From Schleiferiaceae bacterium (GTDB lineage: Bacteria > Bacteroidota > Bacteroidia > Flavobacteriales > Schleiferiaceae): DNA of 42,103 nucleotides. Below, in pieces: positions 1-42,103 of this stretch. The position numbers were made by a program, and so were the translations under genes. The notes beneath the pieces are model-generated. The model saw only the letters and a list, made by a program, of their open reading frames with translations, made no database searches and was not told the origin of the DNA. The stretch lies in the NCBI GenBank assembly GCA_022426185.1, contig JAKMEB010000024.1:1-42103 (forward strand), read 5' to 3'. Within the stretch, counting starts at the first letter, position 1, and every line of letters starts with the position of its first letter.

Positions 1-5
1 CGGAT

Positions 6-722
6 TTATTTAACTGATTGACTTTGAAAATATTCATCAATGCGCTGTAGGGCATATAGTTCGTAATTCGAGGGTGCAAATATGTAGCTTTTTAGATGGT
101 TTGACAAGGCCTTTGCATCTCCACCGCAAATGAACACCCTATTTATGCCTGTTTCAACTTGAATAGCGCGAATCATTGCATCTATTTCAAGAGGTAATGC
201 AACATCAACTCCGGAACGCATACTTTCCTCCGTAGAGGCTCCTACCACGGGGGTTACGCTACTTTTCGAAAGATCCGGTAAGGCTGCTGTAAACGCGTGC
301 ATTGCCTTATAACGCATGGCCCAACCTGGAGAAATTGCACCACCAATGAAGGCTTCATTTTTAACAATATTATAAGTAATACACGTCCCCGCTACGACCG
401 TTATGAAATCCTGACGGTGCTCCAACCATTGCGCTGCTGAGAATAGCAATCGGTCTAAACCTAATGTTTCAGGCGTGACGTACGAAATTTTGAATGGCCA
501 TGGCGAATCAATAGTGATCCATTGAATGGTTTCGGGCCAATCTGTTGCGACTGCCCCACTTGCAATACCTATTGAACGCACATTGGAATGATTCCATTGC
601 GCATATACCTTCAGCGCTTGATCTACCTCTTGACTGTCAATCACATTGTGCTCGATCAGGTTGGCCCCATCAAATAAACCCATTTTTATGCGGGTGTTGC
701 CTATGTCTATGGTAATTAACAT
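6..722 (-). CDS. coaX: Type III pantothenate kinase (CoaX)
   Basis: Catalyses the first step of coenzyme A synthesis, ATP-dependent phosphorylation of pantothenate, in the cytosol. The 238-residue protein has the ASKHA phosphate motif IDIGNTRIK (residues 5-13), TPETLGLDR (83-91) and AGTCITYN followed by GGAISPGW (111-134), all type III hallmarks. I chose the ATG at 722 because the family starts directly before the DIGNT motif; an in-frame ATG at 749 would add nine residues with no family counterpart. Odd: the motif usually written DxGTxxTxD reads VAGTCITYN, so the first Asp is Val110 and the last is Asn118. The family assignment is secure from the fold motifs; activity is less certain. Confidence 0.93.
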   Translation of the reverse strand: MLITIDIGNTRIKMGLFDGANLIEHNVIDSQEVDQALKVYAQWNHSNVRSIGIASGAVATDWPETIQWITIDSPWPFKISYVTPETLGLDRLLFSAAQWLEHRQDFITVVAGTCITYNIVKNEAFIGGAISPGWAMRYKAMHAFTAALPDLSKSSVTPVVGASTEESMRSGVDVALPLEIDAMIRAIQVETGINRVFICGGDAKALSNHLKSYIFAPSNYELYALQRIDEYFQSQSVK

Positions 723-794
723 GGCTGCAAAGGTCGTTAAATCCTTCATCTAATGACAATTCACTGAGAGATTCTAATTTTTCATTGAATGTGC

Positions 795-824
795 TTTCAC
801 AATTCAATAGTAGATGTATATTTG
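795..824 (+). promoter_or_regulatory. Promoter of tRNA-Phe
   Basis: A TTTC at 795-798 (one mismatch to the Bacteroidota -33 TTTG) is followed after 18 bp by a perfect -7 box TATATTTG at 817-824. The expected start of transcription, about 4 nt after the box, lies a few bases before the tRNA. Confidence 0.75.
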
Positions 825-834
825 CCGCCCGGCA

Positions 835-910
835 GGTGATGTAGCTCAGTTGGTAGAGCAATGGATTGAAAATCCATGTGTCGGCGGTTCGATTCCGTCC
901 ATCACCACCA
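835..910 (+). tRNA. tRNA-Phe (GAA)
   Basis: A full cloverleaf can be drawn: 7-bp acceptor stem GGTGATG/CATCACC, D arm with GCTCAGTTGGTAGAGC, anticodon stem ATGGA/TCCAT enclosing loop TTGAAAA with anticodon GAA, and T arm with GGTTCGATTCC. Discriminator A is at 907 and the CCA end at 908-910 is encoded in the DNA. It stands alone on the plus strand with its own promoter and terminator. Confidence 0.97.
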
Positions 911-913
911 CCA

Positions 914-945
914 AAGCCCCTACAGTTTACTGAGGGGCTTTTTTT
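914..945 (+). terminator. Rho-independent terminator after tRNA-Phe
   Basis: AAGCCCCT at 914-921 pairs with AGGGGCTT at 933-940 around an 11-nt loop, followed by a T run to 945. It lies only 3 nt after the tRNA CCA end. Confidence 0.9.
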
Positions 946-993
946 ATGGCAATTAGCTTCCTTTTCTATCGCTAACATCAAGTCTATAAACAC

Positions 994-1032
994 CAAACTG
1001 GTAACCACACGACAATAGTGGTTACCAGCTTG
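994..1032 (-). terminator. Strong hairpin after the T9SS gene, probable terminator
   Basis: CTGGTAACCAC (998-1008) is perfectly complementary to GTGGTTACCAG (1018-1028) around a 9-nt loop, and pairing continues by CAA/TTG (994-996 with 1030-1032) after one mismatch. It lies about 25 nt beyond the stop codon of the minus-strand gene at 1057. Read on the minus strand, only a weak T-rich stretch follows, so it is an imperfect intrinsic terminator or a 3'-end stabilising hairpin. Confidence 0.6.
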
Positions 1033-1056
1033 AAGCTATGCTTATCCTTGTGCTGT

Positions 1057-2307
1057 TTAGTATTTAATCAAACGTATCGTTTGCTCGCTATTTCTCGACT
1101 GGATCTTAGCGAAATAGACTCCGGCCGATAGACCTGTTGCGTCAATGGTATGGATTTGGTTCGTACCGGCAGCTTGATACACCTGTTGCCCCTTTATGTC
1201 GTAGAGTTGAATAGTGTATGCCGCGGCATTAGAATTGCGGATAATCCATTGGTCTGCCGTTGGATTAGGATAAACGGACATCATCTCTTTTGACTCATCT
1301 TCGATTCCTATGGCCACATTCGCATACTTTATATCGTCAAAATAGAAGGTAGAAGCAGACGAACCATCGCCGGTGTTGGTACTGCCCGCAATGAAATCAA
1401 ATAACAGGGCCAACGATGGCATATCGGTCGGTGCATTGGTGAAATCAAATGATAGGGTTTCCCATTCTTCGGTTTTCGTTGTTTGAACACTGCGTTCTTC
1501 GCCCCAAAATGGCTTCTCAGCTTTTAACGTTACGTTCGTACCAATAGGGGCGGATGTCCAAACTTTCATGGTTACTATTGGATGATTCACAAAATCCAAA
1601 TTATTGGCAAAGGTGATTTTACTACCACCGTAAGGTGCGCCCAAATAACGTACGATCTTTCCAACGTTTGCACTGCCATTATCCGCATCTACATCGGGAT
1701 TGGGTAAACTGGTCATTATAGCGCTCTCGAAGTCAAAGAAATGACGGGCGGTAGTACCAGACTCAAAGGTAACAGGCAATCCGGTTCTTGGTGTTGCAAT
1801 TACACCTGCTACCTGCTCGATATCATCAATATAGAACGTGTTACCGCCACCTGGTGTAAACGGTTGTGGCATGATGACTAGATCCACACTACCTGTCGGT
1901 GCAGGGATTCCAAAGTCAAAAGTTAACGTTTCCCAAGCACCCGATACCGTTGTTACAGCATCCACCTCACTGGTGTAAGGACTTTCCAATTTAACTTTTA
2001 TTACTGTTCCCACGGGCTGCGTGGTATAAACTTTCATCGACAAAACACTAGATGAAGCGCTGGTGAAACTCAGTGAAGAAACGGAAGTTATTTTACCACC
2101 CGCCCATAAATCGGCTGCATTCACTTTAACAATCTTAGCCACATTTGAGCTCGTGTTTCCTACCGTGCTGGGATTAGATACAATCGTAAACGAGGCACCA
2201 TCGTAACCGACCATACCTGCAGTAGAGGATTCAAAATCAAAAGGGAAAGACTGCGCCGTTGCTACTAAAGATACTGCCATGAGCAGCGTAATCAATTTTG
2301 TTTTCAT
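1057..2307 (-). CDS. Secreted protein with duplicated beta-domain and T9SS type A sorting domain
   Basis: The 416-residue product has a signal peptide (residues 1-19, MKTKLITLLMAVSLVATAQ), which fixes the start at 2307 rather than the in-frame ATG at 2373. Two homologous modules follow, about 22-165 and 189-328. Each opens with F-DFES, contains a KIV...GGKIT segment, an S/T-MKV(Y/W)T stretch and WETL(T/S)FDF, and closes with FY(I/F)DDI, a layout seen in carbohydrate-binding-like beta-sandwiches. The last 72 residues (VYPNPTADQW, YDIKGQQVY, LSAGVYFAKI) are a type A T9SS C-terminal domain, so the protein should be exported through the Sec and type IX systems and anchored or released at the cell surface. 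No catalytic domain is visible; a glycan-binding role is only inferred. Confidence 0.85.
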   Translation of the reverse strand: MKTKLITLLMAVSLVATAQSFPFDFESSTAGMVGYDGASFTIVSNPSTVGNTSSNVAKIVKVNAADLWAGGKITSVSSLSFTSASSSVLSMKVYTTQPVGTVIKVKLESPYTSEVDAVTTVSGAWETLTFDFGIPAPTGSVDLVIMPQPFTPGGGNTFYIDDIEQVAGVIATPRTGLPVTFESGTTARHFFDFESAIMTSLPNPDVDADNGSANVGKIVRYLGAPYGGSKITFANNLDFVNHPIVTMKVWTSAPIGTNVTLKAEKPFWGEERSVQTTKTEEWETLSFDFTNAPTDMPSLALLFDFIAGSTNTGDGSSASTFYFDDIKYANVAIGIEDESKEMMSVYPNPTADQWIIRNSNAAAYTIQLYDIKGQQVYQAAGTNQIHTIDATGLSAGVYFAKIQSRNSEQTIRLIKY

Positions 2308-2486
2308 GTTAGATTTTAAGTTTAATGGTACAAGGTTATTCTCATATTTTGCTGAACTAAATGCCAGCAACATGGGTGGAAAAGGTAGTGAACTTTGAAC
2401 GGATTAGACGCGCTCGAGATGCAGCCCTAAATAGGCTTTGTTAACAACATTTGGGCACAAGTAACGAGGCATAGACGTAAACTTCG

Positions 2487-2494
2487 GAATTTTG
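2487..2494 (+). promoter_or_regulatory. Weak candidate -7 box for the small coiled-coil gene
   Basis: GAATTTTG differs by one base from TAnnTTTG and lies 21 bp before the ATG at 2516. No TTTG is present at the expected -33 position. A short inverted repeat ACCTG-taaag-CAGGT (2495-2509) follows directly, near the expected transcription start. Confidence 0.3.
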
Positions 2495-2515
2495 ACCTGT
2501 AAAGCAGGTACAACT

Positions 2516-2731
2516 ATGCACCCTTTAAAGAAAGATGAATTTAGGCTGGTGAATCGTATGCGTTTTGAAGTAAAAAACGTCATGGAGCACATCAACAGGG
2601 TCTCAGAGGAAAGCAATCGAATCAATTCTGATGAGATTGAGCGTCGCCTAAAAGTATTGACTGAATATTCAAGAGAATTGGCTCATCTCCAGAAAGCCAT
2701 CGAAATAGAAATTCAAAAAAATAGCTTGTAA
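2516..2731 (+). CDS. Small predicted coiled-coil protein, unknown function
   Basis: A 71-residue acidic/basic helical protein with no signal peptide and no Cys. Heptad-like spacing of Leu/Ile/Val (VKNVMEHINRV, IERRLKVLTEYSRELAHL) suggests one or two long helices and a coiled coil. I prefer the ATG at 2516; a TTG at 2492 in the same frame lies inside a candidate -7 box. It precedes the pirin gene by 71 bp, and an inverted repeat lies right after its stop codon. I do not recognise the family; it could be a small structural or regulatory protein. Confidence 0.6.
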   Translation: MHPLKKDEFRLVNRMRFEVKNVMEHINRVSEESNRINSDEIERRLKVLTEYSRELAHLQKAIEIEIQKNSL

Positions 2732-2738
2732 AGTGACT

Positions 2739-2768
2739 GCTCATAAACGAGCTGAACAATTTATGAGC
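2739..2768. promoter_or_regulatory. Inverted repeat between the small gene and pirin
   Basis: GCTCATAAA (2739-2747) and its exact complement TTTATGAGC (2760-2768) flank a 12-nt loop, starting 7 nt after the stop codon at 2731. No T run follows, so it is a weak terminator at best; an operator or processing hairpin is equally possible. Confidence 0.5.
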
Positions 2769-2771
2769 CGT

Positions 2772-2791
2772 ATTGTTGTTATAACAACAAT
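2772..2791. promoter_or_regulatory. Perfect 20-bp palindrome before pirin, operator candidate
   Basis: The half ATTGTTGTTA (2772-2781) is followed directly by its exact reverse complement (2782-2791), with no spacer. It ends 11 bp before the pirin ATG at 2803. A zero-loop palindrome is a poor RNA hairpin but a typical shape for a site bound by a dimeric regulator. Confidence 0.5.
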
Positions 2792-2802
2792 TAAAGGAAA
2801 CT

Positions 2803-3519
2803 ATGAAAACCGTTTTTCACTCACACCAATCCCGCGGCCATGCGAATCACGGCTGGCTGAACAGCTACCACAGCTTCAGCTTCGCCAACTATTTCAATGC
2901 GCAAAAAATGAACTTTGGCTTGCTTCGCGTGCTGAATGACGATACGGTGGCTCCAGGAATGGGTTTTGGGACCCACCCCCATGACAATATGGAGATCATC
3001 TCTATACCACTAAGTGGCGATTTAAAACACCGCGATTCCATGGGTAATGAGACAACAATCAAAGAAGGTGAGTTGCAGGTTATGAGTGCGGGGTCTGGAG
3101 TAACGCATAGCGAGTTCAACCCTAACCAAAGCAGCGAAGCGAAGTTTCTACAGATCTGGATCGTACCAAATAAACGAGATGTTTTGCCACGCTACGATCA
3201 GCAGCTACTTCCAGATCTCAGCAATAAGAACTATTTACATCAAGTACTGAGCCCTAATGCGGATGATGCCGGCGTATGGATTCACCAAAACGCTTGGTTC
3301 CACATCGGTCTTTTTGATGAGCAGGAGGTGGTCCAGTATCCATGGAAATCTCCAACAAATGGCCTTTATGCTTTTGTTTTAGAAGGTGAATTTGATTTAG
3401 GAGACCACACATTAGGTCATCGCGATGCACTTGGAATTTGGGATACAAACGAAATCACGATTAAAGCTACGGCCAAAGATTCAAGAATTTTATTGATTGA
3501 AGTGCCGCTGACCAACTAA
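2803..3519 (+). CDS. Pirin family protein (YhaK/YhhW-like bicupin)
   Basis: The 238-residue protein is a full-length pirin, a cytosolic two-cupin protein. The N-terminal cupin carries the metal-binding set seen in YhhW-type quercetinases: His58 and His60 in FGTHPHDNMEII, and His102 and Glu104 in GVTHSEFN. The opening motif GHANHGWLNSYHSFSFANYF is typical. Family members bind Fe or another metal and some have quercetin 2,3-dioxygenase activity; others act in redox sensing, so the true substrate is unknown. The start follows AAAGGAAACT, one of few Shine-Dalgarno-like stretches here. Two dyads upstream (2739-2768 and 2772-2791) suggest regulation. Confidence 0.9.
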   Translation: MKTVFHSHQSRGHANHGWLNSYHSFSFANYFNAQKMNFGLLRVLNDDTVAPGMGFGTHPHDNMEIISIPLSGDLKHRDSMGNETTIKEGELQVMSAGSGVTHSEFNPNQSSEAKFLQIWIVPNKRDVLPRYDQQLLPDLSNKNYLHQVLSPNADDAGVWIHQNAWFHIGLFDEQEVVQYPWKSPTNGLYAFVLEGEFDLGDHTLGHRDALGIWDTNEITIKATAKDSRILLIEVPLTN

Positions 3520-3554
3520 CACGCTCACTGTAAACTTTCTTAGTGCAGTACGGT

Positions 3555-3562
3555 TATCTTTG
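3555..3562 (+). promoter_or_regulatory. -7 box of the mevalonate gene pair
   Basis: TATCTTTG matches TAnnTTTG exactly and ends 19 bp before the ATG at 3582. It lies inside the possible upstream extension that would use GTG at 3543, which argues for the downstream start. Confidence 0.65.
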
Positions 3563-3581
3563 TCGTCATAATTACACCACC

Positions 3582-4913
3582 ATGAAACAGCCCATAAAAG
3601 GATTTTCAAAACTGAGCAAAGCCGCCAAACTTGAATGGCTCGTCAATAATAATTTCAAAGATGCTAATGATGCACGGTCCATATTCACCGCATATTGGCA
3701 CGAGGATAAAGCACTTCAAAAGCGTCACGATGAGTTCATTGAAAACACGATGAGCAATTATTACATGCCCTATGGTGTAGCACCCAATTTCCAAATCAAC
3801 GGCAAACTGTACACGATCCCTATGGCTATCGAAGAAAGTTCAGTGGTTGCTGCAGCTGCGAAGAGCGCAGCTTTTTGGATGGCTCGTGGCGGTTTCAAAA
3901 CGAGCGTGCTGGGTACACAGAAAATAGGCCACGTACATTTTATGTATTCGAGTGACGCAAGTGCTTTGAAGGAAGATTTCAGTTCCTTAGAGCAGCAATT
4001 ACGTGATGCAACAGCAGAACTTACTGCAAATATGGAGGCCCGAGGCGGCGGCATAACATCCATCCGACTTGTGGATGCGACCGACCGACTTGATGATTAT
4101 TATCAGCTTGAAGTTATTTTTGAGACTTGCGATTCCATGGGAGCCAATTTCATCAACTCTAACTTAGAGGAGATGGCAAAATCGTTGGAAAAATTCGCTC
4201 AAAACCACGAACGCCTAGATGCAAATGCGCTCGAGGTCGTAATGCGCATACTTAGTAATTACACGCCGAACTGTATTGTTCGAGCAAGCGTGAGCTGTCC
4301 TGTAGAAGAATTGGCTAGTGAAGGTGTTAGTGCAGAAGAATTTGCCCGTAAGTTCAAGCAAGCAATAGCTATTGCAAATGCGGAGCCCTACAGGGCAACA
4401 ACACATAACAAAGGCATCATGAACGGTATTGATGCTGTAATTATTGCCACCGGGAATGACTTCCGTGCCGTCGAAGCCGCTTGTCATACCCACGCGGCCC
4501 GCTCCGGCAGATACAAGAGCCTTACTGGCTGTGATGTGGAAGATGGTGTTTTCACCTTTTGGATTGAAATACCCTTATCGTTAGGCGTTGTCGGAGGGTT
4601 AACGAAGTTGCATCCGCTCGTGGTAAAAAGCCTTGAAATGTTAGGCAACCCAAATGCTGAAGAATTGATGGGGATTGTTGCGGTAAGCGGTCTTGCGCAG
4701 AATTTTGCTGCGTTACGAGCTTTAGTGACTACTGGTATTCAGAAAGGTCATATGAAAATGCACTTAATGAACATCTTAACGCAACTCGAAGCTACACCGG
4801 AAGAGAAAATTCATGTCGCAAACTATTTCAAAGACAAAGTCCCTCATCATAGAGAAGTAGTCAACTATTTTTGTGAATTACGCGGTATTCCCGTACCCAA
4901 AGTTGGTCGTTAA
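3582..4913 (+). CDS. Hydroxymethylglutaryl-CoA reductase, class II type
   Basis: The 443-residue protein interconverts HMG-CoA and mevalonate. Class II signatures are present: EESSVVAAAAKSA (84-96, catalytic Glu), NKGIMNGID (276-284, catalytic Lys277), ATGNDFRAVEA (289-299, catalytic Asp293) and KGHMKMH (388-394, catalytic His390). There is no membrane segment, so it is cytosolic. Although the class is often named degradative, in Flavobacteriia it is the biosynthetic enzyme of the mevalonate route to isoprenoids (established for the group). The start at 3582 follows the -7 box at 3555-3562; an upstream GTG start would overlap that box. A GHMP kinase follows after 3 nt. Confidence 0.93.
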   Translation: MKQPIKGFSKLSKAAKLEWLVNNNFKDANDARSIFTAYWHEDKALQKRHDEFIENTMSNYYMPYGVAPNFQINGKLYTIPMAIEESSVVAAAAKSAAFWMARGGFKTSVLGTQKIGHVHFMYSSDASALKEDFSSLEQQLRDATAELTANMEARGGGITSIRLVDATDRLDDYYQLEVIFETCDSMGANFINSNLEEMAKSLEKFAQNHERLDANALEVVMRILSNYTPNCIVRASVSCPVEELASEGVSAEEFARKFKQAIAIANAEPYRATTHNKGIMNGIDAVIIATGNDFRAVEAACHTHAARSGRYKSLTGCDVEDGVFTFWIEIPLSLGVVGGLTKLHPLVVKSLEMLGNPNAEELMGIVAVSGLAQNFAALRALVTTGIQKGHMKMHLMNILTQLEATPEEKIHVANYFKDKVPHHREVVNYFCELRGIPVPKVGR

Positions 4914-4916
4914 AAA

Positions 4917-5810
4917 GTGAAGGAATTCTATGCCCACGGGAAACTATTGCTCACTGGAGAATATGCCATTACCCAAGGTGCGGTAGGTTTAGCTGTACCA
5001 ACAGTGCTGGGTCAAAAGTTAACGGTACGATCTATTGACGCTCCTACCATTCATTGGCAAGCTTTTACCGTTGATGGAGACTGTTGGTTAGACGTTTTAC
5101 TGAACAGTGAACTTGATATTCTTAAAGCGAATCGTCAGCTCGAAGCAAAACATCTTGTAAAGCAGCTACAGATTTTAACTCATCACAGCGATCGGTTAAC
5201 GGGTGGACTACATTTTGAAACTCATTTAGAATTTGATCGCAGCTGGGGTTTGGGTTCCTCAAGCACATTTACGAGTCTTCTTGCACAATTTGCAGGGCTA
5301 GATCCATTAAAGACCCTTCATAAAGCACATGGCGGGAGCGGATATGATTTGGCCTGCGCAACTGCAGAAGGACCTATTGAATATCAAATCAAGGACGGTA
5401 CAGCGCTCGTCAGAGCTGCTGAATGGAATCCCGATTTTGCGGATGATCTTGCTTTTGTCTTCAGTGGTAAAAAACAACTGACTTCTGAAAGCTTAGCTCT
5501 GGTCCAGAAACGGCCGTTCAGTGCACAACAAATTCAGGAACTCAACCACCTGACCGCTGCTTTTAAAAACGCATCAACGATCGAAAAATTCGAATCAATC
5601 ATCCGAAAACACGAACAGCTCATTGGGGCACATTTAGGGCTTGAACCCGTTTGCAACAACCTCTTTGAAGGGTATGAAGGTGCAGTGAAAAGGCTGGGCG
5701 GCTGGGGCGGTGATTATGTGCTCGTTACGCGTTACTCTGAAAACAAAAAATGGCTCATGGATCGAGGCTTCGAGCAGGTTTTCCCGTTGAGAACTTTAGC
5801 ATTGCTCTAA
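4917..5810 (+). CDS. GHMP kinase of the GYDIA family
   Basis: A 297-residue small-molecule kinase starting with GTG 3 nt after the HMG-CoA reductase stop. It begins FYAHGKLLLTGEYAI, the usual N-terminus of mevalonate-pathway GHMP kinases. The ATP loop is SWGLGSSSTF (109-118) and the family motif reads GSGYDLA (140-146), where the named family has GYDIA. A Gly-rich C-terminal motif GGWGGDYVLV is present. Close coupling with HMG-CoA reductase points to mevalonate or phosphomevalonate phosphorylation, but which substrate it uses cannot be told from the sequence. Confidence 0.87.
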   Translation: MKEFYAHGKLLLTGEYAITQGAVGLAVPTVLGQKLTVRSIDAPTIHWQAFTVDGDCWLDVLLNSELDILKANRQLEAKHLVKQLQILTHHSDRLTGGLHFETHLEFDRSWGLGSSSTFTSLLAQFAGLDPLKTLHKAHGGSGYDLACATAEGPIEYQIKDGTALVRAAEWNPDFADDLAFVFSGKKQLTSESLALVQKRPFSAQQIQELNHLTAAFKNASTIEKFESIIRKHEQLIGAHLGLEPVCNNLFEGYEGAVKRLGGWGGDYVLVTRYSENKKWLMDRGFEQVFPLRTLALL

Positions 5811-5813
5811 ATG

Positions 5814-5843
5814 TTTACTAGGGCATAATTATTGGTAAATTTG
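5814..5843 (+). promoter_or_regulatory. Promoter of the PKD/T9SS gene, probably leaderless
   Basis: TTTA at 5814-5817 is followed after exactly 18 bp by a perfect -7 box TAAATTTG at 5836-5843. The box ends 4 bp before the ATG at 5848, so transcription should start at or next to the start codon. Confidence 0.7.
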
Positions 5844-5847
5844 AGCA

Positions 5848-8028
5848 ATGCGCAAATTCGTTTTTCTTTCTATTTTATTCCTACTGGTCTTTCCTTCAAA
5901 GGCAGCGCACCTTGTAGGAGGTGAAATATCCTATAAATGCGTAGGTACAGGAGTTAACGGAAATACTTACCAAATAAGGCTCACCATTTATAGAGACTGT
6001 AATTCGAGTGGAGCTCCTTTTGACATGCAGGCACCTATAAGTATTTACGGGGGGCCCAATCAAAATACGGTAGTTCAGACCATTATGGTTGGGCGTGGCC
6101 CAATCGTAGGAATTCCTGCCGTCGTGAACAACCCTTGCTTACAGACGCCACCTAATGTGTGCACGGAGAAGGCGACCTATACTACGAATGTGACGCTTCA
6201 GCCAGCAACGCACGGTTATACCATAACCTATCAACGGTGTTGCAGAAACAATACGATCTCAAATGTTGCGAATTCCGGTACTTGGGGAAGTTCCTATTAC
6301 ATTAAAATACCGCCCCAAGATTCCGTTTGTAACAGCAGTTGTGCCTTTACTTCTGACCCACCAATAGTCATGTGTAAAGATGACAGTCTTAATATCGATT
6401 TCTCAGTTTTAGAATTGGATGGAGATAGTGTGTTTTATTCATTATGTCAGCCGTTGCACGGGGGATCGCAAAACAGCCCCGCACCTAACCCACCAAGTTC
6501 ACCACCCTATACACCGGTTCCCTTTTTATTTCCTTACTCTACTGGTTATCCACTTCCTACTACCCCAACTATAGCCATCAACAACACTACTGGAATAGTT
6601 ACAGGAACCCCAACTGGGGTGGGACAGTATGTATTTGCAGTTTGTGCTGAGGAATACGACTCAAATGGTGTTCTACTTTCCACTTTAAGGAGGGATTATC
6701 AATTCAATGTCATGGTTTGCCAGAGTAATGTGTTTTCAAATCCTACTGCACAAGCTTTTCAGCCCAATACCATTTGTAATGGAACAACGGTCACGTTCTT
6801 AGACAGTTCCTATAATGGCACCAACTATCTGTGGTTGTTTAACGACCCCAATAATCCTGGAGCATCGGCCACCGGTCAAAATCCAAGCTATACTTTTAGC
6901 GATACCGGTACATACACGATTCAATTGATTTTAAATCCGGGCTACCCTTGTACAGATACTGCAGAGGTTACCTACGAACTTTACAATCCTGTAAATCCAG
7001 CATATTCATTCACCGGACCGGTTTGCTTCGATGAAAACTTGATCACCTTCCAAAACCAAAGCTCAAACGGCGGAAATGCTATTGCAAATTGGGACTTCGG
7101 TCCAGACGCGAGTATTCCAACATTTACCGGTTGGAATCCGCCGCCGATAGTTTTTAATACCTGGGGAGACCACTATGTCAGCCTTAGTATTGAAGAAAAC
7201 GGCTGTGAAGATACATTCGTAGATACTGTGCGAATTTACCGCAGACCTGAAACCGATGTAACTGTTCAAAATCAAATAGGTTGTGCACCATTTACGGTGG
7301 AGTTTTGGGACAGTACTATAACCGACGGACAGGTCATTTACAATTGGGATTTTGGCAATGGCGTATTGAGCAGTGACAGTAATGCGGTTTATACGTATTC
7401 TAATCCCGGGACTTATGATCTCAACCTTACCATTTATTTCATTGAAGGGTGTACGGATACCATCACCGTTTCGTATTCCGATTTTATTACCGTGTACCCT
7501 TCGCCAACGAGCTCTTTTGTTGCCGATCCCACGAACGCTACTATTTATACTTCAAATATTGAAATCACAGATTTAGCCGCTGATCCGTCTGATGATATCA
7601 TCACCAGCATGGGCGACGGTAGTATTTATTATAATCAAGCCCTTTTCAACCATTCCTACAGCGATACAGGCTGGTTTGAAGTGGAGCATGTCGTCATCAA
7701 TACTTTCGATTGTCCGGACACTTCTAAGGCAATGATTCGAATCAATCCAGAGACGCTCATTTTTGTGCCAAATGCCTTTACTCCGGATGGTGACGGAAAG
7801 AATGAAGTGTTCTTTGCAACCGCCGTGGGGATCAAGGACTTTCAATTGAAAATCTTCAATCGATGGGGAGCGGTCATGTTCGAGACCGACGACCCTTCTC
7901 AAGGGTGGGATGGTATGCATCCAAATGGCACAGACGCTGTTAAAGGCGTATACACCTGGATGGTGTTCGCAAAAGGTCAGAACGATAAATTAATTGAAAA
8001 GCGAGGGAATCTGAGTTTGCTGCGTTAG
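5848..8028 (+). CDS. Secreted PKD-domain protein with T9SS type B sorting domain
   Basis: A 726-residue secreted protein. A signal peptide (about 1-20, ending PSKAA) is followed by a Cys-rich region of about 270 residues with paired cysteines (YQRCCRNN, SVCNSSCAF), then three PKD-like beta domains between about 295 and 560 marked by NYLWLFNDP, IANWDFGPD and VIYNWDFGNG. The C-terminus from residue 639 (FVPNAFTPDGDGKNE, LKIFNRWG, GWDG, GVYTW) is a gliding-motility-associated type B T9SS domain. Such proteins are surface-exposed adhesin-like or matrix components; no enzyme domain is seen. The gene runs to within 3 bp of convergent crcB with no hairpin between. Confidence 0.88.
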   Translation: MRKFVFLSILFLLVFPSKAAHLVGGEISYKCVGTGVNGNTYQIRLTIYRDCNSSGAPFDMQAPISIYGGPNQNTVVQTIMVGRGPIVGIPAVVNNPCLQTPPNVCTEKATYTTNVTLQPATHGYTITYQRCCRNNTISNVANSGTWGSSYYIKIPPQDSVCNSSCAFTSDPPIVMCKDDSLNIDFSVLELDGDSVFYSLCQPLHGGSQNSPAPNPPSSPPYTPVPFLFPYSTGYPLPTTPTIAINNTTGIVTGTPTGVGQYVFAVCAEEYDSNGVLLSTLRRDYQFNVMVCQSNVFSNPTAQAFQPNTICNGTTVTFLDSSYNGTNYLWLFNDPNNPGASATGQNPSYTFSDTGTYTIQLILNPGYPCTDTAEVTYELYNPVNPAYSFTGPVCFDENLITFQNQSSNGGNAIANWDFGPDASIPTFTGWNPPPIVFNTWGDHYVSLSIEENGCEDTFVDTVRIYRRPETDVTVQNQIGCAPFTVEFWDSTITDGQVIYNWDFGNGVLSSDSNAVYTYSNPGTYDLNLTIYFIEGCTDTITVSYSDFITVYPSPTSSFVADPTNATIYTSNIEITDLAADPSDDIITSMGDGSIYYNQALFNHSYSDTGWFEVEHVVINTFDCPDTSKAMIRINPETLIFVPNAFTPDGDGKNEVFFATAVGIKDFQLKIFNRWGAVMFETDDPSQGWDGMHPNGTDAVKGVYTWMVFAKGQNDKLIEKRGNLSLLR

Positions 8029-8031
8029 CCG

Positions 8032-8421
8032 TTATACTCCTTCACCACGTATGGTCCAAAATACAGTTGCTAAAGCGGCTCCCACACCCAGAACAATAGA
8101 CAGGCTTACATAAAGGATTGCTTCCGCAGTTCTTCCCGTAGTAATCAGATTTACAGTTTCTATGGAAAAGGTGCTGAAGGTGGACCACCCGCCACAAAAT
8201 CCAGTTCCTAATAGCAAAAGATGCATCAGTTTGGATTTGTCATCGTATGCATCCATAATCACTACTAAAACTACACTAGCTAAAACATTAATCAATAATG
8301 TAGTCCAGTGCCCCTGCAGCCAGCCATTTGCGACAATCGCTTTAGACATAGCAAATCTTAATAAAGAGCCGCAACCACCGCCAATAAATACTGCTAAATA
8401 GGCCATCATGTTCAATTCCAT
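8032..8421 (-). CDS. crcB: Fluoride channel CrcB/Fluc
   Basis: A 129-residue, four-helix membrane protein that exports fluoride as a dual-topology dimer. Visible family motifs are GGGCGSLLRFAMS near the N-terminus, TLLINVLASVV in helix 2 and GFCGGWSTFSTFSIE in helix 3 (family consensus GxxGxxTTFSTF, here with Trp). The long start at 8421 overlaps the upstream PAP2 gene by 10 bp; in-frame ATGs at 8409 and 8406, directly after the PAP2 stop, are equally plausible. It is the last gene of the overlapping obg-PAP2-crcB string. I see no fluoride riboswitch. Confidence 0.92.
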   Translation of the reverse strand: MELNMMAYLAVFIGGGCGSLLRFAMSKAIVANGWLQGHWTTLLINVLASVVLVVIMDAYDDKSKLMHLLLLGTGFCGGWSTFSTFSIETVNLITTGRTAEAILYVSLSIVLGVGAALATVFWTIRGEGV

Positions 8422-8942
8422 GTTGTTTCAACTTTATTTAAAACGAAGCTAATAAGAATCCCCCAGGCAGCGCCGGCAACTAAATCTGATGGATAATGTA
8501 CACCTAAGTGAATTCTAGAAAAACTTTGAATAGCAGCTGCAACTAAAAGAACAGGGAACCAACTTGAATGCAACCATTTACGTACTAAAAATGCAAGACC
8601 AAATCCGTTTGCTGCATGGGCGCTAAAAAATCCAAAAGGACTGCAATGCGCTAAAACACGCAGGCCTTCCACTTCATGACAAGGCCTGGGTCGCTCAAAT
8701 GTGTATTTAAAGAATTCTGCACCTTGGTCAAATAGTAGGATACCAATAACCACCAATGCGAGGCGTTTTGTGAATACTACAAAAGTACTAGAGATGTAAA
8801 GCCGATGAATAAGTACCGCATACAAAGGCAACCAAGTCACGGTTTTCGTAGTCGCAAGCCAAAAGGTATCCGCAGCTTCCGGAAACAGCCTATTTAATGC
8901 GAGCAGTGCATTCGTATCTAGGCTATTTAACTGCTCCAACAT
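8412..8942 (-). CDS. PAP2 family membrane phosphatase
   Basis: The 176-residue integral membrane protein has the three PAP2 motifs: KYTFERPRP (K-x6-RP), FSAHAANG (in place of PSGH, catalytic His kept) and SRIHLGVHYPSD (SR-x5-H-x3-D). Members hydrolyse lipid phosphates such as undecaprenyl diphosphate or phosphatidylglycerophosphate on the outer face of the inner membrane; the substrate here is not determined. Its ATG shares one base with the obg stop codon (TAATG), implying coupled translation. Confidence 0.88.
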   Translation of the reverse strand: MLEQLNSLDTNALLALNRLFPEAADTFWLATTKTVTWLPLYAVLIHRLYISSTFVVFTKRLALVVIGILLFDQGAEFFKYTFERPRPCHEVEGLRVLAHCSPFGFFSAHAANGFGLAFLVRKWLHSSWFPVLLVAAAIQSFSRIHLGVHYPSDLVAGAAWGILISFVLNKVETTWN

Positions 8943-9940
8943 TATGCAGGCGCATTTAGTTTTTCCCAGATTACGTCCTTCAACTGCATGATGTTTTTGC
9001 CAGCAACAGATGAGATAAAGAGATGTGGAATATTTGAAGGCAATTGGGCTGCAATTTCATTTTGGAGATCTTCGTCGATCATATCACACTTGGTAATTGC
9101 CAATATGCGCTCTTTATCCGCCAATTCTGGATTGTACTTGACTAATTCATTAAAGAGAATTTCATATTCCTTGGCATAATCGTCCGCATCAGCAGGGACC
9201 ATGAACAGTAATAAAGCATTGCGTTCAATATGACGTAAAAACCTATATCCAAGTCCTTTTCCTTCAGCCGCACCTTCAATAATTCCGGGGATATCCGCCA
9301 TTACAAATGAACGTTCATCGCGGTATTGTACCATTCCTAAATTAGGTACTAGCGTAGTAAATGGATAGTTGGCGATTTCAGGTTTGGCAGCACTAACCAC
9401 ACTTAACAGCGTACTTTTACCTGCATTTGGAAAGCCAACCAACCCGACGTCAGCCAATACTTTTAATTCCAAAATATACCAACCTTCAACAGGATCCTCC
9501 CCAGGTTGAGCAAAACGCGGCGTTTGAAAAGTTGCACTCTTAAAGTGAACATTTCCTAAGCCGCCACGACCACCTTTAACAAGGATGTGCTCATCACCAT
9601 GCGCTGTGATTTCAAAAAGCACTTCTCCAGTTTCTTCGTCTTTCGCTATGGTTCCTAGCGGGACTTCAATGTAGCGATCTTCGCCGTTGGCGCCGGTACG
9701 TTCTTGACCTGATCCGTTTTCTCCTGAAGCCGCTTTTATATGCTTTTGGTATTTCAACGGTAATAACGTCCACATTTGGGCATTGCCACGAATAATAACG
9801 TGTCCTCCTCTACCTCCATCACCGCCGTCAGGCCCCCCTTTTGAGGTCATGCGGTTTCGCAATAAATGCGTAGAACCGCGGCCACCGCGGCCGCTTTTGC
9901 AGTAAATCTTTACGTAGTCTATGAAGTTGCTTCCAGCCAT
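8942..9940 (-). CDS. obg: Obg family GTPase
   Basis: A 332-residue ribosome-assembly and stress-linked GTPase. The N-terminal Obg fold contains the Gly-rich sheets [13 protein letters not shown] and [13 protein letters not shown]. The G domain shows GFPNAGKST (G1), [10 protein letters not shown] (G3) and TKCD (G4). The start is the ATG at 9940 ([12 protein letters not shown]); the longer reading frame to a TTG at 9985 runs into a -7 box at 9983-9990. It heads the obg-PAP2-crcB overlap group and lies 80 bp after adk on the same strand. Confidence 0.96.
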
Positions 9941-9982
9941 AATGTGAAAAAAGCAGCCTCCCTTTACTGGGAAACTGCTTTG

Positions 9983-9990
9983 CAAAAATA
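9983..9990 (-). promoter_or_regulatory. -7 box of obg
   Basis: Read on the minus strand the sequence is TATTTTTG, an exact TAnnTTTG match, giving a leader of about 40 nt before the ATG at 9940. No good -33 element is seen. Confidence 0.55.
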
Positions 9991-10020
9991 CGATTGTATT
10001 GTGAAGTGTCGACCTGAGGT

Positions 10021-10593
10021 CTAAAGAGTGTCAATAATAGCTACCAGGCGAAGGGTAATTTCCTCGATAGAACCAACACCATCGATGCCTTGGTATTTGT
10101 GTTGGGCTTCGTAGAATTCTTTTACCGGTGCCGTTTCGTTGTTGTAAACATCTATTCTGTTCTGGATTACAGCAGGATCTGCATCGTCAGGACGTCCGGA
10201 AGTCTTAGCACGTTCTGCAAGACGAACACGAAGTTCAGCTTCAGGAACCTCTAACGCAACCATGCTCGTAATACCTGTGTTCTGCCCTTGCAAGAATGCA
10301 TCTAGTGCTGAAGCCTGGGCATTCGTGCGTGGAAATCCGTCAAAAATAAAGCCCTTTGCGTCCGGGTTTTTATTCACCGCATCTTCCAGCATGGATATTG
10401 TTACGGAATCTGGGACCAATTGACCCTGATCCATGAATGACTTCGCTAAAACGCCTAATTCCGTTTCGTTTTTAATGTTGTAGCGAAAGAGGTCGCCCGT
10501 ACTCAAATGAACCAACTGATAACGATCAACTAAAAAGGCACTTTGTGTTCCTTTACCTGCCCCGGGAGGGCCGAATAGGACTAGATTTAACAT
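10021..10593 (-). CDS. adk: Adenylate kinase
   Basis: A 190-residue cytosolic enzyme converting AMP plus ATP to two ADP. The P-loop GPPGAGKGT is at residues 8-16, followed by the AMP-binding [10 protein letters not shown] and [11 protein letters not shown]. The lid is short ([16 protein letters not shown]) with no zinc cysteines, and the length fits the short bacterial form. It is transcribed away from the mannose-1-phosphate guanylyltransferase gene. Confidence 0.97.
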
Positions 10594-10646
10594 GGTTAAA
10601 GCATTTAATTAAAGGCGCGAAGATACCGCGCAAAGCGAGAAAATCG

Positions 10647-10654
10647 TAGTTTTG
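10647..10654 (+). promoter_or_regulatory. -7 box of mannose-1-phosphate guanylyltransferase gene
   Basis: TAGTTTTG is an exact TAnnTTTG match in the divergent region after adk, giving a leader of about 54 nt. No TTTG is found at -33. Confidence 0.5.
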
Positions 10655-10711
10655 TACCCGTTTTGAGGACAATTCTCAAACCAACAACACACTGAAACAC
10701 TGAACCATACC

Positions 10712-11797
10712 ATGCGTACTCCATATTGTGTAATTATGGCTGGGGGAATTGGGAGCCGATTTTGGCCCATGTCCACTGAAAAAAACCCAAAGCAATTTTT
10801 AGATTTCTTAGGAACTGGCGAGAGTTTGATGCAGCAAACCTACAAGAGAGTCCGTCGAATTTTCGAACCAGAAAACATATTAGTAGTAACGCATGAGAAT
10901 TATGCCGCGTTAACCCAGGAGCACCTACCAGAGCTGCCTGAGAAGAATATTATTCTCGAACCGCTCCGCAGAAATACAGCACCCTGTATTGCATATGCCG
11001 CTTTAAAAATTAAGAAGCGCGACCCAAAAGCCAATATGTTTATCACTCCAGCGGATCATTTGATCACCGACGAAGATGCTTTCGAAGCAACCGTCCGCAG
11101 AGGGCTTGCAAAAACTGAAGAATCGGATTGCTTTGTTACCATAGGCATTCAACCGCATAAACCAGAAACAGGCTACGGTTACATTCAGTACAATGAATCG
11201 CTAGGAGACGACCACGGCAGTTTTGCGGTTAAAGCGTTTACAGAAAAACCAGATATAGAACACGCCAAGAAATTCTTAGAGAGTGGTGATTTTCTGTGGA
11301 ATGCAGGAATGTTTATCTGGAATATTGATGCACTATCAAGTGGCTTAGATGCCCATTTACCTGAGTTAATGACCACCTTAGGTGAGACTTGGAATGATCT
11401 GGACACAGCCTATGAAAAAGCCAGTATCGAACGAATCTATGGGGAATGTGAGAATATTTCTATAGACTACGGGTTAATGGAGCGCGCGGACCAAGTTTGT
11501 GTGATTCCAGCGAAGATGGGTTGGTCAGATTTGGGAAACTGGGGCGCTATTTATGATCTAGGATCTAAGGATGCACAGGAAAATGTCGTTGTTGGCAACC
11601 ATGTGTTACTCCAAGACTGTACGTCTTGTTTGGTCGTGAATGCAGTTAAGGATAAGGCGCTCGTACTTACCGGTCTGTCGAACAAAATTGTTGTCCAAAC
11701 GGCAGCAACCACTTTAACATTTCCTCAAGGCAACGATCAGGCAATCAAACAGATTGTAAAAGCAGTCAAAATAGAATTGGGCGAGGCGTTCGTATAA
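10712..11797 (+). CDS. manC: Mannose-1-phosphate guanylyltransferase
   Basis: The 361-residue enzyme makes GDP-mannose from mannose-1-phosphate and GTP for surface polysaccharides and glycans. The nucleotidyltransferase signature AGGIGSRFWPMS lies at about residues 10-21, followed by KNPKQFLDFLG; further motifs are ITPADHLI and AFTEKPD. It is the short, monofunctional form without the phosphomannose isomerase domain of long ManC/AlgA proteins. A DUF389 gene follows by 36 bp on the same strand and may be co-transcribed. Confidence 0.93.
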   Translation: MRTPYCVIMAGGIGSRFWPMSTEKNPKQFLDFLGTGESLMQQTYKRVRRIFEPENILVVTHENYAALTQEHLPELPEKNIILEPLRRNTAPCIAYAALKIKKRDPKANMFITPADHLITDEDAFEATVRRGLAKTEESDCFVTIGIQPHKPETGYGYIQYNESLGDDHGSFAVKAFTEKPDIEHAKKFLESGDFLWNAGMFIWNIDALSSGLDAHLPELMTTLGETWNDLDTAYEKASIERIYGECENISIDYGLMERADQVCVIPAKMGWSDLGNWGAIYDLGSKDAQENVVVGNHVLLQDCTSCLVVNAVKDKALVLTGLSNKIVVQTAATTLTFPQGNDQAIKQIVKAVKIELGEAFV

Positions 11798-11833
11798 ATT
11801 CCCTAAGTTTAGGCACCCGCTTAAACACCGTTA

Positions 11834-13258
11834 ATGAAAGATAACCACACCTCCATGGAGGAGGGTGCTGCTGATGCAACACCAGCCACCAACACCACAA
11901 CCAGTGTATTAAGAAGCATCTGGAAACAATTCAGCTCGATCATCACTTCTTTTCTAGGAGAGCGTTTTTCGCTACTTGATTTCGCGCAACCTGAAAATAC
12001 TATAGAAGGCATCAAAAAAGATGTAGAGTTCAGAGGCTTCGCACTTTGGATTCTCATGTTCAGTATTGTTATCGCCTCTATTGGACTCAATGTAAATTCT
12101 ACAGCGGTAGTCATAGGTGCAATGTTAATATCACCTTTGATGGGACCCATAATGGGGGTTGGTCTTAGCTTAGGAATCAATGATTTTAATCTCCTTAAGA
12201 AATCCATTAAAAACCTCGGGGTCGCAGTGGGTATAGGACTTATTGTTTCAGCACTCTATTTTGCTGTAAGTCCCATTTCTACTCCTTCTAATGAGCTTTT
12301 TGCCCGGACCAACCCCACGCTGCTTGATGTTGTTGTAGCATTTTTCGGTGGCCTTGCGGGTATTTTAGCCGGGTCGCGAAAAGAAAAATCTAATGTCATA
12401 CCAGGCGTTGCCATCGCAACGGCTTTGATGCCACCGCTATGTACTGCTGGATTTGGTTTAGCGCATGGACAATGGAGTTACTTTTTTGGAGCACTCTATC
12501 TCTTTCTAATCAATAGTGTTCTCATAGCCGCGGCAACTACTATTGTTGTTCGCTACTTGCGATTCCCTATGGTTACCCTCATGGATCCCATTCGCGAAAA
12601 GAAAACGAAGCGGATGTTTTCCATTGCTTTAATTGTGGTTATTGTTCCTTCGATTTGGATCTTTTACCGAACCGTAACCAATACACTGGCACAAACGAAG
12701 GTGCACAACTTTGTAGAAGAGACCGTCGTTTATCCCGGTACTGAAGTGGTTAAAGAAGAAATCACCTTCGCAGGTGGCTTACCGGAAGTCAATATTGTTT
12801 TGTTTGGTGAGCTCATTCCTGAAGACCTCGTGTCTCAATGGGAATCCATTTTTTCAGATAAGTTTAAGGGCAGTCTTTCCATCATACAAGGCGACAATGG
12901 AAATGAGAGTTTAATGGAGCTATCAAAGCTAGTCAACCTCTATTCGGAAGGACGTGCCGAAGCAAAGACTTATTCGGATAAAATCGCTGCGCTTGAAGCA
13001 GAGCTCGCTTTGCTTGAGGGCCAATTAATTCCGGCGAATCTCGCGAAAGAGGTTCAAATAAATTACCCCGAAGTAACGGCCTTATCACTAGGAACCTTAC
13101 AAAGTGGAATCACGGATTCAACCTCAGGCTCGAGGTTACCGGTTGCTTTCATTCAATGGTCACCGGAGCTATCCGATAGTGCTCGAACAGAAAAAGCACA
13201 TCAAATAGCGAACTGGCTAGCAATTCGGTTGGAAGCAGATTCTGTATTAGTGAAATAA
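11834..13258 (+). CDS. DUF389 family (TIGR00341-like) membrane protein
   Basis: A 474-residue protein with an N-terminal cytosolic stretch, a core of about six hydrophobic segments (about residues 70-290) and a C-terminal soluble region with a helical segment rich in Glu/Lys. The core motifs NSTAVVIGAMLISPLMGP, GLAGILAGSRKEK and IATALMPPLCTAGFGLAHG are the conserved DUF389 signature. The family is uncharacterised; a transport role is often guessed. Transcription ends at a strong bidirectional terminator. Confidence 0.88.
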   Translation: MKDNHTSMEEGAADATPATNTTTSVLRSIWKQFSSIITSFLGERFSLLDFAQPENTIEGIKKDVEFRGFALWILMFSIVIASIGLNVNSTAVVIGAMLISPLMGPIMGVGLSLGINDFNLLKKSIKNLGVAVGIGLIVSALYFAVSPISTPSNELFARTNPTLLDVVVAFFGGLAGILAGSRKEKSNVIPGVAIATALMPPLCTAGFGLAHGQWSYFFGALYLFLINSVLIAAATTIVVRYLRFPMVTLMDPIREKKTKRMFSIALIVVIVPSIWIFYRTVTNTLAQTKVHNFVEETVVYPGTEVVKEEITFAGGLPEVNIVLFGELIPEDLVSQWESIFSDKFKGSLSIIQGDNGNESLMELSKLVNLYSEGRAEAKTYSDKIAALEAELALLEGQLIPANLAKEVQINYPEVTALSLGTLQSGITDSTSGSRLPVAFIQWSPELSDSARTEKAHQIANWLAIRLEADSVLVK

Positions 13259-13295
13259 AAAAAATCCCGCAGCTCGTTGAGCCGCGGGATTTTTC
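13259..13295. terminator. Bidirectional terminator between DUF389 gene and fumC
   Basis: AAAATCCCGC-a-GCT pairs with AGC-c-GCGGGATTTT around CGTTG, with A and T runs on the two sides, so it works for both convergent genes. Confidence 0.92.
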
Positions 13296-13314
13296 TTGAT
13301 AAAAACTTTAGCTG

Positions 13315-14709
13315 TTACAGTTTCCCAACCATAGTTTCAGGACGCACCCATTGGTCAAATTCTTCAGCAGTTAGATAGCCTAAATTGACTGCTTCTTGCT
13401 TTAGAGTCGTACCATTCTCATGGGCAGTCTTCGCAATTTTCGCAGCTTTCTCGTAGCCAATCTTGGTATTCAAAGCCGTAACCAACATCAAGGAATTATT
13501 CAAGTGGTTTTCGATCGCCTTGTAGTTGGGCTCGATGCCTACCGCGCAATTATTATTGAAACTCACACACGCATCGCCAATAAGCTCTGCACTTTGTAAT
13601 ACGTTGTAGGCCATCACCGGCTTGAACACATTCAATTCGTAATGACCTTGTGCTCCAGCTACTGTAACTGCAGTGTGATTCCCCATCACTTGAGCACATA
13701 CCATAGTAATGGCTTCTGCCTGTGTGGGATTCACTTTGCCCGGCATAATAGAAGAACCGGGTTCGTTTGCAGGTATACTGAGTTCTCCAATACCTGAACG
13801 TGGTCCAGAGGCCAGCATACGGATATCGTTCGCAATCTTATTCAAGCTTACAGCTAATTGGTTCAGTGCGCCATGAGTCTCAACTAGCGCATCGTGTGCT
13901 GCAAGTGCCTCAAACTTATTTTCAGCGGTACGGAAAGGCATTCCGGTGAATTCGGCAATGTACTTTGCCACCGTTTCAGAATAGCCATCAGGCGTATTGA
14001 TACCTGTACCTACAGCTGTTCCTCCGAGCGCGATTTCGCTCATATGATCCAGCGTGTTACGCAGTGCTTTAAGTCCATGGTTTAATTGGCTCACATACCC
14101 AGAAAATTCTTGACCCACCGTTAGCGGCGTAGCATCCATGAGGTGGGTACGTCCAATCTTTACCACATTCCAAAACTCTTTACTCTTCGCCTCAAGGGTA
14201 TCACGTAAAAGCGTTACCGAGGGTATGGTATTTTCTACGACCTTCTTGTAGATCGCAATATGCATTCCAGTCGGGAACGTATCGTTTGAGCTTTGGCTCT
14301 TATTCACATCATCGTTTGGATGAATGCTATTATTACCATCACCCAATGCGCCTCCCGTGAGCACGTGTGCACGGTTCGCGATGACCTCATTTGTATTCAT
14401 GTTGCTTTGGGTACCTGATCCGGTTTGCCAAACGACAAGGGGAAACTGATCATTGTGCTTACCCGCTAAAATTTCATCACAAACGGACGCAATAAGATCA
14501 CGCTTCTCCACTGGTAAAACACCTGCCTCACAATTTGCATAGGCTGCGGCTTTCTTAAGATAGGCAAAACCTTCAATGATTTCGAGCGGCATAGTACCTG
14601 CTGGACCAATCTTAAAATTATTTCGTGAACGCTCCGTTTGTGCACCCCAGTATTTATCTGAAGGTACCTTCACTTCACCCATAGTGTCGTGTTCTATTCT
14701 GTATTCCAT
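13315..14709 (-). CDS. fumC: Fumarate hydratase, class II
   Basis: The 464-residue TCA-cycle enzyme reversibly hydrates fumarate to malate and needs no iron-sulfur cluster. The superfamily signature [15 protein letters not shown], the substrate-binding QSSNDTFPT and [10 protein letters not shown] are intact and the length is typical. Aspartase is the main alternative, but the overall motif set favours fumarase. Its 5' region is shared head-to-head with a small membrane-peptide gene. Confidence 0.95.
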
Positions 14710-14748
14710 GCTATTCGCTTGTGTAATTATAGAATTTCATTTCCATTA

Positions 14749-14756
14749 CAAATTTA
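14749..14756 (-). promoter_or_regulatory. -7 box of fumC
   Basis: Minus-strand TAAATTTG matches TAnnTTTG exactly and would give a leader of about 36 nt before the fumC ATG at 14709. Confidence 0.6.
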
Positions 14757-14790
14757 GGGCACAGATTTCCGTTAGAACGAATTGTGTTGC

Positions 14791-14798
14791 TATCTTTA
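14791..14798 (+). promoter_or_regulatory. -7 box of the 57-residue membrane peptide gene
   Basis: TATCTTTA differs from TAnnTTTG only at the last base and ends 21 bp before the ATG at 14820. Confidence 0.45.
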
Positions 14799-14819
14799 CA
14801 CCGACTTAAATGAACGACT

Positions 14820-14993
14820 ATGAAATTTTTAGGATTCCTCGTATTCTTAGTAGTAGCACTAATGGGCTTTTCAATGCTGGCATTTTTAGGCCTATTTGTT
14901 GGGTACTGGTTGACATTGATCGGCTTGGAGTCTATCAATCCTAAGTTAGCGCACGCTCTAATAGGTCACAAAGAAGACGAAACAGCAGAATAA
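14820..14993 (+). CDS. Small (57-residue) predicted membrane protein, unknown
   Basis: The frame begins MKFLGFLVFLVVALMGFSML and stays hydrophobic to about residue 35, then ends in a charged tail rich in Asp, Glu, Lys and His. It could be one long or two short membrane segments, or a signal-anchor. Support for a real gene: ATG start, a near-consensus -7 box at the right distance, an intergenic location with no other gene on either strand, and a strong terminator 18 bp after the stop. I do not recognise the family. Confidence 0.7.
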   Translation: MKFLGFLVFLVVALMGFSMLAFLGLFVGYWLTLIGLESINPKLAHALIGHKEDETAE

Positions 14994-15011
14994 TTACTGC
15001 TGACTGGATAT

Positions 15012-15044
15012 AAAAAAAGCCGACCCAATGGGTCGGCTTTTTTT
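15012..15044. terminator. Bidirectional terminator
   Basis: AAAAAAGCCGACCC pairs with GGGTCGGCTTTTTT around AAT, with A and T runs on both sides. It serves both the small plus-strand gene and the minus-strand arsC-like gene. Confidence 0.95.
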
Positions 15045-15058
15045 GTGTCAAAATTCCA

Positions 15059-15406
15059 CTACAGTAGCTCAATTAATTTATCCGCCGGACGGGCCACTAC
15101 GGCGCGATGACCATTAACAACGATAGGTCGCTCCATTAGTTTTGGATGTTCAATCATCGCTAGGATAATTTCATCCTCATCCAACTCTAGGTTCTTGTAC
15201 TCCTCCTTCCAAACGGCTTCATTCTTGCGTACAAGATCTACGGCGTCCATATCTAAGGCATCCAATACGTCTTCAAATTCTGCCGCACTCATGCTTTCCT
15301 CATCATTGAGGTAGAGTCGTGTTGTATGTTCAACTCCTCTTTCTTCTAATAATGCCAGCGCTTCGCGCGATTTCTGACAACGTGGATTGTGGTAAATCGT
15401 AATCAT
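15059..15406 (-). CDS. ArsC/Spx family protein (glutaredoxin-type arsenate reductase-like)
   Basis: A 115-residue thioredoxin-fold protein beginning MITIYHNPRCQKSREAL, with the single active Cys at position 10, and ending near RPIVVNGHRAVVARP, the conserved Arg/Pro loop of ArsC. Family members reduce arsenate with glutathione/glutaredoxin or, as YffB/Spx-like proteins, have unknown substrates; no other ars gene is nearby, so an arsenic role is not supported by context. The start at 15406 is 1 nt after the stop codon of the upstream T9SS gene, so a longer N-terminus inside that gene is unlikely. Confidence 0.87.
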   Translation of the reverse strand: MITIYHNPRCQKSREALALLEERGVEHTTRLYLNDEESMSAAEFEDVLDALDMDAVDLVRKNEAVWKEEYKNLELDEDEIILAMIEHPKLMERPIVVNGHRAVVARPADKLIELL

Positions 15407-15407
15407 A

Positions 15408-18400
15408 TTAATAGGTGATGTGTAAGGTTCCTTCCTCTGAAGTAATGCCGCATCTATTCTCAGCTTCGACTTGGTAAAAATACACTCCAGGGGTGAGAAT
15501 TTGACCGTCGTAATCTGCGCCCCAATTAAAAGTGGGCGCGTTGGTTTCAAATACTTTGATCCCCCACCGATTGAAGAGAATCACATGGAATCGGTCCCAA
15601 TCTTCACTTGTATTTATGGTCCATCGATCATTGACGTTATCACCATTGGGTGTAATGACATTAGGCACGGAAAAAGGTTCCTGAGCGAAGAAGATATCGT
15701 ACGTTTCTGTGAGCGTATCAGAGGTTTCGCAAATGCTGTCGTAGCCCACAATAGAAATATCATAAATGCCCGATTGCGTGATCTGAAGCGGGTTTGGACT
15801 GCCCTGATCTACGCCGTTTATTAGCCAGCTGAAGCCCTGATACACGGTATTGAATACGGGAATGAAATCAACCGTTTCGTCCGAAGTACATTCTTCTGGA
15901 TCACTGATCATGTTGAGGTAAGGCGGTAATCTAAAAAATAAGGTATCTGTGAAGGTTTGTACCACGTTACAGACTGTGTCCACGGTGGTCAGCGTAATGA
16001 CATTATACCCGGCTGAAGGTAGGTTTGTACTTACCTGCGCAGTAGTGAACGATGCGCCTGAAATGGTCCAATCCATCAAGCGATCCGTAACCAATGTCGA
16101 ATCGCTTGCGTGCATTAATTGGGCCGTGACTCCACGAAGTGGATCACAAAAGTCATAGGAATATGCAGTGTATACGGAATCGTATGCGGGATTCACCTGT
16201 ACTGTAAAGGTTGCAGTATCCCAAGTATCGCAAATGGTATCGTGACCAATCACTTGAACGGGATACGTTCCCGATGAAGCGTAAATATGTCCTCCTTGGA
16301 GTGACGTACTACTCGTTGAATTCCCATCCCCCCAATACACTGTGAAGTCCTGAACATTAATGCTAGAGTCAAGGATTGTAAATGTGTTAGGCAGACAAAA
16401 GACGGGTGGATCAGGCTGCGCAAAGACGCGTGCATTTTGAACGTCTAAATCAATGACGGTAACCGCTAGATTACAATTGGTCGAACCGTTATTACTGGCG
16501 TATACATTATTAGGGAATGTAGGGTAGGTAGACGTTCCACCACAACCGGCACATACGGCCTGGAAAATCCTGCCCGTCCGGTCGAATCGAGAGGTTCCTC
16601 CGTCCACATGCTCGCGTCCCGTACCACCAAAGTAGGTAGCCAATCGCGGTGATTTCCAATCCGGATCTAAGACTAGAAAATAAAAGTCCCGCCCGTCAGT
16701 AGTGGTCTGAAATGCATTTGAACTGAGCGCCATCCCCTCCGTATTGCCTTCAGGATTTGGTGAGCCGCCCCAACCAGAGAAATAGGTATTGCCGCAATCG
16801 TCCACCAGTAATGCGGTAGGGCTGACATCTACCGTAACATGGGCACTATCTCCCCAAACTGCGGTTTTAAGCTTTGTAAAACCCGAATTCCCGTCTTGTT
16901 TGTAGCGTTGAAAATACTGTGCACTGCCGGGTTGACCCCAAGTCAGAGAATCGGCCACCAATCCACCTTTGTGCTGACCTACAACGGTAATAACACTTGC
17001 CGTATCCGTTTCACTGTGTGTCTCTACAAAGAAATGCTGATTGTAGCCGCTGTCGGCTTGGACATCGACGGCACTCATAGTTATATAATTGCCCGTGCCT
17101 ACCCCTGCCGGACCAAGGTCACCAGACAGCAATAAGGCGTCTTGGTCACTACTTGCAGGTATACTGTAATCATAAACGGGATTTAACCAACCCATTGCAA
17201 TGGAAGAATCGGTGCTAGGCCCTATAGAACCTGCAACATAAAAAGGGGTGAACTTGAAGGTCGGAGCGGGGAAATTGAGACCCTGTTTGTCCGAAAGAGC
17301 GATACTGTATAAGGCTTCATTACCCGAGGTGCCCACATAGGTACTTGCCAGAAGCTGAGTTAGGTCTCTACTTAATACACTGATTACTCCATCTTGACCG
17401 CCTTGGTGAGAAGTAGTAGGCGCAACAGTTGGGTAGGAACTGCTGAATGTACTGCTCACAAAATATACCGCACCGCCGTTGCGCTGGACCTCGATCTCGC
17501 CGCGGAAACTATCGCCGTAATTAAAACGCAAACTGTCGTTGATTCCATCGCTTCCTGCGCCACCGATGTAGGTGGAGCCTATGAGTTGATTCCCCGATGC
17601 ATTTATTTTCGCCACAAAGAGATCGGTGCCTTGATTGAAGGTGTAGTATTCTGCTGTAATAGAAGCCCCACCTGCAAAAGAGGTATCATAAGCGGTTGCA
17701 GTTACGCCGAAGTCATCCGATCCTGTAGAACCTAAGATGTATACGTTGCCATCTTCATCACAGTCCATACTGTACGGCTGATCCAGATTGGAGCCGCCCA
17801 GGTACGTAGACCAAAGTAATTGGGAGCCATCCTCAGAAAACTTACTCACTGCAGCATCAAATAAACCGCCGTTAAAACTAATATCGACCGCACCTAAGGT
17901 TGTAGGGTATCCCGTTCCAAAAGCTATACCTCCCCCAATGGCATTGCTGCTGTCATCGAAAGTAGCCGTATACCCAAAGTTGTCTACTGAACTGCCGGTG
18001 TAGGTGCTGAATATGTAAATAGGATCGATGGTAAGCGGTTGATCACGCTTGAATCGGCCCAGATCGTAGCCCAGAAAGCCATTGGTCTCTTTGTAACGGG
18101 CTCTAACGGTTCGCTCCTCTTGAAGGGCGTAAGGCATTTCTTCAACAAGGGGTCCAAACCCGGTTTGAAGAATCAATTCTTTCCCTTGTATTTGCCATCC
18201 TTCTAAACCGTGGTAAGCGATCGAAATTTGATCAGGATCTGCTCCCACAGCGACCTCCCAGTCAAACTTAAATCCTCCAGCCGCCTCATAGACGACTAAA
18301 TCAATACCCGGGTATACATTCCTTGCACGCACTTTATGGAAAGAACGTACGCCGGAACGCCAATACCGCTGTTTACCAACAAAGTAATTCAACGGAACAT

Positions 18401-18698
18401 CGTAGGCTTCTTCTCCAAACCATTGTAGGGATTGAGAAGCATTAAAAACCATTGAAAAGTGATGGTAGTGCAGTGTGTCGGAATAATGGTGATGCTCACC
18501 AATGTGTTCGCTGTGAAAATCTGTAGGATTAAGGACAGAAAGAACGAGCGAATCTGGGGTAAGGAATAAGCTGTTGGGGCCTAATTGGATTTTAAACGTA
18601 TAGGGATCTTTCCACTGGCCTTCATTACGCACAAAGCCCTGCTGCGCGGCCATCGGCAGGGTCCATAACAGGGCAAGAATAAATTTCCAATTGCGCAT
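15408..18698 (-). CDS. Large surface protein: DUF7948-like N-terminus, SBBP repeats, PKD, T9SS type B domain
   Basis: A 1096-residue exported protein. The signal peptide MRNWKFILALLWTLPMAA fixes the start at 18698 rather than 18734. The region FVRNEGQWKDPYTFKIQLG to about residue 230 (YVGIDL-like and GYDLGRFKRDQPLTIDPI) resembles the domain placed before SBBP beta-propeller repeats; STYLGGSNLDQP, STYIGGAGSDG and ATYFGGTGREHVDGG are such repeats. PKD-like domains follow (about 740-1000), and PNVITPNGDNVNDRW to the end (from about 1012) is the T9SS type B domain. Likely a surface or matrix adhesin. The arsC-like gene starts 1 nt downstream. Confidence 0.88.
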   Translation of the reverse strand: MRNWKFILALLWTLPMAAQQGFVRNEGQWKDPYTFKIQLGPNSLFLTPDSLVLSVLNPTDFHSEHIGEHHHYSDTLHYHHFSMVFNASQSLQWFGEEAYDVPLNYFVGKQRYWRSGVRSFHKVRARNVYPGIDLVVYEAAGGFKFDWEVAVGADPDQISIAYHGLEGWQIQGKELILQTGFGPLVEEMPYALQEERTVRARYKETNGFLGYDLGRFKRDQPLTIDPIYIFSTYTGSSVDNFGYTATFDDSSNAIGGGIAFGTGYPTTLGAVDISFNGGLFDAAVSKFSEDGSQLLWSTYLGGSNLDQPYSMDCDEDGNVYILGSTGSDDFGVTATAYDTSFAGGASITAEYYTFNQGTDLFVAKINASGNQLIGSTYIGGAGSDGINDSLRFNYGDSFRGEIEVQRNGGAVYFVSSTFSSSYPTVAPTTSHQGGQDGVISVLSRDLTQLLASTYVGTSGNEALYSIALSDKQGLNFPAPTFKFTPFYVAGSIGPSTDSSIAMGWLNPVYDYSIPASSDQDALLLSGDLGPAGVGTGNYITMSAVDVQADSGYNQHFFVETHSETDTASVITVVGQHKGGLVADSLTWGQPGSAQYFQRYKQDGNSGFTKLKTAVWGDSAHVTVDVSPTALLVDDCGNTYFSGWGGSPNPEGNTEGMALSSNAFQTTTDGRDFYFLVLDPDWKSPRLATYFGGTGREHVDGGTSRFDRTGRIFQAVCAGCGGTSTYPTFPNNVYASNNGSTNCNLAVTVIDLDVQNARVFAQPDPPVFCLPNTFTILDSSINVQDFTVYWGDGNSTSSTSLQGGHIYASSGTYPVQVIGHDTICDTWDTATFTVQVNPAYDSVYTAYSYDFCDPLRGVTAQLMHASDSTLVTDRLMDWTISGASFTTAQVSTNLPSAGYNVITLTTVDTVCNVVQTFTDTLFFRLPPYLNMISDPEECTSDETVDFIPVFNTVYQGFSWLINGVDQGSPNPLQITQSGIYDISIVGYDSICETSDTLTETYDIFFAQEPFSVPNVITPNGDNVNDRWTINTSEDWDRFHVILFNRWGIKVFETNAPTFNWGADYDGQILTPGVYFYQVEAENRCGITSEEGTLHITY

Positions 18699-18776
18699 AG
18701 TTAGCAAGATAGCTACTATCCTAACAGCATCCACCTCCTATTGTGCATTCAATAGAGACGATTACTCAATGGTTTT

Positions 18777-19883
18777 TTAATATTCATCGGCATTCGCACT
18801 CTCGCCCTGCTTCATCAAAAACGCTTTAAGGAATCCCTCGATATTTCCATTCATAACGCCATCTACATCAGAAGTCTCTTCAGCGGTGCGTACATCTTTG
18901 ACCAATTTATAAGGGTGCATCACATAGTTACGAATTTGTGATCCCCATTCGATCTTCTTCTTACCTGCCTCAATCTCTGCACGTTTTGCATTGCGCGCTT
19001 CAATCTCCATCTCATACAACTGTGATTTCAAAAGTTGGATGGCTTTCTCCTTATTACCGAGCTGCGAGCGTGTTTCCGTATTCTCGATGATGATTCCGGT
19101 GGGTTTATGTCTTAAACGCACACCCGTCTCCACCTTATTTACATTTTGACCACCTGCACCCGAAGAACGGAAGGTATCCCAGGTAATATCACTCATGTTG
19201 ATCTTAATGTCTATGGTATCATCCACTAACGGGAATACATATACGGATACAAAACTGGTGTGTCGCTTGGCATTGGAGTCGAAAGGCGAAATACGTACCA
19301 GTCGATGCACGCCATTCTCTCCTTTTAAAAAGCCAAACGCAAAATCACCTTCCACCTCAATGGTTACCGTTTTAATACCTGCAACATCGCCTTCTTGCAG
19401 CACCAATTCTTTGGTCTTGAATCCTTGCTTTTCTGCATACATCAGGTACATACGCATCAGCATACTTGCCCAATCGCAACTTTCAGTCCCACCAGCACCT
19501 GCAGTGATCTGGAGAACAGCGCTAAGCTTATCTTCCTCACCGCTTAGCATGTTTTTAAATTCCAGTTCTTCGATCCAGTCTTCACAGGCAGTATAGGCTT
19601 GCAGGACATCTTGTTCCTCCAACTCACCTTCTTTAAAGAATTCAAGACTCAAGTCTGCCTCACCGAAAAGTGTTTTAGCCTGTTCAAAACCGTCTACCCA
19701 GAACTTTACTTGGCGCAGCGCTTTAAGCGTTACTTCTGCCTTTTTCGGGTCGTTCCAAAATTCAGGTGAAGCTGTTTTTTCCTCCTCATTGATGATGTGA
19801 ATCCTCTTTTGCTCAAGGTTGAGGTAGGTTTCTAATCGCCCCAATCGCTCGCCTAAAGATTTAATCTGCTCTGCTGTTACCAT
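18777..19883 (-). CDS. prfB: Peptide chain release factor 2
   Basis: The 368-residue factor ends translation at UAA and UGA. The stop-codon-reading SPF tripeptide is at 199-201 and the peptidyl-tRNA hydrolysis motif GGQ at 244-246, inside [17 protein letters not shown]. The start is the ATG at 19883; a TTG at 19892 in frame is less likely. The whole protein is read in one frame, with no in-frame UGA near codon 25, so the programmed +1 frameshift found in many prfB genes is absent. At the matching place the codons read CTC AAC CTT GAG (about 19812-19823). Confidence 0.95.
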
Positions 19884-19941
19884 AGAAGACAAAGTTAAGC
19901 AACGCGCAGTATCTTAAAGCCTTGAATTGAAGACAAGGCTT

Positions 19942-20961
19942 ATGTTTAAAATTGACCTCAGAAGCGACACGGTGACTAAACCAACAACCGGTATGTTAAA
20001 TGCCATGATGCAAGCGCCTGTTGGTGATGATGTGTTGGGCGATGACCCCACTGTAAAAAAGCTCGAGTCCGTTATGGCAGAGCGGTTTGGAACAGAACGT
20101 GCTTTGTTTTGTGTCTCTGGAACGCAGGCCAATCAAATCGCTTTAATGTCACACCTTAGTCCCGGAGACGAAGTGATTTGCCATCCCTATGCACATATTT
20201 ATAACTACGAAGGTGGTGGTATCGCGGCGAATGCACATGCTTCCGTAGCATTTACTGGCGATGATCGTGGTATAATGCACCCGGACGGTGTACTTAGTTG
20301 CTTAAAGGCGGACGATATTCACTTTCCTAAATCACGGGTTTTAGCCGTAGAGAATACCTCAAATAAAGGAGGTGGCACCTGTTACGAATGGGAAGAAATT
20401 GAAGCCCTCAGAGCCGTTGCTTCATCGAAAGGTCTCAACTTTCACCTTGATGGTGCCCGATTGTACAATGCTATAGTCGCTAAAGGCCATCATGAAAGTG
20501 ATTACGGCGCAGCATTCGATTCCATCTCCATCTGTCTATCGAAAGGTTTAGGTGCACCCATAGGTTCTATTTTATTGGGATCCGAAGCATTTATTCAGCA
20601 CGCTATGCGAATTCGCAAACGCATAGGAGGAGGATGGCGTCAAGCAGGCTATCTAGCAGGCGCTGCGCTTTATGCGATTGAAAACAACATAGAACGATTA
20701 GAATACGACCACGTAGTTGCTAAGGATATGGCAACTTTTCTCGCAACACTCCCTTTCATCGAAAAAGTAATTACCCCAGAGACTAATGTGCTTCTGTTTG
20801 GATTAGAAGAAGGTGTGGATCAGGCAAAATTCATCGCCCGTCTCGCTGATAAGGGCATAGGTATCAGCCAGATGGGACCTGGTAAATGCCGTATGGTCTT
20901 CCATTTGAACATTAGCGAGACCGATCTAAAAGAGGTGAAATCGGTCTTAGCTGCATTGTAA
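19942..20961 (+). CDS. ltaE: Low-specificity L-threonine aldolase (PLP-dependent)
   Basis: The 339-residue fold-type I enzyme cleaves threonine or allo-threonine to glycine and acetaldehyde. It begins with the family motif DLRSDTVTKPT, has HLDGAR (168-173) for the PLP ring and the Schiff-base Lys201 in LSKGLGAPIGS. The start is the ATG at 19942; a TTG at 19927 lies in the same frame. It is divergent from prfB by 58 bp and followed after 12 bp by a small zinc-ribbon-like gene. Confidence 0.92.
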   Translation: MFKIDLRSDTVTKPTTGMLNAMMQAPVGDDVLGDDPTVKKLESVMAERFGTERALFCVSGTQANQIALMSHLSPGDEVICHPYAHIYNYEGGGIAANAHASVAFTGDDRGIMHPDGVLSCLKADDIHFPKSRVLAVENTSNKGGGTCYEWEEIEALRAVASSKGLNFHLDGARLYNAIVAKGHHESDYGAAFDSISICLSKGLGAPIGSILLGSEAFIQHAMRIRKRIGGGWRQAGYLAGAALYAIENNIERLEYDHVVAKDMATFLATLPFIEKVITPETNVLLFGLEEGVDQAKFIARLADKGIGISQMGPGKCRMVFHLNISETDLKEVKSVLAAL

Positions 20962-20973
20962 AGAGATGGAACT

Positions 20974-21138
20974 GTGAGTAGAGCTAAGCAATGTGCACAT
21001 TGTACTGAGGAACATTCGGTCATGTACAGGGTGCAATACAAGAAAGACCGCACCTGGTACTTCCTCTGCAAAGCATGCGTACTATTAGTCAAACCTGGCA
21101 ACGACTCCTATAGATATGGCGGGACTTGGAAAGGTTGA
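20974..21138 (+). CDS. Small CxxC/CxxC (zinc-ribbon-like) protein
   Basis: A 54-residue frame starting at GTG (20974). It contains QCAHCTEEHSVMYRVQYKKD and WYFLCKACVLLVKPG, that is two CxxC pairs (Cys7/10 and Cys32/35) suited to bind one zinc, then a basic, aromatic tail ending YGGTWKG. The pattern resembles short Bacteroidota hypothetical proteins, but I cannot name a family. It follows the aldolase by 12 bp and is probably co-transcribed. Composition (paired Cys, aromatic core) supports a real protein over chance; an opposite-strand frame here looks like a shadow. Confidence 0.72.
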   Translation: MSRAKQCAHCTEEHSVMYRVQYKKDRTWYFLCKACVLLVKPGNDSYRYGGTWKG

Positions 21139-21178
21139 ATTTTTAACACAGCCCCATCCGCTATTTTCATAACAGCGT

Positions 21179-21622
21179 TCAAGCCTGTTCATCCTGAACG
21201 CTTTGGTATGCCTTAGATATCAATTCAAAGGAATAGCCCCGCCGTTGCAAGGCCGCCGTTAATTGTGCTTTTGTTTTTGAAGCAAACCATCGCTCAGTGA
21301 GATAAAAAGCATTCTTTTCAATAGTTGAAGTATCTACTTGGCTCATCATTCGATCAATCGTTACCCTTGGGATGCGGTGCTCCTGCAAACCCATTCTTAT
21401 GCGCCTAGGTGCCCAATACTTTTGATTCAACTTGCCTCTAGTATAAGCCTCGGCAAAACGATATTCATCCAGAAAGTTGTCTTCCATCAAGGTTGCAATA
21501 ACCTCTTCATGACGTGCCCTGGGTAGTTTGATCAAATCCAACTTACGCTTTACCTCAAACGGGCTACGTTCTTGATAGGCGCAATAGTGCTGTAATTTCT
21601 GCAATGCTTCAGTTGTCGTCAT
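21179..21622 (-). CDS. recX: Regulatory protein RecX
   Basis: A 147-residue all-helical protein of three RecX-type repeats (AYQERSPFEVKRKLDLI; FLDEYRFAEAYTRGKLNQKYWAPRRIRMGL; AQLTAALQRRGYSFELI). RecX binds RecA filaments and restrains recombination. recA is not in the window. A terminator hairpin ends 16 bp before the start, leaving little space for its own promoter. Confidence 0.9.
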   Translation of the reverse strand: MTTTEALQKLQHYCAYQERSPFEVKRKLDLIKLPRARHEEVIATLMEDNFLDEYRFAEAYTRGKLNQKYWAPRRIRMGLQEHRIPRVTIDRMMSQVDTSTIEKNAFYLTERWFASKTKAQLTAALQRRGYSFELISKAYQSVQDEQA

Positions 21623-21637
21623 GATTTAATAATAACG

Positions 21638-21677
21638 AAAAAACCCACTATTGACATACGCCAATGGTGGGTTTTTC
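21638..21677 (-). terminator. Terminator after the RNase E/G gene
   Basis: AAAAAACCCACTATTG pairs with CAATGGTGGGTTTTT (one G-T pair) around an 8-nt loop. It is 23 bp after the stop of the minus-strand RNase gene and just before recX. Confidence 0.88.
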
Positions 21678-21699
21678 TTTGTAAACGATTCAAGTTTTA

Positions 21700-23220
21700 C
21701 TACAAAGCATTGTTGTCTTTGTCCATGACCTTCCATTCTAACATGGTAAAAGCATCGCGGGGAACAACAACAATTTTTTTACGCAAACTCTTCTGCCAGG
21801 TCTTTTTGATACTCCCAAAGAAACCTTTTGTTAAATACGCTTCAATAAAGGGGTGCACATGCACATAAACTTCACGCAATTCTGTCTGAGCCAATCTTGA
21901 TGCCAAGGCATCAATTACCTGGATTGGGGCTTCGACTAAATTATCCGGGTTTTCTTCACGCGTAGTGATGTTCGTTTCTGGACGTACACGCTGACGCGTT
22001 AATTCCATCAAACCAAACCTAGATATAGGAAGAATCTTGTGGCGAGCGCGATCACGCTTCATTTCTTCGTGCATTTTCTCATACACCGCCTTACGATTCT
22101 CCGCGCTATTCATGTCGATAAAATCTATCACTACAATTCCGCCCATATCTCTAAGACGCAACTGACGTGCTACCTCTACCGCAGAAAGTAAATTTACCTG
22201 TAGCGCATTTGCCTCCTGATTCTCCGCAGTATTAGTACGGTTACCAGAATTCACATCTACCACATGCATGGCTTCTGTATGCTCTATTATCAAGTAAGCG
22301 CCTTTCGGCATACTCACACTACGACCAAAAGCACCTTTGATCTGACGATCTACACTGGAAAACTGGAACAGCGGCATCTGACCACTGTACTCTTTCACCA
22401 TCTTTGAAGCACCTGGCTTGATTTCATCAAGATAATCTTTCACTTCATCACACAGCTCTTTGTTGTCTATGGTGATGGATGTGAACGATTCATTAAAGAC
22501 ATCGCGCAGGAATGCGCTTGCCCTATTCATTTCGCGGAAAATTCGCAGTGGCTTATTGGAACGCTTAATACCCTTGTGGAGTTGAGACCACTTGCGTACA
22601 AGATTATCTAAATCTGCCTGTAACTCTTCCGCGCTCTGTCCTTTTGCGACAGTACGTATAATTACACCAAAACCTTTCGGTTTGATGCTTCTGACCAATT
22701 TTTTAAGTCGATCCTTTTCCTCACGCTCGCGAATCTTTTGACTCACGCTGACGCGATTAGAAAATGGAACGAGCACTACAAAGCGCCCTGCAATGCTCAG
22801 CTCAGCCGTAATCCTAGGACCTTTCGTTGAAATAGGCTCCTTGGTTATCTGAACGAGCATTTGATCACCTTGCTTTAAAACATCACCAATATTGCCATCT
22901 TTATCAATATTTGGCTCTGCTTTAAAGTTGGTGATGTTGCTAAGCTGCTTGCCCTTTAGGGTACGACGAAGGTAGGTTTGCCAAGATTTTATTTGAGGGC
23001 CTAGATCATTGTAATGGAGGAATGCATCCTTCTCATAACCTACATCTACGAAAGCGGCGTTCAAACTGGTTGCCAGCTTTTTTACCGTGCCTAAATAGAC
23101 ATCACCAACAGAGAAACTATCGTCTCCCTTTTCCTTGATCAATTCCTGAAGCCTTCCGTCTTCAAGTAATGCAATATCTGCTTGGTCAGAACTAGCACTT
23201 ATAACTAATTCTGTTTTCAT
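21700..23220 (-). CDS. rng: Ribonuclease E/G family protein
   Basis: A 506-residue endoribonuclease for RNA decay and rRNA processing. An N-terminal S1 domain is seen at VGDVYLGTVKKLATSLNAAF, followed by YEKDAFLHYNDLG. The DNase-I-like catalytic part has MHVVDVNSGN and GGIVVIDFIDM, supplying the metal-binding Asp residues. After ISRFGLMELTRQRVRPE, where the E. coli enzymes carry a zinc-link CPxC, no cysteine pair is found. There is no long C-terminal scaffold, so it is RNase G-sized. It is last in the HU-TPR-small basic protein-rng operon. Confidence 0.92.
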   Translation of the reverse strand: MKTELVISASSDQADIALLEDGRLQELIKEKGDDSFSVGDVYLGTVKKLATSLNAAFVDVGYEKDAFLHYNDLGPQIKSWQTYLRRTLKGKQLSNITNFKAEPNIDKDGNIGDVLKQGDQMLVQITKEPISTKGPRITAELSIAGRFVVLVPFSNRVSVSQKIREREEKDRLKKLVRSIKPKGFGVIIRTVAKGQSAEELQADLDNLVRKWSQLHKGIKRSNKPLRIFREMNRASAFLRDVFNESFTSITIDNKELCDEVKDYLDEIKPGASKMVKEYSGQMPLFQFSSVDRQIKGAFGRSVSMPKGAYLIIEHTEAMHVVDVNSGNRTNTAENQEANALQVNLLSAVEVARQLRLRDMGGIVVIDFIDMNSAENRKAVYEKMHEEMKRDRARHKILPISRFGLMELTRQRVRPETNITTREENPDNLVEAPIQVIDALASRLAQTELREVYVHVHPFIEAYLTKGFFGSIKKTWQKSLRKKIVVVPRDAFTMLEWKVMDKDNNAL

Positions 23221-23232
23221 ACACTGAGAAGA

Positions 23233-23322
23233 TTACTTCTTCTTGTGACGATTTTTTCTTAGACGCTTTTTACGCTTGTGCGTAGCAATCTTATGTCTTT
23301 TACGTTTTTTACCGCTTGGCAT
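23233..23322 (-). CDS. 29-residue basic protein (AURKAIP1/COX24-type)
   Basis: The frame encodes 29 residues, starting MPSGKKRKRHKIATHKRKKR and ending in Arg/Lys/His; about two thirds of the residues are basic. I recognise it as the tiny conserved Bacteroidota protein commonly labelled AURKAIP1/COX24 domain-containing, a name shared with mitochondrial ribosomal protein mS38 and a small mycobacterial ribosomal protein. A ribosomal role is inference. It lies 12 bp before rng and 27 bp after the TPR gene. Confidence 0.85.
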   Translation of the reverse strand: MPSGKKRKRHKIATHKRKKRLRKNRHKKK

Positions 23323-23349
23323 AATGCTAAGTTTTTAGTGTTATTAATT

Positions 23350-23814
23350 CTATAAACCTTCTGCGAAATCTTTCACTCGATTCGCTTCCGGGTATGCGTT
23401 CAAATACTCATTCGCATTAGACAAGGCGGCAGTAGTATCACCGACTTGCATCAACGCTTGCACCTTATTTAAGGTATATAATTCATTCTCTGGATGCAAT
23501 TGGCTCAATTGATGAAAGCGATCGACTGCTTTCTCCCATTGACCGCTCATCATTGAAAAGTTTCCAAGCCAAAGCAATGCTTTTTCATGATTTGGATCCT
23601 CTCGCAGCACCTCTAGCAACATTCCTATAGCCTGCATTGGGGGGCCTTCTCCATTTTGAATGATTGCTACAGCCTCATCAACTTTTTGATCGAGCGGATT
23701 ACCTTCCTCAGCTACGATTTCAGCAGTCTCCTGGTGTGGTGTCCTTGGCATTTGCCAAAGAACTACAGCCAAAATAACGGCGCCAATGAATGCTATGAGT
23801 GTACTCTTTTTCAA
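23350..23814 (-). CDS. Membrane-anchored TPR protein
   Basis: A 154-residue protein: a hydrophobic N-terminal helix (about 4-20) without lipobox, a short acidic linker, then two to three TPR-like repeats (EKALLWLGNFSMMSGQWEKAVDRFHQLSQL; PENELYTLNKVQALMQVGDTTAALSNANEYL). It starts with TTG one base after the HU stop codon; no ATG is available near the N-terminus. Likely an inner-membrane protein with its repeats in the periplasm, holding unknown partners. Confidence 0.8.
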   Translation of the reverse strand: MKKSTLIAFIGAVILAVVLWQMPRTPHQETAEIVAEEGNPLDQKVDEAVAIIQNGEGPPMQAIGMLLEVLREDPNHEKALLWLGNFSMMSGQWEKAVDRFHQLSQLHPENELYTLNKVQALMQVGDTTAALSNANEYLNAYPEANRVKDFAEGL

Positions 23815-23815
23815 C

Positions 23816-24106
23816 TTAATCTACAGGTACGTTCTCCTTAACACCTTCTACAAAGACCTTCGCAGGCTTAAAGGCTGGAATGTAATGAGCTGGAATGACT
23901 ATCGTTGTGTTTTTTGAAATATTACGACCTGTCTTCTGCGCACGTTTCTTCACTATAAAAGAACCGAAACCTCTTAAGTAAACGTTGCTGCCATCTTCCA
24001 GACTGTGTTTTATTTCCTTCATGAAGCTCTCTACAACTGCTTGTACATCACCTCGCTCCATTCCTGTTTTATCAGAAATTTTTGTAACGATATCTGCTTT
24101 CGTCAT
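23816..24106 (-). CDS. HU/IHF family DNA-binding protein
   Basis: A 96-residue histone-like dimeric protein. It has the typical start TKADIVTKISDKTG and the signature RGFGSFIVKKRAQKTGRN, leading into the DNA-gripping arm IPAHYIPAFKPAKVF. It compacts and bends DNA. It has its own -7 box (24153-24160) and leads the operon with the TPR gene, the small basic protein and rng. Confidence 0.94.
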   Translation of the reverse strand: MTKADIVTKISDKTGMERGDVQAVVESFMKEIKHSLEDGSNVYLRGFGSFIVKKRAQKTGRNISKNTTIVIPAHYIPAFKPAKVFVEGVKENVPVD

Positions 24107-24152
24107 TTGCTCTATACTTTTACGTCCTGTTGGACTTGGTTAATGAGGGGCG

Positions 24153-24160
24153 CAAATATA
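24153..24160 (-). promoter_or_regulatory. -7 box of the HU operon
   Basis: Minus-strand TATATTTG, a perfect TAnnTTTG match, gives a leader of about 43 nt. It is in the 115-bp divergent region between the HU gene and mutY. Confidence 0.65.
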
Positions 24161-24221
24161 CACCTACTTTCCTTATTTACAGCCTTGAAGAGCAAAATTA
24201 TCAAAGTCCTTGACCTAGAAA

Positions 24222-25214
24222 ATGGATAGATTTAACACCTTCAGAATCAGTATAGAAGCATACTACCTTGCGAACAAAAGGGATTTACCTTGGCGCAAGA
24301 AAGTACCCATCCCCTATGAAGTATGGTTAAGCGAAATCATATTGCAGCAAACGAGAGTTGCGCAAGGCACCCCTTACTACAACAAAATACGAGCCGCATT
24401 CCCTACAATTGAAGCGTTGGCTCATGCGGAGGAAGATAAATTACTCGCACTCTGGACGGGCTTGGGCTATTACAATAGGGCGCGTAATCTTCAAAAAGGA
24501 GCGCGACAGATTTTAGCTGATTTTAACGGTAAACTTCCAGAAAATTATAGTGATCTACTAAAAATCACTGGAATTGGGCCCTATACTGCTGCTGCCATTG
24601 CAAGTATCTGTTTTAAAGAAAAAATTGGAGTGGTGGATGGAAATGTGTATCGAGTATTAAGTCGCTACTTCGGTATCACAACACCAACCAATAGCACAGC
24701 GGGTCAGAAAGAATTTCAAGCTGTAGCAAACGAATGCATACAGCAAACCAAAGAGCCGGATGTGTACAATCAAGGCATTATGGAATTTGGAGCGTTGCAT
24801 TGTACACCAAAGAAGCCGAATTGCATGTATTGCTCTTTAAGTACTACTTGCCATGCTTTCAACAGTGGGACCGTAACTGAATTACCGGTAAAGCTTAAGA
24901 AAGGGAAACGCACAAAAGAAACACTTCATTTTGGGGTGGTACTAAGCGAACAAAGGGTTGCTTTGACTAAAAGAGGTACGGAAAGCATTTGGGCTGGCCT
25001 TTATGAATTCCCTCAGCTCACAGAAGCTCCGGAACATGGGCAATTACTCTCTGAACCTAAGGTACATAAGCTTTCACACAAAGAGCTCCATTGCAGTTTT
25101 TGGGAAGTATCTGAAGCGGAAATTTCTGGAGACTTCAATTTCTACACGAAAGAGGAAGCACTGGAATTAGGGATGCCTATTATTATTGCAGACTTTGTTA
25201 CCAACATGCCGTAA
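24222..25214 (+). CDS. mutY: A/G-specific adenine glycosylase
   Basis: The 330-residue base-excision enzyme removes adenine mispaired with 8-oxoguanine. Visible parts: SEIILQQTRV with catalytic Glu38, the helix-hairpin-helix ITGIGPYTAAAI (116-126), catalytic Asp139 in GVVDGNVYRV, and the iron-sulfur cluster Cys194, 201, 204 and 210 in the C-x6-C-x2-C-x5-C pattern. A shorter C-terminal NUDIX-like region follows (TKRGTESIWAGLYEFPQL). It is divergent from the HU gene and starts the mutY-ssb-gldE-gldD order. Confidence 0.96.
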   Translation: MDRFNTFRISIEAYYLANKRDLPWRKKVPIPYEVWLSEIILQQTRVAQGTPYYNKIRAAFPTIEALAHAEEDKLLALWTGLGYYNRARNLQKGARQILADFNGKLPENYSDLLKITGIGPYTAAAIASICFKEKIGVVDGNVYRVLSRYFGITTPTNSTAGQKEFQAVANECIQQTKEPDVYNQGIMEFGALHCTPKKPNCMYCSLSTTCHAFNSGTVTELPVKLKKGKRTKETLHFGVVLSEQRVALTKRGTESIWAGLYEFPQLTEAPEHGQLLSEPKVHKLSHKELHCSFWEVSEAEISGDFNFYTKEEALELGMPIIIADFVTNMP

Positions 25215-25220
25215 ATCGGG

Positions 25221-25241
25221 GCCTAAATTTGCCTAAATTTG
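25221..25241 (+). promoter_or_regulatory. Tandem -7 boxes upstream of ssb
   Basis: GCCTAAATTT occurs twice back to back (25221-25230 and 25231-25240), creating two perfect TAAATTTG boxes at 25224-25231 and 25234-25241. Expected transcription starts lie about 36 and 26 nt before the ssb ATG. No TTTG lies at -33 for either. Confidence 0.6.
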
Positions 25242-25270
25242 ATTAAGAATAACACTCAAACAACTCGCTC

Positions 25271-25747
25271 ATGGCCGGTACATTGAACAAAGTAATGCTC
25301 ATTGGTAATCTTGGAAAAGATCCTGAAATTTTACATTTCGACAACGGTGGTTCAATCGTGAAATTTCCAATCGCAACTTCTGAAACGTATACAAATCGTG
25401 ACGGTCAACGCGTAACCAATACCGAATGGCACAACATCGTCATTAACGCCAAAGGACTTACGGACGTTGCTCATAAATACCTAAAAAAAGGGCATAAAGT
25501 GTATCTAGAAGGAAAGATTAGAACTCGTAAGTGGCAAGATCAAGCAGGTGCAGATCGATATACTACGGATGTTCTTGTAAACCAAATGACTATGCTTACT
25601 TCCAAAGCAGAAAGTGAAGGTATCTCAAGCGATCATTCGTCGAATTACAATGCGCCAGCTCCTGCACAACCGGCTCCTGTGCAAACCATGGGTAACCCTA
25701 CACCGTCGGCGCCTACGAATCAAGAGGAAGACGACCTACCCTTCTAA
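25271..25747 (+). CDS. ssb: Single-stranded DNA-binding protein
   Basis: A 158-residue protein with the OB fold (MAGTLNKVMLIGNLGKDPEI; WHNIVINAKGLTDVAHKYLKKGHKVYLEGKIRTRKW), a disordered Pro/Gln/Asn/Ala linker, and the acidic tip EEDDLPF that recruits replication and repair partners. It works as a homotetramer in replication and repair, fitting the neighbouring mutY. Its own tandem -7 boxes precede it. Confidence 0.96.
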   Translation: MAGTLNKVMLIGNLGKDPEILHFDNGGSIVKFPIATSETYTNRDGQRVTNTEWHNIVINAKGLTDVAHKYLKKGHKVYLEGKIRTRKWQDQAGADRYTTDVLVNQMTMLTSKAESEGISSDHSSNYNAPAPAQPAPVQTMGNPTPSAPTNQEEDDLPF

Positions 25748-25767
25748 GAAGAACGAACCACTGTAAT

Positions 25768-27087
25768 TTGGAAACAGAGCCCCCCAGTATATTTTTTCAA
25801 TTCCTAGCCATTGAAGCCTCTATCACTGCAATATTCTTAGTAGTTGTCCTCATCATACTTCTGCTTTTATCGGCATTGATCTCGGGTTCAGAGGTAGCAT
25901 TTTTCTCACTTAACGTTGGTGAACTAGAGGAACTTGAAGACGATTCACCAAAGCACAGCCAGATAAAATCCTTATTGGATCAGCCAGAAGAATTATTGGG
26001 AACCATACTGATATCCAATAATTTTGTTAATGTGGGTATAGTTATTCTCTCCACGTTTTTACTGAACACCGTTTTCTCACCGGAGCTTTGGAGCCCTTTA
26101 TTGTCGTTTATCATTGAGATTTTGGCAATTACAGGAGTATTATTACTCTTTGGCGAAATCCTACCTAAAGTTTATGCAAGCACAGCTCGACTCAACTTCG
26201 CACGCTTTGTAGTCCCATTTATTTCTCGAATGCATAGCATTTTGAAACCTCTAAGTAAGCGTCTCAGTAAAACAATCAACAGGATAAATATCGAAGGTCG
26301 TGGTCCATCGCTCAGCGTAGACGACTTGGAACAAGCGCTTGAATTAACTACCGACAAGGACAGCACAGAAGATGAACAACGTATTTTAAAAGGTATTGTC
26401 CGGTTTGGCTCCACAACAGTAAAGGAAGTAATGACACCACGCACTTCTGTGATAGCTATCGAAATTAAAGCACCTTTCCAAGATACACTGAAGCACATCG
26501 TTGATAAAGGGTACTCACGAATTCCAGTGTATGAAGATCAATTGGATCAAATTAAGGGACTGCTCTACGTCAAAGATCTACTGCCTTATGTAGATGCTTC
26601 CGACCATTTTGGATGGCAGGACTTAATTCGTGCCCCATTCTTTGTACCAGAAAGTAAAAAAATAGACGATTTATTAAAGGAGTTCCAACAGCGTAGAATC
26701 CATTTAGCGGTGGTTGTAGATGAATTTGGCGGTACCTCCGGAGTAATTTCTCTTGAAGATGTTTTAGAAGAAATCGTTGGTGAAATTAGTGATGAATTTG
26801 ACGACGACGATTTAGTCTACAGCAAACTCGACGACCACAACTATGTTTTCGAAGCGCAAACACCGCTCATCGATTTTTGTCGTGTGCTAGATTTACCGAA
26901 AGATATTTTCGAAGCGGTGGATGGAGAGAGCGATTCGCTTGCTGGACTTGTATTAGAATTGGCGGGTAAATTCCTTGAGAAAAATGAAGAGATCACCTTT
27001 GAAGCATTTACTTTTAAAGTAGAGAGCGTAGATCAACGAAAATTAATTCGAATTAAAGTAACCGTAGATCCTAATCATGAGGTATAA
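25768..27087 (+). CDS. gldE: Gliding motility-associated protein GldE (CNNM/CBS hemolysin family)
   Basis: A 439-residue inner-membrane protein: a DUF21/CNNM transmembrane part (about 15-150, with LLLLSALISGSEVAFFSLNVGEL), a pair of CBS domains (VMTPRTSVIAI; GYSRIPVYEDQLDQIKGLLYVKDL; FGGTSGVISLEDVLEEIVGEISDE) and a CorC/HlyC C-terminal domain. In flavobacteria GldE works with GldD in gliding and type IX secretion. The start is TTG at 25768, 20 bp after ssb; no ATG is near the N-terminus. Its last 11 bp overlap gldD. Confidence 0.92.
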   Translation: METEPPSIFFQFLAIEASITAIFLVVVLIILLLLSALISGSEVAFFSLNVGELEELEDDSPKHSQIKSLLDQPEELLGTILISNNFVNVGIVILSTFLLNTVFSPELWSPLLSFIIEILAITGVLLLFGEILPKVYASTARLNFARFVVPFISRMHSILKPLSKRLSKTINRINIEGRGPSLSVDDLEQALELTTDKDSTEDEQRILKGIVRFGSTTVKEVMTPRTSVIAIEIKAPFQDTLKHIVDKGYSRIPVYEDQLDQIKGLLYVKDLLPYVDASDHFGWQDLIRAPFFVPESKKIDDLLKEFQQRRIHLAVVVDEFGGTSGVISLEDVLEEIVGEISDEFDDDDLVYSKLDDHNYVFEAQTPLIDFCRVLDLPKDIFEAVDGESDSLAGLVLELAGKFLEKNEEITFEAFTFKVESVDQRKLIRIKVTVDPNHEV

Positions 27088-27673
27088 CATTTTAATCGTC
27101 TTATCGACCCTACTTCTTTCTTGCAGTCAAGACCCGGTGGCTCGACCCAACGGCCACATGAGAATTGGGCTGCCTGATCAATCACAATACAGTGATTTAC
27201 CCTTTGAAGCTCCTTTTGAAGTTCAAATAAATGCAGAAGCCAAAGCCATTAAAAAGGCGGTTTTGTCCGATACAAATTCAAATGAATTTTGGATGGATCT
27301 TGCTTATCCATCTATTCTGAGCACCGTTCAATTTACCTACAAGCCTGTGTCGGAAAACCTGGAAGAATTGGTTCGTGATGCGCAGCAATTAGCGTACAAA
27401 CACACGGTAAAAGCAAGCGGTATGCGAGAACAATTCTTTACCTATCCAGAAGAAGGTGTTCACGGTTTATACTACGAATTTTCTGGTGCTTCTGCCACCA
27501 CAACCCAGTTTTATGCTACCGACAGCTCTAAGCATTTTCTACGTGGAGTACTCTACCATTACAGCACGCCAAATGCAGACAGTTTAGCTCCTGTCACTCA
27601 ATTTATGCGCGAGGAACTGCTTAAGTTGATTGGGACCTTGAAGTGGGTTGAATCCGAAAACGTCTTAAACTAA
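27077..27673 (+). CDS. gldD: Gliding motility lipoprotein GldD
   Basis: A 198-residue lipoprotein. The signal peptide ends in the lipobox LLLSC (Cys15), followed by the family pattern ARPNGHMRIGLP. GldD is required for gliding and chitin use in Flavobacterium johnsoniae. It overlaps gldE by 11 bp, so the two are translated together, and has no downstream hairpin before the convergent heme A synthase gene 6 bp away. Confidence 0.92.
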   Translation: MRYNILIVLSTLLLSCSQDPVARPNGHMRIGLPDQSQYSDLPFEAPFEVQINAEAKAIKKAVLSDTNSNEFWMDLAYPSILSTVQFTYKPVSENLEELVRDAQQLAYKHTVKASGMREQFFTYPEEGVHGLYYEFSGASATTTQFYATDSSKHFLRGVLYHYSTPNADSLAPVTQFMREELLKLIGTLKWVESENVLN

Positions 27674-27679
27674 ACCTCC

Positions 27680-28699
27680 CTAAGACTTACGAAAGCTCAA
27701 AAAGAGTGGATAACTTATAGAAGCTAGAATTCCGATACTTAATACCAAATGTACTGGCTGCATTGCTTTTGGCAGTCCCAAAAAATACAATACAACACCC
27801 ACGGACCACTCTAAACCGATTGCGAAGATTAACGCCCCAAAGCCTGGGACTACCGCTTTATGTTTTTTACGTAGGTAATATAAAAGGCTGGTTGCAATTA
27901 GAATGACCCATGCGAAACTGCGGTGAATTTGAGGCATCGTTTCAATGATCGAAGGAATTATTTCTAATCTAGACAACGAACCTTCATGATCCAAAACACC
28001 ATCCACCAGCTCCCTGGTTTGGGTTCCTAAAAATATTTGGATGACAATCAATACTAATAAAAACAATAAACCATTCCTGAGTGGCAGCGGCAGAGGAGCT
28101 GGCGCTTCTGTATTTCTTGCACGCAGAGCGAGCAGAAGCAATACAATAGCAACCGATCCCATCATATGCATGGTGATTTGATTAGGCACGAGGTTGCCGT
28201 CCACTACCAATTTACCTAACCAGGCCTCAAAGAGAAGCAAAAAGAGTACACCTACAGAAAGAACTGCATTCCACACATTACTTCGTACGCCCCACATTCC
28301 AATGATTGCGAGCACCAGCACCGGCAAGCCGCTCAATGCACCAATCAATCTGTTGATGAACTCAATCCACGTGTGCACCGGATTGAAAATAGTGTAGTCG
28401 TGTCGGTCAAATAGAATCCAATGCTCCAATGCAAACTCTTCACCAGTGGTGAAATCTGATGTTGCTACCCAGAATTGGTCCTTCAATAAGATCATCTGCC
28501 CCTGCTTAAAGCTTCTGCCTTTGTGCCAAGTCAAGGTTTCCACATCCGTCGGAGGAATAGTGTAACCAAAGCACTGCGGCCAATCCGGACAGCCCATTCC
28601 GGAACCCGTTGCGCGCACTACGGAGCCCGCCACAATAACGAAAAAAATCAATACTAAACTTATCGTGGCTAATCTTCGAACCAGAGGGTTGCGCTCCAT
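27680..28699 (-). CDS. ctaA: Heme A synthase (COX15/CtaA family)
   Basis: The 339-residue polytopic inner-membrane enzyme oxidises heme O to heme A for aa3-type oxidases. It begins with GSVVRATGSGMGCPDWPQCFG (first helix and Cys pair), then conserved histidines in TIFNPVHTWIEFINRLIGAL, ITMHMMGSVAIV, PQIHRSFAWVI and QPVHLVLSI. It starts 3 nt after the HMA lipoprotein gene, so one mRNA is likely. Confidence 0.93.
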   Translation of the reverse strand: MERNPLVRRLATISLVLIFFVIVAGSVVRATGSGMGCPDWPQCFGYTIPPTDVETLTWHKGRSFKQGQMILLKDQFWVATSDFTTGEEFALEHWILFDRHDYTIFNPVHTWIEFINRLIGALSGLPVLVLAIIGMWGVRSNVWNAVLSVGVLFLLLFEAWLGKLVVDGNLVPNQITMHMMGSVAIVLLLLALRARNTEAPAPLPLPLRNGLLFLLVLIVIQIFLGTQTRELVDGVLDHEGSLSRLEIIPSIIETMPQIHRSFAWVILIATSLLYYLRKKHKAVVPGFGALIFAIGLEWSVGVVLYFLGLPKAMQPVHLVLSIGILASISYPLFLSFRKS

Positions 28700-28702
28700 C
28701 TA

Positions 28703-29053
28703 TTAATTATCTAAAAGAGTGGCTGTATAAAATCCACCGCCTGCTACATCTGCAACTTCAGATAGAATTTCATTTGAAGTGATTACTGTACTATCGAAGC
28801 GTACTACAGCGGTGCTGTCTTCAAAGACTATATGGAAGTCCGTAACACCTTCGGTAGCATTTAATTTTTGTTCAATCGCTCCTTTACATCCCATAACGCA
28901 AGTCATACCTGAAATAAAAAGGTCCTGTGAGGCATTTGCGACCACGCTGTCTTTTACTACTTCTGTTGTAGGAAATGTAATCATCTCAGGTTCGGGTGCA
29001 TTGCAGGCCATTACTAGGGTGAAAACGGAAAGTATGAGGACGTAATTTTTCAT
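28703..29053 (-). CDS. Lipoprotein with heavy-metal-associated (HMA) domain
   Basis: A 116-residue lipoprotein: signal peptide with lipobox LVMAC (Cys17), linker, then an HMA/ferredoxin-like domain from about residue 44. The metal loop is GMTCVMGCKGAIE, with Cys52 and Cys56 in a CxxxC spacing instead of the common CxxC; this variant is frequent in Bacteroidota copper-binding proteins. The start is the ATG at 29053, which gives the signal peptide. Being next to heme A synthase it may supply or trap copper for cytochrome oxidase assembly (inference). Confidence 0.88.
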   Translation of the reverse strand: MKNYVLILSVFTLVMACNAPEPEMITFPTTEVVKDSVVANASQDLFISGMTCVMGCKGAIEQKLNATEGVTDFHIVFEDSTAVVRFDSTVITSNEILSEVADVAGGGFYTATLLDN

Positions 29054-29070
29054 ATTGCTGTACTTTGCAA

Positions 29071-29078
29071 CAAAATTA
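29071..29078 (-). promoter_or_regulatory. -7 box of the HMA lipoprotein-ctaA pair
   Basis: Minus-strand TAATTTTG matches TAnnTTTG. A TTG (29095-29097) lies 16 bp upstream of it. The leader to the ATG at 29053 would be about 14 nt, supporting that start. Confidence 0.6.
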
Positions 29079-29090
29079 CATAGGCATTGG

Positions 29091-29120
29091 TTTACAATAG
29101 TGTCTTTTATCACAAATTTG
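29091..29120 (+). promoter_or_regulatory. Candidate promoter of the EamA transporter gene
   Basis: TTTA at 29091-29094, 18 bp, then CAAATTTG at 29113-29120 (one mismatch to TAnnTTTG). It ends 4 bp before the ATG at 29125, so the mRNA would be leaderless or start just before an alternative ATG at 29134. Confidence 0.45.
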
Positions 29121-29124
29121 TAGT

Positions 29125-30030
29125 ATGTCTAAAATGAAACCCAACCACCATCCAGCACTCCCCTGGATTATGTTTATCAGTCTTGCACTCATTTGGGGTT
29201 CAAGTTTTATTCTGATGAAACGCGGTCTAACCTCGTTTACTTACACTCAAGTAGGTACGTTAAGAGTGAGCATCGCGGCAATCTTCATGTCCATTATTGG
29301 GTTCCGGCATTTTAAGCGGTTTGCACGTAAAGATTTGGTTTCACTGGCCATTGTCGGTTTTTTAGGCAATGCCATACCCTACGTACTCTTTCCACTGGCT
29401 GTAAATCATCTAGATAGTGGTGTCGTAGGCATCATCAATTCGCTCGTTCCACTATTCACTGTATTGATCGGCGGTTGGTTTTTTGGTCAAAAAGCCTCTG
29501 GTACGCAATGGCAAGGCGTCGCTGTTGGGCTCCTAGGCGCTGTATTACTGATCCTGCCTTTTCAAGAGATCTTAAAAGGTGGATTTAAAATCGAAGGAGA
29601 ATTGGCCTATGGTTTCTTTGGAGTCCTTGCTACTATGATGTACGGAACAAGTGTTAATACCTTAAAAACCAATTTACCGCACCTCAAAGCATTGACCATA
29701 ACGACGCTTAGTTTAGCCACTGCCGCGCCGTTCACTATCGCTTTCAGCCTTCTTAGCGGCGTCACTGAAGTTTTTAAAACAGACCCTAATGCCTGGACTA
29801 ATTTTGGTTACATCGCCATATTAGGCGTTCTAGGGAGCGGAATTGCAGTAATGATTTTTAACCGACTTATCCAAATTACTACGGCGCTGTTTAGTTCCTC
29901 CGTTACTTATGCCATACCGGTGGTTGCTATTCTATGGGGGTTGTGGGATGGTGAAAACATTGAATGGAATCACTTGCTTGGCCTAGGGGTGATTATCACT
30001 GGCATCTATTTGGTCAATAGGCGCAAATAA
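29125..30030 (+). CDS. EamA/DMT family transporter
   Basis: A 301-residue polytopic inner-membrane protein with ten predicted helices in two EamA repeats. The typical first-helix motif ALIWGSSFILMKRGL and the end of repeat 1 (LDSGVVGIINSLVPLFTVLIGGWFFGQK) are clear; repeat 2 ends TALFSSSVTYAIPVVAILWGLWDGE. DMT members export amino acids, metabolites or drugs; the substrate cannot be told. An in-frame ATG at 29134 is an alternative start. Confidence 0.9.
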   Translation: MSKMKPNHHPALPWIMFISLALIWGSSFILMKRGLTSFTYTQVGTLRVSIAAIFMSIIGFRHFKRFARKDLVSLAIVGFLGNAIPYVLFPLAVNHLDSGVVGIINSLVPLFTVLIGGWFFGQKASGTQWQGVAVGLLGAVLLILPFQEILKGGFKIEGELAYGFFGVLATMMYGTSVNTLKTNLPHLKALTITTLSLATAAPFTIAFSLLSGVTEVFKTDPNAWTNFGYIAILGVLGSGIAVMIFNRLIQITTALFSSSVTYAIPVVAILWGLWDGENIEWNHLLGLGVIITGIYLVNRRK

Positions 30031-30060
30031 AAATCCCCACGGCAAATGCCGCAGGGATTT
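30030..30060. terminator. Bidirectional terminator between EamA and M16 genes
   Basis: AAATCCC (30031-30037) pairs with GGGATTT (30054-30060), with an internal loop and an inner stem GGC-aaat-GCC. The stronger T run (ATTTTTATTT) follows on the minus strand, so it mainly ends the M16 operon. Confidence 0.8.
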
Positions 30061-30086
30061 CCATAGAACTTATGTAAGGAATATAC

Positions 30087-32123
30087 TTACTTCCAAGTCA
30101 CTTTATCCACGGTTACAGTAAATGATTGCGGCCCCGCACTCTGCGAAATAGTCTTCACAAAAGTCAAACCGTTCACTTCTTGCCAAGAATCGTAAATAGT
30201 CGTCACTATTACATCGCCTTCCGGCCCTTCAGTACTCTCTGTACTCATATGCAGTAACCCGGTAGCAACATCAAAGTAATGTACAGCATCACCGTCGGTA
30301 ATCTGATAGACATCCTTGCCACCCATTAATGTTTGACCGTCAAAAGTGATCGCACTCATATCGTCTAACCACTCCAATTCACTAATCACATACTTTGCTT
30401 CCTTAGCCGTTGAAGCCAATTCATCGCCTTCAAGCTCAGAGTTTCCGCGCATGCCGCTGCTGTTTGCCATACCATCTTTGTACTCTACCTTCATCAAAGT
30501 CATGCCTTGCATGCTTTGCTCAGTAACGTAATAGTTAGGAACCACTTTCTTAGTGTACATACCTACCGCACCAGGCATTCCTGGTGCAACAAGGCTCATC
30601 TCTTGTTCTAATTCTTTAATATTTTGGAAGGCTTCCGCTCCACCTATTGCATTAAAGAAGGCGCTAACTACAGTTTCCTTAGTCACACCCTCTGGGGTAA
30701 AGAGGAATGTTGGTGCATCAGTAGCGACTCCGTTCGCATCGTAGTATTCTACATCACCAAAAGCACTAAGCTTACCGGCAACATCTTGTGCTTTACCGAC
30801 TACAGTTATCGTAAAGTGATCTGCATCCATATACGTAGTAGAAACTCGAAGTACATCCTCGGCAGTTACTGCCTCTATTCGAGCTAAATAATTGTTGTAG
30901 TAGTCTGAAGGCAATCCGTAACGTGCAATGTTTAAGGCAAAATTTGCCGCAGAAGCAGGACTCTCAAGTGATCGTCCGAACGATCCACTTAAGCTCGCTT
31001 TTGCAGCAATAAGATCTTCACTGGTCACTTCTTCAGAGCGCATTCTACTCATCTCTATGAGGAATTCTGTAATGGCGCTATCTGTTACCTCATTGCGCAC
31101 CTTTGCCGATGCACCAAACGTGGCGTTTAATTCGTCCACACCAAAGTTTGAATACGCACCATATGTGAATGCTTTGTCTTCGCGAAGATTCGTAAACAAA
31201 CGTCCTGACATACCGCCACCTAAAATTTGGTTAGCCACACGCAGCGGCTCTATATCCGCATGTCCATGTGGCAGATCAATAACATTACCTAACCAAACTA
31301 CAGATTGAACTGCACTTGGTTTGTCCACCATCACCACACGCTGCGCTGCAGGAACTGCGGTTTTGGCATAGTTGTGTTGAGGAACTGTAGTAGGCGACCA
31401 CTTTTTCAGTGCTTTCTTAAGTTTCTTTTGCGCATCCTTAGCTGTGATGTCTCCAATGATCACCATGTAGGCAATGTTGGGTCTAAAGTAGGTGTCGAAA
31501 TATGCCTTACAATCCGCTACCGTAATAGCCTCCACTGTTGCCTCTGTCATGACCTCACCGTAGGGGTGTTCTAATCCATACAAAGTAGCACCACGTAAAT
31601 TACGTGAAATCGCATCTGGATCATCTGCATTGGCTTGCAATCCAGATAGCATTTGCGCTTTTAGTTTATCGAATTCCTCTTCAGGGAAAGTTGGATTCAA
31701 TACAACGTCGGCAAGTATATCGACCAATTGGTCCGTGTATTTGCTCAAACCTCCTACTCGAATGGAAGAAGCACTGGTTCCAAAATTGGCACCCATAAAA
31801 TCAACCTCTTCGTCTAAAACTGCTTTAGTTCTATTGGTTGTTCCTGCGCCAATCATGTCGCCAGCTATACTAACATATCCTGCTCTTGCGCCTTCCACGA
31901 TAGGATCTCTATCTAAAATCAACGACATGGAAATTCTTGGAAGCTTATGGTTTTCTACCACAAACACTTTCAGTCCATTTTTGAGTTCGAAACTTGCTGC
32001 TGAGCCCAGTTCTATTGAGCGTGCAGGAGCCGGCTCAGGAGCCGTGGTGCGGTCTATGGTTACTTGTGCAGTTAATGTTGCTGCGGTGAACAGACCAATT
32101 ATAGAATACAATAATTTTCTCAT
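30087..32123 (-). CDS. M16 family peptidase homologue, apparently inactive, with C-terminal extension
   Basis: A 678-residue exported protein (signal peptide about 1-19). Two M16 domains cover about 40-470, but at the place of the zinc motif HxxEH the sequence reads SIAGDMI (about 85-91), so it cannot bind the catalytic zinc. In such pairs the inactive subunit helps substrate binding in a heterodimer. Residues from about 480 (FFNAIGGAEAF...) form an extra domain of about 200 residues that looks like the LolA-like beta domain seen in other Bacteroidota proteins. It begins 9 bp after the active partner. Confidence 0.87.
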   Translation of the reverse strand: MRKLLYSIIGLFTAATLTAQVTIDRTTAPEPAPARSIELGSAASFELKNGLKVFVVENHKLPRISMSLILDRDPIVEGARAGYVSIAGDMIGAGTTNRTKAVLDEEVDFMGANFGTSASSIRVGGLSKYTDQLVDILADVVLNPTFPEEEFDKLKAQMLSGLQANADDPDAISRNLRGATLYGLEHPYGEVMTEATVEAITVADCKAYFDTYFRPNIAYMVIIGDITAKDAQKKLKKALKKWSPTTVPQHNYAKTAVPAAQRVVMVDKPSAVQSVVWLGNVIDLPHGHADIEPLRVANQILGGGMSGRLFTNLREDKAFTYGAYSNFGVDELNATFGASAKVRNEVTDSAITEFLIEMSRMRSEEVTSEDLIAAKASLSGSFGRSLESPASAANFALNIARYGLPSDYYNNYLARIEAVTAEDVLRVSTTYMDADHFTITVVGKAQDVAGKLSAFGDVEYYDANGVATDAPTFLFTPEGVTKETVVSAFFNAIGGAEAFQNIKELEQEMSLVAPGMPGAVGMYTKKVVPNYYVTEQSMQGMTLMKVEYKDGMANSSGMRGNSELEGDELASTAKEAKYVISELEWLDDMSAITFDGQTLMGGKDVYQITDGDAVHYFDVATGLLHMSTESTEGPEGDVIVTTIYDSWQEVNGLTFVKTISQSAGPQSFTVTVDKVTWK

Positions 32124-32132
32124 GGTAGCTTC

Positions 32133-33464
32133 TTATTGTGCGTTAGTAGCTTGTGGTTCTTCACTTTTTGGAAGATATTTTAATACGACTCTGTTATCCT
32201 TAACGAGGTATTGTTTCGCCACGCGCTGGATATCTTCTCGAGTCACTTTTTGATAACGGGCCAATTCCGTATTGATCAAGTCAGCATCACCGTAATACGT
32301 ATGATAATTTGCTAATGATTCCGCAATACCTGCCATGGAAGAATTACTCTGAATAAAGCCACTTTCCATCTGGTTCTGAATTTTCTCAAACTCACGCTCT
32401 GAAATTAATTCAGTCTGGAGTTTTGCGATCTCCTCTTCCAATGCTGGGGTCATATCATCAATCCCTTTGCCAGCGTTGGCCAATGAGAATGTGATGAAGG
32501 CACCACCTTGCTCCAAGGTGAATGGGAACGCAAAAACCTGCAGGGCAGTTTGGTCTTGATCTACCAAACGTTTGTACATGCGAGAAGAAGGTCCACCGCT
32601 CAAAACTGTAGAAGCCATTTGCAAAGCATAGGCGTCCTCTGAAGTCTGCGGCGGCATTCTATATCCCATCATTACTGCCGGAAGTTGAATGTTGTCGTAA
32701 ACAGTTAATGTTTTCTCGCCGCCTAGAGCAGGCTCCTCTACCGTTGGTTGAACCACAGGTGTTCCTGCTGGGATAGCGCCAAAGTAAGCTTCCACTAATT
32801 CTTTAGTGTTCGCCACATCAATGTCGCCGGCAATACTCAACGTTGCATTGTTAGGGATGTAAAATTTCTTGTAGAAATTCATGAATTCATCCAATTGTGC
32901 GGCATTCAAATGGTCCATAGAACCAATAGGTACCCAATTGTACGGATGCTCAGTATATAAGTTCTTCATCATGTTTTCCAACCAAGAGCCGTAGGGCTGA
33001 TTGTCTACACGTTGGCGCTTTTCTTCTTTAACCACTTCACGCTGCGTCTCCACACCGACCTGCTGGATGTTCGCGTGCATTAAACGCTCGCTCTCCAGCC
33101 ATAAGCCTAATTCCATTTGATTCGAAGGAAGCAACTCGTAATAAAAGGTCCTATCCTGTGAGGTATTCGCGTTGAGTGCTCCACCAGCGTTGGTCACATA
33201 ACTGTCGAACTCTCCCCTCTTTATATTCTCCGAGCCTTCAAAAAGTAGGTGTTCAAAAAAGTGTGCAAATCCAGTACGTTCTGGATTTTCATTCTTGCTT
33301 CCAACATGGTAAAGTACCGTAACAGCAGCAATTGGGGTAGTATGATCTTCATGCAGTATGACATGCAGACCATTGTCCAGATCATACTCTTCAAAGGAGA
33401 TGTTATTCTGAGCCTGAGCTCCACCTGCTAAAAACAGGGCTCCTATAATTAATAATCGTTTCAT
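32133..33464 (-). CDS. M16 family zinc peptidase, exported, active type
   Basis: A 443-residue periplasmic or surface peptidase. Signal peptide 1-18 (MKRLLIIGALFLAGGAQA), then the inverted zinc motif HFFEH (68-72) and the distal Glu in VETQREVVKEEKRQR. It keeps the general M16 layout of two structurally similar halves. With the downstream inactive homologue it should form a heterodimer. Promoter with -7 box TATATTTG is at 33494-33501. Confidence 0.92.
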   Translation of the reverse strand: MKRLLIIGALFLAGGAQAQNNISFEEYDLDNGLHVILHEDHTTPIAAVTVLYHVGSKNENPERTGFAHFFEHLLFEGSENIKRGEFDSYVTNAGGALNANTSQDRTFYYELLPSNQMELGLWLESERLMHANIQQVGVETQREVVKEEKRQRVDNQPYGSWLENMMKNLYTEHPYNWVPIGSMDHLNAAQLDEFMNFYKKFYIPNNATLSIAGDIDVANTKELVEAYFGAIPAGTPVVQPTVEEPALGGEKTLTVYDNIQLPAVMMGYRMPPQTSEDAYALQMASTVLSGGPSSRMYKRLVDQDQTALQVFAFPFTLEQGGAFITFSLANAGKGIDDMTPALEEEIAKLQTELISEREFEKIQNQMESGFIQSNSSMAGIAESLANYHTYYGDADLINTELARYQKVTREDIQRVAKQYLVKDNRVVLKYLPKSEEPQATNAQ

Positions 33465-33489
33465 GTAAATAGGTATATTTTCTGATATT

Positions 33490-33518
33490 CGCCCAAATAT
33501 ACGAGTCGCAGTTGGGCG
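33490..33518. promoter_or_regulatory. Promoter and flanking dyad of the M16 operon
   Basis: On the minus strand TATATTTG (33494-33501) is a perfect -7 box, leader about 26 nt. CGCCCAA (33490-33496) and TTGGGCG (33512-33518) form a 7-bp inverted repeat around the box, overlapping it on one side. This could be an operator. Confidence 0.5.
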
Positions 33519-33567
33519 GCCCTAATGAAGGTCTGACAGATTTTTTAGCATCAGATTATTTTAACAC

Positions 33568-33597
33568 TTTGTTTATCACCACTTTCTTGTATATTTG
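33568..33597 (+). promoter_or_regulatory. Promoter of rplU-rpmA
   Basis: A perfect -33 TTTG (33568-33571), 18 bp, then a perfect -7 box TATATTTG (33590-33597). It is the best match to the Bacteroidota consensus in the window. The expected start is about 17 nt before the rplU ATG at 33619. Confidence 0.85.
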
Positions 33598-33618
33598 CCA
33601 CCCTTAAAAACAAGTATA

Positions 33619-34092
33619 ATGTACGCAATTGTAGAGATAGCAGGGCTTCAATACAAAGTTGAGAAAGACCAACGCTTGTACGTAAACCGCTTGAATGTTG
33701 AGGCAGGGAAGAAAGTAAAATTCGACCGTGTCCTTCTCATTGAAGATAAAGGTGATGTAAAGGTTGGCGCCCCAGTTATAAACGGAGCAGTAGTAGAAGC
33801 GACCGTAAACAGCGAAGTAAAAGGCGATAAAGTCTTGATCTTCAAGAAGAAGCGCAGAAAAGGTTACCAAAAATTAAATGGTCACCGTCAAATCTTCACT
33901 TCAATCACTATTAACAAAATCACTGCGAAAGCTCCAGCGAAAAAAGCTGCAGCGAAAGCAACTGAAGAAACGGAAGCAGCTCCTAAAAAAGCAGCAGCTA
34001 AAAAGCCAGCAGCAAAGAAGCCAGCAGCAAAGAAGCCAGCAGTAAAAAAGGCCGCTCCCAAGAAATCAGAAGCTAAAGCGGAAAATAAATAA
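33619..34092 (+). CDS. rplU: 50S ribosomal protein L21 with Ala/Lys-rich tail
   Basis: A 157-residue large-subunit protein. Residues 1 to about 103 (MYAIVEIAGLQYKVEKDQ; IFKKKRRKGYQKLNGHRQIFT) are standard L21. The rest is an Ala/Lys/Pro-rich tail with three AAKKP-type repeats, absent from most L21 proteins. The start is the ATG at 33619; the upstream reading frame from 33595 would overlap the -7 box. rpmA follows after 3 bp. Confidence 0.95.
   Translation: MYAIVEIAGLQYKVEKDQRLYVNRLNVEAGKKVKFDRVLLIEDKGDVKVGAPVINGAVVEATVNSEVKGDKVLIFKKKRRKGYQKLNGHRQIFTSITINKITAKAPAKKAAAKATEETEAAPKKAAAKKPAAKKPAAKKPAVKKAAPKKSEAKAENK
34005..34049 (+). repeat. 15-bp tandem repeat in the rplU tail
   Basis: Three back-to-back units of GCCAGCAGCAAAGAA, the third with two base changes, encode the KPAAK repeats. 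This can expand or contract without breaking the frame. Confidence 0.85.
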
Positions 34093-34095
34093 GAT

Positions 34096-34353
34096 ATGGC
34101 TCACAAGAAAGGTGTCGGTAGTTCGAAAAACGGACGTGAATCAGCAAGTAAGCGCTTGGGTATCAAAATCTTTGGTGGTCAAGAAGCAATCGCAGGGAAC
34201 ATCATCGTTCGCCAGCGTGGAACTAAACACAACCCAGGTGAGAACGTAGGTGTCGGAAAAGACCATACGTTATTTGCTTTGGTTGATGGTAAAGTCGTTT
34301 TCAGAAAGAAAAAAGACAACAAATCTTACGTTAGCATCGAGCCTAACGCTTAA
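34096..34353 (+). CDS. rpmA: 50S ribosomal protein L27
   Basis: An 85-residue large-subunit protein near the peptidyl-transferase centre. It shows [20 protein letters not shown] and [22 protein letters not shown]. It begins MAHKKG directly, with no cleavable N-terminal extension as found in Firmicutes. It forms one unit with rplU, ending at a strong terminator. Confidence 0.98.
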
Positions 34354-34371
34354 GTAAACCACCACGATTCC

Positions 34372-34406
34372 AAAAAAGCCTGCTTATTTAAGCAGGCTTT
34401 TTTTTT
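34372..34406. terminator. Terminator after rpmA
   Basis: AAAAAAGCCTGCTT pairs with AAGCAGGCTTTTTT around ATTT, with a run of nine Ts; it can also end the minus-strand SDR gene's opposite transcript. Confidence 0.93.
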
Positions 34407-34408
34407 GA

Positions 34409-35494
34409 CTAATGCTCCGCCATCTTCTTCATGAATTTGCCAAGCTCCTTCGTAGAGGTCGAAAGGTCTCTATACCCATCTTGGAGCAATTCTGCACCAG
34501 AGGCGCCGTTGTAATGCGTTTTCGAAAAGAGCATGATGCGCATCTGTGCCGTAAAATAGTTCCCTAACCACGGTACACGCGATAAAAACGAAACGGCACG
34601 CATGCGATTCAGCCAAGGCTTTGCCTGCAAAAACATTAGTTTACGCACCTTACCTAATCCTAATTGCATCCATTGTAATAGTTCGAAGAAGGTCGGATGC
34701 GCGGCGACGGCAATAATAGGTCCTTCTAACTTTTGATGATGAGCAGCGTAAACGATCGACGCTACATCCCGCACATCTACGACACCAGAACAGCCGTCGG
34801 TGGCAAAAGGCAGAGTACCCTTCCAGAGTCTTTTCCACAACTCTTGAGGTGCCCTATGTAAAGGACCGATACCCAAAATAACACCTGGCCGAACCACAGT
34901 AGCAGATAATCCCTCTTGCTGTGCACGCCATACCTGGAGTTCTGAATAAATTTTACTTTTTGCATACGATCCCAATCCTACTTTCTTTTTAGACGGTTGA
35001 AAATCGTTTGGCTCTAAATATTCTGATTGACCCAGCGGTGCATTTCCGCCCATTACTGCAATGCTAGAGATGTGCGTAAAATGTGCAACCTCTAAGGCTG
35101 CTGCCATATGTAAGACCTCAGCCGTAATGTGCTCATTTTTATTGCCTCCAAAAAACGTGCGGTTAATATCTATCACGGCCGCTGCATGAACTATTGAATG
35201 TACCGCCCCTAGTTCATGTTGAACACAATACTGTGAGAGTAATTCCGCTGAACCAGCCCCGTAGTCTAAATCTAAATCGAGGAAATGAATGTTCGGTTGC
35301 TTGTATGCTTTTCTGGATTGACCGTAAAATTCAGCAACGCATTCCAGCTGCTCAAAAGAAGATGATGGACGCTTCGCACATAAAATCGTACCAGAATAGG
35401 GCGAGTTCTGGCCCCAACCCAGCAATTCTGCGAGGAAAAAGGCACCTAATTGGCCCGTAACACCTGTGATCAACAATGTATTCTTAGAATCCAT
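34409..35494 (-). CDS. Extended SDR (NAD-dependent epimerase/dehydratase-like)
   Basis: A 361-residue Rossmann enzyme: LLITGVTGQLGAFF gives the GxxGxxG nucleotide motif (11-17), VHAAAVID the SDR motif after beta-4, SSIAVMGG holds the catalytic Ser, and YAKSK the YxxxK pair. C-terminal region VVRPGVILGIGP shapes the substrate site. Members act on nucleotide sugars, sterols or polyketide-like substrates; this one resembles the 3-beta-HSD/male-sterility type more than a sugar epimerase, but substrate is unknown. Confidence 0.85.
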   Translation of the reverse strand: MDSKNTLLITGVTGQLGAFFLAELLGWGQNSPYSGTILCAKRPSSSFEQLECVAEFYGQSRKAYKQPNIHFLDLDLDYGAGSAELLSQYCVQHELGAVHSIVHAAAVIDINRTFFGGNKNEHITAEVLHMAAALEVAHFTHISSIAVMGGNAPLGQSEYLEPNDFQPSKKKVGLGSYAKSKIYSELQVWRAQQEGLSATVVRPGVILGIGPLHRAPQELWKRLWKGTLPFATDGCSGVVDVRDVASIVYAAHHQKLEGPIIAVAAHPTFFELLQWMQLGLGKVRKLMFLQAKPWLNRMRAVSFLSRVPWLGNYFTAQMRIMLFSKTHYNGASGAELLQDGYRDLSTSTKELGKFMKKMAEH

Positions 35495-35526
35495 AAAAAT
35501 GAACGTAGTGTGAAGTTAGTGGTTAT

Positions 35527-35534
35527 TACTTTTG
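35527..35534 (+). promoter_or_regulatory. -7 box of the mrp operon
   Basis: TACTTTTG matches TAnnTTTG and lies 19 bp before the mrp ATG at 35554. No clear -33 element. Confidence 0.55.
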
Positions 35535-35553
35535 CAACTCAAATCTTACCTCA

Positions 35554-36681
35554 ATGAAAAAAGGAGATATTCTAAAAGCGCTGGAAAGTGTAGGCAATAG
35601 TACAGAAAGCAATATTGTCGCAGCAGATTTGGTTCGAAATATTCAAATCTTCGGCGATGAGGTGATTGTGGACGCGGAGAGCATGAGTCCCACGCTACAA
35701 GCAAAGAAAAAGTTGGAGGTAGATATTATGAAGGCCATTCACGATCAGGTCGCTGAGAAAGCGAAGGTCATCGTGAACGTAAGTGTTAGCGAAAAATCCA
35801 AAGAAACTGCGGCCAACGTAATCAAAGGTGCACCCATACCTGGGGTTCAGAATATTATCGCCATTGCCTCCGGGAAAGGTGGTGTTGGCAAAAGCACGGT
35901 AACGGCAAATCTCGCCATCAGCTTAAGCCAAATGGGCTTTAAAGTAGGATTGATTGATGCAGATATCTATGGACCGTCGGCACCCTTGATGTTTGATGTT
36001 CAACATGCAAAACCCATGACCGTTCATGTGGATGGTAAATCGATGATGGGACCTGTAGAGGCCTACGGTATTAAAATCATGTCGATCGGCTTTTTTGCGA
36101 ATACAGATCAAGCGGTCGTGTGGAGAGGGCCTATGGCTACCAAAGCCTTAACCCAAATGATCCACGACACGCATTGGAACGAATTGGACTTTTTATTGAT
36201 TGATTTGCCTCCTGGAACAGGTGATATTCACCTCAGTATGGTTCAAAACATGCCGGTTACGGGGGCTGTAGTGGTGAGCACCCCGCAAAAAGTTGCGCTG
36301 GCGGATGCTCGAAAGGGAGTCGCCATGTTCCACATGGATCAAATCAATGTACCTGTTTTGGGTATTCTTGAAAACATGAGTTACTTCTCTCCGCCGGAAT
36401 TACCAGAGAATAAATATTATTTGTTCGGAAAAGAAGGCGCAAAGGATCTCGCACACCAATTAGATGTACCTTTCCTTGGAGAACTTCCGCTCATACAGAG
36501 CATCCGAGAAGCCGGTGATGTGGGACGTCCTGCAGCATTGCAAGAGGGAACCAGCATCCCGTTGGCTTTTGAAGAAATCGCTCGTAATATTGTAGCTGAA
36601 GTGGCACAACGCAATGAAAACCTGCCGCCAACAGAAATAGTTAGGATCACCACCATGGCCGGCTGTTCACCTAAAAAATAA
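35554..36681 (+). CDS. Mrp/ApbC family Fe-S cluster carrier ATPase
   Basis: A 375-residue cytosolic P-loop ATPase that carries Fe-S clusters to target proteins. An N-terminal MIP18/DUF59-like domain (about 1-85) is followed by the deviant Walker A ASGKGGVGKST (105-115), then DADIYGPSAPLM and LLIDLPPGTGD. The usual C-terminal CxxC is not visible; one Cys lies near the end (AGCSPKK). The nifU-like gene follows within 10 bp, consistent with cluster assembly. Confidence 0.93.
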   Translation: MKKGDILKALESVGNSTESNIVAADLVRNIQIFGDEVIVDAESMSPTLQAKKKLEVDIMKAIHDQVAEKAKVIVNVSVSEKSKETAANVIKGAPIPGVQNIIAIASGKGGVGKSTVTANLAISLSQMGFKVGLIDADIYGPSAPLMFDVQHAKPMTVHVDGKSMMGPVEAYGIKIMSIGFFANTDQAVVWRGPMATKALTQMIHDTHWNELDFLLIDLPPGTGDIHLSMVQNMPVTGAVVVSTPQKVALADARKGVAMFHMDQINVPVLGILENMSYFSPPELPENKYYLFGKEGAKDLAHQLDVPFLGELPLIQSIREAGDVGRPAALQEGTSIPLAFEEIARNIVAEVAQRNENLPPTEIVRITTMAGCSPKK

Positions 36682-36691
36682 ATACTTGATC

Positions 36692-36925
36692 GTGAGTGAC
36701 CTAAACGAACGTATAGAAAAAGCCTTAGAAGAAGTTCGACCTTTTCTCGCAAATGATGGGGGCGATGTGACCTTAGAGGGTATTGAAGACACCACGGTTA
36801 AAGTCAAATTTCATGGCGCCTGTGTGGGCTGCAAAGTCAGCGATTTCACACTTAAAGGTGGTATTGAAGCGACCATAAAAAAATATGTACCGGAAATCGA
36901 TCGCGTGATTGCGGTAGATGCCTAA
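36692..36925 (+). CDS. NFU-type (NifU C-terminal domain) Fe-S scaffold protein
   Basis: A 77-residue protein made of one NifU-like domain: VRPFLANDGGDVTLEGI and the cluster-binding GACVGC (Cys44 and Cys47). It binds a [4Fe-4S] cluster for delivery. The start codon is GTG at 36692; a TTG at 36686 in the same frame is an alternative. It is second in the mrp operon, 12 bp before serS. Confidence 0.93.
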   Translation: MSDLNERIEKALEEVRPFLANDGGDVTLEGIEDTTVKVKFHGACVGCKVSDFTLKGGIEATIKKYVPEIDRVIAVDA

Positions 36926-36937
36926 ACCTAGAATATC

Positions 36938-38209
36938 ATGCTGCAAATTCAGCGAATCAGACAGGAGCCCGAGGGCATTATTGAAGGTCTTAAAAAACGC
37001 GGTATCGATGCAAGCGAAACCGTTCATGCCTTAATTGATTTAGATGCGAAGCGTCGTGCCATTCGTCATGAAATGGAAGAAAATCAGCGCCGATTGAACG
37101 GACTATCTAAAGAGATCGGGGAGCTTTTTAAAAGTGGCCGCGCCCAAGAGGCCAATGTGCTGAAAGAGGAGACCGGAACCCTTAAAGACGCCATTAAAGA
37201 CCTCAGCGATCAGGTGCAATCCATTGCTACCGAGGAGCAGAACCTCCTACTGAGTTTACCCAACGTACCGCATGAAAGTGTCAAAGCCGGTCGTGATGAG
37301 AATGACAATGAAGAGGTAAAGCGTGTAGGTACCATACCGACCTTACATGAAGGTGCAAAGCCGCACTGGGATCTAGCAGATCAATACGATTTGATCGATT
37401 TCGAATTGGGAGTTAAAATTACCGGAGCAGGATTCCCTGTTTATAAAAATCATGGTGCTCGATTGCAACGTGCAATGATCAATTTCTTTCTTGACGAAAA
37501 TAGAGCAGCGGGTTACACGGAATACCAAGTGCCTCATTTCGTAAATGCCGCATCTGGATACGGCACAGGACAGCTTCCCGATAAAGAGGGACAGATGTAT
37601 GAAATGCCAGTGGACGGTTTGTATGCCATTCCAACGGCAGAAGTTCCGGTAACGAACATGTTCCGTGACGAAATTGTCAACGCGAAAAATTTCCCCATTA
37701 AGAGTACAGGCTATACGCCATGCTTTAGACGTGAGGCAGGATCTTATGGGAAGGATGTCAGAGGGCTGAACCGTTTGCACCAATTTGACAAAGTAGAAAT
37801 AGTCAGTATTACTCACCCAGAGCAGAGCTATATGCTACTCGATGAAATGGTCTCGCATGTTGCCGGACTCCTCGACAAGCTTGAATTGCCTTATAGAATT
37901 TTACGCCTTTGCGGTGGCGACGCTGGATTCACCTCTGCGCTCACCTATGATTTTGAGGTATATAGTGCGGCACAGGAGCGTTGGCTCGAAGTGAGTAGTG
38001 TCTCAAATTTTGAAACCTTCCAAGCGAACCGTTTGAAATTACGCTTCAAGGATGAAGACGGCAAGAGCCAATTGTGTCACACGCTCAACGGATCTGCTAT
38101 GGCTTTACCCCGTGTACTTGCTGCGCTTTTAGAAAATCACCAACACGCCGATGGTATCCATATTCCCAAAGCATTGGTTTCTTACACTGGATTCGATAAA
38201 ATAGTTTAG
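36938..38209 (+). CDS. serS: Serine-tRNA ligase
   Basis: A 423-residue class II synthetase. The N-terminal coiled-coil arm (about 28-110) grips the long variable arm of tRNA-Ser; the core has GTGQLPDKEGQMYEM, TPCFRREAGSYGKDVRGLNRLHQFDKVE (motif 2) and the ATP-binding motif 3 NGSAMALPRVLAALLENHQ. Length is normal. It is inside the mrp operon with no gap for a separate promoter. Confidence 0.97.
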   Translation: MLQIQRIRQEPEGIIEGLKKRGIDASETVHALIDLDAKRRAIRHEMEENQRRLNGLSKEIGELFKSGRAQEANVLKEETGTLKDAIKDLSDQVQSIATEEQNLLLSLPNVPHESVKAGRDENDNEEVKRVGTIPTLHEGAKPHWDLADQYDLIDFELGVKITGAGFPVYKNHGARLQRAMINFFLDENRAAGYTEYQVPHFVNAASGYGTGQLPDKEGQMYEMPVDGLYAIPTAEVPVTNMFRDEIVNAKNFPIKSTGYTPCFRREAGSYGKDVRGLNRLHQFDKVEIVSITHPEQSYMLLDEMVSHVAGLLDKLELPYRILRLCGGDAGFTSALTYDFEVYSAAQERWLEVSSVSNFETFQANRLKLRFKDEDGKSQLCHTLNGSAMALPRVLAALLENHQHADGIHIPKALVSYTGFDKIV

Positions 38210-38212
38210 GCC

Positions 38213-38770
38213 ATGCGAAAACTGCTCGTGTTCTGCCTGCTGAGTTTATTTGTGATGAGTTGCGCTAAAGAGCCGTGGCAAATCGAGATGGGGCGCCGTC
38301 TGGATTCTATGGTTGTTTTAACCGAAAGCCACGAACGGGTAATTGCCAGCACCGATGCCGAGCAGGTCGCTGCTGCCGCTGCTGTTCTGGGCACGCATCA
38401 AATTTTCTTCTTGGAACAATTGGATGAAATGGCGCGTCTGGAAGTGCCTAGATCCATGTATACGGGTCCACTCGAGACGATGAAAAACTGCTCCAAATAT
38501 TTAAATCGTGTACTTACAGCAAGAGATTTGAATCCGAAAAAAAACCACATACGTCTCTCCAACTTGAGGCATGATGTGCTCAAGGGTCATCTCGATAGTA
38601 CTGCGGCAATTCAATATTACAACCAAGAAGCTATGTCGTTACGAGATCTTGACCGTACGATGAACAAAAGCTACGGTGGTTGTTTTACATGCCTTCGAGA
38701 ATACGACGCCTTGGTGCTAGAATTAGACTCCTTGAAAGGCTTTATTTTGGAGCCTAATGCGGTCCGTTAA
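38213..38770 (+). CDS. Predicted lipoprotein with C-terminal CxxC, unknown function
   Basis: A 185-residue lipoprotein; lipobox FVMSC puts the lipid on Cys17. The mature part looks wholly helical, with a possible four-helix bundle (DSMVVLTESHERVI; FFLEQLDEMARLEV; ETMKNCSKYLNRVLTAR; LDRTMNKSYGGCFTCLREYDALVLELDSL). Two Cys (157 and 160) near the end form CxxC in GGCFTCLREYD, without the His needed for c-type heme. I do not know the family; it may bind metal or form a disulfide. It starts 3 nt after serS and overlaps the next gene by 14 bp. Confidence 0.75.
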   Translation: MRKLLVFCLLSLFVMSCAKEPWQIEMGRRLDSMVVLTESHERVIASTDAEQVAAAAAVLGTHQIFFLEQLDEMARLEVPRSMYTGPLETMKNCSKYLNRVLTARDLNPKKNHIRLSNLRHDVLKGHLDSTAAIQYYNQEAMSLRDLDRTMNKSYGGCFTCLREYDALVLELDSLKGFILEPNAVR

Positions 38771-40526
38771 ACTACTTTCCATCCTTCTTCTACCCCTCTT
38801 AAGTATGGGGCAAAACGGGCTGTCACAATGCGACAGCTTAATGATTAAACGTGACTTTGAAGCTGCAACTGTTTGCCTAGAAAACCTGTATGCTGAAAAT
38901 CCGGTGGGACCTGCTTACCAAAAACTACTTGAGGCCTATCTCATCCTTGAAGATTCAAGTAAGGTCTTAAAATTGGCCCGCAAGCAGAGTAAAGCCCACG
39001 GACAATCCAAACCGTCCTATTACGTCGATTACTGGCATTTCAGTCGTACGCTTGGGCGACGAGGTCCAGATTTTGATGTCCTCGAAAACCTCACTCGAAA
39101 CAATCCTTTCTCTGCACGCTCAAGCGCCGTGCAACTTGAAAAATACAACTACATCGAAGCAGCTGTACAGCTCTATTTAATTGCTGAAGCTACACAACCG
39201 AACGTGCGAACCGCTTTCGAAAGAGGACAATTGCATGCGCAGCTAGGACAGTACGAGGAACAATATGAAGCCTATATTCTCGCCGCTCGACAAAACAGCA
39301 GCTACCTGAATAGCATCAAGATTCGAATTGCCAACAACCTGAGTGACGATCCTGAAGGAACACACAACACAGCAATCAAGAAAGTCTTGTATGATGCCGT
39401 CAAAAATTCTGCTGACCCGTTGGTTGAGCAACTTCTACTTTTTGTGTTGCGTCAAGAAGGAAGTTTCGATCGCGCCTTTACATTTATGCGTTCAAGATTT
39501 GATGGGAATACCTCCATTCAGCCTTTTTTACAGGTTATGCGTGAAGCGAGAGAGGCGGATGCGGACGATTTAGCGGTGGAAATTGGCCAATTTTTATTAG
39601 CCCAAAAAACTGCATTAGTGCAACAACGTGGAACCAACAGTGTCTTGCTTGAACTTGGTAAATGCCATGAAAAAACAAAAAATCACGCGGCGGTTTTTGC
39701 GCTAGCCGAAGCCTATAAAGCAGGCAGCTGCTCAGCCTGTTTTGAATGGGAACGCTACCGTGCAACTTTCCTTTTTGAATACGCTTCAGCGCCTGAAGAC
39801 AGCCTACAACACTTGCTTGACTTTGAATCAGATTTGGCGTTATTACGAGAACGTTATCCTAGAAATATGCAGCGTGGCCTTACCTATTTGAGCCAAGGCA
39901 AAGCCAACCTGCGTTATGGTTATTTTGAAGATGCACTCATGGAGTTCGCGCGTGCCGAAGCGTTACTTAAAGATTCCAATGAAGGCGATAAGGCCCGCTT
40001 ACAAAAAGCCATGTGTGCTTTTTACGACGGTGACGTTTCCTGGGCAAAGACCCAATTAGAGGTCCTTTTGCAGAGTACCAGTAAATCCATTGCAAATGAT
40101 GCTTTAGAAAACGCATTAATGATCAGCGCTAATTCTGTTGAAGATACCTTAATGGACGGGCTGAGGCTTATTCGCGTCCCCATGCTTTTAGAAGCTCAAG
40201 GCAAAACAACTGCTGCTGTATCTGCCTACAAAGATTTGAAAAACAGTCTTATTGTGCACGAGCTGTTCGATGATGTTTGTTTAAAATTGGGTAAACTCTA
40301 TGTAGAAACGGCGCAATGGGAAGCTGCACTTGCCGAATTTTTGCTTGTGGAACAAGCCGCCGGAGAAGGCATGTGGAAGGAAGACGCACTGTTTTACGCT
40401 GCTAAATGTCGCTTCGAGCTGGGTCAAACTGAAGCTCAGTTGGCCTTAGAGGCCTATTTACTGAACTACCCTGTTGGATTATATTTTGATCAAGCTAGGG
40501 CCATGTATCGTACCTTAGCACTATGA
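38757..40526 (+). CDS. Exported TPR protein
   Basis: A 589-residue protein with a signal peptide (MRSVKLLSILLLPLLSMGQ) and alpha-helical repeats throughout, e.g. AEATQPNVRTAFERGQLHAQLGQYEEQYEAY, RGLTYLSQGKANLRYGYFEDALMEFARAEALL and WEAALAEFLLVEQAAGEGMWKEDALFYAAKCRFELG. This is a TPR solenoid of the periplasm or outer membrane, likely a scaffold. Overlaps its neighbours on both sides (14 bp and 4 bp). Confidence 0.87.
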   Translation: MRSVKLLSILLLPLLSMGQNGLSQCDSLMIKRDFEAATVCLENLYAENPVGPAYQKLLEAYLILEDSSKVLKLARKQSKAHGQSKPSYYVDYWHFSRTLGRRGPDFDVLENLTRNNPFSARSSAVQLEKYNYIEAAVQLYLIAEATQPNVRTAFERGQLHAQLGQYEEQYEAYILAARQNSSYLNSIKIRIANNLSDDPEGTHNTAIKKVLYDAVKNSADPLVEQLLLFVLRQEGSFDRAFTFMRSRFDGNTSIQPFLQVMREAREADADDLAVEIGQFLLAQKTALVQQRGTNSVLLELGKCHEKTKNHAAVFALAEAYKAGSCSACFEWERYRATFLFEYASAPEDSLQHLLDFESDLALLRERYPRNMQRGLTYLSQGKANLRYGYFEDALMEFARAEALLKDSNEGDKARLQKAMCAFYDGDVSWAKTQLEVLLQSTSKSIANDALENALMISANSVEDTLMDGLRLIRVPMLLEAQGKTTAAVSAYKDLKNSLIVHELFDDVCLKLGKLYVETAQWEAALAEFLLVEQAAGEGMWKEDALFYAAKCRFELGQTEAQLALEAYLLNYPVGLYFDQARAMYRTLAL

Positions 40527-40840
40527 GTCAACACATTTATAATGTTACCATTGTAGTCGACAGTACCATTGAATCGAAATGGAGACAATGGATGGTGAAG
40601 GAGCATATTCCCGAGGTCATGGACACGGGAATGTTTAGAAGTTTTCTTTTCACACAAGTCTTTCCTGAACAGGAACAAGACAATCCGAGCTACAGCATAC
40701 AGTACCGCGCTGCAGATCTAGAAAGCATTAAACTGTACATGGAACTCTACGGTCCCGAATTGCGTAAAAAAACGGAAAATGCTTGGGGGACGCATGCACT
40801 CGCCTTTAGGACCATCCTTGAAGTGATCGACGAGAAATAA
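40523..40840 (+). CDS. DUF4286 family protein
   Basis: A 105-residue cytosolic protein with the family pattern IYNVTIVVDSTIESKWRQWM, KEHIPEVMDTGMF and SIQYRAADLESIKLYMELYGPELR, resembling a small ferredoxin-like (dimeric alpha-beta) fold. Function unknown. Starts by the ATGA overlap with the TPR gene and ends in a TAATG overlap with the M16 gene. Confidence 0.88.
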   Translation: MSQHIYNVTIVVDSTIESKWRQWMVKEHIPEVMDTGMFRSFLFTQVFPEQEQDNPSYSIQYRAADLESIKLYMELYGPELRKKTENAWGTHALAFRTILEVIDEK

Positions 40841-42072
40841 TGACGACAACACAACGTATTTTCACTCTGGAGAACGGACTTCAATGTTCGTTTCAGGCAC
40901 AACGCAGTAGTGTTGCACACATAGCTGTGGCTATTAGAGCCGGTTCTAGAGATGAATTGGACCGTCAACAAGGACTCGCTCATTTTCTAGAGCACAATCT
41001 TTTTAAAGGCACCTCTAAACGCAAAGCCTATCACATCCTATCACGCCTTGACGACGTGGGTGGAGAACTGAACGCATATACTACTAAAGAGGAAACCATT
41101 ATTCACGCGAGTTTTTTAAAAACGGACTTTCGTCGAGCCATGGAGCTGCTTTATGATGTACTGGCAAACAGCACCTTCCCTGAAAAAGAATTAGAAAAGG
41201 AAAAAGAGGTAATAAAGGATGAGATTTCAAGCTACAAAGACGCGCCCGGAGAAAGTATTTTCGATGATTTTGAAGATCATATTTTCCGAGGAGATCCGCT
41301 TGGTCGAAACATCTTAGGTACTCCAGAAAGCGTAGATCAGTTAAAACGGGAGGATATCTTAGAATTTCAGTCTCGCACCTATACTGCAGACCGCATTAAA
41401 CTGGCCGTTGTTGGACCTTTTGGTAGTGATCGTGTAGAACGCACAGTGGCGGAGCTTTTCGCAGGATTTAAATTTGCGCATTCCAGTTGGGAAAACACAT
41501 TTAAAGGCGATGGCCAGCCAGACCGAATTGTAGAAAACCTCGCACAGTTCCAAGATCATTATATGGTTGGATGGCGTACTTGCGGCATACACGGTCAAGA
41601 AAGACGCAGTCTCTCATTATTAAACAATATACTTGGCGGCCCCGCCATGAATAGTAGATTGGGGCTGAATATTCGTGAAAAGCATGGGATTGCTTATAAC
41701 ATTGAAAGCTACCTCAATCTTTACAGTGATGTCGGAATGATGGGCATCTATTTAGGTTGCGACCCATTACAGACGGAAAAGGCAGCTGCTCTCGTAGAAA
41801 AAGAAGTGGCGAAACTTCGTGATACCAAACTTGGCACCTTGCAGATGAGTAAGGCGATAAAGCAATTTTTAGGACAAATGGCTATGAGTGAAGACAATGG
41901 CCTTAATTCGGCGGTTGGTGCTGCACGAGCTCTTCTGCATTTTGGGCAAGTCAACGATTTCGAAACTGTCGCCGCAAAAATTCAGGCCATCACTGCCGAA
42001 CAACTCTTAGCAGTGGCAAACGCCTATCTCGTTCCGGATAAAGCTTTTGAACTGATTTACAAAAAACAATAA
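40840..42072 (+). CDS. M16 family zinc peptidase, cytosolic type
   Basis: A 410-residue peptidase of the mitochondrial-processing-peptidase beta-like type. Zinc motif HFLEH (48-52) followed by NLFKGTSKR, and the distal Glu in EKEKEVIKDEISSYKD. No signal peptide, so it should act in the cytosol, unlike the pair at 30087-33464. The single chain has two halves and probably forms a dimer. Third M16 protein in the window. Confidence 0.92.
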   Translation: MTTTQRIFTLENGLQCSFQAQRSSVAHIAVAIRAGSRDELDRQQGLAHFLEHNLFKGTSKRKAYHILSRLDDVGGELNAYTTKEETIIHASFLKTDFRRAMELLYDVLANSTFPEKELEKEKEVIKDEISSYKDAPGESIFDDFEDHIFRGDPLGRNILGTPESVDQLKREDILEFQSRTYTADRIKLAVVGPFGSDRVERTVAELFAGFKFAHSSWENTFKGDGQPDRIVENLAQFQDHYMVGWRTCGIHGQERRSLSLLNNILGGPAMNSRLGLNIREKHGIAYNIESYLNLYSDVGMMGIYLGCDPLQTEKAAALVEKEVAKLRDTKLGTLQMSKAIKQFLGQMAMSEDNGLNSAVGAARALLHFGQVNDFETVAAKIQAITAEQLLAVANAYLVPDKAFELIYKKQ

Positions 42073-42075
42073 TTC

Positions 42076-42103
42076 ATGGAGTTCCTTAGCGACGGCCTTC
42101 AGG
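42076..42103 (+). CDS. Start of next gene in the operon (cut by the window end)
   Basis: ATG at 42076, 3 nt after the M16 stop, opens a frame MEFLSDGLQ that runs off the window. Too short to identify; the compact spacing supports a real gene. Confidence 0.45.

Follow-up and report, generated by a model that had tools for sequence, protein, structure and literature searches.

Loss of the aspartate heading the PHOSPHATE2 motif in the type III pantothenate kinase of a Schleiferiaceae lineage

In type III pantothenate kinases (PanK-III), encoded by coaX, the proton is accepted by the conserved Asp of hGhDR, the PAN motif, and ATP is bound by a Thr of the PHOSPHATE2 motif, according to passages of PMC8721197; the INTERFACE motif GGxIxPG is defined in the same source. 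Excerpts from PMC10116679 and PMC4103530 state that these kinases require K+ or NH4+ and that their activity is insensitive to CoA. In Bacteroidetes, CoaX is typically the single pantothenate kinase according to a passage of PMC11487621. PHOSPHATE2 is usually written DxGTxxTxD, and among openly licensed papers we found none on a PanK-III without the Asp that heads it (referred to as Asp-less below); the passages seen of a Burkholderia structome paper mention pantothenate once, for panC. Here, we analysed an Asp-less CoaX from a Schleiferiaceae bacterium. The window, that is, the whole stretch of DNA analysed (42,103 nucleotides), is an entire contig of a 1.86-Mb draft genome that is 88.8% complete.

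The coaX gene is the first of the contig, in an open frame on the minus strand. Residues were counted from the Met at 720-722, which bore out the earlier note's numbering of Val110 and Asn118. An in-frame ATG further upstream, at 747-749, gives an alternative product of 247 aa, and a near relative (L006) has the start context in common with this upstream ATG. CoaX sequences were compared in an alignment of 144 rows (160 minus 16 duplicates). The features of the gene are as follows.

6-722, minus strand: coaX, type III pantothenate kinase, a complete open reading frame of 238 aa
693-707, minus strand: PHOSPHATE1 motif (DxGNT), D6-I-G-N-T10, intact; Asp6 is found in 123 of 144 aligned rows
450-461, minus strand: PAN motif, G88-L-D90-R91 (LGLDR; hGhDR), intact; Asp90 is the expected proton acceptor from passages of PMC8721197
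369-395, minus strand: PHOSPHATE2 motif VAGTCITYN, Val110 to Asn118, in place of DxGTxxTxD (from the reverse complement and its translation)
393-395, minus strand: codon GTA of Val110, where most of the protein family has Asp (from sequence and alignment)
369-371, minus strand: codon AAT of Asn118, Asn in 23 of 23 genus sequences
324-344, minus strand: INTERFACE motif, G127-G-A-I-S-P-G133; G127 is found in 143 of 144 aligned rows, with a gap in the remaining one

The protein matched PF03309 (113.5 bits, E 1.5e-32, curated cut-off 24.7) and scored above the cut-off of TIGR00671 (93.6 versus 58.2). The best E value among the NCBIfam PanK-III models was 1.7e-51, with the finer equivalog models below their own cut-offs. 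As the earlier note had stated, the rest of the protein was intact and in frame, with DIGNT, LGLDR and GGAISPG all present; DIGNT fits PHOSPHATE1 and GGAISPG fits INTERFACE. Within PHOSPHATE2 itself, the GTxxT part (the Gly-Thr pair and the ATP-binding Thr) was kept as GTCIT. The neighbourhood was partly conserved in near relatives: in L006, the secreted-protein gene of the window is again found upstream of coaX, as is a gene resembling the window open reading frame at 2803-3519. Just upstream of coaX, the plus strand carries a tRNA gene (835-907). Elsewhere in the window, at 3576-5810 on the plus strand, a degradative-type HMG-CoA reductase gene (TIGR00532, above cut-off) stands immediately before a gene for a GHMP kinase of the GYDIA family (NF040656, above cut-off), possibly a mevalonate-pathway pair.

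Read on the minus strand, 369-395 is GTA GCG GGG ACG TGT ATT ACT TAT AAT, or VAGTCITYN, and these codons confirmed the earlier report that both acids of the motif are gone. The PHOSPHATE2 Asp was missing from the window sequence and from those of 22 genus relatives; of these 23, 16 have Thr and 7 have Val, and all have Asn118. A profile search of 24 same-genus genomes gave no CoaX match in two of them, G020 (77% complete) and G023 (72% complete). Close relatives with Asp at this place, which had been proposed as a sign of a sequence error, were sought, and none of the genus relatives has it. An error of sequencing or assembly has nothing in its favour except the rarity of Val, and we rejected it as having practically no probability, because the other 22 genomes of the genus in which coaX was detected are also Asp-less, with varied synonymous codons (for Val, GTA 5, GTT 1 and GTG 1; for Thr, ACT 8, ACC 6, ACG 1 and ACA 1; at Asn118, AAT 22 and AAC 1). 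The substitution is therefore real and lineage-wide, in an otherwise ordinary PanK-III.

The heading Asp, Val110 in the window, was absent from 57 of the 144 aligned CoaX sequences; it is common rather than defining for a type III pantothenate kinase, because Burkholderia PanK-III proteins listed in the PDB are without it. The second Asp, at the place of Asn118, had been presented as a feature of the whole family. This did not hold: only 64 of the 87 sequences having the first Asp also have the second, 8 have Cys (including those of B. subtilis and Legionella adelaidensis), and the second Asp was rejected as family-defining. Among the Asp-less rows outside the genus, L059 and L069 keep Asp at 118 and L062 has Glu; thus, the first acid can be lost without the second.

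Across the family Schleiferiaceae, 54 of 81 sequences were Asp-less (81 of 82 matches, a fragment in G394 being left out), in 7 of 19 genera and with no mixed genus. The residue at 110 was Asp in 27 sequences, Ser in 25 (g2, g3, g6, g12 and g14 summed with 20 in g11), Thr in 18, Val in 7, Asn in 2 and Ala in 1. Flavobacteriales, Cryomorphaceae and Schleiferiaceae are the labels of named relatives having this motif, which is the basis for the family name used here. The 30 phylum and 23 order sequences, the best scoring among the matches listed, were all Asp bearing, a choice that leans to canonical sequences and gives no frequency. In a tree of 114 sequences (the 144 minus the 30 phylum rows, L077 to L106), the presence or loss of the Asp needed at least 4 changes, 2 of them forced by starred branches, and the residue itself needed 12; the tree was made by a quick method, leaves 36 of 111 inner branches open and joins L107 and L108 to L110 on long branches. 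With at least 4 changes needed and 2 forced, the PHOSPHATE2 Asp was probably lost more than once.

Two further observations were made on these sequences. The PHOSPHATE1 Asp (residue 6) is replaced by Glu in 12 Asp-less family sequences (L066, L140, L141, L144, L145, L147, L149, L152, L153, L156, L157 and L158) and in L114, and by Asn in eight Asp-bearing order sequences (L007 to L014); therefore, a second active-site acid varies too. One draft genome, G413, has two places matching PF03309 on separate contigs (C65 and C86), which points to a second copy or to a mixed bin.

We then considered which aspartate is the general base. The Asp of GADR is residue 108 of the Thermotoga PDB chain, and the Asp of GLDR is residue 124 of the Pseudomonas chain. 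We take these chains to carry tags of 3 and 23 residues, respectively, judging from the native lengths, and the native numbers of the general base to be Asp105 (Thermotoga) and Asp101 (Pseudomonas). When the tags are subtracted, the GxDR Asp therefore becomes Asp105 and Asp101, in agreement with those base numbers; the Asp of DMGT in Thermotoga would presumably be Asp125. Thus, in the characterised enzymes that the earlier note had named for alignment, the base numbers fall on the GxDR Asp and not on PHOSPHATE2. Every one of the 144 aligned sequences, 57 Asp-less and 87 Asp bearing, has Asp90 (LGLDR), and Arg91 was kept beside it in all 57 rows without the PHOSPHATE2 Asp. The idea that the first PHOSPHATE2 Asp, here Val110, is the general base was rejected on the PDB alignments and on passages of PMC8721197, in which the base is the PAN Asp, Asp90 in the window protein. 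Judged by alignment, the general base of the window CoaX is unaffected, and Val110 lies in the ATP-phosphate motif. The analysis corrects the assignment of the catalytic aspartate in CoaX motif annotation.

To what extent the protein works as a kinase was judged from selection and gene content. For the 21 pairs of the Val clade, dN/dS lay between 0.097 and 0.266, and coaX is under purifying selection. A type I kinase (TIGR00554) was matched in none of 25 genus genomes and, above cut-off, in none of the 61 genomes searched; sub-threshold matches occurred in 16 of the 61, none of them in this genus. The suggestion that another kinase makes CoA thus found no type I enzyme behind it in 25 of 25 genus genomes, and this candidate was rejected. 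The type II kinase (PF03630) gave no match in the 61 genomes, in a search that was also without match in all 14 control genomes, which makes this negative a weak one. In 16 genus genomes (the window's own and 15 of 24), coaE was found in all 16, coaBC in 15 (14 above cut-off) and panC in 15 (13 above cut-off), some of the coaBC, coaE and panC matches being fragments. Taken together, these CoA genes, the dN/dS values, the lack of a type I match and the passage of PMC11487621 on CoaX as the typical sole kinase of Bacteroidetes favour an active kinase over the other readings. We consider it likely that the window gene encodes an active PanK-III that makes the 4'-phosphopantothenate of this organism, with a cation site altered or lost. 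In such an enzyme, the hydroxyl of pantothenate would be activated by Asp90 of the PAN motif, and the ATP phosphates would be held by three residues of PHOSPHATE2, Gly112, Thr113 and Thr116. The PHOSPHATE2 Asp would have been lost before the genus arose, and the position would have varied by drift since then (Ser, Thr, Asn, Ala or Val).

Two other readings of the protein were weighed against an active kinase. Yang et al. in 2006 reportedly found by mutagenesis that the Thermotoga enzyme depends critically on three conserved aspartates of its active site, probably including the PHOSPHATE2 Asp125, and Pfam scores were lower for the Asp-less copies, which could reflect a relaxed or changed function. 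An inactive or decaying CoaX, with CoA made by another route, would fit the loss of an acid reported as critical. It would also have a parallel in the CoaX of M. tuberculosis, reported inactive in a passage of PMC7770189, so that a conserved CoaX can be without activity. However, the dN/dS values (0.10 to 0.27), the kept PAN, INTERFACE and PHOSPHATE1 motifs, the 25 of 25 genus genomes without a type I match and the presence of CoaX in 22 of 24 same-genus genomes make this highly improbable; purifying selection and retention across the genus likewise speak against the earlier proposal of an impaired enzyme. Repurposing of the Asp-less CoaX, perhaps towards a different substrate or a role in regulation, has a precedent in the other roles suggested for Mycoplasma CoaX with changed PAN motifs (passages of PMC8721197). 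Here, however, all 57 Asp-less rows keep Asp90 and Arg91, leaving the PAN motif unchanged, and the genus genomes yielded no pantothenate kinase other than CoaX, so we regard repurposing as very unlikely too.

For an active kinase, the question is then what became of the cation site. In UniProt/HAMAP annotation, the PHOSPHATE2 Asp is a ligand of the monovalent cation (K+ or NH4+) that activates the enzyme; if so, Asp-less enzymes have lost the site or rebuilt it. From the sequence comparisons, we infer both the activity of the protein and the altered or missing site. The lineage might use a different acid, as the earlier note had also considered, the lost Asp being replaced from elsewhere and the cation site being kept in shifted form. 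Glu221 and Asp173 were the candidates. Glu221 occurred in 21 of 23 genus rows (the other 2 are gaps), in 13 of 34 other Asp-less rows and in none of the 38 Asp-bearing rows of a first comparison (6 duplicates dropped), and position 173 was Asp in 16 and Asn in 6 of the 23 genus rows. However, Asp173 was found in 0 and Glu221 was missing from 21 of the 34 other Asp-less rows. The rows with Glu221 all fall in one large clade, so that common descent accounts for this residue equally well, and at residues 106 to 120 no acid was enriched in Asp-less rows. A shifted acid is unlikely. No residue gained by every Asp-less lineage was found in the 144-row alignment, Glu221 coming closest. A basic residue at 121 (Lys or Arg, in 21 of the 23 genus rows) and Arg227 (20 of 23) were rejected as common compensations, each being found in 0 of 34 other Asp-less rows.

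Abolition of the site would be the other outcome. We tentatively propose, while leaning against it, that Schleiferiaceae and, separately, beta- and gamma-proteobacteria evolved a PanK-III free of the need for a monovalent cation, with the K+/NH4+ site abolished, the position drifting (Ser, Thr, Asn, Ala, Met, Gly or Val) and the PAN base Asp fixed. If true, these lineages would offer natural pairs for studying the loss of a cation requirement.

Comparison with known CoaX proteins places the window enzyme in a wider series. Bacteroidota CoaX proteins with the canonical motif (L017, L024 and L035; DAGTCITYD) resemble it in length and in their PAN, INTERFACE and PHOSPHATE1 motifs, at about 25 to 40% identity, and differ in having Asp at 110 and usually at 118. 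Ten other named records included three that were Asp-less, from Comamonas odontotermitis (Met), Neisseria gonorrhoeae (Ser) and Acinetobacter baumannii (Gly). The remaining seven, from Sphingomonas, Legionella, B. subtilis, Fusobacterium, Parabacteroides (itself a member of Bacteroidota), Nonomuraea and Anaerotruncus, keep the Asp. The three Asp-less proteins are like the window CoaX in having lost the PHOSPHATE2 Asp and kept the PAN Asp, and unlike it in phylum and in residue; the N. gonorrhoeae copy sits in a 631-aa frame. In both N. gonorrhoeae (L108, NZ_CP119142.1, 2.17 Mb) and A. baumannii (L160, NZ_CP064203.1, 3.97 Mb), the Asp-less CoaX was the only PF03309 match of the record, TIGR00554 had no match and coaBC was present. 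Both records are labelled plasmids, yet they are chromosome sized and carry housekeeping CoA genes. These labels look wrong, and from their sizes we take both to be main chromosomes, though a plasmid record need not carry all genes of a strain.

By alignment, the same kind of Asp loss is present in these other bacteria and also in solved structures. The Burkholderia PanK-III proteins 5b8h and 4o5f/4o8k, like the window protein, have no PHOSPHATE2 Asp (ATFGTATTLEA, with Thr) and an intact GSDR; unlike it, both PDB sequences have Thr rather than Val and Glu at the second place, and they are distant in sequence. Since these solved structures already carry a non-Asp residue here, the finding in a single gene is modest; the wider comparison suggests that several lineages can do without a residue regarded as near-universal in this essential, drug-targeted enzyme family. 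The PDB chain 9b78_A, also a PanK-III, keeps the PHOSPHATE2 Asp, but its motif (DFGSSICVD) is without the GTxxT threonines, and its PHOSPHATE1 reads DVRNT. The PanK-III proteins of Thermotoga maritima (3bex, 3bf1, 3bf3 and 2gtd) and Pseudomonas aeruginosa (2f9t and 2f9w) belong to the fold family of the window protein by sequence profile and have GxDR in common with it; unlike the window protein, they keep the Asp, in IDMGTATTVD and IDLGTAVTSD, respectively.
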